Assembly: GCF_000304475.1 (NCBI RefSeq)
Contig: NC_018948.1
Location: forward strand, 62,001 to 126,000
DNA length: 64,000 bases
Reading direction: 5' to 3'
Source: Kazachstania africana CBS 2517
Taxonomy: Eukaryota; Ascomycota; Saccharomycetes; Saccharomycetales; Saccharomycetaceae
Under the pieces are notes generated by a model, which was not told the origin of the DNA, ran no database searches, and worked only from the letters and a program-made list of their open reading frames with translations. Each line of letters starts with the position of its first letter. Within the stretch, counting starts at the first letter, position 1. Shown one piece after another: positions 1 through 64,000 of the stretch. A program made the translations under genes and the position numbers.

Positions 1-1655
1 TTAGAAATATTTCTAAATTTCAAAACATCATTTACAGTATAGTTAGCATGCAATCTAGCGGCATTCAGAAGATAGATGTTAATAGTAGCGCTGACGACTA
101 AAGCACAAAAAATAAGCTTACTAACAATTCTATCACGTATAGTGACACTAATATGATGTAAAAGCATGTAAACTAAATCTTCTAACTGATGAATTCTCTT
201 CGTTTGTTGATAATATTGGATTGGAGTCAAAGAAATTAAAATTGGTACATTATTATTACCGGCAATGTTTCGTATTGTTATAAAATCTGGTAACGACGCA
301 TTATTGAAGTTACTATAATATAAATTTGAGAAAACATTTGTCGCCCAATCAATACCAAAGTTATAGAAATGGATTATAAAGAAAAGAGCAATTAAGCTCA
401 ATTTGAAAACGATCAAAGCCGCTGTAGAATGAAATAAAGAGTATTTAGGCTTATTTTCCTTTGCTTGGGAGATGAATTTTGCAGTAGTTGGAACCACGCC
501 ATCTTCTTCCAAAGTTTGTCTAATAATTGTGGATCTATGAATTAAGTTCATTTCTAATTTTAACGAAACAATGGCAGCATAGAACGTGCTGGTCAAAATT
601 AGATCGAAAGTTAGCATAAAAGCGCAAAGGATACAAAAATTACTCAACGTCGTTAGATGAGCGGCATAAATTGAGCACCCAATAAATGCGACAAGGCATA
701 ACAAGTTGTCCTGTAAAAGGCGACCACCTTCGTCGAACATTGATTCGTGGATAACCTTACTAGTAGTAATTTTCTTTGAAATACCAATTTTTTCCATCTT
801 TGATAAGGCATTCTTGGCAAATTTAATCTGATTATTAAATCCAACGACGATAATAATGAATGGAATACCTTCAATTAAACTGATGGCGGCAACATGGACC
901 TTGAGGACACACTGAGTAGTGAATAAGGCTAATATTAGGGCACACAGTGTGTTAAAGACTGTCGCTAAACTTAACCAGAAATTTGTCGTACCTGCTTGTT
1001 GTTTTCTCATATCATTGAATAATGAGGTAAAGGTGTAACACATAGTCAAATAAGCCATTGAAATGATTACGATATCAAAGGATTCAGCTTCATTGATATG
1101 GGTTGAACATGTTTCGAACAATTTCTTGAAAAATCTTTTCGGTAAATTCGAGATATTAATGCTTTGTATATTCAATAATCTCCATTGAGTATTTGAATTT
1201 TCTGACTCCAATGTATCCATTTCCTTTAAGGGCGTGGAAGATAATATGTACTTTGTGTTATTGATTTCATATAATGTATCACCTACCGTTGGTAACTCCA
1301 TATCTGATGCCAAATCGAAGTCTTTAAAGTTCAAATTGTACAAATAGTAATGTTTCAATGATATAGCTTGGTCTACCATTTTCTGTTCTGCGTCTTTCGT
1401 GGAGATGAGATTCCAATTGTCTGAGCCAGAAGCCCTGTAATAGTGGGTACATTCTTTGAACAAGTTTCCACCATCATTAGAGTTCAAATTCAATAACTGT
1501 AGTCCATTGAAATAGTACTGAAACACAGATATGTAAGACAACGTGGAAAGCAGCAATACCAACAAAATCACGTGGATTGGGCGCCTAGCAGAGAACCTAG
1601 CAGCATATGCCAAAGGTTTAGCCAGCTGGTTAAACTGTTTAAAAAGTAAAGGCAT
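1..1655 (-). CDS. HMG1: HMG-CoA reductase, N-terminal membrane part (gene runs off the left edge)
   Basis: HMG-CoA reductase makes mevalonate, the committed step of sterol and isoprenoid synthesis, in the ER membrane. Only about 551 N-terminal codons are inside the window. The protein opens MPLLFKQFNQLAKPLAYAAR and continues SARRPIHVILLVLLLSTLSY, very close to S. cerevisiae Hmg1/Hmg2, followed by the lumenal loop and several hydrophobic segments of the sterol-sensing membrane domain. The last residues seen (YLLNAARLHANYT) match the end of the membrane domain, so the linker and catalytic domain lie outside. Start chosen by homology. HMG1 and HMG2 are WGD duplicates; I use HMG1 because the following genes match YML074C onward. 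No frame break is seen inside the visible part. Confidence 0.93.
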   Translation of the reverse strand, partial: MPLLFKQFNQLAKPLAYAARFSARRPIHVILLVLLLSTLSYISVFQYYFNGLQLLNLNSNDGGNLFKECTHYYRASGSDNWNLISTKDAEQKMVDQAISLKHYYLYNLNFKDFDLASDMELPTVGDTLYEINNTKYILSSTPLKEMDTLESENSNTQWRLLNIQSINISNLPKRFFKKLFETCSTHINEAESFDIVIISMAYLTMCYTFTSLFNDMRKQQAGTTNFWLSLATVFNTLCALILALFTTQCVLKVHVAAISLIEGIPFIIIVVGFNNQIKFAKNALSKMEKIGISKKITTSKVIHESMFDEGGRLLQDNLLCLVAFIGCSIYAAHLTTLSNFCILCAFMLTFDLILTSTFYAAIVSLKLEMNLIHRSTIIRQTLEEDGVVPTTAKFISQAKENKPKYSLFHSTAALIVFKLSLIALFFIIHFYNFGIDWATNVFSNLYYSNFNNASLPDFITIRNIAGNNNVPILISLTPIQYYQQTKRIHQLEDLVYMLLHHISVTIRDRIVSKLIFCALVVSATINIYLLNAARLHANYTVNDVLKFRNIS

Positions 1656-2050
1656 ACCTCTATTGCTTGTGGGACGTGTATCTTGTATGATTAATCTTTC
1701 AACAGATTTTGAAACTTCAATCAATTTAAATTAGGAAAATTATATTGGCCCGAACACCGAAAGAAATCGTTATAATAATGGAGAGCTTAAGAAACTTGAA
1801 AAGACTCAGTAAAGGATACGTATGATATATATGTAATGCAATAGGGATAGTTTTGGTTCCTTTATGTATTGTGGTGGCCAGTTTGACTAAGATTGGTGAC
1901 CAACTGCGAACAGAAATTGAAGTTATATTATTATCTAAGCAATTGCAAGTTTATATGAGCTTGTAATTGCTGTCTATAAAGCGTCGTACCATGTTATTAT
2001 ACATAACGTTATGTGTTGTAATAATAATCGCCAAGCATCCCCGATAAATT
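1656..2050. other. HMG1 promoter region, no gene seen
   Basis: AT-rich gap between the HMG1 start and the stop codon of the FPR3-like gene, both on the minus strand. It should hold the HMG1 promoter. I looked for leftover FKBP coding sequence from a longer FPR3 gene on the minus strand and saw none. Confidence 0.6.
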
Positions 2051-2443
2051 TTAAACCGATACAACATTCCCAAGCAGCTGCACATTCGCATTTCCCTCGA
2101 GAACGAACTGAACGTCGTCATCTGGCATCAGAACCAAATCCAAGTTGGCATGTCTCGTCTTATTGTCTAAGCAGCAGAACACGCTTTCAGTGAACTCGTC
2201 CTCTTGCTCTTCCATGTTCCCTGCTAACAAATCTTCCAAATTGTAATCCAATTCTGCTTGCGAGTTAGGTCTGACAATTCGTATAATGACAAATTCATTG
2301 TCGTTTAATTGCGAATTGAGACTTGCCAACGTCAAGTGTATCGCCAACTGGTCCTCATGCCCTGAACTTTCGTCGCTGAGGTTGATCGGCTCGTTGGGCT
2401 TCAACTCCACTTGGTAATGAGCAAGAGGTAGTAATCTTTGCAT
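2051..2443 (-). CDS. FPR3: FPR3-like protein reduced to the nucleoplasmin-like domain
   Basis: A 130-residue protein at the FPR3 position between HMG1 and RPL6A. It opens MQRLLPLAHYQVELKPNEP and later has DEFTESVFCCL, LDLVLMPDDDVQFVLEG and NVQLLGN, lining up with the N-terminal nucleoplasmin-like domain of Fpr3/Fpr4 (LLPLATYSL..., DEFQESVLLTL, LDLTITPEEEVQF, ISLSGNYV). It stops just after this domain. The acidic and lysine-rich middle and the C-terminal FKBP prolyl isomerase domain of the about 411-residue S. cerevisiae Fpr3 are absent. In the family this domain oligomerises and binds histones in the nucleolus. The frame is open and its motifs are kept, which argues for a working gene rather than decay, but a recent truncation cannot be excluded. 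A full-length Fpr4-type gene elsewhere in the genome is likely. Confidence 0.78.
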   Translation of the reverse strand: MQRLLPLAHYQVELKPNEPINLSDESSGHEDQLAIHLTLASLNSQLNDNEFVIIRIVRPNSQAELDYNLEDLLAGNMEEQEDEFTESVFCCLDNKTRHANLDLVLMPDDDVQFVLEGNANVQLLGNVVSV

Positions 2444-3062
2444 GCCTTCCGATGTCTATTGCTCGTTGATCACATCACGTATGTGCAGTGGCCTTTTCTT
2501 CTTCATCGCATCGTTTTTTTCTTTTCCTCGAGGCCAGCAAAGTGCGCGACATTTATCGCATAGCATAGTATTGTCCGTCGCTGAGGTACAGCTGTTTCTC
2601 AGCAAAGCAAATTATCTCGCAGACGGTCACTGATGCCATTCGTCTGTATACGAGACATGGGAACCTAATGATGCTACTGATATGAGGGCCAATGGAGGGA
2701 GGATCGGCATACTGAAGTGTGGTTTCAAGAATTAGTGTGTGTACTGCTTGTGCTCATTGTTATCTGAATCTGGAATTAAGCGTTTCCGTCGATGGTCTAT
2801 TACCCTGGAAAGTTCATCTTACTTCCTGTATTTTCTGATATAGATTGGTGTATGTAACTTTATAGACGAGGGTAGTACAAAGTAGTAGCTTAGATCTTGT
2901 CGGTCGACTAAACTGATGTGTCCCAACTGCAAATAATTTTAATTTAAACTCTGAAGTATTAGCTATAGGAATAAAAGAATCGACAATTATATTTTATAAA
3001 GTATAAATTTTGAGGTTTTAATAAAAATAAGCTATTTAATGATATTTAATCTAAAAAATTAC
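2444..3062. other. Intergenic region upstream of the FPR3-like gene
   Basis: Holds the promoter of the FPR3-like gene and the 3' end of RPL6A. Short open frames here show no recognisable protein. No RNA gene or repeat was recognised. Confidence 0.5.
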
Positions 3063-3960
<898 letters not shown>

Positions 3961-4672
3961 TATTGTTATTTGTTTCGGTTTGGTATTTAATCTTGACATA
4001 AGTTCAAATATAGTATATTTTTGTTTAATACTATTTTAACGATTTCACCTAAGGTTAGTTGGAAAATCGATATTGCACCGAGTGTTAGTGAATTGATGGA
4101 AAGTTTGCGTAGGCTGACGAAACAAGAGGAAGCAAGAAGGTCCCCCATGGGGATGAAAATTCCCCAGTGAGAGGCCCTTCCAAGCTAGGCAGAGTGTTTC
4201 CGTCTGTTTAGCAGGGGGGACTCTCTGCTTGGCCAGAAGGGAGACAAGCGTGACAGGCGGATAGAGAAGTTTCGCGGTGGAGGAGCTTCAGCCCCATCCA
4301 ACGGCGAGGGCAGACTGCTTGGCCCAGGCTACGCAAAGACTACCTGAGTTAGTCTCCAGCGCGACGTGGAGCTGACATTCGCGGACAATACGAGCGTGTC
4401 GCTCTGCGTCGAACAGGAAAAAATGCAACTTGAAATTATTTCAAGAAAAAAAAAATAAAAAGTTCAATAAAACCCAGACCCTGTTTGTATGGGTGTAAAA
4501 ACAGTCAAACAAAGATTGCGAAAGATTCTAAAGCCGTCCATCGTGAGAGTTATCACTTGGAAAGTGAGCATTGTTTTGAAGTCAATTATTGAATTACATA
4601 TAAAGAGAGACAGCTTAGACCAAAATAGGCATTACAGATATACATAACTTGAATCGCTTATTAGTTTTCCAT
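3961..4672 (-). promoter_or_regulatory. RPL6A promoter with GC-rich island
   Basis: Gap between RPL6A and the 3' end of TCB3. Reading towards RPL6A it holds a Rap1 site, a T-rich tract, a markedly GC-rich stretch (about 4130-4420, by eye above 50% G+C in an otherwise AT-rich window), then AT-rich DNA up to the start codon. The island contains the palindrome CCCCATGGGG (4143-4152) and, on the RPL6A strand, a GACGCA (4410-4405) that resembles the Fhl1 core. No open frame or known RNA was recognised. Confidence 0.6.
4484..4496 (-). promoter_or_regulatory. Rap1 binding site of RPL6A
   Basis: The minus strand reads ACACCCATACAAA, an excellent match to the Rap1 consensus (ACACCCRYACAYM) that drives yeast ribosomal protein genes. 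It lies about 525 bp upstream of the RPL6A start, farther than the 200-400 bp usual in S. cerevisiae. Confidence 0.8.
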
Positions 4673-7600
4673 TTACTGAGCGTATTCTTTCGGAATCTCA
4701 GGTACTGGGGGGATCTCATTTCCAGTGTGCCCATAGTTGACCTTGACAATGATGCGTCCCTCCGCTAGTTTGACAGCCATATTTTCTTCTACATGGATTT
4801 GTGGATCGTTCAACAGAATCTGCGCGATACCAACGTCTCTGTCCTTACCTAACGTATGACGGGATATGGCGCCAATGACCAGGTTAGCCTCCGGTGACGC
4901 CTTAAATGCACATGTTTCGTTAACTGTCACTATGCCATTTTCTTGTGCCCTATGGTTTGCGGTTTTGTATACGCTCTTAATCTTACCGTTCTGTGCTAAT
5001 GATACTTTAAATTGAACATTCTTAGCAATATGTTCGGCAGCAATAATCGTTAATGTACCTTCATAAGTACTATTTGGTGACAGAGTGCGAGCAAAACTAC
5101 TGGCCCTGGAGCGTTTATTCACAATTTCTTGTACACCGGCAATACTGTAACCGCCATCGTCAACTTGTGGTTGGTTGTCAATTGAACTACGTTGGGCTAC
5201 TCCATTTTGATTAACCTGGGCATAACTATTATCTGGGATAGATGCATCATAATCAGCAGACGTTCTGCCTTTACGCTTACTAGATGATAAAGGTAATCTC
5301 CTGCTATTTTCGCCAGAACTTCTAGAATTACTGATGACATTCTGCTTCGATTTGGAACCACCGCCCAGGCTTTTCAGCAAGTTACCGCCTTTCTTTAAAC
5401 CACCAGAGGCAACACCTACACCTGCACCTGCTATACCAGCAACAGAAGATGCGGCATTCATACCAGCACCGGAGACGTTACCAAGAGCTCTCAAAGGTGC
5501 ATCTGATAAACTCTTTTCTTGAAGCTCAATAGTGGGTCTAAGATATTGTGGTTCAAATGTAGCTTGTACTTTGATTGTTCCTTGAGTATCCAATGGTATC
5601 TCCCAATCATATGTTGTACTTGGTTTCATTTGAATGATATCCAATGCAACCTTACCTAAGAAATCATTTTCACCTGCACGATCCCAATCAAATACATTCA
5701 ACGTGATTGCCGATCTTGTTTTTGAAGGAATCTTTAACTTAGCCTTTTCATTCCATACAGGGTCCAAGGTCTTCTTAATAGTTTTTGTTTTATGTTCTTT
5801 CTTACCATTGACATAGACAGTAACAAACGGATCAGATTTACCATTCCTGTCAGCAGATAATAATCCCCTCGCTGATTGTATATTCAAACTCAATATACCG
5901 GTATCTTGAACAGTTTCAGCAGCAGAAAGTCTCACAGGAGATGGATTATAAAGAAATTGAACCAAAACCTTAGATCCCTGGAAGTCCACCTCTGTTGGTT
6001 TGTCGTAGCCCTTTTGCAATAGACCTAAAGTACTGATAAAATGCTCGGAAATAACGTCGTTCTCCTCCTTAGGGAAACGCTCCTTTGAGACTCTGAATAA
6101 TAGCATACTATGCTTTAAGTCACGGATGAAAATGCCTGATGATTCGCCTGCGAGTTTACCACCTTTGTATTTGGAAGAAGTAAATTCAGGATACGGTATG
6201 TTATCGACCAGGATATGTAAATATGTTGACGTCCTTGAGAGGTGACCATTCAAAACCTGTAAAGTTAGGATACCGGAGTTGTACGAAACCAACTCATCGA
6301 GTGACATCTTTGTTTTAGAGTGCAATTCTTTTTCTTCTTCTTCAAATGGATCATTGACTTCGGCAACTTCCCAATCACTTGGATTGTCATGCATCTTTTG
6401 TCTCAAGTCAGCCTGTTTTTTCTCAAATTGATCTCTTTTCTCCTGTAAGTCTTTCTCTTGAGCTTCAACAGCAGATAATTCCTCTGCCGAATACACCTTT
6501 ATTGTTGGAATAAATGAAACAGCTAAATTCATAGTATCACTGGTACCTCTGTTACCTTCGTCTCTTAAATTCATTCTACGCATTGTATTATCGAATTCCT
6601 CTTTACATCTGTATTGTCCAGATTTTTGGTCCTTCTCAATAAGTTGCGAAACAGGTACCTGGTATTGGCCTATAAATCTATCAGAGCCTACCGATTGATA
6701 ATCATATAAAGCCACTGAAAAGAGTTGATTTTCGCTAGTAATAGGAATATAAACAAGCTCATCGAATATAGGGTTCTTATTTTCCGAAAAATGTCTTGAC
6801 TTATATCTCACATGTCTATTCAAAGAAACTTCAAAATAAGGGTCTATGTCACCGAAACCAGATAATGAAGATTTGACTAGTGCATCTTTAACATGAAGTT
6901 TGATACATCCGAGAGGATCGTTAGCACTGCCTTTTGCTGCAAATGCGCCAGTCAATTCAACTGGTTTCCATTGAGCAGTGAAATAAATCTCACCGCCTGA
7001 TGAACCTTTTACATATTCTTGGCCTAAGTCAGCTGCACCCATTAAATCTTCTATATTTGAAGAATATTCAGTAAGCAAATATTTACCGTTTATACGGTCA
7101 TCAAAGATCTTTAAAGTCAGCTTCGAATTCGATTTTGATTTAATAAGTGTTTCTATAGTTTCACCCCAGGATGGCTCATTGATACGTCTCAAGGTTCTCA
7201 AGGTCTTTACCAGCTTACCATCAATGTATAATTCACCACATGGACTCAAATTACCTGTCAAAGAAGAGGAGACATCCAAATATTTTACCTTTTGTATAGT
7301 CAATTTGGCAATACCAGCAGTAGCAGAAACGGCTTCTTCCTCTTCTTCCTCTTCTTGTTCCATTTCTTCAGTGGAAGATGGCTTTTCGATAACAGAGAAC
7401 CAATGTAGAGAATAGTTCAATAGACCCTTAGACTTGGAGCCAACAACCAACTCAGAAGAAGAATTTTCAATAGCAGGATTTTGATATAGAGCTCTGAGAT
7501 CAAACTCATGAGTACCTATCAAAGTATCTTTTCTTACATCGTTAAAATCATAACATGACATTTGTAACTTTTGGTCTAAAGTAGGTAAAAGAATGTACTT

Positions 7601-9190
7601 TGTTTCGTTCCATGTAGGGTCTTTAATGTTAGATTTAATAGCAGTACGAATTTCATTTTCATCACCAGGAAGAGGTTTTTCAGGTTTTAAAACAACGTAT
7701 GGATCCACTGTATTTGTGATGAAATTAGAGTCTTTTAGGCCTTTTGCAGAAGTGACAGTGACGACTAAGACACCTATGGCATCATTGGATTGAGCTGCCA
7801 TAATCTCCTCAACGTCTACATCGAAATGGTTTGGAGCATATAGCATTGGACCTGCAACAGAATCAACCATAGTTTTGACAAAACTCTTCAAACCCGGTAG
7901 GAAGGACATGACATCCAAACCCAAAGTGTCACCACCGATTGGTTTCAGGGCAAATTCCAATAAGGGTGGTTCTAATAATTGAATTTGAACTATCTTAATA
8001 TTAGGGAAAATTTTACCAAATTTCAATGTAATGCGCATTATACCAGCTACATTCATATCTTCCACTAATACTGGGAGTTTCTTAGAGACAAAACTTTTAC
8101 CCAGAGTAACACCTAGCGCCACTTTTGGATTAATTTTTTGGGCCGCTTCTGTTGGAGTCATGTCAGAAACGTCATTTGGAGTGAAAGCAAACGACCAATC
8201 CATTTCTACGGTGTCTTTACCAGTTTTTGTGTAAGATTTGATGCCTCTGATAGATGGAGCTTTTGTACCTAAAGTAAACTCATCTAATGATAATGCGTCA
8301 ATACCATAACCTGGTGCTACGCCGGCAAGAATTGGGTTGGCAATATCTTTAACTTGTTGGGATAGAACAGGCATGTAAATGACCCAAAATTTGGATAAGA
8401 ACGAATTCAGCCATTGCGTAGTTTCTAAACGACCCGATAAAGTTTCTTCTACAGTGATTCTCTTCAAATCGTCCCTGATATTCCTATTGAAACGGCGATA
8501 TTCGGTACTATAAACCGATGACGTAGCTAAGAATATAAACCCTAATGACCACCAGGAAAAGCCCATATAGGCAAATAACCATGAAAAAAAACATGTGCCC
8601 AGAACGATGGCAATGTTATAGTACCAATCGTTATAGAATGTTTCCATAATGTAGGCCTTTATAACTTTAGAATCCACACCCTGTGGAGTACCTTTCCCAG
8701 AAGCATGAAACTTACCGACATTTCTCCATGGAAACAAGGTATCTATGGAATCAGAATTGATGGCGTGGTCGAGTTTCTCCTGATCGGCCTTACTTAATGG
8801 GTCCAAGAGACCAGGACCTGGAATAGAGGTGTCGTATTTATTAGAGTCCCTCGACTTACTTTGTTTGAGCTCTTCTGGATGCACTTTCTCAAGAGGCACT
8901 GAGCCCAGAGTACCTTCTTTGTTTGGAGCAGGTAGCCTCGACTCGTTACTTTTCGCAACAATGACGCCCTTAGGAGGGACATTCGCATAATGGACGCCTT
9001 TGAGAGCAGTACGATTGGCTAATCGATCATCTTTTCCTCTATTCTCATCAGGCCTGTGTTGTTCAGAACCCGTTGTATAAGCATTTTTCATCTTTTGATG
9101 CAGGTTCCCGCTCTCTTTGGACTTACCTTGAACATTGCTGTCCGCCTTCAGCGAACTCTGATCATTAGTCCTAGACTTAGCTTGGAACAT
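4673..9190 (-). CDS. TCB3: Tricalbin, ER-plasma membrane tether with SMP and C2 domains
   Basis: Tricalbins (extended synaptotagmins) tether cortical ER to the plasma membrane and move lipids. The 1505-residue protein has a polar N-terminus, a hydrophobic hairpin (FYNDWYYNIAIVLGTCFFSW... at about residue 190-230), an SMP lipid-transfer domain (about 245-450, with FWVIYMPVLSQQVKD and GGDTLGLDVMSFLPGLKSF) and several C2 domains, including the clear Ca-binding type SADRNGKSDPFVTVYVNGKK. It ends VPPVPEIPKEYAQ, like S. cerevisiae Tcb3 (1545 residues). I chose the ATG opening MFQAKSR; the frame runs further upstream only through a GTG. An EEEEEEE run separates two C2 regions. Position between RPL6A and COG8 supports TCB3 over TCB1/2. 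Confidence 0.95.
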   Translation of the reverse strand: MFQAKSRTNDQSSLKADSNVQGKSKESGNLHQKMKNAYTTGSEQHRPDENRGKDDRLANRTALKGVHYANVPPKGVIVAKSNESRLPAPNKEGTLGSVPLEKVHPEELKQSKSRDSNKYDTSIPGPGLLDPLSKADQEKLDHAINSDSIDTLFPWRNVGKFHASGKGTPQGVDSKVIKAYIMETFYNDWYYNIAIVLGTCFFSWLFAYMGFSWWSLGFIFLATSSVYSTEYRRFNRNIRDDLKRITVEETLSGRLETTQWLNSFLSKFWVIYMPVLSQQVKDIANPILAGVAPGYGIDALSLDEFTLGTKAPSIRGIKSYTKTGKDTVEMDWSFAFTPNDVSDMTPTEAAQKINPKVALGVTLGKSFVSKKLPVLVEDMNVAGIMRITLKFGKIFPNIKIVQIQLLEPPLLEFALKPIGGDTLGLDVMSFLPGLKSFVKTMVDSVAGPMLYAPNHFDVDVEEIMAAQSNDAIGVLVVTVTSAKGLKDSNFITNTVDPYVVLKPEKPLPGDENEIRTAIKSNIKDPTWNETKYILLPTLDQKLQMSCYDFNDVRKDTLIGTHEFDLRALYQNPAIENSSSELVVGSKSKGLLNYSLHWFSVIEKPSSTEEMEQEEEEEEEAVSATAGIAKLTIQKVKYLDVSSSLTGNLSPCGELYIDGKLVKTLRTLRRINEPSWGETIETLIKSKSNSKLTLKIFDDRINGKYLLTEYSSNIEDLMGAADLGQEYVKGSSGGEIYFTAQWKPVELTGAFAAKGSANDPLGCIKLHVKDALVKSSLSGFGDIDPYFEVSLNRHVRYKSRHFSENKNPIFDELVYIPITSENQLFSVALYDYQSVGSDRFIGQYQVPVSQLIEKDQKSGQYRCKEEFDNTMRRMNLRDEGNRGTSDTMNLAVSFIPTIKVYSAEELSAVEAQEKDLQEKRDQFEKKQADLRQKMHDNPSDWEVAEVNDPFEEEEKELHSKTKMSLDELVSYNSGILTLQVLNGHLSRTSTYLHILVDNIPYPEFTSSKYKGGKLAGESSGIFIRDLKHSMLLFRVSKERFPKEENDVISEHFISTLGLLQKGYDKPTEVDFQGSKVLVQFLYNPSPVRLSAAETVQDTGILSLNIQSARGLLSADRNGKSDPFVTVYVNGKKEHKTKTIKKTLDPVWNEKAKLKIPSKTRSAITLNVFDWDRAGENDFLGKVALDIIQMKPSTTYDWEIPLDTQGTIKVQATFEPQYLRPTIELQEKSLSDAPLRALGNVSGAGMNAASSVAGIAGAGVGVASGGLKKGGNLLKSLGGGSKSKQNVISNSRSSGENSRRLPLSSSKRKGRTSADYDASIPDNSYAQVNQNGVAQRSSIDNQPQVDDGGYSIAGVQEIVNKRSRASSFARTLSPNSTYEGTLTIIAAEHIAKNVQFKVSLAQNGKIKSVYKTANHRAQENGIVTVNETCAFKASPEANLVIGAISRHTLGKDRDVGIAQILLNDPQIHVEENMAVKLAEGRIIVKVNYGHTGNEIPPVPEIPKEYAQ

Positions 9191-9781
9191 AGTCTTTTTG
9201 GTTTTTTCCTTCTCTGTCTCTGTGATAATAATTGCACAAGAATTCCTTGAAGTGTCCACGAGTCTTACGTACAGATACTTATTCAGAGCTTTCTAAATTA
9301 TGTACCTGTTGTTGCGACCTCAGAATCAAGGAAGTTGCTGTTACAATTGCTCAATATATATGGATTTTACTTCGCAATGGTAAATGATTTCCCAAATTCA
9401 TCATGTTCCTCCCCCCGAATTTTTCGGATGCGCCCTCAGAGATAATGGCAATTGGAAATATATAAAAGGACCCTATGTAGAGTGATATTAGACAGTCGAT
9501 GAGCTCTGAAAGAGCGTAGTTTATGGTTGAATGGCATGTGGTGATGGTTCATGAAGCCCCATTATGGGGATATGCGAGTGGATTTTGGCGAGTCCAAGCT
9601 TCTCTGAAGACTTCCTGGCTAACTAATATGGATCAAGAGAAAATCCATTTTCCATTTTACAAAAATATATTAGTATTGTGTGTGTATGTATATATATACA
9701 GGAGGTTCGTTTATATTACGTATGAGGTCTATGTCCCTATGATAGTGTTCTTTTATATGGTATCATTCTGGAAGTTAAGTT
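9191..9781. other. TCB3 upstream region
   Basis: Contains the TCB3 promoter and the 3' flank of COG8. A C-run followed by GAATTTTTCGG (about 9411-9430) may be a regulatory site but I cannot assign it. A 90-codon plus-strand frame here begins in the gap and overlaps the end of COG8; it resembles nothing known. Confidence 0.45.
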
Positions 9782-11152
9782 TCACAGGTATGTAGTTGCT
9801 AGTTCTGACCTCTTTTGTATGGCATTCACGACTTGCTCCACTGTAAAGATCTTGAATTCAATGATTTGATTTATGAAAAGATTGTGATAGTTAGTATTGA
9901 GGTCGCTCAATCTGAAGGAGCAATAGATCAGTTGTAAACACACGGAATTACTTTGTTCTTTCATCTTCTCCTCTTTCTCAATCTTCAATTCATTCAATAA
10001 GTAAGTTATGCTATCGTTAACAAATTTTAACATTAGTGGATTGGTCTCTCTAGGTTTATCCTTTCTTTGTACCCTTTCCAATTGTAATGGGATGAGTAAA
10101 GGTTGCGTCTCAATGGTAAAAGATTTCTCGTAGACATTTAATGACATAAAAATATGTTCTCTAATGACTTCAATTTTACGTTTTATCATCATTTCATACA
10201 ATGATGTGTTTGAATCATCGATATCTGTCGAATATGAAGAAATCTCATTTTGAATGAATTTCAATCTCATCTTCAAATATACATTTAATAATGCAGAATT
10301 GCTTGAACTATTCTCTGAAAACGGTGGGATGCATATCAAATAATTTAAAATTTTCTTTATGGAATTCAACGTTAGATTTGAAGAAAGTAATTTAATTAGT
10401 CCGACAGACATTGTATCGATGATCTCAGTTGATACCTGCTTGCAAATATTACTAATAGTCACGGAATCAGGGAATTTTGATTTCAATGAACTTGTATGTT
10501 GATATAGCATGATAGCCTCCTGGTAATGGCCCGTTTTGATACATGTCCTCGTAAGAAACGGCAATTCCATCAAATCTATAATCGAAGTCAGGTTTTCCAG
10601 TACAAATGCAAGACCTATCTGACCATCACCCGATTGTGTCTCTTCTTTGAAGATTTTCTTCCTCAAACTCTTCAATGCTTTATGAAATTCATCGTCCATT
10701 GTAGTCTGCTTCTTTGAACTGTCATCCTTTAAGAAGTCCTCGATAGATATATCTTCCTCTTCTTCCCTCTTGGTGAGAGTAGCATTATTTTTATTATTTT
10801 CATTGTTCTTCTTCGAACTCGTATCCAGCTCCCAAAGTTGTTCCAATTGTTCATTAATTCTTGATAGTAACGTGTCATCATTCTCATTTTTCTCATCTAT
10901 AACGTCATTGAGTAAGCTCGTCTGATTTGCCACTAAGATATGACGCAACTTCCTCTCCAGTGAAGATATCTGTGCGTCCAATTCTGCAATATCTTCCACA
11001 ATACTACCTGATGTGGCACTGGAAGTGAAATAACTTTCATAATTCTTGTTCTCCGATTCTAACACCTCTGCCAAAGACTTCAAGCAGTATTCTCTATCTT
11101 CTTTGGCAGTAAGATCGCTACCTGGCAGCAAATCCTGTAAGACAGCGTCCAT
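9782..11152 (-). CDS. COG8: Conserved oligomeric Golgi complex subunit 8
   Basis: Subunit of the COG tethering complex for retrograde traffic within the Golgi. The 456-residue protein matches S. cerevisiae Cog8 in NYESYFTSSATSGSIVEDIA, EQLEQLWELDT, DEFHKALKSLRKKI, LMELPFLTRTCIKTGHYQEA and LQLIYCSFRLSDLN. S. cerevisiae Cog8 is about 607 residues; the difference is mainly a long acidic, low-complexity insert absent here. It is divergent from DAK1, with about 190 bp shared between the two starts. Confidence 0.93.
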   Translation of the reverse strand: MDAVLQDLLPGSDLTAKEDREYCLKSLAEVLESENKNYESYFTSSATSGSIVEDIAELDAQISSLERKLRHILVANQTSLLNDVIDEKNENDDTLLSRINEQLEQLWELDTSSKKNNENNKNNATLTKREEEEDISIEDFLKDDSSKKQTTMDDEFHKALKSLRKKIFKEETQSGDGQIGLAFVLENLTSIIDLMELPFLTRTCIKTGHYQEAIMLYQHTSSLKSKFPDSVTISNICKQVSTEIIDTMSVGLIKLLSSNLTLNSIKKILNYLICIPPFSENSSSNSALLNVYLKMRLKFIQNEISSYSTDIDDSNTSLYEMMIKRKIEVIREHIFMSLNVYEKSFTIETQPLLIPLQLERVQRKDKPRETNPLMLKFVNDSITYLLNELKIEKEEKMKEQSNSVCLQLIYCSFRLSDLNTNYHNLFINQIIEFKIFTVEQVVNAIQKRSELATTYL

Positions 11153-11343
11153 CCTTAGCTTTGTATCGTCACTTTATTTAGATCTGTTTCAATACGTTAT
11201 TATCATCTTTTCAATTAGCGAATCTTCGAAAATTTCAAATTATATATTAGGAGTCTTACTTTAATAGAGAAGGTCCACTAATATACTTCAACTAATTCTG
11301 TTTGACGTACAAATTGAGTGCATTTCAAGCCAGATCTGAAAAG

Positions 11344-13101
11344 ATGCATACAAAATCATTTGAAGTAGAAGACCCCATAACCTCTTCGTTGAAAGGTTTC
11401 GCTTTAGCTAACCCCTCATTGACACTAACACCTTCTGAAAAAGTCTTACTTCGTGAGATTTCGAAGGGTAAAGTAGCTCTGATCTCTGGTGGTGGTTCGG
11501 GTCATGAACCTGCACACGCTGGTTATATTGGTAAAGGTATGCTATCCGCAGTGGTATGTGGTGACATTTTTGCTTCGCCAAGTACAAAGCAAATTTTAAA
11601 TGCTATAAAAGTAGTCAATGAGCACTCTCCAAATGGGGTTCTTTTGATAGTCAAGAACTATACTGGCGATGTTTTACATTTTGGTCTATCTGCTGAAAGA
11701 GCAAGAGCTTTAGGTATAAATGTGGAAGTTGTAGTCATTGGTGATGACGTAGCTGTTGGCAGAGCCAAAGGTGGTATGGTCGGTAGAAGAGCGCTTGCAG
11801 GCACCACACTTGTACACAAGATTACTGGTGCGTTTGCAGAATTATACTCTGAAAAATATGGATTGAAGGGAACAGCTGATGTTGCAAGGATCATCAATGA
11901 TAATCTAGTTACTATTGGTGCTTCTCTAGATCATTGCAAAGTTCCCGGTAGAAAATTCGAAAGTGAATTGACTGAAAAACAGATGGAATTAGGAATGGGT
12001 ATTCACAACGAGCCAGGTGTGAAAGTTTTGGAGCCAATCCCCTCTACTGAAGACTTGATCTTGAAGAATATGTTGCCTGCTCTTTTGGATCCTACTGACA
12101 AGGATAGAGCCTTTGTCGATTTTAGTAGGGATGATGAAGTAGTTTTATTGGTTAATAATCTTGGCGGGGTTTCTAATTTTATTATCTCGTCAATTGTCTC
12201 CATAACCACAAATTTCTTGAAACAGCACTACGATATTATCCCCCAAAGGGTTATTGCCGGTACACTGATGACTGCATTCAATGGTAATGGGTTTAGTATT
12301 ACCTTGCTGAACGCTACAAAGGCCACAAATTCCTTAAAAGAGCTCTTCCCAGAAGTTCAATCTGTCCTGGACCTATTGTATACCCCAACAGATGCACCGG
12401 GATGGCCTGTAGCAGAGTTTACAAACAAGGCAGCGCCGTCGATTGACAAAAAACTTCTAGAAGAGGATATTAAAGTTAAAAGTGCAGGTGACTATGACTT
12501 CGCAGCTTTTGAAAAATGGGTGAAAGCAGGTGCCGAGAGTATTATCAAGAGTGAACCTCATATTACTTCATTAGACACCCAAGTGGGTGATGGTGATTGT
12601 GGTTACACATTAGTTGCTGGTGTAAACGGTATTGTGAATAACCTTGACAAGATTTCTAAATCATCCTTATCTGAGGCCATTGCTGAAATTTCAGACATTA
12701 TCGAAACCTCTATGGGTGGTACTTCTGGTGGACTTTATTCAATCTTACTTTCAGGTTTCTCTCATGGTTTGATTCAAACTTGTAAAGATTCACAGGAACC
12801 CGTCACTTCAGAAGTTTTGGCCAAAGCACTAGAGATTGCATTAGAAACGTTATACAGGTACACAAATGCCAGAAAGGGTTCATCTACTATGATTGATGCC
12901 CTGGAACCATTCGTGAAAGAGTTCTCGGCATCAAAGGATTTTGCCAAGGCAGTTGCTGCCGCAGAAGAAGGTGCTAAGTCCACTGCCACGTTCGAAGCTA
13001 AATTTGGCAGAGCGTCCTACGTGGGCGATTCTTCATCGGTTGAAGATCCAGGCGCTGTCGGTCTTTCTGAATTTCTAAAGGGGATCCTGAACACTTTTTA
13101 G
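11344..13101 (+). CDS. DAK1: Dihydroxyacetone kinase
   Basis: Phosphorylates dihydroxyacetone to DHAP in the cytosol, removing a toxic intermediate of glycerol catabolism. The 585-residue protein has the DhaK-like domain (ISGGGSGHEPAHAGYIGKGM at about 45-65, GMGIHNEPG with the expected substrate-linking His) and the C-terminal DhaL-like ATP-binding domain (DTQVGDGDCGYT, SMGGTSGGLYSI, ARKGSSTMIDALEP). Length equals the family (584 in S. cerevisiae). The ATG chosen (MHTKSFEVEDP) aligns with MSAKSFEVTDP; the frame extends upstream only through a TTG. DAK1 and DAK2 are related; gene order indicates DAK1. Confidence 0.96.
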   Translation: MHTKSFEVEDPITSSLKGFALANPSLTLTPSEKVLLREISKGKVALISGGGSGHEPAHAGYIGKGMLSAVVCGDIFASPSTKQILNAIKVVNEHSPNGVLLIVKNYTGDVLHFGLSAERARALGINVEVVVIGDDVAVGRAKGGMVGRRALAGTTLVHKITGAFAELYSEKYGLKGTADVARIINDNLVTIGASLDHCKVPGRKFESELTEKQMELGMGIHNEPGVKVLEPIPSTEDLILKNMLPALLDPTDKDRAFVDFSRDDEVVLLVNNLGGVSNFIISSIVSITTNFLKQHYDIIPQRVIAGTLMTAFNGNGFSITLLNATKATNSLKELFPEVQSVLDLLYTPTDAPGWPVAEFTNKAAPSIDKKLLEEDIKVKSAGDYDFAAFEKWVKAGAESIIKSEPHITSLDTQVGDGDCGYTLVAGVNGIVNNLDKISKSSLSEAIAEISDIIETSMGGTSGGLYSILLSGFSHGLIQTCKDSQEPVTSEVLAKALEIALETLYRYTNARKGSSTMIDALEPFVKEFSASKDFAKAVAAAEEGAKSTATFEAKFGRASYVGDSSSVEDPGAVGLSEFLKGILNTF

Positions 13102-13208
13102 ATACATTATACCTAGGCATATATACCATTATATTTAACCAAACAAACATTTTAGTTACTTCAGAGTTACACGTTTAGAAGTTTGCTTACTTACTGTACT
13201 TTTCTAAC

Positions 13209-13215
13209 TTACCCG
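13209..13215 (+). promoter_or_regulatory. Reb1 site upstream of POB3
   Basis: TTACCCG, the Reb1 core, about 115 bp upstream of the POB3 start. Reb1 sites commonly place nucleosome-free promoters in these yeasts. It may also serve as a roadblock terminator for DAK1. Confidence 0.5.
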
Positions 13216-13327
13216 GTTATGTTGATTACGACCTTCGCGTTAAGTATAATTTGATAAGTGAACGAAAGTTTTTAATTAAGACATTTTGCTGTTAACGAAA
13301 GGGAAAAGAACCAATCCTGTAACATTG

Positions 13328-14956
13328 ATGAGTACTGATTTTGATAGAATTTATTTGAACCAATCTAAATTCAATGGTAGATTCCGTATAGCGGACTCTG
13401 GTCTGGGTTGGAAAGTGTCTACTAGTGGTGGTTCTGCATCTAATCAAGCAAAAGCACCATTTTTACTACCAGCCACTGAATTATCCACGATTCAATGGAG
13501 TAGAGGCTGCAGAGGTTATGAGTTAAAGATTAACACTAAAAATCAGGGAACTGTGCAGCTAGATGGATTTTCTCAAGATGATTTTAATCTTATCAAAGGT
13601 GATTTCCATCGTAGATTTAATATACAGGTAGAGCATAAAGAGCATTCGCTGCGTGGTTGGAATTGGGGTAAGACTGATTTGGCTAGAAACGAGATGGTTT
13701 TTGCTTTGAATGGTAAGCCAACTTTTGAAATTCCTTACTCAAGAGTCAATAACACTAATTTAACCGCTAAAAATGAAGTCGGTATTGAATTCAATATACA
13801 AGACGAAAGCTATCAACCTGCAGGAGATGAACTGGTTGAAATGAGATTCTATATTCCCGGTGTAATTGAAAATGACGAAGAAGGTATCAAGAAAGAAGGT
13901 ATTAAGGAAGAAGTCGAAAATGGTGAAGGTATGGAAGTTGATCAAGAGGAAGAAAAAACTATCGCAGAAGCTTTCTATGAAGAATTGAAAGAAAAAGCTG
14001 ATATTGGTGAAACTGCCGGTGATGTTATTGTTTCCTTCCAAGATGTTTTCTTCGCAACACCAAGAGGCCGCTATGATGTCGATATTTACAAAGATACTAT
14101 TAGATTGAGAGGTAAGACTTATGAATACAAACTACAGCATCGTCAAATTCAAAGAATTGTTTCATTACCTAAAGCAGATGATATTCATCATTTAATTGTT
14201 TTGGCTATTGAACCACCTTTGCGTCAAGGTCAGACAACATATCCATTTTTGGTGATGCAGTTTCAAAAAGACGAAGAAACTGAAGTTCAATTGAACCTGG
14301 AAGATGAAGAGTATGAAAGCAATTATAAGGATAAATTGAAAAAGCAATATGATGCAAAGACTCATATCGTCATTTCACATGTTTTAAAGGGTCTAACGAA
14401 CCGTAGAGTGATTGTTCCAGGGGAATATAAATCAAAATACGAACAAAGTGCAGTTTCTTGTTCTTACAAAGCCAATGAAGGTTATTTATATCCATTAGAC
14501 AACGCTTTTTTTTTCCTCACAAAACCAACGCTATATATTCCATTTTCAGATGTGAGTGCCATAAATATATCGAGAGCAGGTCAAGGCTCAACTCTGTCAA
14601 GAACATTTGATTTAGAGGTAGTCTTACGTTCTAATAGAGGTACCACCGCGTTTGGTAATATCAGTAAGGAAGAACAACCGCTATTAGAGCAATTTTTAGA
14701 ATCAAAGAATTTGAGAGTTAAAAATGAGGAAAAAGAAGCCCAAACAAGGTTACAAAATGCTCTGGGCTCAGATAGTGATGATGAAGATCTTAATATGGGA
14801 TCAGCCGGTGAAGATGAAGAGTCTGTAGATGAAGATTTCCAAGCATCTTCAGACGATGATGAAGATGTTGCTGAAGAATTTGACTCTGACGTACCTTTGA
14901 GTGATAATGAGGGCAGTGATGAAGAAAGGCCAAACAAGAAGGTCAAGACTGAATAA
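13328..14956 (+). CDS. POB3: FACT histone chaperone subunit Pob3 (SSRP1-like)
   Basis: With Spt16, Pob3 forms FACT, which reorganises nucleosomes during transcription and replication. The 542-residue protein begins MSTDFDRIYLNQSKF, nearly identical to S. cerevisiae. It has the N-terminal dimerisation domain, the tandem PH middle domain (RGRYDVDIYKDTIRLRGKTY, LQHRQIQRIVSLPKADDIHH, NEGYLYPLDNAFFFLTKPT) and a long acidic tail (DSDDEDLNMGSAGEDEE) ending in a basic KKVKTE nuclear signal. No HMG box, as expected for yeast. An upstream TTG extends the frame but the conserved start is the ATG used here. Confidence 0.97.
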   Translation: MSTDFDRIYLNQSKFNGRFRIADSGLGWKVSTSGGSASNQAKAPFLLPATELSTIQWSRGCRGYELKINTKNQGTVQLDGFSQDDFNLIKGDFHRRFNIQVEHKEHSLRGWNWGKTDLARNEMVFALNGKPTFEIPYSRVNNTNLTAKNEVGIEFNIQDESYQPAGDELVEMRFYIPGVIENDEEGIKKEGIKEEVENGEGMEVDQEEEKTIAEAFYEELKEKADIGETAGDVIVSFQDVFFATPRGRYDVDIYKDTIRLRGKTYEYKLQHRQIQRIVSLPKADDIHHLIVLAIEPPLRQGQTTYPFLVMQFQKDEETEVQLNLEDEEYESNYKDKLKKQYDAKTHIVISHVLKGLTNRRVIVPGEYKSKYEQSAVSCSYKANEGYLYPLDNAFFFLTKPTLYIPFSDVSAINISRAGQGSTLSRTFDLEVVLRSNRGTTAFGNISKEEQPLLEQFLESKNLRVKNEEKEAQTRLQNALGSDSDDEDLNMGSAGEDEESVDEDFQASSDDDEDVAEEFDSDVPLSDNEGSDEERPNKKVKTE

Positions 14957-15220
14957 AAACGATAATAAATGTATATAGCGTTATTCTATATTTTGTACAA
15001 TTGTTACTTAACTTGTGATTGACATTTCTTCCAAAGTTCCAGACAGCTGAGATTTTTTATGTTTAGCAGTTTGTATCAGGTATTCAGAAATTGAAAAATT
15101 TAAATAAAATATCTTGGAAACCTTTCAAAATTTTAAAAGTGATGAGCTAGGTTTGAAAACAAGAAGCTGTTGCTAATAAAGTTAGTACTATGCTAATTAA
15201 TTTGTGAAGGTAAGGTATTT

Positions 15221-16618
15221 ATGACTGAAGAATCTAACTTACGAGCGGATCTCCATATCTTGAAAGATATGTATCCTGAACTGAAGCTGAATGTGGATCA
15301 TGAATCTCTCATAAATAATGCTTCTGGTGAGATAGTGGGTGAGCTACCGTTCGATATACTAATGCCACAAAAGGACTTGATGGTAGAGTACAATAGCAGA
15401 ACTCTCTCTCTATCAAAGCTGCCTGGTAATCTGCTGGAGTTCCGTATTGATGCGGATGGCTATCCAGATTTCCAAAATAGCATTCAACTGAATATTAGAT
15501 CATCCTGGATGTCACATTCTGACAAGAAGAAAATATATGAAGAATTGCATACTGAATTCGATAGTTTGACTGATCCAACTTCGGACGATTATGATTCTTA
15601 TACTCCGGTACTCATGCTAATATTTGGTTTTTTGCTTGACGACCTTGCCAAATTACTGTTCCCAGAGTTTAAAAGGGTTTGTGAATCTAATGAGGAGTAT
15701 TCTCTGTTTGAAAATATTCTTTCAGTTCTTAACAAAGAAATCATGAATAGAAAGAACTATAATTGCTGTATCTGTATGGAAGTTAAAAAGGGTAAAGAAA
15801 TGATTGAACTACCATGCGGTGCTCACCATTACCTCTGTACGGGTTGTGTTCACTCATATTACTCGACAATGATCAACGAAGGTCGTATTTCAAATGTTAG
15901 ATGCCCTGAGTGCAAAATGAATGAAATTGACCTTGATAAATTCGAAGATTATCAATCGATGAAAGCAGCCCTTTTTACGCCTGATATACCGTTCGAATTC
16001 TTTGAAGACTATCTAAGTAAAGAGGACTGTTTAAAATACAAGCGACTGTTTTACAAGCAAGTGGCCACAAAATTATCAAAACACTCACCTTATGCTTGCG
16101 TGACTTGTAGAAGGTGCGACAACTGGTGTGTAAAAGAAGATTTAGACGATCCAATGATTGAGTGCAAAAACTGTGACTTTATATTCTGTTTTGATTGTCT
16201 TCATTCATGGCACGGTTACAGCAACAAATGTGGTAGTAAAGTGACCATTCCTGTAGAGCTATTGGAGGAGTACATTGAAGATACAAATGATCCAAATAGT
16301 GACGGGGGAAAGAGGAAACTACTGGAGACAAGATTTGGGAAAAGAGCTCTTGAATTGGAGGTAAACGAATATATGGCTGAAAAGTTGTTAGATATGGCTA
16401 TTGCGGAAGATGGCAGCGAGTTACAGCGTTGTCCAAAATGTAGATGTGTTGTTCAAAGAAGTGAAGGTTGTAATAGAATGAAATGTGGTGTATGCGGGAC
16501 GTTATTCTGCTACCTGTGTGGTGTATCTTTGTTTGTGGATGATTGTTACAAACATTTCAGAGATCCACGATGTAGTTGCTATGGCAGATTATTCGAAGGT
16601 ATGCCAGGTGCTGACTAA
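15221..16618 (+). CDS. ITT1: RBR-type ubiquitin ligase-like protein Itt1
   Basis: Itt1 affects translation termination through release factors eRF1/eRF3 in S. cerevisiae. The 465-residue protein (464 there) has an N-terminal RWD domain (about 5-130), then RING1 (YNCCICMEVKKGKEMIELPC), an in-between-RING domain (CVTCRRCDNWC ... CKNCDFIFCFDCLHSWHG) and RING2 (QRCPKCRCVVQRSEGCNRM) whose second Cys pair region contains the candidate catalytic Cys. This RING-IBR-RING order is that of HECT-like RBR ligases. Convergent with ERV41, 83 bp apart. Confidence 0.94.
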   Translation: MTEESNLRADLHILKDMYPELKLNVDHESLINNASGEIVGELPFDILMPQKDLMVEYNSRTLSLSKLPGNLLEFRIDADGYPDFQNSIQLNIRSSWMSHSDKKKIYEELHTEFDSLTDPTSDDYDSYTPVLMLIFGFLLDDLAKLLFPEFKRVCESNEEYSLFENILSVLNKEIMNRKNYNCCICMEVKKGKEMIELPCGAHHYLCTGCVHSYYSTMINEGRISNVRCPECKMNEIDLDKFEDYQSMKAALFTPDIPFEFFEDYLSKEDCLKYKRLFYKQVATKLSKHSPYACVTCRRCDNWCVKEDLDDPMIECKNCDFIFCFDCLHSWHGYSNKCGSKVTIPVELLEEYIEDTNDPNSDGGKRKLLETRFGKRALELEVNEYMAEKLLDMAIAEDGSELQRCPKCRCVVQRSEGCNRMKCGVCGTLFCYLCGVSLFVDDCYKHFRDPRCSCYGRLFEGMPGAD

Positions 16619-16701
16619 AAATAGACCTTGATATAATATTCAACTAAAATCAATAAACTATATTGTTATATAAACACTTAGAGAAGTAAGTAAGTCAATA
16701 A

Positions 16702-17849
16702 TTACTCCAGTATACCTTGCGGCTTAGTTGATGGTTGATAGCGTAGCGACCACTTAGGGCCCATGGCGGCAACCAAGGCAGTATCCACTAAAATGAACAA
16801 CCAGGATGCGATGTATACAATAAATGACAGAATTGCCACCAATCTAATTACAAATTGGATGAAGGAGAGACGCTTATCTGTCACTACGATAGAAAGTGGT
16901 TCGAAATTGTATTTGAGAAAAATACCCGGCACCCTACCAGCTTTCCTAATGGCATTATCAGCTTCGGTGTAATGGTACTCACTGACTGAATATTGATTAG
17001 TATCCACTTCTGCTCCAAGTTTTTGATATATAGTGGGAATGACGTTCATGTGATAAACATAGGCGGAGATAGGATTTTCTTGATCAAATTTTGCTGAGTT
17101 ATCCAGAGGATTATCGATATATGGATAAAAATCACCAAATGATAATTCGTTGATAACATGGGCAAAGTTTACTTCATCGATTGGTGCTTTTTCACGGTCT
17201 GGATAGCCCATACCCTTTGCAGTGATTTGTAATTCACCAGTGACACGATTTACCGGTATTGAACCAAAGACGTGGCATCCATTAAACTCCGGTACAAAAT
17301 GTTTTGTTTCATCGTGGTTATTTTCATCATAAAACTGTCTCATATCAATTTTTTCTCTAAATTCTGCTGGAATAGCTTCTCCTAAAATTCGATCTAATTC
17401 AGGTGTGACAATTTCAGTAATATCGTTGACTCTTGTATCAAATGGGATAAAAAATGGCATATCTTCCAATTTCAATTCCTCACCAGCAAGTTTTCTATCT
17501 AATGTCATGTCTCTTGCGTTAATGTGTAACCATTTACATGGTATATTTACAAAAATGTCCATATTTATTTGAATATCTTCTTTGACTTCTGGATCGACGG
17601 TGTATTGTTCATCTATATAACCGCCAAAATAATTACCAAATTCGGTCCATGCTATGAATATTAGGAAGAAGTATGTAAGTAATGAAGAAAGACCACCTTT
17701 AGATGATTTCTTTTGATATTCCTCCTCCGTTTTCGCTGTAAATGGATTTTTCATTAAAATTGTTAGTAAGATTACAGCTGTATACATTATGAACAGATGG
17801 TGAGAAAGATCAACATACGAAAAGCATCAAATGTTCTGAGACCAGCCAT
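16702..17849 (-). CDS. ERV41: COPII vesicle protein Erv41, spliced
   Basis: Membrane protein that cycles between ER and Golgi with Erv46 and retrieves ER residents. Exon 1 is 31 nt (17849-17819, MAGLRTFDAF plus one base), exon 2 is 17735-16702. The 83-nt intron has a GTATGT donor, exact TACTAAC branch point (minus, 17768-17762) and ACAG acceptor; splicing gives ...AFPKTEEEYQKK..., matching the family. The product is 354 residues (352 in S. cerevisiae), with membrane segments near residues 25-45 and 305-335 and a large lumenal domain (GCHVFGSIPVNRVTGELQI, SFGDFYPYIDNPLD). S. cerevisiae ERV41 also has an intron near the start. Confidence 0.95.
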
Positions 17850-18014
17850 GATAGTTTATGCGTTATTTGACTGTGAATTGTACTATATAAATGTCTACTG
17901 TATACATAGTTCTGTATAACGTGTAAAGATTTTTTTTTCATCTAGATATATCTCTCGCGATGAGGTGCCAAGTGAATAAAACAACTACTGAACAGATTTG
18001 ACCAGGAATCTATT

Positions 18015-19163
18015 CTATACAGAGAGTGATGGACCTTTGTAGCGGTAGTTGGGAACACTCTTAATTGGAGACTCAACCATGTAATTGGGATTCTCCTTTT
18101 GAAGGGATTTTTTATCTTCTTTAGAGCTCGTTTTATAATGTCTGACACATATGAAAGTTATGATGCACATGAAGAATTGTATGAAATAGCGTACGAAGCC
18201 TATGATGAAGCCAGACCCCACAGAAATTTCTAGTAGTCCCCACTTGAAATCTGGCTCGGCCACCTGCTGAGATGTGTCAGGGGGTTCCATGGCTTTCAGT
18301 GCCACGAGATATAATCCCGTCACTGAGAATGTAACTGTCGATGCGAGTAATAAAACGAGTGTCACAAGTTTTAGTGGGATGGTGAGTAATTTGATCTTTA
18401 AATTTAGGAATATTGTAGTGCCAAAGATGAAGATTAGAATCACGTAGAGACAACTCATACTCATTTCAAACGTTTGAAAATAGAAATAAATCTGGTTAAA
18501 TTTCATTAGAGAATAAGCAAATTCTACGCCTTTATCGTAACTCTTGGGGACATAGCCTGATTTCCCATCATTTCCAACATCTCCAATCAGTAAACTAGAG
18601 AGGAAATTGTCCTTTGCCTGATTCTTCTTGAAGAAGGCTCGTAAAGATTTTAGGGCCAGATGATATGTAAATACCATTGAATTGCTCAGCAACACGGTAT
18701 TGTTCTCATGGACTGTCGAGAGTTTGCTCAATTGACTACCGATGTCTCTTACTAGTACTCCCAGTATATCCATTCCAGCGTCGCCACTCCCCATACAATA
18801 TATTGTTTTAGTGGCATTTCTCTTACAGTAACCAAAATAATTCACATTGTAAACATTATCGGCACTGAAAGTGTCTATTAGATTAGCATCATCGTATATA
18901 CTTGAGTCTGTCAGCTCGTTAGACCATCCCATATCGATTGTCAAATACGACAACAGCTTCAAAAATTGTCGAATGCTGCCAATAAACTCCTTTGCAGTTG
19001 TGGAGCTACCGACAATGGCAAAATTGAACTGTGGTGTACAAACCGGTAGTGTACTCGTGGATGTGCATGTGAGGTTCGGTAAGTACAGAAGGAGCTGGGT
19101 CAACGTTAAGGACAAAAGCACAGACCATACTAAGAGCTTTTTGAATAGAAAGAACATCAACAT
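18015..19163 (-). CDS. SMA2: Spore membrane assembly protein Sma2
   Basis: Meiosis-specific membrane protein needed for prospore membrane growth in S. cerevisiae. The 382-residue product has an N-terminal hydrophobic segment (LVWSVLLSLTLTQLLLYLP), a lumenal region with FLKLLSYLTIDMGWSNELTD and NVNYFGYCKRN, and further hydrophobic segments in the C-terminal half. This fits a claudin-like four-helix layout. Similarity to S. cerevisiae Sma2 (369 residues) is moderate but collinear, and the position between ERV41 and ORC1 is exact. Two nearby ATGs (19163, 19157) could serve as start; I use the first. Confidence 0.88.
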   Translation of the reverse strand: MLMFFLFKKLLVWSVLLSLTLTQLLLYLPNLTCTSTSTLPVCTPQFNFAIVGSSTTAKEFIGSIRQFLKLLSYLTIDMGWSNELTDSSIYDDANLIDTFSADNVYNVNYFGYCKRNATKTIYCMGSGDAGMDILGVLVRDIGSQLSKLSTVHENNTVLLSNSMVFTYHLALKSLRAFFKKNQAKDNFLSSLLIGDVGNDGKSGYVPKSYDKGVEFAYSLMKFNQIYFYFQTFEMSMSCLYVILIFIFGTTIFLNLKIKLLTIPLKLVTLVLLLASTVTFSVTGLYLVALKAMEPPDTSQQVAEPDFKWGLLEISVGSGFIIGFVRYFIQFFMCIITFICVRHYKTSSKEDKKSLQKENPNYMVESPIKSVPNYRYKGPSLSV

Positions 19164-19601
19164 CAATGATACCTCTTACAATTGCTTCTAATCCCGAAAA
19201 AGGGCATGCAAGATTAAATATCAATCCTAATATTCACATTCCACAAAGAATACAATCTTGTCAGTTGTCAAAAAGATGCATCTTGTCGCCAAACTTCTTC
19301 TTGGAAAGGCATTATCTGACATGAAAAGTTACAGTGTAAAGCCAAAAGATTACAAGAGGATTCACACTGTGAGGCCCAATGCTTACAATTAGCTCATATT
19401 GAGCCCTCGGTACTACATGTGATAAGTGTGTTTACGGCGCTGTCATTTTACTGGCATCTACAAATATATGTATGTTTTTTTCGAGATCAGTAACAGAAAA
19501 GTATAACAACAAAAACATCTAATCGATAGACAAAGCATATCTGGCCCAAGAAAGCTTCGCTCTGAACTCTGTCTGACATCAATTGACCGGAGGTATTTTC
19601 A
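19164..19601. other. SMA2-ORC1 divergent promoter region
   Basis: Shared upstream region of a sporulation gene and an origin-recognition gene. I looked for a clear middle-sporulation element for SMA2 and found only partial matches (CACAAAG). Nothing else could be supported. Confidence 0.4.
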
Positions 19602-22274
19602 ATGGCAAAGTCTAATAAGGAGTTAGAAGGCTGGGAGATCATAACGAAGGACCAAAATGGAAATATAATCGGTGATGATGATACCCATAGTCGACGTTCT
19701 CGAAGGGGTAGAGGCATTGAGAGGCATTATCTAAGAAGAAAATCAGATGCTGTCCAATTTGGATGTGGTGACAATGTTATATTTAGAGATGCGAGCGATA
19801 ATGATGGCGAAGTTACCGTATATTTCATTTTTGATATCAGACTCAATACTCTGAACAATTTGGTGGAAGTGTGGGCTTTTAATTACTTAAAATGGCACGA
19901 GCTCGATGCTGAACTCTATTATAAGCAGTTCCATCCAAAAGTGTTGGAATCAACTGAACCTGAAGGACATTTTGCCAAGTTGCTAGAGGATGAGCTAGAT
20001 AAGAAAGAACTATTCTTCGCTCTACAGCATAACGAACTACAACTAACAGATTTTGTTTCTTTGGCTAATATTATGGATATGGGCAGCTGGATTGATCCCA
20101 AGACTAAAAAGAATGCTTCCACAGATTTCTTTGTTAGATATATATGTTTACCAGATGGTAGTCATTTTGTTCCAATAGATATGGCGGTAGAGAAAGAAAC
20201 CGTTCAAAATATGAAACCAAAAGAGGCAGAAGAACACTTTAAGGATATTCTATTTCCTCAAAGTAAATCCTCAAATAATATCAAGAGTACTGGAAAGAAG
20301 AAAGGAACTGTCTCGAAAGGGCAACCTCAATTGAAAAAGATTAAAATTGAAAGTGATAGTTCCTTTGAAAGTGAATTTGATTCTGGAGAAGATGAAGATG
20401 ACAATAGTGATGCGATTGACGATTCGGAAGTTGTCGACTACGAGGATGAAGAAGATGCAGATGAAGATCTAAGTGAAAATGCAGACGATGAAAGCGAAAA
20501 CCAAGACATTAGTGATGTTGTGGAAGAAGAAGAAAAGTCCATTAGAAAAAGAAGAGGTCGCCCTAAAAAGATTAAAAGCGACACTCCTACACTTAAGGTC
20601 CCTCATGCACCCAAAACCGTCAAGGTGAAAGCACCAATGATCAGAAAATTTACGAAGAAAAACGTTGCTCGTGCTAAAAAGAAGTATACGCCATTTTCCA
20701 AAAGGTATAAATCAATCAAAGATGTACCAGATTTAACTAAACTTGCTGAATTCAACCAGAAATCAACAGAAGCTATCTTTCATGAATTAGAAACTAAATT
20801 AAATACAACAAAAAAGCATAAAATTGTGGAGACTATTTTTTCAAAAGTTAAGAAACAATTGTACTCATCTCATGGTAAAGAGGAAATCGTGAAAGCTGGT
20901 AATTTTGATGATTACCTACCAGCACGTGAAAATGAATTTGCATCTATATATTTGAGCGTGTACAGCGCTATTGAATCTGGTTCTGCAACTACAGTATATG
21001 TAGCAGGTACTCCGGGTGTGGGTAAAACATTGACTGTCAGAGAGGTTATCAGAGAATTGCAATATTCAGTCCAACAGGAGGAATTACCTGTATTTCATTA
21101 CGTAGAAATCAACGGGCTTAAAATGGTAAAACCAACTGACAGTTATGAAGTGCTGTGGAACAGAATCTCTGGTGAAAGGCTTACTTGGGGTGCTGCAATG
21201 GAATCATTAGAATTTTATTTTAGCAAAGTCCCCAAGGTAAAAAAACGTCCAATTGTCGTCTTATTAGATGAACTAGATGCCCTTATCAATAAAAATCAAG
21301 ATATCATGTACAATTTTTTCAACTGGACCACATATGAAAATGCAAATCTGATAGTTATAGCTGTTGCTAATACAATGGATCTACCGGAGCGTCAATTAGG
21401 TAACAAAGTTTCATCCAGAATCGGGTTTACAAGAATCATGTTTAGTGGGTATACACACGAAGAATTGAAAAATATTATCGATTTCAGATTGCAAGGTCTA
21501 AATAACTCATATTTTTATGTTGACACAAGGACAGGTAGCGCACATCTGATTGAAAATGCAGACGAAGAACAAGATATCGAAAATAAATTACCACCTGGTA
21601 TCAAGAGAGTTCGTCTTAAGATGAGTACTGATGCCATTGAAATTGCATCGAGAAAAGTTGCGAGTGTCAGTGGTGATGCAAGAAGAGCATTGAAGGTTTG
21701 CAAAAGGGCAGTAGAAATTGCAGAACAGCGTTATATGGCAAAGCATGGATATGCTTATGACGGACAAAAGATAGTAGACGGCGATGATGATACCCCTGAA
21801 GAAAAGGAGACGGACGTCGATGGGAATGAAGTTGAAGCACAGACAGTCCAGATTAGTCATATAATGAAGGCACTTAATGAGACCATCAATACAAATTCCA
21901 CAACATTTATCACTAGATTGTCATTCACTGCAAAATTATTTCTTCATGCATTATTAAATTTGGCTAAAAAGACGGGACTACAGGAACAATCGCTAGGGGA
22001 CGTTGTAGATGAGATTAAACTAGTACTTGATGTTAATGGCAACAATAAATTTATATTAGGAATTGCAGAGGCCCTATATCAAAAGGGAGGAGCTAATGTT
22101 TCTGAACAACTTAGAATAATATCGTGGGATTTTGTAATGGGACAGTTAATAGAAGCCGGTGTTCTCATAAGGCAAAACATGAAGAATGAAAGAATAAGCT
22201 GTGTCAGATTGAACATATCGGAGGAAGATGTCCTGAGGGCTATCGAGCAGGATGAAACATTGAAGGGGTTGTAG
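19602..22274 (+). CDS. ORC1: Origin recognition complex subunit 1
   Basis: Largest ORC subunit, an AAA+ ATPase that marks replication origins and binds silencers. The 890-residue protein (914 in S. cerevisiae) begins MAKSNKELEGWEIITKDQNG, with a BAH domain at about 40-190, an acidic linker containing a basic KRRGRPKKIKS patch, the conserved TKKNVARAKKKYTPFSKR segment, and the AAA+ core: Walker A AGTPGVGKTLTVRE, Walker B VLLDELDAL, then a winged-helix end. Intact Walker motifs and low divergence in the core identify ORC1 rather than its silencing paralogue SIR3, which has lost ATPase function. Confidence 0.97.
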   Translation: MAKSNKELEGWEIITKDQNGNIIGDDDTHSRRSRRGRGIERHYLRRKSDAVQFGCGDNVIFRDASDNDGEVTVYFIFDIRLNTLNNLVEVWAFNYLKWHELDAELYYKQFHPKVLESTEPEGHFAKLLEDELDKKELFFALQHNELQLTDFVSLANIMDMGSWIDPKTKKNASTDFFVRYICLPDGSHFVPIDMAVEKETVQNMKPKEAEEHFKDILFPQSKSSNNIKSTGKKKGTVSKGQPQLKKIKIESDSSFESEFDSGEDEDDNSDAIDDSEVVDYEDEEDADEDLSENADDESENQDISDVVEEEEKSIRKRRGRPKKIKSDTPTLKVPHAPKTVKVKAPMIRKFTKKNVARAKKKYTPFSKRYKSIKDVPDLTKLAEFNQKSTEAIFHELETKLNTTKKHKIVETIFSKVKKQLYSSHGKEEIVKAGNFDDYLPARENEFASIYLSVYSAIESGSATTVYVAGTPGVGKTLTVREVIRELQYSVQQEELPVFHYVEINGLKMVKPTDSYEVLWNRISGERLTWGAAMESLEFYFSKVPKVKKRPIVVLLDELDALINKNQDIMYNFFNWTTYENANLIVIAVANTMDLPERQLGNKVSSRIGFTRIMFSGYTHEELKNIIDFRLQGLNNSYFYVDTRTGSAHLIENADEEQDIENKLPPGIKRVRLKMSTDAIEIASRKVASVSGDARRALKVCKRAVEIAEQRYMAKHGYAYDGQKIVDGDDDTPEEKETDVDGNEVEAQTVQISHIMKALNETINTNSTTFITRLSFTAKLFLHALLNLAKKTGLQEQSLGDVVDEIKLVLDVNGNNKFILGIAEALYQKGGANVSEQLRIISWDFVMGQLIEAGVLIRQNMKNERISCVRLNISEEDVLRAIEQDETLKGL

Positions 22275-22397
22275 ACATATGTTTGTGTATATATCAGAAT
22301 ATCTAATAAAGGAAATGCAATACTATATGGGAGGAATACTTGTATAGAAGGGATAGAGTTGGCGAACAGGTTCCATTACAATGAAAGGAAGGATTAT

Positions 22398-23093
22398 TCA
22401 TGCACGAGGGGTCTTTAATTTAGTTGATGATGAAGGAGATGATTTATTCTTCGAAAGTTTGCTACCGAAGCGTTTGTACAAGAGTATAGGGTCCCCAGTG
22501 TCTTTAATTTCACTGATAGTTAAGGTTAAGCTAAAGATCTTGGCCAAAGCAATTTTGAAGATCTTCTGTATATTTATTGATTTTGCCGTCGAGCAAAAAA
22601 CCAACGGTGCATCCATTACTTCTGAATAATCTAATGCAGTTTTCGAAACCTGCCTTTGGTACTCTTCGTCGAGGTCGATGAACAGATCGTATTTAGTGCC
22701 GACCAGTATTGGAATAGCCTGATTGTTGAGCCCATATGCTTGTCTATACCATTCCTTTACAGATTCCAGCGTCTCTGGTCGAGTCAAATCGAAGAGAAAT
22801 ATAATAGCTGCGGAACCTACGGCTGCCAAGGGCAGCATATTAATGAATTCACGTTGTCCACCGAGATCCATCAGAGAGAAGACAATATCCGTAGATCGTA
22901 AATTCACTTTACGTTTCAGAAAATTGACACCCAATGTCTGAGTGTATTCTTCGTCGAAGATATTTTGAACATACTTCACCATTAAAGAAGTCTTGCCAAC
23001 CTGAGCATCACCTACCAAACCGACTTGGATGTCAACCTGATTTCGTACAAAAGGAATTTGCTGATGTTTTTCATGCTCTTCAGAAGCTACCAT
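22398..23093 (-). CDS. TEM1: Ras-like GTPase Tem1 of the mitotic exit network
   Basis: Tem1 at the spindle pole triggers mitotic exit through Cdc15. The 231-residue protein (245 in S. cerevisiae) has P-loop GDAQVGKTS, switch [10 protein letters not shown], and the base-binding motif GTKYD. The core [18 protein letters not shown]...[11 protein letters not shown] is nearly identical to S. cerevisiae. The C-terminal tail is short and Ser-rich without a CAAX box, as expected. Start chosen at ATG (MVASEEHEK); the frame continues upstream only from a GTG. Convergent with ORC1. Confidence 0.96.
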
Positions 23094-23847
23094 TATTAAC
23101 ACTCCCACAGCAACTACCTGTCAATTCTCCTGTTTACCTGACCACAACTCTCTATAGTCAGTCCTAGCAATATATGTTAATACGTCTGTTACCACTACCA
23201 AAGATCCTTCCGAAGGTCTTGCCATTTTCAATGTTTACAATTTTTTCTCTTTTGGGATTTTCTCCATATAGAGAAATTTCCCATTCGGGACTTAATTGCC
23301 AGAATTCAGACTTTGACTGTTTTCTCGACTTCCACCCATACATACAGTTTAGAGCCCAGACATTCTATGTTTCATTTTCATTTTTTGCAAAAAAAATTCC
23401 TGAAGTTTCGGGAAAACTTTTCCAGAATTTTTCAGTCTGCGCGGGCGGCTTTCAGCAGCGTGGAGGACGCCGCGCAGGAGGGAGGGAAACTTCCAACGGG
23501 ACGGGAGGTTTGCTCTCCCTGGACTGAGAAATCTAGTTCCCGCATCAGGGTGGCTCCGAAATTTACTGGGAAAGAACGTCCCACAGCGCCTGCTGAAACT
23601 TCATCCTAGGCTGGGGATGCTACGCTCGCGAGACGGATTCCTAGGCAGAGAAGACGGCCTGCGGCACCATCGCAATTCTTGACAAATTTTGTACTGGGAA
23701 GCAGTCCGTCGGGATGCGTAAGGAACGCACTCTAGTATTTTGTAATACTGCTAAAATGATTAAGCTTGGATTTATAGAGTATATCTTGTCCTTGTCCCAA
23801 TATAGAATCTTTACGAAACCACACAAGTATACCGATTTAGACTAATC
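23094..23847 (+). promoter_or_regulatory. RPS1B promoter with GC-rich island
   Basis: TEM1-RPS1B divergent gap. Reading towards RPS1B: a Rap1 site, a T/A-rich tract including AAAAAAATTCC, then a GC-rich island at about 23431-23670, then AT-rich DNA to the start. This repeats the layout seen at RPL6A. Several open frames run through the island but none resembles a protein. No tRNA-type internal boxes or snoRNA boxes were recognised. Confidence 0.6.
23332..23344 (+). promoter_or_regulatory. Rap1 binding site of RPS1B
   Basis: CCACCCATACATA matches the Rap1 consensus of ribosomal protein promoters. It lies about 500 bp upstream of the RPS1B start, similar to the distance at RPL6A in this window. 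Edge positions may be off by one base. Confidence 0.75.
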
Positions 23848-24615
23848 ATGGCTGTTGGTAAGAATAAGAGATTATCCAAGGGTAAGAAGGGTTTAAAGAA
23901 GAAGGTTGTTGACCCATTCACCAGAAAGGAATGGTTTGATATCAAGGCCCCATCCACTTTTGAAAACAGAAATGTTGGTAAGACCTTAGTCAACAAGTCC
24001 ACCGGTTTAAAGAACGCCGCTGATGCCTTAAAGGGCAGAGTTGTCGAAGTTTGTTTAGCCGACTTACAAGGTTCTGAAGATCACTCCTTCAGAAAGGTTA
24101 AATTAAGAGTTGATGAAGTTCAAGGTAAGAACTTATTAACCAACTTCCACGGTATGGACTTCACCACTGACAAGTTAAGATCTATGGTCAGAAAGTGGCA
24201 AACTTTAATTGAAGCCAATGTCACCGTCAAGACTTCTGATGACTACGTCTTAAGAGTCTTCGCCATTGCCTTCACCAGAAAGCAAGCTAACCAAGTTAAG
24301 AGAACTGCTTACGCTCAATCTTCTCACATCAGAGCTATCAGAAAGGTTATTTCTGAAATCTTAACTAGAGAAGTTCAAAACTCCACTTTAGCTCAATTGA
24401 CTTCCAAATTAATTCCAGAAGTTATTAACAAGGAAATTGAAAACGCTACCAAGGACATCTTCCCATTACAAAACGTTCACATCAGAAAGGTTAAGTTATT
24501 AAAACAACCAAAATTCGATTTAGGTTCCTTATTAGCTTTACACGGTGAAGGTTCTGGTGAAGAAAAGGGTAAGAAGGTTGCTGGTTTCAAAGATGAAGTT
24601 TTAGAAACTGTGTAA
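23848..24615 (+). CDS. RPS1B: 40S ribosomal protein S1 (eS1)
   Basis: Small-subunit ribosomal protein near the mRNA exit channel. Length is 255 residues, equal to S. cerevisiae Rps1, starting [20 protein letters not shown]. No intron, as in S. cerevisiae. Codon use is strongly biased; of about 25 leucine codons all but one are TTA, unlike the TTG preference of S. cerevisiae ribosomal genes. RPS1A and RPS1B are duplicates; position between TEM1 and MFT1 indicates RPS1B. Confidence 0.97.
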
Positions 24616-24805
24616 ATCAAATAAATAAAATAATATATACTCATTATTTTTTACATGTACAAGTTTTAACCAATAAATATATTAAATTAACTTTTATAGA
24701 TGGCTGAAGTCACGTTTAGAATTGTGGTGTATATTTATCTACAATGAAGGGTACTAAAAATAGTGATTATAAAGAATAAATATACATGTTTAATAAATAA
24801 AAGGT

Positions 24806-25918
24806 TCATGTGTCGACGTTATCTATGTCAATATTACTTTCCATGTCTGGGAGCGGTTTGTCTTCGTCCTCAACAGCTCCTTGAACATCATCATCATCCT
24901 CCTCGTCAACGATCATTTCATCATCTTGCTCATCGCCCATCTGTTCTTCGCTTTCCTGAAGTTCCTCAAAATCCTCATCACTATCATTTGTTTCCACTTT
25001 TGAAAATTCCGATTCTTCATCAATATTATCATCATAAGAACCTTCACTATTTTCTTGCTCAAAGTCATTTTGCCTCTTATACTTTGCTTTTGTTTCTTCT
25101 TCCTCATCTTCTTCGTAATCATCCATATAATCCTCCGCCAATTCAGGTTCTTCTTCTTGCGATCTTTCATCATTTCTTCTGCTCATTTCCTCTTGTAAAA
25201 TGGAGGTAATCTTACTGAATACATTAGCGTCTTTCAACCATTTCCCCTTATAGGACACTAACTCCTTTGATAACTTCTCAATATCAGATTTCATCGAATC
25301 ATTGATGTGTTTAACTTCTCTAGGCCCCTTCGAAAAATCATCGTACACGCGATATTTCTTCTCACTACTTGTTGATCTACTATTATCAGTTTTCAAATAG
25401 TTACTCTCGATCAACTTATTTGTTAGGCTAACACCAAGCTCTTTATCCCATTCTTCACGTGAAATTGATATAGATGTCTTGCCTCGTGATAGAGCTTCCA
25501 TTTCCTTATTCAATAGATGGACACTGTCATACATCCTTTGTAGTCTGTAGATATGATCGCCTAATCTAGATTGTATCTTCTTCAATTGAGGTAAAGCTTC
25601 CTTAGCTTGTGCATCTACAGAATCCCTCATTTGTTCATACGATTGTTGCCAATGCTCTGAAGCTATCTTTTTAGTCTCTATCGATGACTGAATTTCCAGT
25701 AGTCGGACTTGAGCAGTTTCCTTAAGAGCCTTGATCTTCTCTCCACTTAACACAGATTCTTCTTCTGCACTTGGTTCAGGAAGTTGGCCTCTCAATATCT
25801 GGTCAGAAAGTTTCGTCACTCTGCCTATAACGTCAACGTACTTGTTAAAGGCACCATCTTGCTCACTGTAATGCACTTTTTTCTTTACCTGGTTCACTTG
25901 GACATTTGTAAGAGGCAT
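24806..25918 (-). CDS. MFT1: THO complex subunit Mft1
   Basis: THO couples transcription elongation to mRNA export and limits R-loops. The 370-residue protein (392 in S. cerevisiae) matches at the N-terminus (VNQVKKKVHYSEQDGAFNKY), in the coiled-coil middle (RLQRMYDSVHLLNKEMEALS, REEWDKELGVSL, YRVYDDFSKGPREV) and ends in a long acidic tail from about residue 265. Start chosen at MPLTNVQVN to align with MPLSQKQID; an in-frame upstream ATG adds ten residues and is less likely. Convergent with RPS1B. Confidence 0.92.
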   Translation of the reverse strand: MPLTNVQVNQVKKKVHYSEQDGAFNKYVDVIGRVTKLSDQILRGQLPEPSAEEESVLSGEKIKALKETAQVRLLEIQSSIETKKIASEHWQQSYEQMRDSVDAQAKEALPQLKKIQSRLGDHIYRLQRMYDSVHLLNKEMEALSRGKTSISISREEWDKELGVSLTNKLIESNYLKTDNSRSTSSEKKYRVYDDFSKGPREVKHINDSMKSDIEKLSKELVSYKGKWLKDANVFSKITSILQEEMSRRNDERSQEEEPELAEDYMDDYEEDEEEETKAKYKRQNDFEQENSEGSYDDNIDEESEFSKVETNDSDEDFEELQESEEQMGDEQDDEMIVDEEDDDDVQGAVEDEDKPLPDMESNIDIDNVDT

Positions 25919-26131
25919 ATTTAGTGATCTTAAACAATGATCTTCCACTGAATCAGCTGCTCCTTCACAATAAATTTTCTTAGAGCTGTGATACTCAAAG
26001 TACTGAAAAAATTATACAAGCTTTAGTTATTTTTTCGCTTAACAAAGAAAAAGACAGTATAGGAATATGGTGTTTTGTCATTTTAATGCAAATTATATAT
26101 ATATATAAGACTTGTCATCTCAGTATGTAGT

Positions 26132-28702
26132 TTATAATGATTGTTCCTGAGTAAAGGGTGTATCTTCTGGGTTTGTTGGGGAATCTTTGCGTTTCAACAG
26201 CATGTTTTTTATGTCGAGAAGTGGCAGCTGTCTATTAGTTCTATTCCCACTAATGATTCTATCAGCTCTTGTCGTCTTCGGTGCAAACCGCGATTCGGAT
26301 ATAGGTTTGACAGTGGTTTCTGCACATTTAATATCAGCTTGTTTCAAAGCATGTTCTGCAGAGACTAGTGTCATGTAAAAATCTATCACCTTCTGGTGCG
26401 CGCCGATTCTATTTTTGTCAAAGTTTAAAACTTGTAGTCCCTCTCTTGAAACTGCTCTTGAGAGAGCCACATATGCTTGACCTTTTTCAAAGATTCTCCT
26501 GAGATCAACTTTTACTTTCGGTAAAGTTTGGCCTTGTGATTTGTGAATCGATAATGACCATGCTAACATGAGAGGGAGCTGGATTCTAGAGACAATAGGT
26601 TTTTCATGTTCGTCTTCTATAGCCCAATCTTCGGGCTCTACCAGGACTGTTCTAGTGGCCAAGTCTGAAGTTTTGAAACGAACTAAAGGCAGTCTTCTTC
26701 CAGATGAATTATTATGTAATTGTCTCAACAGAGCTTTCTTTCTGGCCAAATTTTGTTTCACCTCGGGGTCACTACCTAGTTCCTTATCCAAGAATTCAAA
26801 GATACTGGATCCTAGGGGTTCCATAGAATTCTCTGGCTCAGTTTGACAAAATTTATCTTTAACCAATTTTTGTCTCTTTTGATTTGCTTCTTCTTCATCT
26901 GTCATCATCTCTTTGAGTTCATGCAAATAGGAGGGGTTATGAACCATTCTCTCTAGGTCCTTTACGGGATGTCTCGGATTGGATATTAAGTTGTTATAAA
27001 ACATATAAGTGTCTGCATCGATAAAATCAATAACTTTCCCCAAGGAACCGTTCACTAATTTGGCATCTATATTCTTGATCATCATCACTTGAGCACCAAC
27101 TTTTAAATGAAGCTGCTTGGGTGCTAAAAAATTCTGAAGCAATTTTTCCTTGAGTTCTTGGTCTTCTAAAGAACCACCATCGATAGCATTGAAAGTATGA
27201 ACCTTACCAGGGAGACGAGTTAAGCGAGCGCTATTGGCTCTATCAACCTCATTTCTAGTACTGTACAGTTCGGCGGGGATAATTTCATCGTTTGGTAATG
27301 GTCGACTAAGCTTCTTAAATTCTCTTTCCGTATCCTCATCGATCTGTCCGAGCCTCATTTTATTGAGCATCTCAATAAATTTGGTATCACCTTGTTGTCT
27401 GAACACTCTTTGTAACATGATAGTTAATTGAATACCTGTTTTCCATGCCTTTGATTCGAAGGCAAATTTTGTTGGGTTTTCTGGATCTTTGGATACAGGT
27501 GGTAATTGGAAGAAATCTCCACAAAGAATTAATTGAATACCGCCAAATGGGGAGTGATTTTTCCTTATCCTCTGGGCAATGTAGTCTAGTTTGTCGAGCA
27601 ATTCTGCATCAATCATGGAAATTTCATCTACAACCAAAGCGCTAATATTTTCCCAACGTTTAAGATGTTTTCTCGATCTTCGAACTTTCTTATATAATCT
27701 ATCTGCGTCACCTTTAGCTAATCCAACGCCTGAAAAAGAATGGATTGTAAACCCACCAATGTTACATGCTGCCAGACCGGTAGAAGCTGTAACTGCTACT
27801 TCTTCAGCACCATATTTACTTTTAAGGCGTTTAATCATCTCTTTCAGCAAAACAGATTTACCTGTACCTGCACTACCTGTATAAAAAATATTGTACCCTT
27901 TTTCAGCCAAATCAATTATATGCTCTTGCTCCCTACTAAGACGGATGGGAATCTTGACTTTGACATTTGGCGGCAGTTTTGGTCTCTCATCTATATCGTC
28001 AGAGTTCGTAAATGTGGGTGCTTGGGTAAGTAAAGTGAATTTATTGCCAAATGTCAATTTTGACTGTTCTTGTAAAATTTCAATACTTCTTTCATCAGAG
28101 AGAGCACTGTTGTTAACTTCATTGCTTGAAATGTTGTTATTTAATGGAGATCCCTTGTTGGTAGGAATGCTGATTTTGTCCGGTATTGATCCATAATTAA
28201 AACTTGACTGTTCAAAATGTGGTCTACTCTCTCTTAAGGATGCTTCCAGCATATCTTCTACTTTTACGTCATTGGAAAAAGTTGGAGCATTCTCTACAAC
28301 AACGTTAAGTGACGTCGTAGAACTATCTGAATCTAAAAGCTCTATGACACTATCCGAAATCTTTTCACCAGTCCAACCTGGTTTCTTTCCCTCCGGTTGT
28401 GGAATGACGAAACTGGACGGCACCACTTGTCTGACACGATTTGCAAGAGGGCTATGGACATTTGGTTGGATATTACCATCCCAGTCATCGGAATCGGAAA
28501 GCATATCAGCTAACTCACTGAGCTCATGAGACGTTAGTTTTGGTTTCTTGTTTGCATTTATTGGAGTACTTTCCAAAGACGATGCAGCTCTAATATGGGT
28601 CATTTGAGGTATTAGTTGGAGCGCAAATGATCTAGGAAAAGGATAAGGAAACTTCGTGCGAATAAGCGGTCTTCTGATTAGTTGCCTTGTCCAATAGAGC
28701 AT
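26132..28702 (-). CDS. PIF1: Pif1 5'-3' DNA helicase
   Basis: Acts in mitochondria and nucleus: telomerase removal, G-quadruplex unwinding, mtDNA upkeep. The 856-residue protein (859 in S. cerevisiae) opens with an Arg-rich amphipathic presequence ([20 protein letters not shown]) fit for mitochondrial import, a polar region of about 200 residues, and a superfamily 1B helicase core: Walker [16 protein letters not shown], Walker [11 protein letters not shown], the GDFFQLPPV motif, and the C-terminal [14 protein letters not shown] and YVALSRA motifs. A second ATG (MTHIRAASS) about 33 codons in could give a nuclear form, as in S. cerevisiae. RRM3 is the paralogue; presequence and position indicate PIF1. 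Confidence 0.96.
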
Positions 28703-28989
28703 ATACGCATTTGATCAAATACAAAAAAATAATAAAAATTCAACAGCTAACAGAAGGTAAACTGCAATATGCTATCAATAAGTCTGAGAACCTTTCAAAT
28801 ACTGCTACCTTGAGGATATTACCGCAACATTAACTTGTGAAGATGGTCTTAGCAATTCTTATCGAAACTCATATTATAACACTTCACGCGTCTTGATTCG
28901 TTCACGCGATTGAGATTTTCAAGTCAGATTTATGAAAAGTTCGATGCGATGAGCATCCCATTTAACAATTGATAGTGCTAAGACAAGCT

Positions 28990-30102
28990 ATGCTCCAGTT
29001 CGGTAAATTGCGGGTGAAAAGGGAGCACTTGAATCTCCAGAATGTTCTGCATGCTGGACAGAGTTTCAGGTGGATTTTCCATGCGGATAAGGATTACTAT
29101 GCTACCAGTATGAAGGTCGGAAGTTACTCTGAATATTGCATTGTTCTTTTGAAACAGCAAGACGAAAACACCATAGAGTACGCATCTGTTGGAAACGTAT
29201 GTGAGATGAACGTGTTGGGTAAGCACTTAGAAGACTATTTTAGGCTTGAAGTGGATTTAGCAGAGGTGCATGCCAATGAATGGATTCCCAGTGATAGTAA
29301 GTTTAAAGGTTTGCCTTCACAAGGTATAAGAATTCTGGGTCAAGAACCTTGGGAAACTTTGATTTCGTTCATTTGCTCTAGCAATAATAATATCTCAAGA
29401 ATTACAAAAATGTGTCATAATTTATGTTCATATTATGGGAACAAACTTGACGAATTTGATTCACTGCAATTCTACTCTTTCCCAACAAGTGAGGACCTTG
29501 TCAAAAGGGCCACTGAAGCGGAATTAAGAGAGCTGGGGTTTGGATACAGGGCCAAGTATATCCTTGAAACTGCAAAGAAAATTGTATTAGCAAAGAAGGC
29601 CGAAGGATTTTCGACTGATCAAGAGTATTTCAAGAACTTGATGGAAACAAAATCAATCGGAGAAGTAAAAGAGACTCTAATGTCTTTCAGTGGTGTGGGA
29701 CCTAAAGTAGCAGACTGTGTCTGTCTGATGGGGCTGCGTATGGATCATGTTGTTCCCGTAGACGTCCACGTTGGAAGAATTGCTAAAAGGGACTACCAAA
29801 TAAGTGCCAGTAAGATGGAGATCTCCAAGCTTAGAGAAACGTATAGTCAACTTCCCATTACTAAAAAAAAGATTAATCTTGAACTGGATTATATAGGTCT
29901 GCAGCTTACAAAAAAATGGGGAAGATATGCTGGTTGGGCGCAGGGTTTGCTCTTCTTCAAGGAAATTGGCGGCGCAAGTGGTGTTACCACGAATGAGAAC
30001 ATTAAGAGGCGTAGATCAGGGGTGGAAGAAGTAGATACAGAAAACAAGAGACTCTCTAGAGTGAAGACTGAAACTGTAACGTCGGAAATAAAAAAGCTTT
30101 AA
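28990..30102 (+). CDS. OGG1: 8-oxoguanine DNA glycosylase/lyase
   Basis: Removes 8-oxoguanine opposite C in base excision repair. The 370-residue protein (376 in S. cerevisiae) has the N-terminal OGG fold (HAGQSFRWIF), EPWETLISFICSSNNNI, LGFGYRAKYI, and the helix-hairpin-helix GPD motif GVGPKVADCVCLMGL with the catalytic Lys, followed by VPVDVHVGRIAKRDY with the catalytic Asp. Start chosen at MLQFGKLRV to match MSYKFGKLAI; the frame upstream opens only at a TTG. Divergent from PIF1 across 287 bp. Confidence 0.95.
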   Translation: MLQFGKLRVKREHLNLQNVLHAGQSFRWIFHADKDYYATSMKVGSYSEYCIVLLKQQDENTIEYASVGNVCEMNVLGKHLEDYFRLEVDLAEVHANEWIPSDSKFKGLPSQGIRILGQEPWETLISFICSSNNNISRITKMCHNLCSYYGNKLDEFDSLQFYSFPTSEDLVKRATEAELRELGFGYRAKYILETAKKIVLAKKAEGFSTDQEYFKNLMETKSIGEVKETLMSFSGVGPKVADCVCLMGLRMDHVVPVDVHVGRIAKRDYQISASKMEISKLRETYSQLPITKKKINLELDYIGLQLTKKWGRYAGWAQGLLFFKEIGGASGVTTNENIKRRRSGVEEVDTENKRLSRVKTETVTSEIKKL

Positions 30103-30206
30103 AACGATACGCAGTGTCAAAATAAACCGCTATATATTCATAAGATGCATTAATTTTAGATATATATATATATATATTTATATTAATCTCAGTGCAGTAT
30201 GCCATA

Positions 30207-33200
30207 TTAAATACTGTTTCTTCTTTGTAACAGTAATTCGGAAGCCCTTGGTTCCATTAAACTGTTTTTGGAACCTGGTATGTAGGGCATTTTGCCGCTT
30301 TGAATCAACTCTTGAAAGAAAGCTCTTCCATAAGCGGCGCCTACTTTATAGATCTCTTCAAATTTGGCAAAGTCTAACGTATTGTAACCTTCTATAGGTG
30401 GTCTAGCATATATGACTCCTTTGGTTTGTTTTGCTTTTTCTAACGCATTAACTGAGGAGACGTAACCCAGTCTCATTTGGATTTCGGCCATATTTGGGAT
30501 ATTTGGATGCGAAGAGAAGGGATTCCACCTATTGAAAACAATCCAGAATCCATTCAACGAGTCACCATACTTCATTGGAGTTCTATCATCTACAGAACCA
30601 ACGTCTACGGCAAATATCGTGTCGCAGCCTCTTGCTTTCATTTCTAGCACTGGCAAGTTATCAACATAGCCACCATCTAAAAGCATTGATCCATTCTCTT
30701 CTAGAGGAGGAAGTAAACCAGCTAGACTCATGGAGGCCCTAATATATCTCCATGCATATCCAAATGAATGTATTTCTTGTACCGATTCTGTAATATTAGT
30801 CGAATTACAATAATATTGGAGCCAAAAATCTTCGATTCTAGTATCTCCAAATGTTTTCCAAATACCACGGTTAAACTCATGTCCAGTAGTATAAGAAGTG
30901 ACTGGCCAAGTTAAGTCTGAAATCATTCTCCAAATTGAAGATATTCTACCGGCAAACTTTTTGATACGGCCATAAATTGGAACTACATCATAATCTTTCG
31001 CATATAAGCCACCAATAAAAGATCCGATTGAGGTACCGCCAATAATATCGACTGGAATTCCTAATTCATCTAGTGCCTGTAAAACACCCAAATGGCTGAT
31101 GCCTCTTGCACCACCACCACCTAACACCAATCCAACAGCCTGTCCTGATAAAATTCTTGCAAGTCTCAAAAAATCGCTTTTATGAGAGTGTATAGAACTA
31201 TAGTATTGTCTCTTTCTTCCCATAAATCTGGAAGAAAAGCTTTCTACTTTCATTTTAATGGAATCAGGTAACAACCTAGAAATATTCAGTTGAGTTTTTT
31301 TGCTAAATTCATTTTGAGTAATCTTATCAATCAAGCCAACACCTGTTCCTGTGGCTGGCGTGTCTTCCATTGTATCATCTTCCATGGTATTCACTAAAAA
31401 TTGCATGTGATGATGTGAATGAACCCATGGTCTATATCTAAGCCATTTCTGAGTTAAGCCAGGTTCAACATATTTTTCTGGATGTAACAAAATCAACTCA
31501 GTCCTGGCAGTAGTTTTCGACTCTAATAGCAATTTTTCATATTCTCCGATATCAGTTCGGGACCTTGCGTCAGCTAATAGCAAAATACAGTCGCCTTGAT
31601 CGATGCACGTCTTAGTCCAAGATGAATTCACAGATGTATCGGCTATATAAACGACAGTTTCATATGACTGCTCTAATTCCGAGAAATATCCACTTTGTTT
31701 TAGTTTTGCTAGTTTGTCAAATGCGTGACGACCAAGGTGTAGCAGAGTCGTCTTTTGATTCAGACCTATAGTAGTACGACCAACCTGCTTGAATGCATTC
31801 ACCAATTTATGGGCAAACGATTCGACCGGAAGTCCTGGTGTGATAGGGATAATAGTTATAGTTCTATATGGTGTGAAACCGAACTGATTGGTTTGACCTA
31901 CATTGTAGGAATGTGCGTGTGTTGAAGGTATAGTCAAATTAAAATCATATTTGTAACCCCTTTCTGACGTTATTCTATCGGAAGACGAGATTGGATCATA
32001 CTGACCCATTATTTTCTTTGCCACCAGCCTAGATACTCGGATCATAATAGATGGATGCTCTAAAACCAATGACTCGAATAAACTTCTTGGAATCCGTGCC
32101 AATTCAGAATCTCTTACCGCCACAATGGTAGACAGTCTGTTCGAAGCGGTTAAAACCTCAACCTCGCCAAAACTTTCACCTTGAGGTATCTCTGTGAGTA
32201 CAGTATCCTCATTGCCTTTTGATTCAGAGGTATCATCATCATCATCATATTTCTCCTCGAGTAAGCTGTCGTGGCTTTGGTATTGTCTAAGCCTTCCATT
32301 TAGAACCACATATATACCGTTTGCTGGTTCTTCTTGTCTGAACAAAATATCCGAAGCTGATAAGTGTACCCATTCTAATGCGTGGTCCAACTTCATCAAT
32401 TTAGGAGTCAAAAGACTTGTTAACTTTTCTGCAAGATGCAAGTATATTAGGAAATACTTGTCATATAGTTTGTCAATGACCTCATTTGCTAAAAACCCCA
32501 CATAAACATCTGTCTTAGCCTCTAGATTTACAAAGGACCTGTAACCTACTAAACAAGAAAGGTAACCAGCGATACCACCAGTCTCGATATAGTAGAGAGT
32601 CCGATTTTCTTTCAAATCTGTAGGCTTAGTTGCTGCGAATGATTGTTCTGTAAAATTGCTGGATGTTGTAACTTTGATTTTACCTGAAATAACGTAGAAA
32701 AGGCCCTTTCCACTACAATTTTGTTTAACAATGATACTTCCTTGCTTGAAATGCAACAATTCGATATTTTGAGCAAATTCATTTTTGGCGGATTCGAAAT
32801 CTAAATTTGATGGGACTTCTTCCTTGTATGAATCTTTCTTTTTGGCCTTTTTCACTTTATGGGCAGTAATAGCATAATTACTGGGGAGAATTCTAAGGTT
32901 AGGATAGCCAGTATGATATGATGCCACTGAGTTGGTCAGTGATAGTTCAGATGATCGATGAGGAGTTGATGTGAGGCCGTTGCTAAAGTTACTTTTAGAG
33001 CGCAGGCTGGACCCAAGGTCACTGGTAACAATATCTTTTTGTATACCTAAATAATTGAACATGGCCTCTGTCAAAGCCATCCTTACTGCCGATTCTTCAG
33101 TTTCATCCTGAGTGGATGAAAACGTTGTTGTAGCATTCAAATTACTAGATATGAAGTTATGCTTATTCTTTTTCTTATCTGAGGAAATTGATGGTGAAAG

Positions 33201-34991
33201 AGGATTCTTGACCACATTAATGTTACTGACATTAGACTCGGGAGATATAATACCAGTAGAACTAGACCCACTTTTAACAGCTCTAGGTTTATTCTGAACA
33301 TCTTTTTCAAGATTAATCTCTTTTCTGGAAAGAGGAACATTTGACAATAGATCACCTGGGTTGAGGTGGTCTCTTGAATCTAAGACAACATGTCTTGAAC
33401 TTAAAAAGCTACTGGCTACGTTTTTTCTGCTAGATGAGGAGGTTAGAGGTGGGCGTTCGAGGATTGTTTCATTGGAATTATCAGGTGAGACAAAGCGATG
33501 GCGATTATGGCTTTGAATTTTGCCCTGATACGATTCCTTGTTTTTCCTTAGAGGAAGTTCTGTATCATTTTCAATGGAATGTTTAAGTTTTCTGATTGCT
33601 GCTTCTTTCAGATAATAAGGTATCTCATAATTTGATGATTTATTTAAAGAGCGCTCAACTGTCATAATTTCATTAGTTAATCCAAGGTATTGATGGGCGG
33701 TTTGAAATGTGACATGATAGAGTTTATTTAGGATCATCTGAATGATATGTGATGTAGAACGTGGGTATTTTGAAGTTAATGTTGTAAATGCATGAGGCGG
33801 TATAATAGCAATAGTACAGTCAGTAGCAGCCCTTGCCACCACTGTAGGTGGTGTGTATTGCAAGGGTAAAATACCAGCAATTTGCTTATCTAATGGAGAG
33901 GATATTGATGCTGGAGTTTCTCTTGGGGTTTGCGTCAATTCATTTTTCATTGCAGACAAGGAATAATTTGTTAGTCCCTGATTAATATCATTTGAATCAT
34001 ACCTATCGCTACCACTTGAATTACTACTTCTCACTGGTGAGGTAAATAGATTCAAGATATTTACGAGAGATGATACAGGGTTTCCCGATTTTACTGTGTT
34101 CAACAATTGGAATTTTCCTAGTCCGCCCTTAAGAGTGATGTACTCATTAGAGGAATTGCCCAGGTAGCTATCATTTGAGTCATCAGTGAAATCAGAACTG
34201 GCACTTGAACTTATAGATTCAATATCGGATTTATTCAAGGTGCTTGAGATCAATTCACTAGCTAAGTTTTTCGATGAAGAAAAATCAAAATCTACTCCAT
34301 TATTAAATTTCTCACTTTCATAATCGTCGAAATCATTTTGTTGATCTATTTCATGGAAAATCTGAAGTGTACCCTCGACGACTATAGCAAATCCTAACGA
34401 ACTATCTAAATCACCCAACAGAAGTATTTCTCCTTCGTCTAATTTTTGTTTCTTCATATTCTTAGTTAAATCATGGAAAACAGGTTTTTCTAAATAACCA
34501 AATATCTTGATAGCGCTTAAGAATTCATCTAAATAGGATGAAAGAAAAGTTTCATTTGCAATGTCAATTGCACGTTTTTTCTTCTCTTTCTTGTGACCAT
34601 CATTTGGATGTTTTGGAGAGACTTTCTTCTTCTTTAATACATTGCTTTTAAAACTTCCATCGAAATCCGGAGTCAATTTCTTATATTGTGATAAAACCCT
34701 ATTTCTTACTATCCCATAAATAATATAGGTTACTACAGCAATAAGAACAATGAAGGCTGAGAACGATATTGTTAATTGAACTCTATTACCTGATAAAAAG
34801 ACCCATGTGGGCAATTTCAGGAAAGTTGATACCAAATGAAATGTTACAATGACCAGCAATTTTATGCAGTCAACTAGAAGTTTGACAGAAACGTAAGACA
34901 ATCTTAAAGAAGCCTTAACTATTGAATCGTTAGATACATCATCTTGAAAGGCAACATGTTTCAAAGTTAGATTCATCATATCCTTGTCCAT
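30207..34991 (-). CDS. NTE1: Neuropathy target esterase-type lysophospholipase
   Basis: ER serine esterase that deacylates phosphatidylcholine to glycerophosphocholine. The 1594-residue protein (1679 in S. cerevisiae) has two N-terminal hydrophobic segments (about 45-70 and 75-100), cyclic-nucleotide-binding-like domains (YLEKPVFHDLTKNMK; LLHFKQGSIIVKQNCSGKGL; QGESFGEVEVLTASNR) and a patatin domain with GLVLGGGGARGISHLG, the nucleophile elbow GGTSIGSFIGG and dyad Asp in LLDGGYVDNLP. Start taken at MDKDMMNLT; ten more codons upstream begin with TTG. The Ser/Asn-rich linkers differ from S. cerevisiae, the domains do not. Convergent with OGG1. Confidence 0.96.
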   Translation of the reverse strand: MDKDMMNLTLKHVAFQDDVSNDSIVKASLRLSYVSVKLLVDCIKLLVIVTFHLVSTFLKLPTWVFLSGNRVQLTISFSAFIVLIAVVTYIIYGIVRNRVLSQYKKLTPDFDGSFKSNVLKKKKVSPKHPNDGHKKEKKKRAIDIANETFLSSYLDEFLSAIKIFGYLEKPVFHDLTKNMKKQKLDEGEILLLGDLDSSLGFAIVVEGTLQIFHEIDQQNDFDDYESEKFNNGVDFDFSSSKNLASELISSTLNKSDIESISSSASSDFTDDSNDSYLGNSSNEYITLKGGLGKFQLLNTVKSGNPVSSLVNILNLFTSPVRSSNSSGSDRYDSNDINQGLTNYSLSAMKNELTQTPRETPASISSPLDKQIAGILPLQYTPPTVVARAATDCTIAIIPPHAFTTLTSKYPRSTSHIIQMILNKLYHVTFQTAHQYLGLTNEIMTVERSLNKSSNYEIPYYLKEAAIRKLKHSIENDTELPLRKNKESYQGKIQSHNRHRFVSPDNSNETILERPPLTSSSSRKNVASSFLSSRHVVLDSRDHLNPGDLLSNVPLSRKEINLEKDVQNKPRAVKSGSSSTGIISPESNVSNINVVKNPLSPSISSDKKKNKHNFISSNLNATTTFSSTQDETEESAVRMALTEAMFNYLGIQKDIVTSDLGSSLRSKSNFSNGLTSTPHRSSELSLTNSVASYHTGYPNLRILPSNYAITAHKVKKAKKKDSYKEEVPSNLDFESAKNEFAQNIELLHFKQGSIIVKQNCSGKGLFYVISGKIKVTTSSNFTEQSFAATKPTDLKENRTLYYIETGGIAGYLSCLVGYRSFVNLEAKTDVYVGFLANEVIDKLYDKYFLIYLHLAEKLTSLLTPKLMKLDHALEWVHLSASDILFRQEEPANGIYVVLNGRLRQYQSHDSLLEEKYDDDDDTSESKGNEDTVLTEIPQGESFGEVEVLTASNRLSTIVAVRDSELARIPRSLFESLVLEHPSIMIRVSRLVAKKIMGQYDPISSSDRITSERGYKYDFNLTIPSTHAHSYNVGQTNQFGFTPYRTITIIPITPGLPVESFAHKLVNAFKQVGRTTIGLNQKTTLLHLGRHAFDKLAKLKQSGYFSELEQSYETVVYIADTSVNSSWTKTCIDQGDCILLLADARSRTDIGEYEKLLLESKTTARTELILLHPEKYVEPGLTQKWLRYRPWVHSHHHMQFLVNTMEDDTMEDTPATGTGVGLIDKITQNEFSKKTQLNISRLLPDSIKMKVESFSSRFMGRKRQYYSSIHSHKSDFLRLARILSGQAVGLVLGGGGARGISHLGVLQALDELGIPVDIIGGTSIGSFIGGLYAKDYDVVPIYGRIKKFAGRISSIWRMISDLTWPVTSYTTGHEFNRGIWKTFGDTRIEDFWLQYYCNSTNITESVQEIHSFGYAWRYIRASMSLAGLLPPLEENGSMLLDGGYVDNLPVLEMKARGCDTIFAVDVGSVDDRTPMKYGDSLNGFWIVFNRWNPFSSHPNIPNMAEIQMRLGYVSSVNALEKAKQTKGVIYARPPIEGYNTLDFAKFEEIYKVGAAYGRAFFQELIQSGKMPYIPGSKNSLMEPRASELLLQRRNSI

Positions 34992-35881
34992 TGAATAAAG
35001 GTCTATGAGTTCCTTAATCAAATATAAGATGTGTCTTTCTTACGAAAGATATGATGTTGCAACAGTTTTCTTTTACAACCAATTTCTAGAAAGTTCTTAG
35101 GATCTGATGGCCTATGATGCACAGTTGAAGTCCGGACATATTTTTGATTATGACGAATTTTTGGGACGGAAAACTAGGGCTATTTTGAGCCCTAATTTGG
35201 CCATTATAGGGTTGGGTCGGGTGGGTCGACCACAACTCTGTCTGCTTGAGAATATGTCTGGGTTGCAGCCAGCGATTTTCTGGTTGCTATGCTATTTCCA
35301 CGATTCATTTTCTCCGCTGACAAATCAACGTAGCAAGGACCTGTACAAGACACGGACGCACAGAGACACCCCTTTTGGGAGAAAAATCGTAGGGCGATTC
35401 CTTTCCCACGGTTTTTTTTTCTTCTTGTGGCCATTTGACATCTCAAAGACACTCACAAAACAAGCGCAGTGGGGAACCCCTTTTCTCGGTAGTAGGATTA
35501 CCTGTTTAGGCAAAAAAAATTTCTTGCGTATACTTCTCTTTCGTAATACGAAGATACTCTCTTATTGGTTTCTACTGGTTACAGAAATCTCAGTCCTGGT
35601 AGTAGTGGCGACTAGAAGGCAGGCAAAAAAAGAAAAGAATTGATTTCTCGAGGCCGTGATTAATTTAATTGATTTTTCTATTGAAATTCTTGTAGCTACT
35701 TTCAATTTCTTTCTGTATCTTGTGTTCTTTTTTTTTCCTTTCTGATGTATATAAAGAGACGCAAGGTTGAAACAGTAGATTGATCCATTCGATAGTCTTT
35801 CCCTTTCTATATTGTATTACAAATCAATTGAATTTGCCAATCCCACATACACTCACTCATATATACCGTCAAAAGAAAATA
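34992..35881. other. NTE1 / HUG-like A divergent upstream region
   Basis: Long 890-bp gap. It holds AGCCCTAA (35188-35195), a match to the Tbf1 core, inside the small inverted repeat AGGGCT/AGCCCT (35175-35193), then a G-rich stretch GGGTTGGGTCGGGTGGGTCG, several T-runs, and TATATAAAG (about 35748) as a likely TATA box for the plus-strand gene. A 178-codon frame crosses it but looks accidental. Confidence 0.5.
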
Positions 35882-36103
35882 ATGTTATCTGCCGAAGAAA
35901 AGAGCAAGTTAGCCAACATGGACCTTTATGACATGACCATTGACCAACAAAAGGACTTATACGCTGATGACCACATCTTAGTTCCATACTTCAACAATTT
36001 AGCTACTAGAACAAGAAACGCTGTCTCTAACGGTTACTTATTACCAAAGGAGTTGGTTGAAGAAAGAGAAGCTCAAAAGAAGGCTGCTGCCAACAAGGCT
36101 TGA
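35882..36103 (+). CDS. HUG1: Small HUG-domain protein A, likely ribonucleotide reductase regulator
   Basis: A 73-residue protein opening MLSAEEKSKLANMDLYDMTI. The middle reads VPYFNNLATRTRNAVSNGYL followed by LPKELVEE. This lines up with S. cerevisiae Hug1 (SNRVNKSVKTGYLFPKDHV) and the HUG domain of Dif1, small proteins that bind and inhibit or localise the ribonucleotide reductase small subunits. It ends in an Ala/Lys-rich helix. Context supports the call: in S. cerevisiae SML1 and HUG1 lie together between NTE1 and CMP2. Order differs here. Its codon use (TTA leucine, strong bias) suggests high expression. The symbol is by motif and position, not full-length similarity. Confidence 0.72.
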   Translation: MLSAEEKSKLANMDLYDMTIDQQKDLYADDHILVPYFNNLATRTRNAVSNGYLLPKELVEEREAQKKAAANKA

Positions 36104-36233
36104 TTTCCCCATATATAAACGATCTTTATACCATATTTATATTTTTCATCAAAATTTCGTCAAATATATACTTGATTGAATAGGGTTGACTTTTTTTTTC
36201 GCCTAAAATTTGTGGCAATGGGAATGTGGAATC

Positions 36234-36248
36234 TTCTGTCGGACAGAA
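36234..36248. promoter_or_regulatory. Perfect 15-bp palindrome
   Basis: TTCTGTC-G-GACAGAA: seven-base arms around one base. It lies five bases from the next dyad. Candidate protein-binding site upstream of HUG-like B; the factor is unknown. Confidence 0.45.
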
Positions 36249-36253
36249 ATCGC

Positions 36254-36278
36254 AAAATGCCACGGTGTGTGGCATTTT
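36254..36278. promoter_or_regulatory. Perfect inverted repeat with ten-base arms
   Basis: AAAATGCCAC, spacer GGTGT, then GTGGCATTTT. The half-site TGCCA/TGGCA loosely recalls the RFX/Crt1 X-box (GTTGCC...GGCAAC) that controls DNA-damage genes in yeast, but the spacing is wider, so I do not claim it. Position is about 325 bp upstream of HUG-like B and 150 bp past HUG-like A. Confidence 0.5.
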
Positions 36279-36603
36279 CTTGAATTTTCCGTCGCACACC
36301 CCTGGGTGGGAAGCAATTGAAAAGGCCAAGGAGCTGGAACAACGTCCATACAATGTATTTTATCGCTGGATTACCCATATCAGACTTCTTCAACGTGCAA
36401 TTGATGGGTCTCACACGTAAATCTTCGACAAACCCAAAGAGCATTACACCCCCAGTTAAAGTTTCTTTTCTTACTCCTGACTAATGACCTAACAAGGTAT
36501 CCCTTGTGGTGTAAAACATATATATATATATATATAGCGCTATGATAGTGAAATCTTTCAGTTAGACTGCTAATATGGGAAAATCGATACGCTTAACAGA
36601 AAA

Positions 36604-36813
36604 ATGACAGAAGGTAATAAAGATAAAAGAGCAGTCGGTGGTTTGAACTATGGGTCCGGGCAGACCGATTTCAATAATGAATTAGCTCATATGGGAGATA
36701 GAGTGAGAGCTAGAATTAGGGCAGGTTATCAGGCACCGGAGCTTCGTGTGGAGGATAATCCCATGTTACAAGAAAAATTGAAAAGAGAAAAGGAAGATGA
36801 GAACAAAGTGTAA
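36604..36813 (+). CDS. Small HUG-domain protein B, Dif1-like motif
   Basis: A 69-residue, highly charged protein. Near the N-terminus GGLNYGSGQTDFNNE, then HMGDRVRARIRAGYQAPEL, then a charged tail ending KREKEDENKV. The DRVRARIRAGYQ segment closely resembles the HUG domain of S. cerevisiae Dif1 (MRIRQRVDQGYAS), which promotes nuclear import of the ribonucleotide reductase small subunits, and has the same R..R..V...GY pattern as HUG-like A. There is no Sml1-type C-terminus. Function as a ribonucleotide reductase regulator is inferred from motif and neighbours. It lies between another HUG protein and SML1, with no counterpart at this exact spot in S. cerevisiae. Confidence 0.68.
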   Translation: MTEGNKDKRAVGGLNYGSGQTDFNNELAHMGDRVRARIRAGYQAPELRVEDNPMLQEKLKREKEDENKV

Positions 36814-37624
36814 GGTGTGTAACCATTTAAGTATCTTTTACGTATTCTATAAATAAAATGACATTGCTAAGTATATCATATGACTGTAGGGACTTGCGTT
36901 GGGCGGGAAAGCAATTGATATCAATGGTAAAAGTATTGAGATGTCGCTTGGTGGAATGAGCCAGAACTAATTACACTTCAAGTGCACGTATTGTCGCTTA
37001 TATGCAGCTTGTACAAGGGATAGCTGTAGAACAATTATGCACATTCATCATACAATGCCTCGAATGCAGCAGCAGCTGGCATGAACCTCCTCCATGAGCA
37101 ATATGACACTCATTCCCACGTTACTACCAAAAAAAGCAAATTGTTTACTAGTTCGGTATATTATGCGGTGCATGGGTTTTTCCAGAACTCCACACAGAAA
37201 AATCCCCCCATTTGCAAAGCCAATGTTCATAACCGTTACCCACGTACAATTAGCATGTAAGATGGTGCTCTATCCACGACACAGTCGTCGTTAAATACTC
37301 TTGCACTGGACTTTAAAACTGTAATGAAGTATTATCATGTTTCACGTTTGTTTACATCGGCTGGTCTGAGGTGTACATTAAAACCCATACCCCACATACT
37401 ATTTTTTGTTTACTATACTTTTTAACAATTTTTTTTCTTCAACAAAGCAATTTTTTACAAAGCCGTTATGTAGTCAATGGGAGAAAATGACAGGGGGGAA
37501 AAATATTATATAAAGAGAGTAAAAAATACGTAAATTGATCGCATGTGCCTGGTCTCATCTAAAATTTTTCTTGGTTATAGCCTCTGTACAATAACCTAAA
37601 CAATACAAAGACATCTTATAAATC
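36814..37624. other. SML1 upstream region
   Basis: 811-bp gap holding the SML1 promoter. T-rich tracts occur near 37400-37460 and ATATTATATAAAGAG (about 37502-37517) is a likely TATA box. No gene, RNA or repeat recognised. Confidence 0.45.
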
Positions 37625-37963
37625 ATGCCTATCAACCACCAAGAAGAACAAAAAAAAGCTGGATACTTGAAGGAATTAAATGCTACAAGTGACAGAATTA
37701 GACAGCATGTCATGCAATCTCCAAATTTAACTAAAGAAGCTGCCGCAAAATTGGACGATTTCAAGTTCGACAGAGTCCCATTACCAGTAATGCAAAATGA
37801 ACCTCCAATGTTGGAAAAGAATGCTACTACTAGATCTGGTTCCACTTTGGAAATGTGGGAAGAACATGTCGATCAAAGATTAAATGCTGTCGATGCCAAA
37901 TTAAGAAACTCTGATCTTTCTTCCATGTTTGCATCTGGTAAATTAGAAGAAATGGAATTTTAA
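37625..37963 (+). CDS. SML1: Ribonucleotide reductase inhibitor Sml1
   Basis: Sml1 binds the large subunit of ribonucleotide reductase and lowers dNTP synthesis; it is degraded after Mec1-Dun1 signalling. The 112-residue protein ends with the diagnostic Sml1 region: RVPLPVMQNEPPMLEKN, SGSTLEMWEEHVDQRLNAVD, and SSMFASGKLEEMEF, matching S. cerevisiae RVPLPPMAEVPML, SSLEMWEKDLEERLNSID and KSMFNQGKVEEMDF. The N-terminal part (SDRIRQHVMQSPN at about 21-33) resembles a worn HUG motif, so the whole protein looks like the Dif1 layout, HUG then Sml1 domain. Position before CMP2 fits SML1. Confidence 0.88.
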   Translation: MPINHQEEQKKAGYLKELNATSDRIRQHVMQSPNLTKEAAAKLDDFKFDRVPLPVMQNEPPMLEKNATTRSGSTLEMWEEHVDQRLNAVDAKLRNSDLSSMFASGKLEEMEF

Positions 37964-38611
37964 ATATAAAGCTTCTTGATAGCTTTCAATCAATATCATT
38001 GGGAAAACAACAACACATCTTTAACAAACATTTCTAAATATATTCAAGATATCGTAACGATACCGCAAACCTGAGAAAGAAAAGAAAATTAGACGAAAGC
38101 AGAAACAAAGAGTCATCTTTATGTAGATCTATAGCATCATTGTAGATATAAATAAAACAACGATTCATCAACACTCTGTATACATGCTCATCGGCATTAT
38201 ATTTCCTATTTAGGTAATTTGATGGACATTGTTTGACGCGGGTTATTACCCGGCTAAAGTATTTTTCCGGGTAATGAAAAGCCCCTTCTTGATTGGGAAA
38301 TTAATATCCTGATGTAGCCGTATTTGCCTAATATGGAAGTAGCTCACGTTTTTTTCCTGTTTGGGCCAGGTTTTTTTTTCCCTCCATGCGACATATATAT
38401 AGATTTCTAACAGTAAGAAATTCTATCAATGGTGAAGATGATGATGATTGTTGCTACACATTCAAAGTTGTAGGTAATCTATAGTGGAATCCTGTCTCTG
38501 GTACAGTACTAGATACATATTGTTGCAGAAGGCCTTTGTGAGAGAACATTTTCAAATCGTTTCTATTATTTTGCTTTCACTGTAAACTACCCCTAGTGAT
38601 ACTATTAAATC
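37964..38611. other. SML1-CMP2 intergenic region
   Basis: 648-bp gap. Contains a pair of inverted Reb1 cores (listed separately) and TTTTTTTTT and CATATATATAG tracts as probable core promoter of CMP2. No gene recognised. Confidence 0.45.
38246..38274. promoter_or_regulatory. Inverted pair of Reb1 sites
   Basis: TTACCCG at 38246-38252 and CGGGTAA at 38268-38274, facing each other 15 bp apart. Reb1 sites set nucleosome-free regions and can end transcription by roadblock, plausible here between two genes on the same strand. Confidence 0.55.
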
Positions 38612-40273
38612 ATGTCCTCACATAAGACCGACGCTGAAATCAATACAGAAAAGATAAATGCTGCTATCAAAGTTATTGAACAGAAAACTAGCCAAACTAG
38701 TAACGGCACTACCGATCTCACCAAGTATGAATTGGAAAACGGTCAAATGGTATCAACCACCGATAGAGTAATAACAAATGTTCAGCCAGTATCAAGTAAA
38801 CTTCCTGCTGATGAAGAATTATTCTGCCCAGATACTGGCTTACCCAACCATGAATTCTTAAGGAACCATTTCAAATCTGAAGGTAGAATTACAGAAGCAC
38901 AGGCTCTTAGGATACTTCAAATGGCCACTGAACTCTTGTCACGGGAGCCAAATCTATTGAATGTACCTGCACCGGTAACTGTCTGCGGTGATATCCACGG
39001 TCAATATTATGATCTTTTAAAATTATTTGAAGTTGGAGGCGATCCAAAAACAACACCTTATTTATTTTTAGGTGATTATGTCGATAGAGGTTCCTTTTCA
39101 TTTGAATGTCTAATTTACTTATATTCTTTAAAATTAAACTTCAATGATCACTTCTGGTTATTGAGAGGTAATCATGAATGTAAACACTTAACGTCCTACT
39201 TTACTTTCAAAAATGAATGTTTACATAAATACAATCTACAGATCTACGAAGCATGTTGTCAATCATTCAATGCGTTGCCTTTGGCTGCTTTAATGAATAA
39301 TCAATATTTCTGTGTCCATGGTGGTATTTCTCCAGATTTGAAAACTTTGAATGATGTCAACAAATTAAATAGATTCAGAGAAATTCCATCAAGAGGTTTG
39401 ATGTGTGATTTAGTTTGGGCTGATCCCGTGGAGAATTATGATGATGCAACAGATAAAAGTACAGATCTCTTCGTACCAAATCAAGTTAGAGGTTGTTCAT
39501 TTGCATTCACATATAAAGCGTCATGTCAGTTTTTACAAAAGACTGGTCTCCTTTCTATTATTAGAGCTCATGAAGCACAAGATGCTGGCTATAGAATGTA
39601 TAAAAATACAAAAACATTGGGCTTTCCGAGTTTATTGACATTGTTCAGTGCTCCAAATTATTTGGATACCTACAAAAATAAAGCAGCAATTTTAAAATAT
39701 GAAAACAATGTCATGAACATTCGTCAATTCAATATGTCACCCCATCCCTACTGGCTACCAGATTTCATGGATGTTTTCACTTGGTCACTTCCATTTGTTG
39801 GTGAAAAAGTTACTGAAATGTTGGTTTCAATCTTGAATATTTGTACAGAAGATGAACTAGAAGAAGAAACTCCAATAATAACGGAAAATGTGGGTAAAAC
39901 TTCGGAATCACCTTCAAAAAATAAACCTTCTGAAATATCTCAAAGTAGTGGCGTGCCTATACTTGATGATGAACATAGGAGGAAAGCTCTAAGGAATAAA
40001 ATATTGGCAATTGCTAAAGTTTCAAGAATGTACTCCGTACTAAGAGAAGAAAGAGAAAAGGTGCAATATCTCAAGAGCATGAACGATGGCACTTTGCCAC
40101 GAGGCGCATTAGCTCACGGTTCGGAAGGCTTAAATGAAACATTATCTACTTTTGAAAGAGCAAGGAAGCAAGATTTATCCAACGAAAAATTACCTCCTTC
40201 TTTGGAAGAAATGGAAAGGGAGAAGAAACAGTATTATAATGATATATTTAATAGAGCGAAGGATAAGCTGTAG
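38612..40273 (+). CDS. CMP2: Calcineurin A catalytic subunit
   Basis: Ca/calmodulin-dependent Ser/Thr phosphatase that dephosphorylates Crz1 and others. The 553-residue protein has PPP-family metal motifs GDIHGQ, GDYVDRG and RGNHE, the calcineurin B binding helix region after the catalytic core (about 370-400), a calmodulin-binding segment [20 protein letters not shown] (about 450-470) and a C-terminal autoinhibitory part. S. cerevisiae Cmp2 is about 604 and Cna1 553 residues; these are WGD duplicates. Location beside SML1 and convergent with IMD4 marks this as the CMP2 locus, though length is closer to Cna1. Confidence 0.95.
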
Positions 40274-40423
40274 GTAGGCTTTGTATATATATATATCCTT
40301 TTTTTATTATGCTGACAAGACAATAAAGAAACGATAGTAATTACTTTCGAAAATTACAGCATCTATTTTTAAAAATTTATAAATAATACAAAAAACCACA
40401 TAACATATCTAAAATATATTTAT

Positions 40424-42270
40424 TTAATTGTGTAAACGTTTTTCGTAAGAATGTAAGTTGTGAACACCACCTTCTAATTGAGCAGAAGCAGTTCTGAATT
40501 CAAATCTGACTTCACCCTTAGCGGAATCTTCTCTTAAGGAAGTTATGCTCTTAACACCAATATCTTGACAAGAATGTTGTAGACCGCTGTATAGATATGG
40601 AATGAATTTGGTGATAGAACCTTTGTCGACGACGGCACCAGAAACACCTTGGGCGACCAAAAGTTTATCAGATTCAGAGAAATAACGAGAAGTAGAAGCG
40701 TTACCCTTCTTACCAGTGGATTGCATAGCATCAACGGAACCCATACCACGGTAGACCTTTAATCTCTTTCCATCTCTGAAAAAGAATTCACCTGGAGATT
40801 CAGTAGTACCAGCTAAGAGACCACCCATCATAACAGTAGAGGCACCTAAAGCTAAAGCCTTAGTGATGTGACCAATGTTGTGAATACCACCATCAGCCAT
40901 ACATGGAACACCGAATTCCTTAGCGAATTTACAGACGTTGTAAACAGCGGTAGCTTGTGGTCTACCACAGGCCATAACTTCTTGAGTGATACAAATAGAA
41001 CCAGTACCCATACCAATTCTTAAAGCGTCACAACCGTTAACGATTAAGTTAGCGGCCTGTTCTCTAGTAGCGACGTTACCAGCAATAACTTCTAGGTTTG
41101 GGTAAGTTTGTTTAACCCATTTCAACATGTTAATTTGGAAAATGGAGTTACCTTGGGAAGAATCTAGGACGACAACATCAAGACCAGCTTCAACTAATAA
41201 AGCTAATCTTTCCCTGTCAGCGTCGATAGTACCAATAGAAGCACCACATAAAAGTTGCTTGGTAGAGGCAGACTTAGAAGCTAATGGGTAGTTTTGATTT
41301 TTCATTAAATCAGTTCTTGAAATCATAGAAACTAAGTTGTTCTTGTCATCAACAAGTAACAATTTACCCTTCTTAGTGTCCTTTAAAATCTTGTTACCTT
41401 CAGATAAGGTAATACCGTGCTTAGCGGTAATTGGATTAGCAGTCATGACTTCAGTGACTTTGACGGAGTCGTCTTCCAAAAATTGGACATCACGAGAAGT
41501 GACTAAACCTAAAAGTTTACCTGGGAATTTGCCACCTTCTAATTGAATAATAAAGTAACGGTTGTTAGTAAAAAGAGGCTTGTCAAACAAAGTCATTTTT
41601 ATCTTTAGATTAAAGTAAAGAAAAGTATTTCATATCCTTTAAGTAAGCTCAGAAAGAAAAGTTGTCTACACGATCGTTTGATCGAACTCAGTAGAACGAA
41701 AGTTATTAAATTAAGTCAATCATCATATTATTGTAACGTAGAGATATGGAAAATATTTTCTATTATAATTCGAAGATAAAAGTTAGTAATAAATAAAAAA
41801 ATGGACATACCAGTAACTGGGAAACCGGAGAAACCGTGTTGTTCCTTCATAGCTTTAACTTCAGCGACAGTAGTTTCTGGAGAAATGACGACTGGAGAGT
41901 TAATGAAACCGTTTTCATAGGTTTTAACTCTCTTAACCATTGCAGCTTGAGCTTCTGGAGTACAGTTATGATGGATGATACCGATACCACCTAATAAAGC
42001 CATATGGATAGCCATTTCAGATTCAGTAACAGTGTCCATAGGAGAAGAAACGAATGGAGTGTTTAAAGAGATCTTCTTAGTTAATTTAGTGGTTAAATCA
42101 ACTTCGGAAGATGGGAAGTTGACGAAACCTGGTAAGACTAAGAAATCGTTGTAAGTCAAACCACCTCTGATGGTGGAATCCATTAATTCAGCGACAGATA
42201 AACCATCTTTCTTTTCGAAAGTTTCTAGGTACTCTAAAGCAGTACGGTAATCTCTCTTAGCAGCGGTCAT
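40424..42270 (-). CDS. IMD4: IMP dehydrogenase, spliced, intron hosts a snoRNA
   Basis: Rate-limiting step of GTP synthesis, IMP to XMP. Exon 1 42270-41811, exon 2 41538-40424, 524 residues as in S. cerevisiae Imd4. The 272-nt intron (41810-41539) has a GTATGT donor, exact TACTAAC branch point (minus, 41570-41564) and TAG acceptor; the join restores [21 protein letters not shown]. Catalytic loop GSICITQEV with the active Cys, flap RYFSESD and GGIHNIGHI are intact; a CBS pair sits between. Codons are strongly biased. An ATG inside the intron opens a frame into exon 2 and can mislead gene prediction. Only IMD3/IMD4-type loci have this intron; position after CMP2 gives IMD4. Confidence 0.96.
41644..41730 (-). 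ncRNA. SNR54: C/D box snoRNA snR54 in the IMD4 intron
   Basis: On the IMD4 strand the intron holds box C ATGATGA (41726-41720), box D' CTGA (41691-41688) and box D CTGA (41652-41649), about 87 nt in all. Just upstream of D' lies TAACTTTCGTTCT (41705-41693), which pairs over 13 nt with AGAACGAAAGUUA of 18S rRNA. The D'+5 rule points to the A before the C of that stretch, the known snR54 target (18S A974). S. cerevisiae snR54 also sits in the IMD4 intron. Ends are approximate. Confidence 0.88.
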
Positions 42271-42684
42271 TATTCTATGGGGTTAAAAATTTAATGCTAT
42301 TGAAAGAATATATGTTTATCTGAGTAGATAGAGCAGAATAAGTAATAGTTGCCATTTTTATGAAAAAAAATTCAAGCCCAAGAATTTGAACAATGACAAG
42401 TCCAGATTCAAATTGAATTTTATTAATATTAAAAAACTAGATGATTTCCATCAGATATTTATACATTTTCCATGTAGAAGGGCATCGCGATGAAAATTTT
42501 TCAAATTTGAAAAATTTTCTTACAAATAAAAAGAAACAAAACGTCGAAGAAAACGACGTAGGGAATTTAGAATTGAAGAGATCAAGAAGAATATTATTAG
42601 GTATTGGGTTTATCGAAGCCGTTTTAGTGATACAGTGTGTTATATAGATTATACACGAATTGTCCTGTTAGTTCGGAGGGTCTT
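42271..42684. other. IMD4 upstream region
   Basis: AT-rich gap between IMD4 and the 3' end of CRN1, holding the IMD4 promoter. A 68-codon plus-strand frame from an ATG at 42441 shows no recognisable similarity; by ancestral order ATG23 and SEN1 may once have stood here, but no trace is visible. Confidence 0.4.
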
Positions 42685-44268
42685 TCACCGGGTGTTCTTG
42701 GAGACGTATTGGTCTATGCTGCGATCCAGTCTTGTTATGAGAGTAGCTTGGTGTTTTTCAGACAGATTCAGGTCCCTGAGTTTCGCTATACTGTCGTCCA
42801 GTCTGCAGATCAGTGAGGGTATTTCTGCCAGTTCGCGTTTGATATCTTGTAGTAGTGTATTTTTGGAACTAGGGGATGTTTTTGTAAGGTTAGTAATACT
42901 GGTCGGTTGCGGTGAAGGTTCCGCTTCCGTTTCCGTCGTTGACTCTTTTCTAACATCTTTGGACTCTTGAACTTGATTTATGGCTGCGCTTGTAGTGGGG
43001 TCTTTGAGAATCTTTGCTTTATTCTCAGTTTCTTTCCTGGCAGGATACAAGGATGGCTCAGAATCGTCATAAAGAGATTTCATACTGAAAAGAATGGGAC
43101 CTTCCACAGTCTTCCCCATTCGCCATTCAGCTACGGTCAATGCGGGCTTCTTAGTAAAGGGACAGTCGGGGTAGATGTCGTACTGGAACTCCTTTGACCA
43201 TCTCGGTACATAAAATGAAATAGGTTCGATAGCCTTATCTAGAACGGTCTTATACCCCTTCAGAATTTCATTTTCTTTAACATTTACATGACTTTTGGGT
43301 GAAACAGCAAAGCCTCTCTGTGATTCAATGAAATAGATCTCTGAGAGTAAGAATAATTCATCATTTTGAAACTCATAATATCTAATGCTTCCGTCACCTT
43401 TCCCCACCACATATAGAATCTTGTTCCCATTGTCATAGAAGGGCATCAATATTCCTGATGATTGATCAATGCTATAAAATTTCTTAATTGGACCATCTTC
43501 GATGTTGAATGCGTTCCAAATACCAATTTGACGGTAACTTAAATTAGAGAATCCGGTGGTGGCCAGTCTATTAGAATTACCCAACCATATCACCCTTTGG
43601 CTCTTCACCCCTTCGTGGGCTTCACCTTGACTGATTACTGTTCCATTACGGATGTCCCAAACTCTCAAAATACGATTACGGGAAAGTGTAGCTAAATAGT
43701 TCCCGTCATACGAGAAACTGAGTGATAGTACCACTTCGTCATGTTGCAGTGTGTGAAGTGTCTCTCCAGTCGAGATATCCCAAATTTTGACAGTTTGATC
43801 GAAGGAGGATGAAGCCAGTAGATCTTGAATGACTGGGTTATAAAGTACATGACCTACTTTTTTCTCATGGCCGGTTAGTCTGGCAGTAGGTTGGATGCCC
43901 TTAAATTTGAACCTCTTAGAACGTATTGAATAATCCTTTGGAATCTGCCATATGGCTATACTTTTATCCTCTGAGCAGGAACTAATCTTATAATCATCGA
44001 ATGGGTCAAAATCAATATCCAATACGTTCCCTTTGTGACCGGTAAATAATGGCATTACATCTGGGCATTTACCAGATTCAGATATTGGAAGGACGGCAAA
44101 CGAGCCAAATGAATTCCAAATAATGGAAAGAAACATACCATTCGCTTTAATTACATTTGTATCCCATACACTGTTCGTAATTTTCACATTATCGTAATGT
44201 GTTTTCTTCGAACCTATTTGACTGAAAACATTCTTGTATTTTGATATTCTACCGAACCTTGAGTTCAT
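42685..44268 (-). CDS. CRN1: Coronin, actin-bundling WD40 protein
   Basis: Coronin binds F-actin and regulates Arp2/3 in cortical patches. The 527-residue protein has the coronin signature start (MNSRFGRISKYKNVFSQIG), a WD40 propeller over about 1-400 (FTGHKGNVLDIDFDPF, LTGHEKKVGHVLYNP, SSSFDQTVKIWDISTGETL), the conserved C-terminal extension PRWSKEFQYDIYPDC, a short variable linker and a C-terminal coiled coil (IPSLICRLDDSIAKLRDL). S. cerevisiae Crn1 is about 651 residues with a longer linker. In S. cerevisiae CRN1 lies on the sister WGD segment near IMD3, not here between IMD4 and SPC2. Confidence 0.94.
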   Translation of the reverse strand: MNSRFGRISKYKNVFSQIGSKKTHYDNVKITNSVWDTNVIKANGMFLSIIWNSFGSFAVLPISESGKCPDVMPLFTGHKGNVLDIDFDPFDDYKISSCSEDKSIAIWQIPKDYSIRSKRFKFKGIQPTARLTGHEKKVGHVLYNPVIQDLLASSSFDQTVKIWDISTGETLHTLQHDEVVLSLSFSYDGNYLATLSRNRILRVWDIRNGTVISQGEAHEGVKSQRVIWLGNSNRLATTGFSNLSYRQIGIWNAFNIEDGPIKKFYSIDQSSGILMPFYDNGNKILYVVGKGDGSIRYYEFQNDELFLLSEIYFIESQRGFAVSPKSHVNVKENEILKGYKTVLDKAIEPISFYVPRWSKEFQYDIYPDCPFTKKPALTVAEWRMGKTVEGPILFSMKSLYDDSEPSLYPARKETENKAKILKDPTTSAAINQVQESKDVRKESTTETEAEPSPQPTSITNLTKTSPSSKNTLLQDIKRELAEIPSLICRLDDSIAKLRDLNLSEKHQATLITRLDRSIDQYVSKNTR

Positions 44269-44681
44269 AGTAAGCTATTATCCCTCGTTCAACCGAGTTA
44301 TACCCCCCCAGAAACTTGCAATATCACGTCTATTTCCTCTGATCTTCATTGGAAAAGTCTATAATAAGTTTAATTCTTAATTGAGCATCTCGCGAAGATC
44401 TCACTTGCTGCAAAGCATAACGAAAGACGCAGTAGAAGACACTGTTACATATCTCTGGTAAATCGTCATAATCTGCCGAAAGGTGCATTGACTGAAATCC
44501 TTATAACCACAAGTTGTTTAGTCCAATTGAGGCAGTTCTAGAACTAAAACCCATTCACCACATATTCTTCAGCGTTCACCAAAACTCTGTTGTATGGGAA
44601 TATTTTACCACATAAAATGGTGGTGAGAGCTTACTAGTCCAAACTTACAGAAGAAGCACACACTCTCGATTGAACATCCAA
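44269..44681. other. CRN1-SPC2 divergent promoter region
   Basis: 413 bp between two divergent starts. Nothing beyond ordinary promoter sequence was recognised. Confidence 0.4.
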
Positions 44682-45197
44682 ATGAGTAAACCAATCAATG
44701 TGTACTCTATTTCAGAGGTAGCACTAAGTTTAGACGAAAGCTTGCCTGACATTTTTGGAAGATTGGATTATAAACAAACGTTTAGATTAATTGATCAAAA
44801 ATTAATCATTGGTTATTCAATTGCCATTGTGGCCGCTACAAGTTTCATCCTGGACAAAAAATTTGGACACAATGAAGTCATTCCATACCAAACAGCTTTA
44901 GTTTCCTTTTATTTTATATTATCCATCATCTTCTGGTATTTCAAGAAATATGTAGAGAAATCTACCGTTTACGAAGGGACTAATACAAAGACTGGGGAGA
45001 AAATTAGTGTTAAAACCTCTTACGTTGAAGCAGAGCCCTTTTATAACTTTGTTCTATCTAATTCTAAAGGCAAAAGTCTCAATGTGAAACTGGAAATTAA
45101 TAAAGTTTTCAATGAACCAGGTTTCTTACAGACAAATTTATTCTATGAATGGATTAATACACAATTGCAAACGTTGGATGCTAAAAAAAATGAATGA
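44682..45197 (+). CDS. SPC2: Signal peptidase complex subunit 2
   Basis: Accessory subunit of the ER signal peptidase that contacts Sec61. The 171-residue protein (178 in S. cerevisiae) begins MSKPINVYSISEVALSLDES and has two membrane segments (IIGYSIAIVAATSFILDKKF near 50; YQTALVSFYFILSIIFWYF near 80), then a cytosolic domain with KVFNEPGFLQTNLFYEWI and the ending LDAKKNE, all collinear with the family. The ATG used matches MSSAKPINVYSI; the frame upstream starts only at a TTG. Convergent with CYB2, 41 bp apart. Confidence 0.94.
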   Translation: MSKPINVYSISEVALSLDESLPDIFGRLDYKQTFRLIDQKLIIGYSIAIVAATSFILDKKFGHNEVIPYQTALVSFYFILSIIFWYFKKYVEKSTVYEGTNTKTGEKISVKTSYVEAEPFYNFVLSNSKGKSLNVKLEINKVFNEPGFLQTNLFYEWINTQLQTLDAKKNE

Positions 45198-45238
45198 AAA
45201 TAGTTTTTTATTGCCTACTATATATGCTATGTACAAAT

Positions 45239-46999
45239 TTATTCAACTTCGATCGTAGTAGGTGCTTTATAAACGTCATTATATAAGGAATCAATAGGAA
45301 CATTGACACTCTTTTGATGAAGCGCGGAAAGGTCTAAGAAACTCTCGTTAAGGTCTTTGACGGATTGAGCGCCAAGTAATTTCATTGAGGTTTCCATTTC
45401 TTTGGTTAGAAGCTCGATTGCCTTTGCGACACCTTCCTTACCATAGCAAGAGTTGGCATAGAGAAATGGTCTCCCAAGACCAACACCCTTGGCTCCTAAA
45501 CACAATGCCTTTATTATATCAGTTCCACGACGTATTCCTCCGTCGATAAAGACGTCAAAATGCTGATCCAGTCCTCTTTTTTTTAATTCAGGCATTGTTT
45601 CAGCAAGTACCTCAATAGGTGCCCTTGAAAAATCTAATTGTCGACCGCCATGATTTGAAAGGACAACACCACTACAACCTACTTCCGCCGCTTTTATAAC
45701 ATCTTCTCTCCTTTGAATACCTTTGATAACAATCGGAAGTTTTGTGATTTTCTGTAATTCCTTGATATCTTTCCATGTTATTGAGGGATCAATAAATTCT
45801 GATAATGCTTGTGATGCCCCATGTGTGACCTTCTCAGTGTCTTCTAGTTTTTCTGTCTCCTTCATTATTTTAGGTCCTTGTTTGGTAGTGGAGAATTTAA
45901 TCTTAAGGTCTTTTTCTCTGGATCCCATTAATGGGGCATCGACAGTAACAAAGATTGCCTTGTATCCAAGTTCTTCCACATGTTTGACAAGATTCCTAGT
46001 TATTTTTCTATCTGAGTTGATGTATAATTGATACCACTGAAGTTGCTCCGATTTAACCTTGGCTTCTGCTACTTCATCAGGTGAACATGATGCCAGTGTT
46101 GAGAGCATTTGCGGTACCAGCTTATGTGCTAACCCACAACCTCTTGCAATATCCTTTTCCCCTTCATTAGGGTTACCTAATTTACATAATGCAGTGGCTG
46201 TAACATAAAATGGGACCTCAGTAGGTTCACCTAGCATCTCAGTTTTTAGATCAATATTGGACACATCAACCAGGACCCTCGGTTTGAAAAACAGTCTGTG
46301 ATATGCCAAATGATTTTCTCTTAAAGTAATTTCATCATCTGCAGCAGATGAATAATAAGCCCAAGCTTGATTTGATAGAATTAAAGATGCCAATCTTTCA
46401 AAATCATATAGATTTAATATTGATTCTAGTGGTGGTAAATTTGCCCTTAGATTTTCTTTTCTCATAATGTCTTCTTTTGTTTCACCTGGAGCATAAGGTG
46501 GACACACAAGTTCTTCGGGCATTGATCCCTGTAGTTTACCTAATTTCAGCTCTCTGGGTAAATATTTTTCTAATACACCTGGGGCATGCAATGGTACAAA
46601 TATGGCAGTAACGTCCTTTCCTGCATTTGTTTCCAAGACGTCAGGACCACCAGGGTGTGACATGATAAAACTGGTAATATCATAGACATAACCATTAATA
46701 ACTACCCAACAGTCATCGGGAGTCTTGTGCTTAGCGACTTCTTCAGGTAATATTAGCCTAGTCGTTATCGCTTCATTAGAAATTGTGCAAGGGCCATCTA
46801 TGTCAGAATACAGATAGAAAGATGAGAGTGATGCTGCTGTCAAAGTTGTGTAAAAGAGTAAATTTCTCGTTTGAAACCTCGGTATCTTGCTATTTGACAC
46901 AAAATGCCTTGTGCTCATCCTTCGAACACTTATACCATCAAATGGGCGTTTTCTTAATGTGAGTCTGCTCAACTGAAAAACATACCTTGAATTAAACAT
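45239..46999 (-). CDS. CYB2: L-lactate cytochrome-c oxidoreductase (cytochrome b2)
   Basis: Soluble enzyme of the mitochondrial intermembrane space that oxidises L-lactate to pyruvate and reduces cytochrome c. The 586-residue precursor (591 in S. cerevisiae) has a basic presequence (MFNSRYVFQLSRLTLRKRPF), a hydrophobic sorting stretch (LLFYTTLTAASLSSFYLYSD), a cytochrome b5 domain with the heme His in SHPGGPD and PLHAPGVL, and an FMN domain with LSNHGGRQLDFSRAP (catalytic His) and FIDGGIRRGTDIIKAL, ending in the long C-terminal tail. This two-part presequence is typical of intermembrane-space sorting. Confidence 0.96.
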   Translation of the reverse strand: MFNSRYVFQLSRLTLRKRPFDGISVRRMSTRHFVSNSKIPRFQTRNLLFYTTLTAASLSSFYLYSDIDGPCTISNEAITTRLILPEEVAKHKTPDDCWVVINGYVYDITSFIMSHPGGPDVLETNAGKDVTAIFVPLHAPGVLEKYLPRELKLGKLQGSMPEELVCPPYAPGETKEDIMRKENLRANLPPLESILNLYDFERLASLILSNQAWAYYSSAADDEITLRENHLAYHRLFFKPRVLVDVSNIDLKTEMLGEPTEVPFYVTATALCKLGNPNEGEKDIARGCGLAHKLVPQMLSTLASCSPDEVAEAKVKSEQLQWYQLYINSDRKITRNLVKHVEELGYKAIFVTVDAPLMGSREKDLKIKFSTTKQGPKIMKETEKLEDTEKVTHGASQALSEFIDPSITWKDIKELQKITKLPIVIKGIQRREDVIKAAEVGCSGVVLSNHGGRQLDFSRAPIEVLAETMPELKKRGLDQHFDVFIDGGIRRGTDIIKALCLGAKGVGLGRPFLYANSCYGKEGVAKAIELLTKEMETSMKLLGAQSVKDLNESFLDLSALHQKSVNVPIDSLYNDVYKAPTTIEVE

Positions 47000-47911
47000 G
47001 ATAGGCGGATCCGATAACAGTACTTACTTCATTATCATTCAGATGTTTGCCTACTTGGAGTGATCTATTTATATGCTTTCTACCTGTAGTGACACTGTGA
47101 CTTGTCTGTTCGGCGTAATGGAAAGGTATCCTTTTGGTATGTTAAAGTGGCTAGAAGTGATTAAAAACATGTCCTTTCTGAGTATTTTCAGTATTATATG
47201 GATATTCAAGCCAAGAAATACGTGGGATTCTGTACATTCCACGTTTCAGCATTGGTCCTTACTAAATCGCCAACGATATTTTTCTATACTCGATGACAGA
47301 TGACGGATAAATCAAAATCAAGTAAACAAATAAACATTGCTTATAGCTAGTATCTTGCGTGTGATTCGTGGAAGTGGGGATGTAGCAGTTTATTGGCTAC
47401 TGGAATGAATTTTCCACGTTTTTAATTTACTTTTTTGCTTGCTCAATTATTTATTGAATAATATTTGGTGTAGAAACAAAATGATAAATTCATGTATAAC
47501 GAATAAACAGAAAAGATTTTTAGCAAGATAATTTCTTCAAGACTCAATACGCTACAATAGGGGAGAGTGTGTCATTGAGAAGCTAACTTGCTTTAAATCA
47601 ACTGATCCAGGTGGAAACCACACGAGTCAGTTAATGACAAGATCTTTTATACGAGACTTTTTACTACAGGCAATGATATAATGGGGGAATTCCGTTTACT
47701 TTCCTCTCTTGAACAGGTTCAAGTATATGTAGACAGTCTAATCTACACGAGAATGTTGAGGCTTCTTATATATCATTAGGATTAGTGATACTGACGTGAA
47801 GGACGATCAGAGGATGCTCCCTTTATATTATTTTCGTTAATATTGTTCATGATGTGGATGTCAGTCAAATAATTAAAGTAATTCTTATTAATCAGTGATT
47901 ATACCAAATAA
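47000..47911. other. CYB2 upstream region and flank of LTR remnant
   Basis: 912 bp with no gene. The near part should hold the CYB2 promoter. A 76-codon frame at 47073-47303 has no known counterpart. The right part may include older decayed repeat sequence (for example TGTTGAGGC at about 47755) but I cannot delimit it. Confidence 0.4.
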
Positions 47912-48257
47912 TGCACTGGTTTTCTATACAATAAAATATACAATAAATAATATGCAGTGTGACAAACTTTGATCAAACTTCAGTGTTCAACTGAGTATTT
48001 ATACAATTTCCAACATATTTTGCTTTGTAACATGTCTCCATGTTCTATAATCATATTTGTAATATTCTCTAATATTTACTGCTGATAAGTTCATCGATTT
48101 ATCATATTACCATATTATTATGTAATGTTAACTACCGATAAATTTACTGTTTCTCATATTGCCTCATTTTTATGTAATTGAATTCTTCTAGAACATTCTA
48201 AATTTGTCATTCTAACTATCAGAACATTAAAATGTCAGTATAATGCCATTTCCAGCA
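47912..48257 (-). mobile_element. Decayed solo LTR-like repeat upstream of tRNA-Asn
   Basis: About 345 bp that align with the repeat at 57091-57401. Shared pieces on the plus strand include TATTTATAC then TTCCAACAT (47997-48015), ATTATTATGTAA, ATAAATTT, TTCTAACTATC and TATAATGCCATTT (48240-48252), in the same order and spacing. On the minus strand it runs from TGCTGGAAATGG, through a TATA box GTATAAATAC, to an end near CAGTGCA, the layout of an LTR with long U3. It ends 200 bp from the tRNA gene, the favoured landing zone of Ty1/copia-type elements. No internal element genes. Boundaries are approximate. Confidence 0.6.
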
Positions 48258-48457
48258 GATACATATGTAATTCATCTGCTTGAACGAAAAGCTGTGGCCA
48301 CCTGTTTCCATTCAGTGGTTTGTCGAACAAAAGAGACACCTCTCTGATGAAGGAAGACATAATTCAGTGGCAAGGCGACCAGATAATGACAATAGAGAAT
48401 TTTAACGATTGAATCGAATCGGTATTAAGTTAAATTTTCGAAAAATCGAAAACTTAA

Positions 48458-48531
48458 GACTCCATGGCCAAGCTGGTTAAGGCGTGCGACTGTTAATCGC
48501 AAGATCGTGAGTTCAATCCTCACTGGGGTCG
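48458..48531 (+). tRNA. tRNA-Asn (GTT)
   Basis: 74-nt tRNA without intron. Acceptor GACTCCA pairs with TGGGGTC plus discriminator G; anticodon GTT at 48492-48494 in loop CTGTTAA; T-arm contains GTTCAATCC. Nearly identical to S. cerevisiae tRNA-Asn. Followed within a few bases by a T-run, the Pol III terminator. Sits at the break between the YML and YKL synteny blocks. Confidence 0.97.
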
Positions 48532-48680
48532 AAATATTTTTTTACTTCAAAACCGTTCCATGATATGTTGAGTATCTATCAAACAGATAATATGCCTTTA
48601 TAAACTGTTTTTCTATTATTATTAGTATTATTATTTCCATATATAAACTATCATTTAAGCGATTAGGTGTATCACCCTCA

Positions 48681-49289
48681 TCACATAATGATACAACAAG
48701 AATTTGACTTCTTTGCTTGCTTATAGAACATTTTGGAACTTGCAGTTAGTGATTCAGATTTGTCCACCAAATTATCTAATTTTTCACCCCTTTGTAGAAC
48801 ATTCTCTATAGTCTTATGCAAAACAATCTTTGTCTCATCAAGTTCTTGTTGAACTTTCATGATTGCATCAGCCTGTGATGGATCTTGGTATTTAATGATG
48901 TATGACTCCAGTTCCTTCATCTTTAAAGAATCATTTGTGGCCTCAACTTTCTCCCAAGTAGCTGGTGGGTGTGCCACCAAATATTCATCAGATATTTTGT
49001 TTAATAGAGTGTATGCTGGTCTAACTGGATATTCTTTGTCAGTGACTAGAACGGAACAGAGCCCTTCGGACCTGGCATACACATGTGCAATATAGTTCTC
49101 TCCTTCCTCTATACTTTGCCTTTGGCCAGATGACGTTCTACCTGCCACTGTGGCTGAGAAGAATGTCATGAATTCACCAACACTACTTCTTTGAAAGAAG
49201 CTGAATTGTGACAAGTCCTTCACTTCAGTCAATTCAAGGGCTTTCCCATCCCCATCGTTACGGAATATACCGATGTAATATATCTTCAT
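48681..49289 (-). CDS. YKT6: R-SNARE Ykt6
   Basis: Prenylated R-SNARE for Golgi, endosome and vacuole fusion and autophagosome closure. The 202-residue protein has an N-terminal longin domain ([28 protein letters not shown]), the SNARE motif ([20 protein letters not shown], with the zero-layer Arg) and a C-terminal CCIIM: Cys for palmitoylation and a CIIM farnesylation box. S. cerevisiae Ykt6 is 200 residues with the same ending. The ATG used aligns with MRIYYIG; an in-frame ATG 15 codons upstream is unlikely to be used. Confidence 0.96.
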
Positions 49290-49520
49290 TATCCCGCCTG
49301 ATTCTGCCGTCTTTATTGGATCAAATGTGTCCACATTATCAACAGTTCACTAAAATTTAAAAATTCCCACATAGCCCGAATATGATATTGAAAAATTAAA
49401 TAGTGGAATTCAAGCCGGGTCGCTCCTAACGACTCAATAGATGGATTTGCCAATACATGTTTAGTTGGTGCTATTATCATTCTAGCTATACCGTATTCAG
49501 TGAATTGTGCATATGAAACT

Positions 49521-51239
49521 ATGTCGAATTACAGACATCTGCTGAGGCGAAGTGGATTAATATCAAATCACCTCAAAATTTCACGAAAACAAACGGTTCT
49601 GTCTCTCAATACAAGGTACTATTCGTCGGAAAATTCTGGTCCCAGATCAAGTCGTATTGATGGCCAACGGCTAATGGGCCTGGCTATGAGTCTACTGACT
49701 ATGTCTGCTGCTGTTTTTTATGTTTATCCTGGAAGGACAACTGATAGTAATAAAATTATTGATTCTAAGCTGAAAGATAAGATCCAAATCCATGGCACTG
49801 CCCACATGGCAGGGCCTGATACATCGATAGAGGAATGCACTGTAGATACGGAGGAAAAGCTCAGGTCAGTAGCACAGAATTACCAAGATGTGCCTCTAAC
49901 TATACTAGAGGCAGTTAATTCCATGGAAAGTGATTTGGCTCCAATTCCTACAGATATTGGAGAAGTTTCAGCTATTGATGATACAATTGTTACAAATCAC
50001 GACATATTAAATGAAATAGAATCTGCATACAAGATCCAGCCATTGGATGGTGATACTTTGGGTTCAGTAAATGAGACGTTGGATCCTGATCCAAATCATG
50101 GTATATCAGGAATAAAGGGGGAAATTCAAGTGCATTCAGACTCTGTGGATAGTATTCCTACAGATCGAGAGGCAGAAACCTCAACTGATTTTAGTAATAA
50201 TGACCCTCATCCTACTTCCACAACGAAAGATTCAGAAACTCCTATAATAAAAGACCGTGCAATTGAAAAATCAAAGGAGACCATCGATAACGGGACGAAA
50301 ACAGTGAAAAAACTTATGGAAAAGCATGAAATATCTTATGACGATCTTGTTATACCTGGTGATTTGAGTATTTTAAGTCCTCGTGAGTCGATTATGTCGG
50401 ATATGAGCACAGTTGAAACTAGGTTACAAGACATTCCAAAGTATAATTCAAGTTTAGATTCTGCTATCAACGTTAGTCATAATGCTAACGAAAAAGAAGA
50501 AGCTACATTGCTTCATGGTTCAGAGGATAATGTGTCCTTACCGGTGAAAGAGGAAACTATATCAATTGGTATTCCCACCACAAAGGAGAAGGTCAATGGG
50601 TTGAAGGCAAACTTAGAACTTGAAAGAAACCCAAAGACAAAAAGTAATGAGTTCACCACAGAGCCAAGTGAATCGTCGTCATTGCAGGATATTACAGGGC
50701 AACACTCTACAAGCTTAATAGAGCCTGATCTCAGTTCTAAGACGGAATTGGTTCCCAAGAAGTTAAATGGGAATGCTGATGCTGCGGTTCGGGAAGATAC
50801 TAAAAAAACATCTTCTATTAATGACTCTGCCCTTGCACCGATTGCAGTTGGATCAGATTCTACTATCAAGGAACGTAATGTGAAAGAGACCAAATCTGAT
50901 ACTTCAGATAATCAACAAGCTCCAGATGCTGATGAGAACGTCGAGGCCTTTTTAGCAGGACGTGTCGATATGGCGATTAAAGATGAGGAAGCAAGTAAAG
51001 AAGATGCTTATAATCCAGATACGGGAGAAATCAATTGGGATTGCCCCTGTTTAGGTGGAATGTCGCATGGTCCATGTGGAGAAGAATTCAAGATAGCTTT
51101 TTCCTGCTTTGTTTATTCAGAAAAGGATCCTAAGGGCATTGATTGTATTGAAAGATTCCAGAATATGCAAAACTGTTTCAAAAAATATCCTGAATATTAC
51201 GCTGAACAGCTAGAAAGCAAGCTTGAAGTTGCAAAATAA
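49521..51239 (+). CDS. MIA40: Mitochondrial intermembrane-space import oxidoreductase Mia40
   Basis: Mia40 traps and oxidises cysteine-rich proteins entering the intermembrane space, with Erv1. The 572-residue protein has a presequence rich in Arg/Ser ([16 protein letters not shown]), a membrane anchor near residue 50-65 ([18 protein letters not shown]), a very long acidic, Ser/Thr-rich linker, and the C-terminal catalytic domain: redox CPC in [20 protein letters not shown] and the twin CX9C ([14 protein letters not shown], paired with C at SHGPC and [12 protein letters not shown]). S. cerevisiae Mia40 is 403 residues; the linker accounts for the extra length. Divergent from YKT6. Confidence 0.95.
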
Positions 51240-51385
51240 TTTTATTAATAAAAATTTTGTAATTTAGAGACTACTGATAGATAAAAAAATCACTTGTGCA
51301 TGAGCATGTTCATGAAATAGATATCCAAAATATCTGTTTATTATTCTTAAAAATGTGTTATTATATACAAGATTGTTAATATAAA

Positions 51386-52735
51386 CTATTTATAATTTTT
51401 TTCAAGGTTAGAAAACGTCTCAAATATTTCATCAGCTGTTAAGTAATTCAAAGTTCTATCATCTCTTGTCCTAACGCTGCACTTGCCATTTTTCACTTCA
51501 TTTTCACCAATGATAATCAAAAAGGAATAATCTCTTGTTATGGCATCTTTAATTCTGTAGCCTAAAGGTTCCGATCTTTCGTCAATGTCTACATCAAATT
51601 GAAAGCTATTTGGTGTCACTGGGACCTCGTTATCTTCATTATTTCCACGTAATCTCCGATGTAATTGTTTACAGGTATCAACTTGCAAGGCATTGTCTGT
51701 ATTTATGGGTAATATCATTGCTTGAAAAGGGTTCAACCAAAAGGGCCACTTACCATTGTAGTGATCAATCAGCAACGACATGAACCTTTCCAGAGAACCG
51801 AAAACTGCCCTGTGTATCATAATAGGAGTCTGTAGCGTATTATTTCTGTCTTTGTACCTCAAATTAAAGCGCTCAGGCAATTGGAAATCTAATTGAATTG
51901 TTGCCACTTGATGCTTCTTGCCTGTATGATCTTTAACCATAATATCTAGTTTTGGCCCGTAGAATGCACCATCGCCTTCGTTTAAGTCCCACGGTTTACC
52001 AGAAGCCTCAAGAACATCTTTTAAAATCTGTTCAGCATAATTCCATGTTTCAATATTACCAATAAAATGATCTTTTGGTCTAGTAGATAAGCTAATTGTG
52101 TAGGGAGCAGCATTAGAATTATTACCAAACTTGAAAATTTTGCCGTAACAAAGATCAATCAATTTCAAACACTTGGAGATCTCTGATTTTACTTGTTCAG
52201 GTGCACAAAAGATATGTCCATCATCCTGATGAAACTTTCTCACCCTTGTGAGCCCGGACAGGGCCCCTGATGCTTCATTTCTATGCAACGGAGAGAAATC
52301 GCTGTACCTTATCGGTAATTCGTTGTAGGAATGATCAAATTTGTTATATATGATGCAATGTCCGGGACAATTCATTGGCTTCAGACCATATATCTCTTTT
52401 GTAGAGTCTACCACATCTACTTTGAACATATTATTTTCGTAATTGTCCCAATGGCCTGATTTTTCCCATAAAGACTTCTTAAAGATCAAAGGTGTTATGA
52501 CTTCTTTAAAATCCATTCTCCTTTGCTGTAATTTCATGAAAGTAATCAACTTATTGAATATCTTAGTCCCATTCGGTAAAAAGAAGATAGATCCTGGGGA
52601 TAAGGGATCCGTAATGTAAAGCTTTTGCCTTGCTGAAACTTCATTAGAAATTATAGGCTTCGATTGCAACTTACTGGCAGTGGAGTACCTATAGAGGTTG
52701 GCATATACTATCTTATTAGTTCTGAAAACGTTCAT
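51386..52735 (-). CDS. MST1: Mitochondrial threonyl-tRNA synthetase
   Basis: Class II synthetase charging mitochondrial tRNA-Thr. The 449-residue protein (462 in S. cerevisiae) has a short presequence (MNVFRTNKIVYANLYRYSTA), the catalytic core with motif 2 (LHRNEASGALSGLTRVRKFH) and zinc ligands expected in KPMNCPGHCIIY, motif 3 (IMIHRAVFGSLERFM) and the C-terminal anticodon-binding domain (EPLGYRIKDAITRDYSFLII). It lacks the N-terminal editing domain of cytosolic ThrRS, as known for Mst1. Convergent with MIA40. Confidence 0.95.
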   Translation of the reverse strand: MNVFRTNKIVYANLYRYSTASKLQSKPIISNEVSARQKLYITDPLSPGSIFFLPNGTKIFNKLITFMKLQQRRMDFKEVITPLIFKKSLWEKSGHWDNYENNMFKVDVVDSTKEIYGLKPMNCPGHCIIYNKFDHSYNELPIRYSDFSPLHRNEASGALSGLTRVRKFHQDDGHIFCAPEQVKSEISKCLKLIDLCYGKIFKFGNNSNAAPYTISLSTRPKDHFIGNIETWNYAEQILKDVLEASGKPWDLNEGDGAFYGPKLDIMVKDHTGKKHQVATIQLDFQLPERFNLRYKDRNNTLQTPIMIHRAVFGSLERFMSLLIDHYNGKWPFWLNPFQAMILPINTDNALQVDTCKQLHRRLRGNNEDNEVPVTPNSFQFDVDIDERSEPLGYRIKDAITRDYSFLIIIGENEVKNGKCSVRTRDDRTLNYLTADEIFETFSNLEKNYK

Positions 52736-52876
52736 ATCATGTTAGGTGGTTATAGTTCTTTCATTCGAGAGATCCTTCTTCCTCGAGGCTAAAAAAAATT
52801 TTTGATATCTTTCCTTTACAGACATTTTATTCTAATTTATATAGTGAGTATATGAGAAAATGCCACTGGATAAACT

Positions 52877-53902
52877 TCAGTTACGTGTGAGGGTTGCATC
52901 TATCTTCTCTAGTGATGGTCCCAAGTTCAATATCAATTTCCTTCTATAGCTTGTTTCATTATTTAGTTGAATTGGGTTTCCCTCCAAATAAATGGTTTCC
53001 AAGTTTGGTAAATGACCTATTTCTTCTCCAATGGACTCGAAAGATTGATCAATTTTATTGAAGGATGCCCATATATCAGTTAAATTCGTTAAGTGTTTCA
53101 AATTTTCCAATTTTGTGATCTTATTGGAAGTAATATCTAGAGTATTTAGTTTCAAATTTTTATCCAAATTTTCAATCTTTGTTATGAAGTTATTTGAAAG
53201 GTACAATTCTTCCAAATTTTCTAATTCCTCGAGGTTTTCAATCTTTTTCAATTTGTTACCTTGAATAGATAAAATTTTCAAAGATTTAAGATGATTTAAA
53301 TGGATCAATCTTGGAATGGCATTCTTACCGAGCCAAATTTCTTCCAATTTTGATAAACCTTGAAAGGAATCAGGTTCAATTTCCTGGATTTTATTACCAC
53401 CTAGTTCGAGACTCTTTAAATTCGTTAAGGTCGAGAGATTTTCTACTTTTGAAATCTTATTTTGCACAAAATATAAATTCTCCAATTTAGTCAATTGATC
53501 AATATTCTTGATATGCTTGATATTATTGAAAGATAGATCTAAATTGACCAAATTTATCAATTTGTTCAAATTTCTAGAGATATGTGTAATTCTATTATCG
53601 TAAAAATCTATATCTGTCATCGTTTCCACTGGTAACACTTCAACCTCCCCGATACTTTCAATCAAATTCTGTCTTAGACACAGTTGAGAAAGTTTTTTGA
53701 ACCTGTACAGGTTCAGATCTTCCAAAGAATGAACTTTCAAATGAATCAAATCGATTGTTTCTGTGTCATCGTCCAAATCTTCAGTCAATTCTGAATCAGC
53801 AGAAATGTACTCCAAATGTGTATCAGGAACCACAGCCATATTGTTCGAAGAGTCGATATTCAATTCTTCAATCTTCAATTCATTACTAGTATTTTCGGTC
53901 AT
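52877..53902 (-). CDS. SDS22: PP1 regulatory subunit Sds22 (leucine-rich repeats)
   Basis: Sds22 binds protein phosphatase 1 (Glc7) during its maturation and nuclear targeting. The 341-residue protein (338 in S. cerevisiae) has an acidic N-terminus followed by about 11 leucine-rich repeats of 22 residues (for example LVNLDLSFNNIKHIKNIDQL, LKILSIQGNKLKKIENLEEL) and a C-terminal cap ending SLEKIDATLTRN. The SDS22-type repeat consensus (LxxLxLxxNxIxxIxxLxxL) is very regular. A Reb1 core lies about 117 bp upstream. Confidence 0.96.
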   Translation of the reverse strand: MTENTSNELKIEELNIDSSNNMAVVPDTHLEYISADSELTEDLDDDTETIDLIHLKVHSLEDLNLYRFKKLSQLCLRQNLIESIGEVEVLPVETMTDIDFYDNRITHISRNLNKLINLVNLDLSFNNIKHIKNIDQLTKLENLYFVQNKISKVENLSTLTNLKSLELGGNKIQEIEPDSFQGLSKLEEIWLGKNAIPRLIHLNHLKSLKILSIQGNKLKKIENLEELENLEELYLSNNFITKIENLDKNLKLNTLDITSNKITKLENLKHLTNLTDIWASFNKIDQSFESIGEEIGHLPNLETIYLEGNPIQLNNETSYRRKLILNLGPSLEKIDATLTRN

Positions 53903-54018
53903 TGTTTGAGTCTAGTTGTCACCCCCTTTACACGTCTCATGAGCAATATATCTTAAAGAGCTTCCCAATTGACTAAAATCAAACTTTATAGGGTTTCACT
54001 TACAACCCTAATCGTAGT

Positions 54019-54025
54019 CGGGTAA
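54019..54025 (+). promoter_or_regulatory. Reb1 site between SDS22 and ACP1
   Basis: CGGGTAA, about 117 bp upstream of the SDS22 start and just beyond the ACP1 stop. Suits a promoter nucleosome-free region or roadblock termination of ACP1. Confidence 0.5.
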
Positions 54026-54126
54026 TACATGCGATTTTGACGCTTTTATAGGCTTTTAAAGCATATTTATATAAGAAAATGTGGTACATATTTACATAGT
54101 TGAGTGTGTTGTACTGGGGAGGGTGT

Positions 54127-54474
54127 TCAGCTAGCGTCCGTATGGTCTTTAATGTAATCGACTGTTTGGGCTACGCTGGTCAACTCATCGGCGACCTTGT
54201 CAGGGATTTCGATACTGAACTCTTCTTCCATCGCAACAATCAACTCCACTGTGTCGAGGGAATCTAGCCCTAGGTCCTTCTTGAAACTGGATTCCATGGT
54301 GATTTCTGTTGGGTTGCTGCTGCTGGCGTCTGTCTTGTTGAATGACTTGATAACATCAATGACTCGGCTAGAAATGGCAGTTTTAGACAGATTGCTTGGT
54401 GAGTAGAAACGAACGGGACCCTGAGAGATCATAGCTGATCTGGCAACGTTTGCACGTAGTAATGATCTGAACAT
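54127..54474 (-). CDS. ACP1: Mitochondrial acyl carrier protein
   Basis: Carries acyl chains in mitochondrial fatty acid synthesis (lipoic acid precursor) and supports Fe-S cluster assembly and respiratory complexes. The 115-residue precursor (125 in S. cerevisiae) has an Arg-rich presequence ([20 protein letters not shown]) and the ACP domain with the phosphopantetheine site Ser in [19 protein letters not shown], then [10 protein letters not shown]. Short but complete. Confidence 0.96.
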
Positions 54475-55160
54475 CGTGTGAGTATGTCTAGCTGCTTTGG
54501 TTGTTGTAGTGTTCCTGAAGTGTTGCTTTCTCTTTCAATTTGTTCGTTCTCTCTAAAAAAGGACGACAGGATATATATATATATATATGTAGACGGTGGA
54601 AATGAAACTGGCAAACACAACGGACCCTCCATTGGCCTGAGTGTTCGTAAAGCGTGGATCGTCATCGCTGAATGTATCAGTGGCGTTGTGCTCGCTTCGC
54701 TTGACCGTCACTCGAGGTGGTTTGCCTATGTGACCAATATTCGCTGATTATTGCATTAGTCATCTGTGTCATCAAGAACTGTTTCGATGATTCTTCCATG
54801 AAACTAAAAAGGAAGGTAGAAAATACGGTTTAGACCCGTCTGATATGCACCATTCAGGCTCCAAGATGTTGATTCTGTCGATTTTGAACAAAAGAGACAC
54901 AGAAATCTACAAAATTCTTGTAACTACTTGTCCATTAACTAAGCACCTACAGACACACCATACATATAGCAGTGAAATTGGCACTCTGAAATCTCGATAT
55001 TCGCGAAACTATCGGATCTCTCGACACCATGTGAGGTGTCTCTGTCACCGTCTTGATCTTCATATTTAAAGCTCATCGCTTTAAACTGAAAAATTTTCGA
55101 TATCTGACAAATTCAACGTTTAGTTAAACAAGCTCATCGCAACTGAAACATCACAATACC
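54475..55160. other. ACP1-DPH2 divergent region
   Basis: 686 bp between divergent starts. Near ACP1 there is a (TA)n tract at about 54571-54589. Around 54990-55050 there are short dyads (for example GACACCATGTGAGGTGTC, with GACACC/GGTGTC arms). Small open frames do not resemble proteins. Confidence 0.45.
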
Positions 55161-56780
55161 ATGGCTACAGAGGCTGCTTTAGACGTTCCTTTACCTGTTT
55201 CCACACAATCAGACTTGGAATTTCAAAAATTTACTACTTCAGACCATGACAGGACCTCTTACTTGGGTCCGTTATCTCCAAATGTCGATCTTCCTCAGAC
55301 ATTATCCAAACACTATATGATAGATGATTTGGTTGATTTTTTCAAGAGAAACCCTCAGTACAAGAGAATTACTTTACAGTTCCCAGATTTCTTAGTCATG
55401 GACTCCTCCTTTGTCATAAGATTACTGCAGGACAGTTTCAAAGATGACGAGCAAGATAGACAGTTTTGGGTACTAGCCGATACTGCTTACAGTTCGTGCT
55501 GTGTTGATGAAGTCGCTGCAGAACATGTCAATGCTGATATGGTCGTGCATTTCGGCGATGCGTGTCTTAACGCCATCCAAAAGTTACCGGTGGTTTATAC
55601 ATTTGGGATACCATTCTTACAAGTTGACGATATCATGAAGACATTCATGGAAACTTTCAAAGAAAAAAATGAAAAGATATGCATCATGGGGAATGCACCT
55701 TTCACTTTTTATATTAGAACTATTTTTGAGAAGTTACACGAAGAAGGCTACCAAAATATCATTTATGCCACAATAAATGATAACTTAATAAATGATAATG
55801 TTACTATTATAGGAAAAGACAAATTAATCAACACCGAAGATAACGTAACCTTTGAACTGGGAAATAGGAAGCTTTACGCTAAGGACAACATTAAACTAGA
55901 AGAATCTGATTTGCAATGCGATTATTCATTGTTCCACATCTCAATACCTCAGGATCCTCGTTTATTGTATCTTACCACCATGTTCAAGTCATCACATTTA
56001 TATGATACGCAGGACAACACAATTACAACTGGTCCCTTCCCATCACTGATGAAACGTTACAAGTATATGCATGTTGCGAGAACTGCAGGTTGTATAGGTA
56101 TCTTAGTGAACACGCTTTCTTTAAGAAGTACAAAGGAGACAATCAATAGATTAATTCAATTAATCAAAGATAATGGGAAAAAACATTATTTATTCGTTGT
56201 AGGGAAACCAAACGTTGCAAAACTTGCTAATTTTGATAGTGTTGATATTTGGTGCATCTTAGGTTGCGGACAAAGCGGTATCGTTCTTGACCAGTATAAC
56301 GAGTTTTATAAACCAATTGTTACACCTTACGAGTTAACCATGGCTCTCAAGGCTGACGTTACATGGACTGGTAAATGGATTGTCGATTTTGAAACAGTTC
56401 TAAATGAAATCGAAGAGCAAGATGATGCTGAAGACAATGACAAAGATTCTAATGAGGAAGATGATGGGGCTCCAGAGTTTGATGCCGTTACTGGTAATTA
56501 TGTCAGCAATTCAAGACCGTTGAGGGCTCTACAGCACTTGGAGCTTGAAAGTCCAGCCGATAGTAAGGACTTGATTCGTACAGTTACAGGAGGTGCTGTC
56601 ATTAAGGGGACTGTTTCAACAGCAGCAGCTCGTTTACAAGAGAGACACTGGAAAGGGCTTGGTAGCGATTTCAATGCCGATGTAGATTATGAAGAAGATG
56701 GTGCTACTGTCGAAGAAGGTATCACTGGTGTAGCTAGAGGATACCAATTTGATGTTAAAGATGCAACTGAGAAAAACTGA
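55161..56780 (+). CDS. DPH2: Diphthamide biosynthesis protein Dph2
   Basis: With Dph1 forms the radical-SAM-like enzyme that starts diphthamide synthesis on the eEF2 histidine. The 539-residue protein (534 in S. cerevisiae) begins MATEAALDVPLPVSTQSDLE and has the three-domain DPH1/DPH2 fold with conserved Cys in ADTAYSSCCVDEVAAEHV, RTAGCIGILVNTL and CILGCGQSGIVL, candidate ligands for the Fe-S cluster. It matches Dph2 rather than Dph1 by length and context after ACP1. C-terminal acidic linker and basic tail as in the family. Confidence 0.94.
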   Translation: MATEAALDVPLPVSTQSDLEFQKFTTSDHDRTSYLGPLSPNVDLPQTLSKHYMIDDLVDFFKRNPQYKRITLQFPDFLVMDSSFVIRLLQDSFKDDEQDRQFWVLADTAYSSCCVDEVAAEHVNADMVVHFGDACLNAIQKLPVVYTFGIPFLQVDDIMKTFMETFKEKNEKICIMGNAPFTFYIRTIFEKLHEEGYQNIIYATINDNLINDNVTIIGKDKLINTEDNVTFELGNRKLYAKDNIKLEESDLQCDYSLFHISIPQDPRLLYLTTMFKSSHLYDTQDNTITTGPFPSLMKRYKYMHVARTAGCIGILVNTLSLRSTKETINRLIQLIKDNGKKHYLFVVGKPNVAKLANFDSVDIWCILGCGQSGIVLDQYNEFYKPIVTPYELTMALKADVTWTGKWIVDFETVLNEIEEQDDAEDNDKDSNEEDDGAPEFDAVTGNYVSNSRPLRALQHLELESPADSKDLIRTVTGGAVIKGTVSTAAARLQERHWKGLGSDFNADVDYEEDGATVEEGITGVARGYQFDVKDATEKN

Positions 56781-57090
56781 GGAAGGACAGTACCTTTGTT
56801 TATCAAATCAAATGCAAATTACTCTTTTATGACAATTTCTCAATAATTTAATGTACATGGTTAGCCATACTAGACACAGATTAGATGCATCAAATAATGT
56901 TATTATTCAAGCGGCTTTGTTAGTAGCTGTCCTATATAAGATAAATATATTTATTCGTAACTTTTTGCCAGAGTACTTCACAAGAAGTATCATAATACGT
57001 TCTTTATTACGGAAGGTCATAATATTTTGATATTGCAATAATAATTGGGGTATTATATTCAGTACACTTCCAAGAGTGCAGCTACTTCTT
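56781..57090. other. DPH2 3' flank
   Basis: AT-rich, 310 bp, with no gene or RNA recognised. It ends at the LTR-like repeat. Confidence 0.4.
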
Positions 57091-57401
57091 TGTTGACTAA
57101 TTACAAATAAAATCATTATAAGAAATTGATTATGCAGTCGATCTCTCCTTCACGTTTTAACCTGGGTATTTATACTTTTTACACTTTTTCCAACATAGTT
57201 TGGGTTGTAATAATAATTTCCTTCTATGATATTCGAGACGCCCATTCTTCATACTATGCAATGTCTACTACCAATAAATTTGATAGTTGACATATTCCTT
57301 CATTATTATGTAAATGTAAATGTAAACACTCTAAAACATTCAAAGATTTGCCATTCTAACTATCAAAATATAAAAATGTCGGTATAATGCCATTTTCAGC
57401 A
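57091..57401 (-). mobile_element. Decayed solo LTR-like repeat upstream of tRNA-Lys
   Basis: About 310 bp, collinear with the repeat at 47912-48257. On the minus strand it starts TGCTGAAAATGGCATTATAC, has a TATA box GTATAAATACCC about 230 bp in, and ends ATTAGTCAACA, giving imperfect TGCTGA...TCAACA terminal inverted repeats typical of copia-type yeast LTRs. It ends 107 bp before the tRNA gene. I saw no clear 5-bp target duplication and no internal genes, so it is an old solo LTR. The family is not identified. Confidence 0.6.
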
Positions 57402-57507
57402 TTTCGGTTCCGAAAAAACGTACCAATTCATGAATAAAGTTTAATGTCAGTCAAAAAAGATACTGACTTAACGATTGTATCTTAACGTAATACTTGTTAA
57501 GAACTCA

Positions 57508-57606
57508 TCCTTGTTAGCTCAGTTGGTAGAGCGTTCGGCTTTTAAGTAATTATATACTTAAGCAAGGATTACCGAAATGTCAGGGGTTCGAGCCCCCTAT
57601 GAGGAG
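57508..57606 (+). tRNA. tRNA-Lys (TTT) with 26-nt intron
   Basis: Acceptor TCCTTGT pairs with ATGAGGA plus discriminator G. Anticodon TTT at 57541-57543; the intron (57545-57570) follows A37, the canonical site, and mature length is 73 nt. B-box GGTTCGAGCC is intact and a T-run follows. Mature sequence matches S. cerevisiae tRNA-Lys(UUU), whose intron is 23 nt. Sits at the break between the YKL and YBR synteny blocks. Confidence 0.97.
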
Positions 57607-58193
57607 TTCTTATTTTTTTATTTAGATGGGCTGATCTCTCTCACTTGACCTTTCATATTGTAATCGACAAGTACATTTGATACAGTAGGTCCGCTATTTA
57701 TCAGCTACTATTATTTTTCCTTTTGTTCACCTTTTATTTTTACATAAGTCATCAGTTCGATTTGATTTGTGGTCTGTAGCACTGTTGGATTTAGCTCAAG
57801 TACGTAATTCACGTAATTCACGCAATTGCATTATTTGCTTTTCAAGTAGTTACTATATTTATCTGTAGAAGACTTAAAGCCCTGTATTTTTCATCATAGC
57901 TTTGTATAATTGACTGTAGCTGATCCTTCGTTTTTTAAGAAAACGCTTGCCACGGTTACAGATATCTTAAACCTTCAAGACAATAGCAGTTGGGTACTGA
58001 CGGTTCCTACATGCAGAGTTGTTGCATAGTTCATTTATAACTTTAAAATATTTTTATCATGGTACTAAAGATAATAATATATACTGTATCTAGAAAATAT
58101 AGGAGAAAGATAATAATTAATGTGGCAATATACAAATCAGGATTCAAACTTTTTCAAAGAAAGAGGAAAGAGGTCCTCCATCCTCATATACGC
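57607..58193. other. Gap between tRNA-Lys and SSE gene
   Basis: 587 bp, AT-rich, with no gene. It contains a short tandem repeat of about nine bases (ACGTAATTC twice, then ACGCAATTG, at about 57800-57830). The rest is the 3' flank of the SSE gene. Confidence 0.45.
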
Positions 58194-60275
58194 TTAATCA
58201 AGGTCAACATCACCTTCAGCGTCAGCGGTTTCTTCCTTGGCTTCAGCTTCGGCTTTTCTTTGGGCAGCTAACTTAGCAGCTAAGTCAGCCATTTGGGAAG
58301 CTTCTTGCTTAGCTCTCAAAGCTTGCTTCTTTTCTTCTTCCTTAGCTAAGTATCTACCTCTGATAACGTTACCTATGGATGCTAATTCTTCGTATTTAGC
58401 AATGTACTTGGCCTTAATGGAATCGTAACCGTCGTCGTATAACCATTCTTCAGCCTTGGATAACATACCAGTTAGTTTAGTCTTTTCTTGTTCAGAGGCA
58501 AATGGAGCGTATTCTTCTTCTAACTTACCACGTAAAGTGTAAATATATTCTTCTAAAGCGTTTTTACGGTCTTCAGTTTCGAAAACTAATTTGTCTTGAG
58601 CAGTTAATTCATTTTCCTTTTCGATTAATTCATTCAATGAAGAAGCATTTAGGGCAAATGTATGTGGAGTGATTGTTAAAGTATCCTTCTTGACAGTCTT
58701 GGTGACTTCCTTGAATTCAGGTTCAGCATCTTCTGGAGCATCATCAGGTAATGGAATTTCTTCCTTGACAATGATGTCCTCTAAAGTGTAAGCTTCTTCA
58801 ATGATGTGTAAACCAGATGGGTCACATCTCAACTTTAATTTAACTGGGATAGATTCTTGACCTTCAGCAAGTTGAACACCTGAGATATCCCACCTGGCGA
58901 TTTCGACAGGAACATCCTTTGGTAGTTGGTCCTTGTCAGTGTATTTAGCTTCCATGGAGAAGTCACCAGTACGGTGTAAAGTGATCATTTTGGTGGATGG
59001 GAAACTGGAGTTGACTGGGAAGACTTCTAAGTGATCTTCATCTTCAACTTGCTTGTCCCAAGAGTATGAAACAGATAATGGGTGAATATCTTCGAATTTG
59101 AATGGTCTGACTCTTAAAGTTGGAGAGTGAATAGCACAGATGAAAGCAGCACCCTTAGCAATAGCTTCATCTTGGTTTAAAGTGGTGGATAATGGTTTAC
59201 CGAAAGCATCAGAGATAGATTGCTTTAGAGTTGGGATACGAGTAGTACCACCAATTAATTCGACGTAATCGACTTCTTCGGCAGAGATGTTAGCTTGAGC
59301 TAAAGCTCTAGTGACAGGGTCAGTGACACGTTCTAATAATGGCTTAACTAATTCTTCTAATTCCTCACGGGTCATTTGAGAAGAAACATCGACATCGTTC
59401 ATGACAGATTCGACAGAGAATGGAGCAGCAGTGTTAGCAGATAAGACTTTCTTTAACTTTTCAGCAGCAGTTAAAATTCTGTTATAAGCCTTTGGATTTT
59501 CTCTAATGTCAATCTTGTATTTACCTTTGAATTCATCAGCGAAATGTTCAGTGATAGCACGGTCAAAGTCTCTACCACCGAAATGTTTATCGTAAGCAGT
59601 ACCTAAGACCTTTAATTCACCTTTCTTGAATGCCATGATGGAACAGGTGTAAGAAGAGTGACCAATGTCCACTAAAGCGACGATTCTTGGTTTTTCTTCA
59701 CCTTCTGGTAAATCGGTCTTGAAAACACCGTAAGAAACACCGGCAGCGGTGATATCGTTAACGATTCTGACAGGGTTTAAACCAGCAACTCTGACAGCGT
59801 CAGCCATGGCGTAACGTTGTTCTTCAGAGTACCAAGCTGGGACAGCGACACAAACATCGGTCAAATTGGCCTTAGTTTCGTCAATGACAGTGTGCTTGAC
59901 TTTGTCAATAAACATACCAGTTAATTGGACAGCAGAGTAAGTTTGTTGTTCACCGGCGAATCTGACTTGAGCACCGATCTTACCGTCATCTAATTTAACT
60001 AATTTGGAAGTGAAAAATTTAGATTCTTGTTCAAAATCTTCATCATCGTAATTTAAACCGACAATTCTCTTTAAGTTTGTAACGGTGTTCTTGATGTTAG
60101 AAGTCTGCTTGGTCTTACCAGTTTCACCCAAGTATCTGTTTTTTGGACCAAAACCAACGACAGATGGAGTGGAACGGTTAGAAACTTCATTGACAACGAT
60201 GTCAATACCTCTGTTTCTGGCAACAGCTAAAACGGAGTTATCGTTACCTAAATCTAAACCAAATGGAGTACTCAT
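58194..60275 (-). CDS. SSE2: Hsp110 chaperone and Hsp70 nucleotide exchange factor (SSE2 position)
   Basis: Hsp110 releases ADP from Hsp70 (Ssa, Ssb) and holds unfolded protein in the cytosol. The 693-residue protein, equal in length to Sse1/Sse2, begins [20 protein letters not shown]. It has the Hsp70-type ATPase domain (about 1-390; [31 protein letters not shown]), the beta substrate-like domain with an acidic insert ([13 protein letters not shown]) and the helical lid ending EGDVDLD. Codon bias is strong (TTA leucine), suggesting high basal expression, and a perfect heat-shock element lies upstream. Neighbours NPL4, SEC66 and SMY2 match YBR170C-172C, so the locus is SSE2; the role may be closer to SSE1. 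ATG preferred over a GTG just upstream. Confidence 0.94.
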
Positions 60276-60455
60276 CACTAATATAGTATGTTTCCTGGAT
60301 TATAACAATATTTGATTACGCTTATAAATTACAAACCAAACCGTTATTATATACACTACACTCTAATTTTTCAATGGTCATCTGCTGCAATGACAAACTT
60401 AAAAAGAAAGAAAATCGTAAAAATTTTCAACTGTTCGTGCAAAGTGACAGACCTC

Positions 60456-60468
60456 GAAGCTTCTAGAA
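60456..60468. promoter_or_regulatory. Heat-shock element of the SSE gene
   Basis: GAAGCTTCTAGAA: three perfect alternating nGAAn/nTTCn units, the Hsf1 consensus, about 180 bp upstream of the SSE start. The rest of the 338-bp gap up to NPL4 shows no gene. Confidence 0.8.
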
Positions 60469-60613
60469 AAATCGACTTCGATGGGCAGATGAAGTTGATG
60501 GGAATGGCGAGTTTGAAGGCCAGTGGACGGTCAGATGGCCGGTTTGGGGCGTTTGGTAGATGTGCATGTGTATTGAGATGTATATACTCGAGTATGTAGT
60601 GGACGGGGGTCCG

Positions 60614-62359
60614 TTAGGCGGCACTTTCTTGCAAAATCATGATGAGAGTCTGCCAGCCCGGTGTGGTGGTCAATTGCAGGAGGGGCTCTTCAAAATCTGT
60701 GTTTCCCGAGGCCTTCACTAGTAGGTCCCACTCTTCTTCCGACAGGATCTGTAGAGTGTGTATGTAGAGAAGGAGATGGAAATTCGAGATTTGATCGTGC
60801 AGAACGTTGAAATCGCCCCCGACACTGGCATTGTAAAGGTATCTTTTCAACTCGGTATAGTCCTGAGACTGTCCCATGGACTGTCTGTTGGCCCATGGGA
60901 ATCCCTTCGTTTGGATGAATCTGGCATTGGATTGAGTGTCAGTCTTGGGGAAACCGTGCGTTAACGAGACTAGTAAATAATCCACGGGAAACGCTGGCTT
61001 TGCATTCTCTTTCACCGTGGTACCGTATTCGTTCACTTTCATGTAGAAAATCTCAGGAACGTATCTTTCTGTGGTTGTATCGTTGATGTATGCCATAGAT
61101 GGGTGTGTAGATCCGCTGATCATACCTGCATCAACCAATGCTTCTGCTTCTTTCGACACTTGGTAACTAGTAATGTCAATCTCTCCTTCCAAATTACCGG
61201 AAACTACACATGTAACAAATTTTGATGAGAAAACCCCTTGTTCACTGTACTTACAAACATTTGGATGCTCGAGTTGATGTTTCGCCGCCATTATAATTTC
61301 CAATGATGATAGAAAGAACGAATCCTTATGTCTCTTGGCAAACACAGAACCATCACCATTACCTGCATCAGATAAATCTGTGAAGATAAGGCCGATGCAC
61401 GTTAGACCCATTCTGTTTGCTAGCGAGAGAACATGCTGAATTTCTTCTTTAACTTGTACAACGTCCATAGTCAACCCATCTTGTTCATCATGCTGAGGTG
61501 GCTCATAGATGGCCTCTACGACGGCTTTCATCCCTAAAGGCGTGGCATCGTATCTTTTGTACGAACCGAAGAGATAGCCAAACCTTTGCATACCAGTGAA
61601 CCTCCAGGATTCGATAAATTCATTAATCAATTCACTCTTTTGGAATTCGACATGATCGACCATTCTAAACTCTTGTAATTGTAAAGTGATCGCAGAAGGT
61701 TGACATTTTGAACAAATACCGCGAGGCCATGGTTCGTGGCCATTTCTGCAACCTTTATCGATCTTAAAATCTGGTTGTGATAAGGGAGCAATATATGAGC
61801 TACCGCTAGATTTCTTATTCGTGGTCTCATTCAATTTCTTCAAATAGGAATGATACGAGATATGCTTGAACTTGTTCTCCTCGTGATATTCTTTATCCCA
61901 TGGTGGCAAGGGAGAGCAATACTCACACATACCCTTATCACCATGCTTACAGAGATGCGATCTTTCCCTTGGAATCAAACCTTCTTCCTTCTCCAGTTCT
62001 TCATCTATCGCCAATTCCTTCACGTCCAGCGGACCATTGACATTAGTAGGAGTGATATTGATTGAAGCCTGCATGCTACTCGAATGTGGCGTTTCATCAC
62101 CTGCGGCCCCCTCTGATTTGGCCTGGAAAGTAATATACACAATATCACCATGGTTGAGCCCCAAGTCACCCACTGATCTTTCCATCAACACCACTGCAGG
62201 CTCACCAACTTCACCTGGATTGTGAGACACACTAAAAGTAGATGGGTCTGCAGCAGGACTTAATTGTGGCAATAACTTTTCCAATAAAGAACCGAATGCA
62301 TCCGTTTTTTCACAGGATACCCTGTGCATACCATCCTTTGATCTGAATCTAATCAACAT
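60614..62359 (-). CDS. NPL4: Cdc48-Ufd1-Npl4 ubiquitin adaptor Npl4
   Basis: With Ufd1 recruits ubiquitylated proteins to the Cdc48 ATPase for ERAD and chromatin extraction. The 581-residue protein (580 in S. cerevisiae) has an N-terminal ubiquitin-like domain (MLIRFRSKDGMHRVSCEK), zinc-binding motifs (HLCKHGDKGMCEYCSPLPPW; GHEPWPRGICSKCQPSA), an inactive MPN domain (HVEFQKSELINEFIESWRFT, FGYLFGSYKRYDATPLG, IGLIFTDL) and the C-terminal Npl4 domain. All landmarks are collinear with the family. Confidence 0.96.
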   Translation of the reverse strand: MLIRFRSKDGMHRVSCEKTDAFGSLLEKLLPQLSPAADPSTFSVSHNPGEVGEPAVVLMERSVGDLGLNHGDIVYITFQAKSEGAAGDETPHSSSMQASINITPTNVNGPLDVKELAIDEELEKEEGLIPRERSHLCKHGDKGMCEYCSPLPPWDKEYHEENKFKHISYHSYLKKLNETTNKKSSGSSYIAPLSQPDFKIDKGCRNGHEPWPRGICSKCQPSAITLQLQEFRMVDHVEFQKSELINEFIESWRFTGMQRFGYLFGSYKRYDATPLGMKAVVEAIYEPPQHDEQDGLTMDVVQVKEEIQHVLSLANRMGLTCIGLIFTDLSDAGNGDGSVFAKRHKDSFFLSSLEIIMAAKHQLEHPNVCKYSEQGVFSSKFVTCVVSGNLEGEIDITSYQVSKEAEALVDAGMISGSTHPSMAYINDTTTERYVPEIFYMKVNEYGTTVKENAKPAFPVDYLLVSLTHGFPKTDTQSNARFIQTKGFPWANRQSMGQSQDYTELKRYLYNASVGGDFNVLHDQISNFHLLLYIHTLQILSEEEWDLLVKASGNTDFEEPLLQLTTTPGWQTLIMILQESAA

Positions 62360-62566
62360 CGTATCAGTAGGTCTGGTTTTATAGTAGCCTTTAGTTATAA
62401 TTTTACTATACTTGGCTCTTCCCTGCTAATATCAACTTTTTCTTGATATGCGATCTCTATAAATGAAAGAAAAAAGCTTTGTTGGCATCAAGAGTTTTTG
62501 AAAAATTACATGTATTAAAACACTACAAGTCAATACCAGATCCTCGATCGAAAGAAGATTCTAACG

Positions 62567-63214
62567 ATGGATAGTGACTCTACGTTCAATGGGACGTTTA
62601 ACGGCAGTAATAATACATATTCAAACGGGACATTTTTCGAATTCAATGAAGAGAAAGTAGAAACAATTCCACTTTCGTTCTACACACCATTCGTCTACGC
62701 TGCTATCGTGGTTATATCACTATGGATTTTCTCAATGTACCATAAAAGAGATCAAATTAAGAAAATGAGCGAGTTGGCCTCTATATTCGACGAACACGAT
62801 GCAAGAGACTTGTATTTCGAAGTTAAAGAGATGGCTGATGAAAAGAAAGTTCATGAAAAGGTAATCAAAGCTGCACTTTTGAATAGAGGTGCTGAAGCCA
62901 TCAGACGTTCATTCAAATTGAAGGAAATGGCTCCTCAAATTGAAGTACTATATAAAAATGGATCAGTTGGTGATGAATACTGGCAGCGTTATCAAACTGA
63001 AATTAAGCTAAATGAAGTTGAATTCAAAGAAACCATCCAGGAAGCTGAGTCTCTTCAATCTGGTTGGGCTCAAAATTTCGTAGTTTTATGCCGAGAAATT
63101 TGTTTTAATCAAGCATTAATGAGACGTTACCAATCTATCCTAAAACGTAAACAAGTTTGCATTTCAGAATGGGAATTGAACATCGCCAATGATGGTAGAC
63201 TCATCACCGCTTAG
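62567..63214 (+). CDS. SEC66: Sec63 complex subunit Sec66 (Sec71)
   Basis: Subunit of the Sec62/63 complex for post-translational ER translocation. The 215-residue protein (206 in S. cerevisiae) has a short lumenal N-terminus with several N-glycosylation sequons (NGT, NGS, NNT, NGT), one membrane segment ([17 protein letters not shown] at about 43-60) and a cytosolic helical domain (KAALLNRGAEAIRRSFKLKE). Divergent from NPL4 across about 207 bp. Confidence 0.94.
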   Translation: MDSDSTFNGTFNGSNNTYSNGTFFEFNEEKVETIPLSFYTPFVYAAIVVISLWIFSMYHKRDQIKKMSELASIFDEHDARDLYFEVKEMADEKKVHEKVIKAALLNRGAEAIRRSFKLKEMAPQIEVLYKNGSVGDEYWQRYQTEIKLNEVEFKETIQEAESLQSGWAQNFVVLCREICFNQALMRRYQSILKRKQVCISEWELNIANDGRLITA

Positions 63215-63348
63215 GTGCCATATTAATGTTGGCCTCTCAAAATATAGATTCAAATATAATTGAAGAAGATAACTACAAAATGGAAATTTAATACACTGTA
63301 CAAAATTGTTGAACTAATTTTTTCTAGATATACATTTCAAAAAGACCT

Positions 63349-64000
63349 CTAAGATCTTCTACCTTTTTTCTTGCTCACTACCTGGAACTCCCAGTCATCA
63401 GCATTACCTTCTGGTAATGCAAGTGCTTCACTCCAACTCAATGGATCGTTCACTTCCTTTTCGCAGGCAACCCTTCTCTTGACAAATTCAGTTGCAAACC
63501 TTCTACCATCCATCATAGAACTATTTGAATAGATAGTATCAGCAATAATTTCTTTTGCTTCTGGACCGGCAGGCAAACTCAAAAGGACTTCCAATACATT
63601 AGTTGCTGTGATACCTTGATTTAATTTCATTTGAGACTTGCACCATTTTAAGAAATCTCTACGTAGGGAAATTGAGGCATTACCTGGATATGCAGCTGGA
63701 ATTGACGCAGCAACTGGTGTACTTTTGACTTTTAAGCCAGGGATACTAGTAGATGAACCAATTTGCCTCGTTGAATTTTTATTTGTTGTCATGGCAGATT
63801 TCGATGATACAGTAGTCCATGCGTTGTTATTTGCATTGCTAGAAACAGTTGTCGTAGCAGTTTTAGTTTTACTGGTACGTTGAACTTGTTCCCAAATCTT
63901 CTTTTGCTCTTCAATAAAACTTGGATCCTCAAATTCTTTTGCTACGGGGGTAATGGACGCCTTTGCTGTGGTGGGTGACGACTTAATAGGCAACTTCTTC
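63349..64000 (-). CDS. SMY2: GYF-domain protein Smy2, C-terminal part (gene runs off the right edge)
   Basis: Smy2 and its duplicate Syh1 are GYF-domain proteins linked to COPII traffic and translation-coupled mRNA control. Only about 217 C-terminal codons are visible; the frame is open through the window edge, so the GYF domain lies outside. Visible: FEDPSFIEEQKKIWEQVQRT, a Ser/Thr/Asn-rich linker, and a helical C-terminal domain (RRDFLKWCKSQMKLNQGITA, VLEVLLSLPAGPEAKEIIAD, RFATEFVKRRV) ending DDWEFQVVSKKKGRRS, the typical GIGYF/Smy2 tail. Position after SEC66 indicates SMY2 over SYH1. Confidence 0.85.
   Translation of the reverse strand, partial: KKLPIKSSPTTAKASITPVAKEFEDPSFIEEQKKIWEQVQRTSKTKTATTTVSSNANNNAWTTVSSKSAMTTNKNSTRQIGSSTSIPGLKVKSTPVAASIPAAYPGNASISLRRDFLKWCKSQMKLNQGITATNVLEVLLSLPAGPEAKEIIADTIYSNSSMMDGRRFATEFVKRRVACEKEVNDPLSWSEALALPEGNADDWEFQVVSKKKGRRS

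Follow-up and report, generated by a model that had tools for sequence, protein, structure and literature searches.

A free-standing NPL domain at the FPR3 locus

Why does an FPR3 gene end directly after its first domain, and is such a gene kept or decaying? The question is raised by an open reading frame (ORF) in the window analysed here, a stretch of 64,000 nucleotides (C9:62001-126000) of the 11.13-Mb, 12-contig genome of Kazachstania africana CBS 2517. The ORF comprises 130 codons from ATG to TAA in an intact frame, and its 130-residue product consists of one complete nucleoplasmin-like (NPL) domain without any further domain. Pfam NPL (PF17800) covers residues 10-128 and model positions 2-94 of 94 with 43.0 bits, the cut-off being 23.4. 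The distance from the start to LLPLA equals that of the full-length relatives shown in the alignment, and the stop lies two residues past the conserved GNxV and likewise two residues past the end of the Pfam domain. These boundaries bear out the original prediction of a 130-residue, N-terminal, NPL-only gene with a clean end. A chance ORF is ruled out by the NPL homology together with the low probability of a 129-codon open run (7e-5 to 3e-4 from base composition), a probability that the homology itself makes moot. The ORF derives from the NPL-FKBP (Fpr3/Fpr4) family, minus the defining C-terminal FKBP domain.

2051..2443, minus strand: free-standing NPL domain ORF, 130 aa, truncated FPR3 ohnolog (ORF call and PF17800 model 2-94/94)
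2060..2416, minus strand: NPL domain, residues 10-128 (Pfam)
2195..2266, minus strand: shortened A1/B1 loop, about residues 60-83, with EDLLAGNMEE (alignment; motif pattern composed post hoc)
1656..2050, minus strand: 3' flank up to the HMG-CoA reductase start, no middle or FKBP remnant found (tblastn and profile search)
2444..3062, minus strand: 5' flank as far as the RPL6 stop, without exact PAC or RRPE-type core (motif search)
2456..2506, minus strand: 16-codon upstream ORF (MKKKRPLHIRDVINEQ, then stop) that shares the frame of the main ORF and ends 12 nt ahead of its ATG (sequence)
3..1655, minus strand: HMG-CoA reductase, 5' half, full 1115 aa in L010 (ORF call, sequence match)
3063..3581, minus strand: RPL6A second exon, stop-to-stop frame (sequence match; name assumed)
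4673..9190, minus strand: tricalbin gene (ORF call, sequence match)

The gene order in the window is HMG-CoA reductase, ORF, RPL6 second exon, tricalbin, Dor1/COG8 protein and DAK1. By position we take the reductase, RPL6 and tricalbin genes to be HMG1, RPL6A and TCB3, and we assume the S. cerevisiae gene order at FPR3. On C5, the order is V-ATPase AC39 subunit and Argonaute (both by Pfam), FPR4, and a second HMG-CoA reductase (by sequence). Judged by these flanking gene orders on C9 and C5, the ORF occupies the FPR3 position, and FPR4 lies where FPR4 is expected. By locus (HMG-CoA reductase, RPL6 and tricalbin side), the ORF is thus the FPR3 ohnolog, as had been proposed, given the presumed S. 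cerevisiae order.

Several other features of the window and genome were recorded. The window (37.5% GC) contains GC-rich islands of about 45-54% at 2050-2800, 4073-4440, 23001-24100 and 60351-61300, the first of which starts at the ORF stop codon and covers the ORF together with its 5' flank. A perfect 14-base palindrome, ACATAACGTTATGT, was seen by eye at 2001-2014, between the ORF stop and the HMG-CoA reductase gene. The upstream ORF at 2456-2506 opens lysine-rich (MKKKRPL); inspection of the 5' flank by eye revealed no yeast-type donor or branch site that would make it a spliced 5' exon. Rfam reports an snR54 snoRNA (41647-41730, minus strand) and tRNA genes at 48458-48531 and 57508-57606 (both plus strand). 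Directly upstream of FPR4 lies an open Argonaute gene of 1296 residues (Piwi, PAZ, AGO_N; L008:2490-6380, G000:C5), between the V-ATPase subunit gene and FPR4, where S. cerevisiae presumably has RPL6B. Six RNase III domain matches occur in the genome (C2:730502, C1:630100, C1:624889, C9:279843, C4:12008 and C1:458713), five of them over the cut-off and two on C1 about 5 kb apart in opposite orientation; they are candidates for Rnt1/Dicer.

What the short protein lacks, and where the missing parts are

The protein is without the A2 acidic region, the basic region, the FKBP domain and most of the A1/B1 loop, which spans about 20 residues versus about 54 in K. africana Fpr4 with loop borders as we set them. 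Its longest acidic run is three residues (EDE, DDD), no two basic residues are adjacent, and acidic tracts of the histone-binding type of nucleoplasmin chaperones are absent. The AlphaFold model of the ORF has strands at residues 5-15, 33-42, 52-59, 84-92, 98-105, 112-116 and 121-129; even when given no relatives, AlphaFold made an NPL-like fold of the sequence, at low confidence. In sequence searches of the PDB, NPL matches stayed short of significance, with a best E of 0.5 for the ORF and of 0.21 for A1, so the fold match rests on models; these predict the jelly-roll NPL core of nucleoplasmin histone chaperones.

The claim that nothing of the acidic/basic middle or the FKBP domain is visible in the 395 bp after the stop held up. 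In 1656-2050, tblastn with 120 relatives gave two matches at E<=1, both on the wrong strand (best E=0.20), and no convincing remnant. The same search of 2444-3060 gave 55 matches at E<=1 (best E=0.018), again without a convincing remnant; of four listed, three fell on a lysine-rich stretch and the fourth (E=0.12) elsewhere. When a profile of 71 relatives was compared with the six frames of 1500-3100, the NPL part alone rose above the inclusion threshold. Genome-wide, NPL matched twice, in the ORF and in a 399-residue full-length FPR4 on C5, which shares 100% identity with KAFR_0E04240 from K. africana CBS 2517; the full-length FPR4-type partner that was looked for is therefore present. FKBP_C matched three times: twice in short frames (144 and 131 residues) and once in FPR4, the only one of the three that is NPL-linked. 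An orphan FKBP domain elsewhere in the genome was not found among these three matches.

Origin and relatives of the ORF

In a 39-row tree, in which the branch of the outgroup row was absorbed by rooting, the terminal branch of the ORF measured 2.52 substitutions per site, while all other terminal branches were at most 0.4. An AU test on an NPL-only tree, which cannot place the ORF, rejected neither a position inside the FPR4 clade (p=0.268) nor one outside it (p=0.565). The ORF loop, EDLLAGNMEE, resembles DDLLGGDFDE of FPR3 and of unduplicated yeasts. A motif pattern composed after inspection of 73 rows, three of them without a readable loop, was found in 32 of the 47 readable rows outside the FPR4 clade, several of which are near-identical S. 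cerevisiae entries, and in 2 of the 23 inside, where both look accidental. The motif favours an origin of the ORF from FPR3 over one from FPR4. An Fpr3-like protein with an FKBP domain, P0064 (352 aa), also has a shortened NPL loop and gave the best tblastn match to the ORF among the 120 relatives listed, a hint that the loop may contract before the domain is lost.

A 14-row clade of the 73-row tree that includes K. africana, Monosporozyma unispora and Maudiozyma exigua (support 0.93) is wholly FPR4-type, so FPR3 may simply be dispensable there. One possibility is an early cut or loss in this clade, under which the K. africana frame would be old and preserved; the other is that FPR3 is dispensable repeatedly. 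The full-length relatives were the best 120 of 1566 matches, few of them with a species name, and this set could miss a full-length FPR3 from a sister yeast.

Used as query against a protein database of 5.8 billion sequences, the ORF returned 19 candidates of 0.55-1.75 times its length, none at E<=0.01. Because an identical database entry should have matched, the ORF appears to be an unannotated gene. A 7-row NPL alignment as query for free-standing relatives yielded eight matches among 586 candidates; each of the eight is an N-terminal fragment that stops, or shifts into another frame, within or close to the acidic loop, and none reached the Pfam NPL cut-off. Neither a second complete free-standing yeast NPL nor an orthologue of the truncated form was found by this protein database search, which needs shared 5-residue words and could be escaped by equally diverged short NPLs of sister yeasts. 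The Fpr3/Fpr4/nucleoplasmin literature, searched mostly outside subscription journals, yielded no published account of a truncated K. africana FPR3.

Selection and the age of the truncation

The codon-position pattern of the ORF carries the signature of protein constraint. When neutral evolution was simulated to equal divergence, an open frame with a family score as good as that of the ORF arose in none of 2000 runs; this simulation, on which we rely, used the loop-free core and charged gaps. A first simulation that kept the loop columns separated the ORF less sharply, at 62.2 bits versus 38.5 ± 10.0 and 38.6 ± 9.6 for neutral runs (about 2.4 sd above), and at least one run in each 500 beat the ORF (maxima 69.6 and 71.3). 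A second simulation, giving 97.9 bits versus 33.0 ± 8.6 and 32.6 ± 8.7, scored just the columns aligned to real sequence and is biased toward the ORF. All three took K. africana FPR4 as stand-in ancestor and modelled substitutions only. The pS between the ORF and FPR4 is 0.89 and saturated, so no dS or dN/dS value is given. Since no neutral run in 2000 matched the ORF, we infer that most of its branch evolved under selection for the NPL fold. This evidence comes from one genome and sums the time before and after the truncation. Selection on the retained domain, as originally predicted, is hence supported over most of the divergence and not for the period after the cut, which one genome cannot separate.

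A rather unlikely reading is that a fast-evolving full-length FPR3 recently lost its middle and FKBP domain by deletion and that the rest is now unselected and open by chance. Forward simulation of neutral drift gave the present ORF a survival probability of 0.09-0.37 after 0.05 substitutions per site and of 0.008-0.15 after 0.1, by indel rate, so decay is compatible solely with a recent loss of constraint. Such a loss would fit the synonymous codon choice, which scores lower than that of any of the 95 gene chunks of the window; the overall coding log-odds are gene-like, 18% of chunks scoring as low or lower. It would also fit the 5' flank, in which exact cores of the PAC or RRPE type (names and roles as we assume them) are absent; both are present upstream of K. 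africana FPR4. With these cores missing, any expression of the ORF would probably be low or differently timed. The lack of a full-length FPR3-type protein among the tree rows of the clade with K. africana, M. unispora and M. exigua points the same way. However, the frame carries no disabling change, it ends right behind the Pfam domain, and a contracted loop, together with a long branch on which the fold was preserved, resembles the outcome of constraint that was altered but real over a long time. Neither a disabled frame nor a neutral codon-position pattern, the marks of a decayed pseudogene, was found.

A putative armless subunit of Fpr4 rings

We tentatively favour the reading that the FPR3 ohnolog was cut to its ring-forming NPL core and retained as a fast-evolving gene, and that its product, an armless subunit, joins Fpr4 rings and lowers the number of their arms. 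The short protein would be made and, because it has no basic run itself, would enter the nucleus by riding with Fpr4. It would then join Fpr4 rings as a subunit without A2 and FKBP arms, which would leave the mixed rings with fewer than five arms for binding histones and linker DNA. Its role would be to tune Fpr4 avidity rather than to chaperone histones alone. More doubtful is the further step that a paralog reduced to a bare ring subunit was selected to dilute the ring arms of its sister, as a natural avidity adjuster of a histone chaperone.

Constructs of S. cerevisiae Fpr4 that lack the acidic A2 region were reported to be unable to bind H3 stably; A2 is described as both required for H3 binding and sufficient for it, and the FKBP domain as attaching to nucleosomes at linker DNA (PMC5476585). 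The loop-deleted Fpr4 NPL is described as a pentamer, a truncated N-terminal FKBP39 construct as oligomerising with the endogenous full-length protein, and the FKBP39 NPL alone as binding histones weakly (PMC4414354). Ring size is disputed for this relative, since its NPL was also reported as a tetramer (PMC5225439). Fpr3 and Fpr4 are reported to interact in S. cerevisiae (PMC6893378). Mixing with Fpr4 is plausible, and a subunit without A2 or FKBP would be a weak chaperone alone and would thin the arms of a mixed ring. The idea of a minimal chaperone is correspondingly weakened: the A2 region, which Fpr4 requires to bind H3, is absent, as are the basic region and most of the A1/B1 loop. Subfunctionalisation, the original interpretation of the domain loss, stays a hypothesis.

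Several results speak against the favoured reading: the low-scoring codon choice, the missing exact PAC and RRPE-type cores, the failure to find the ORF in the protein database or an orthologue of the truncated form, and the wholly FPR4-type clade. The branch of 2.52 substitutions per site, too, is hard to reconcile with a surface that must keep fitting the slowly evolving Fpr4. Such a branch would suit a short protein that is selected independently, forming a homo-oligomer without mixing with Fpr4 and binding another basic partner through its acidic core. This reading is unlikely, and it draws further on the net acidic charge (24 D+E versus 6 K+R, pI 4.13), on promoter motifs unlike those of FPR4, and on the pore position, which reads His-x-Thr as in AtFKBP53, unlike the fungal Arg-x-Thr (roles of NPL pore residues are described in PMC4414354). 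The absence of a basic run and of an acidic tail speaks against it, as does the weak histone binding of the FKBP39 NPL. So strong a divergence sits poorly with conservation of a shared interface, and it keeps both the independent homo-oligomer and the young relic at the standing given to them here. An assembly or sequencing error hiding a full-length FPR3 is extremely improbable: no point supporting it was found, 1500-3100 holds no convincing FKBP remnant, the only NPL-linked FKBP_C match is FPR4, and the genome is assembled in few contigs with the neighbouring genes intact.

Comparison with known NPL proteins

Provided that the short protein is made and does mix with Fpr4, it would be a natural counterpart of chaperone domain-deletion constructs and a clean case of a whole-genome duplicate persisting as an oligomerisation domain alone, and it would offer a direct way to count the acidic and FKBP arms that an Fpr4 ring requires. 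As a relic, it would instead show for how long the NPL fold remains readable after a gene is cut.

The ORF shares with S. cerevisiae Fpr3/Fpr4 its place as ohnolog at the FPR3 locus, the complete NPL core, the same start and the FPR3-type loop motif, and differs from them in lacking A2, the basic region and FKBP, in its loop of about 20 residues and in its branch of 2.5 substitutions per site. It also resembles the Fpr4 NPL-delta-loop construct of Edlich-Muth et al. 2015 (PMC4414354), an NPL core without the loop that is reported to be pentameric in solution. That construct, as described, is laboratory-made and carries a C-terminal tail, whereas the K. africana ORF is natural and its product is about 32% identical to K. 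africana Fpr4. Like animal NPM/NLP and Plasmodium PfNPM, the protein is an NPL without a further folded domain. Those proteins are described as carrying long, mostly acidic tails (PMC4414354), which in PfNPM are reported to be needed for histone binding (PMC11993163); the ORF protein has none. Unlike animal NPM/NLP and PfNPM, the K. africana ORF arose by loss from an NPL-FKBP protein.
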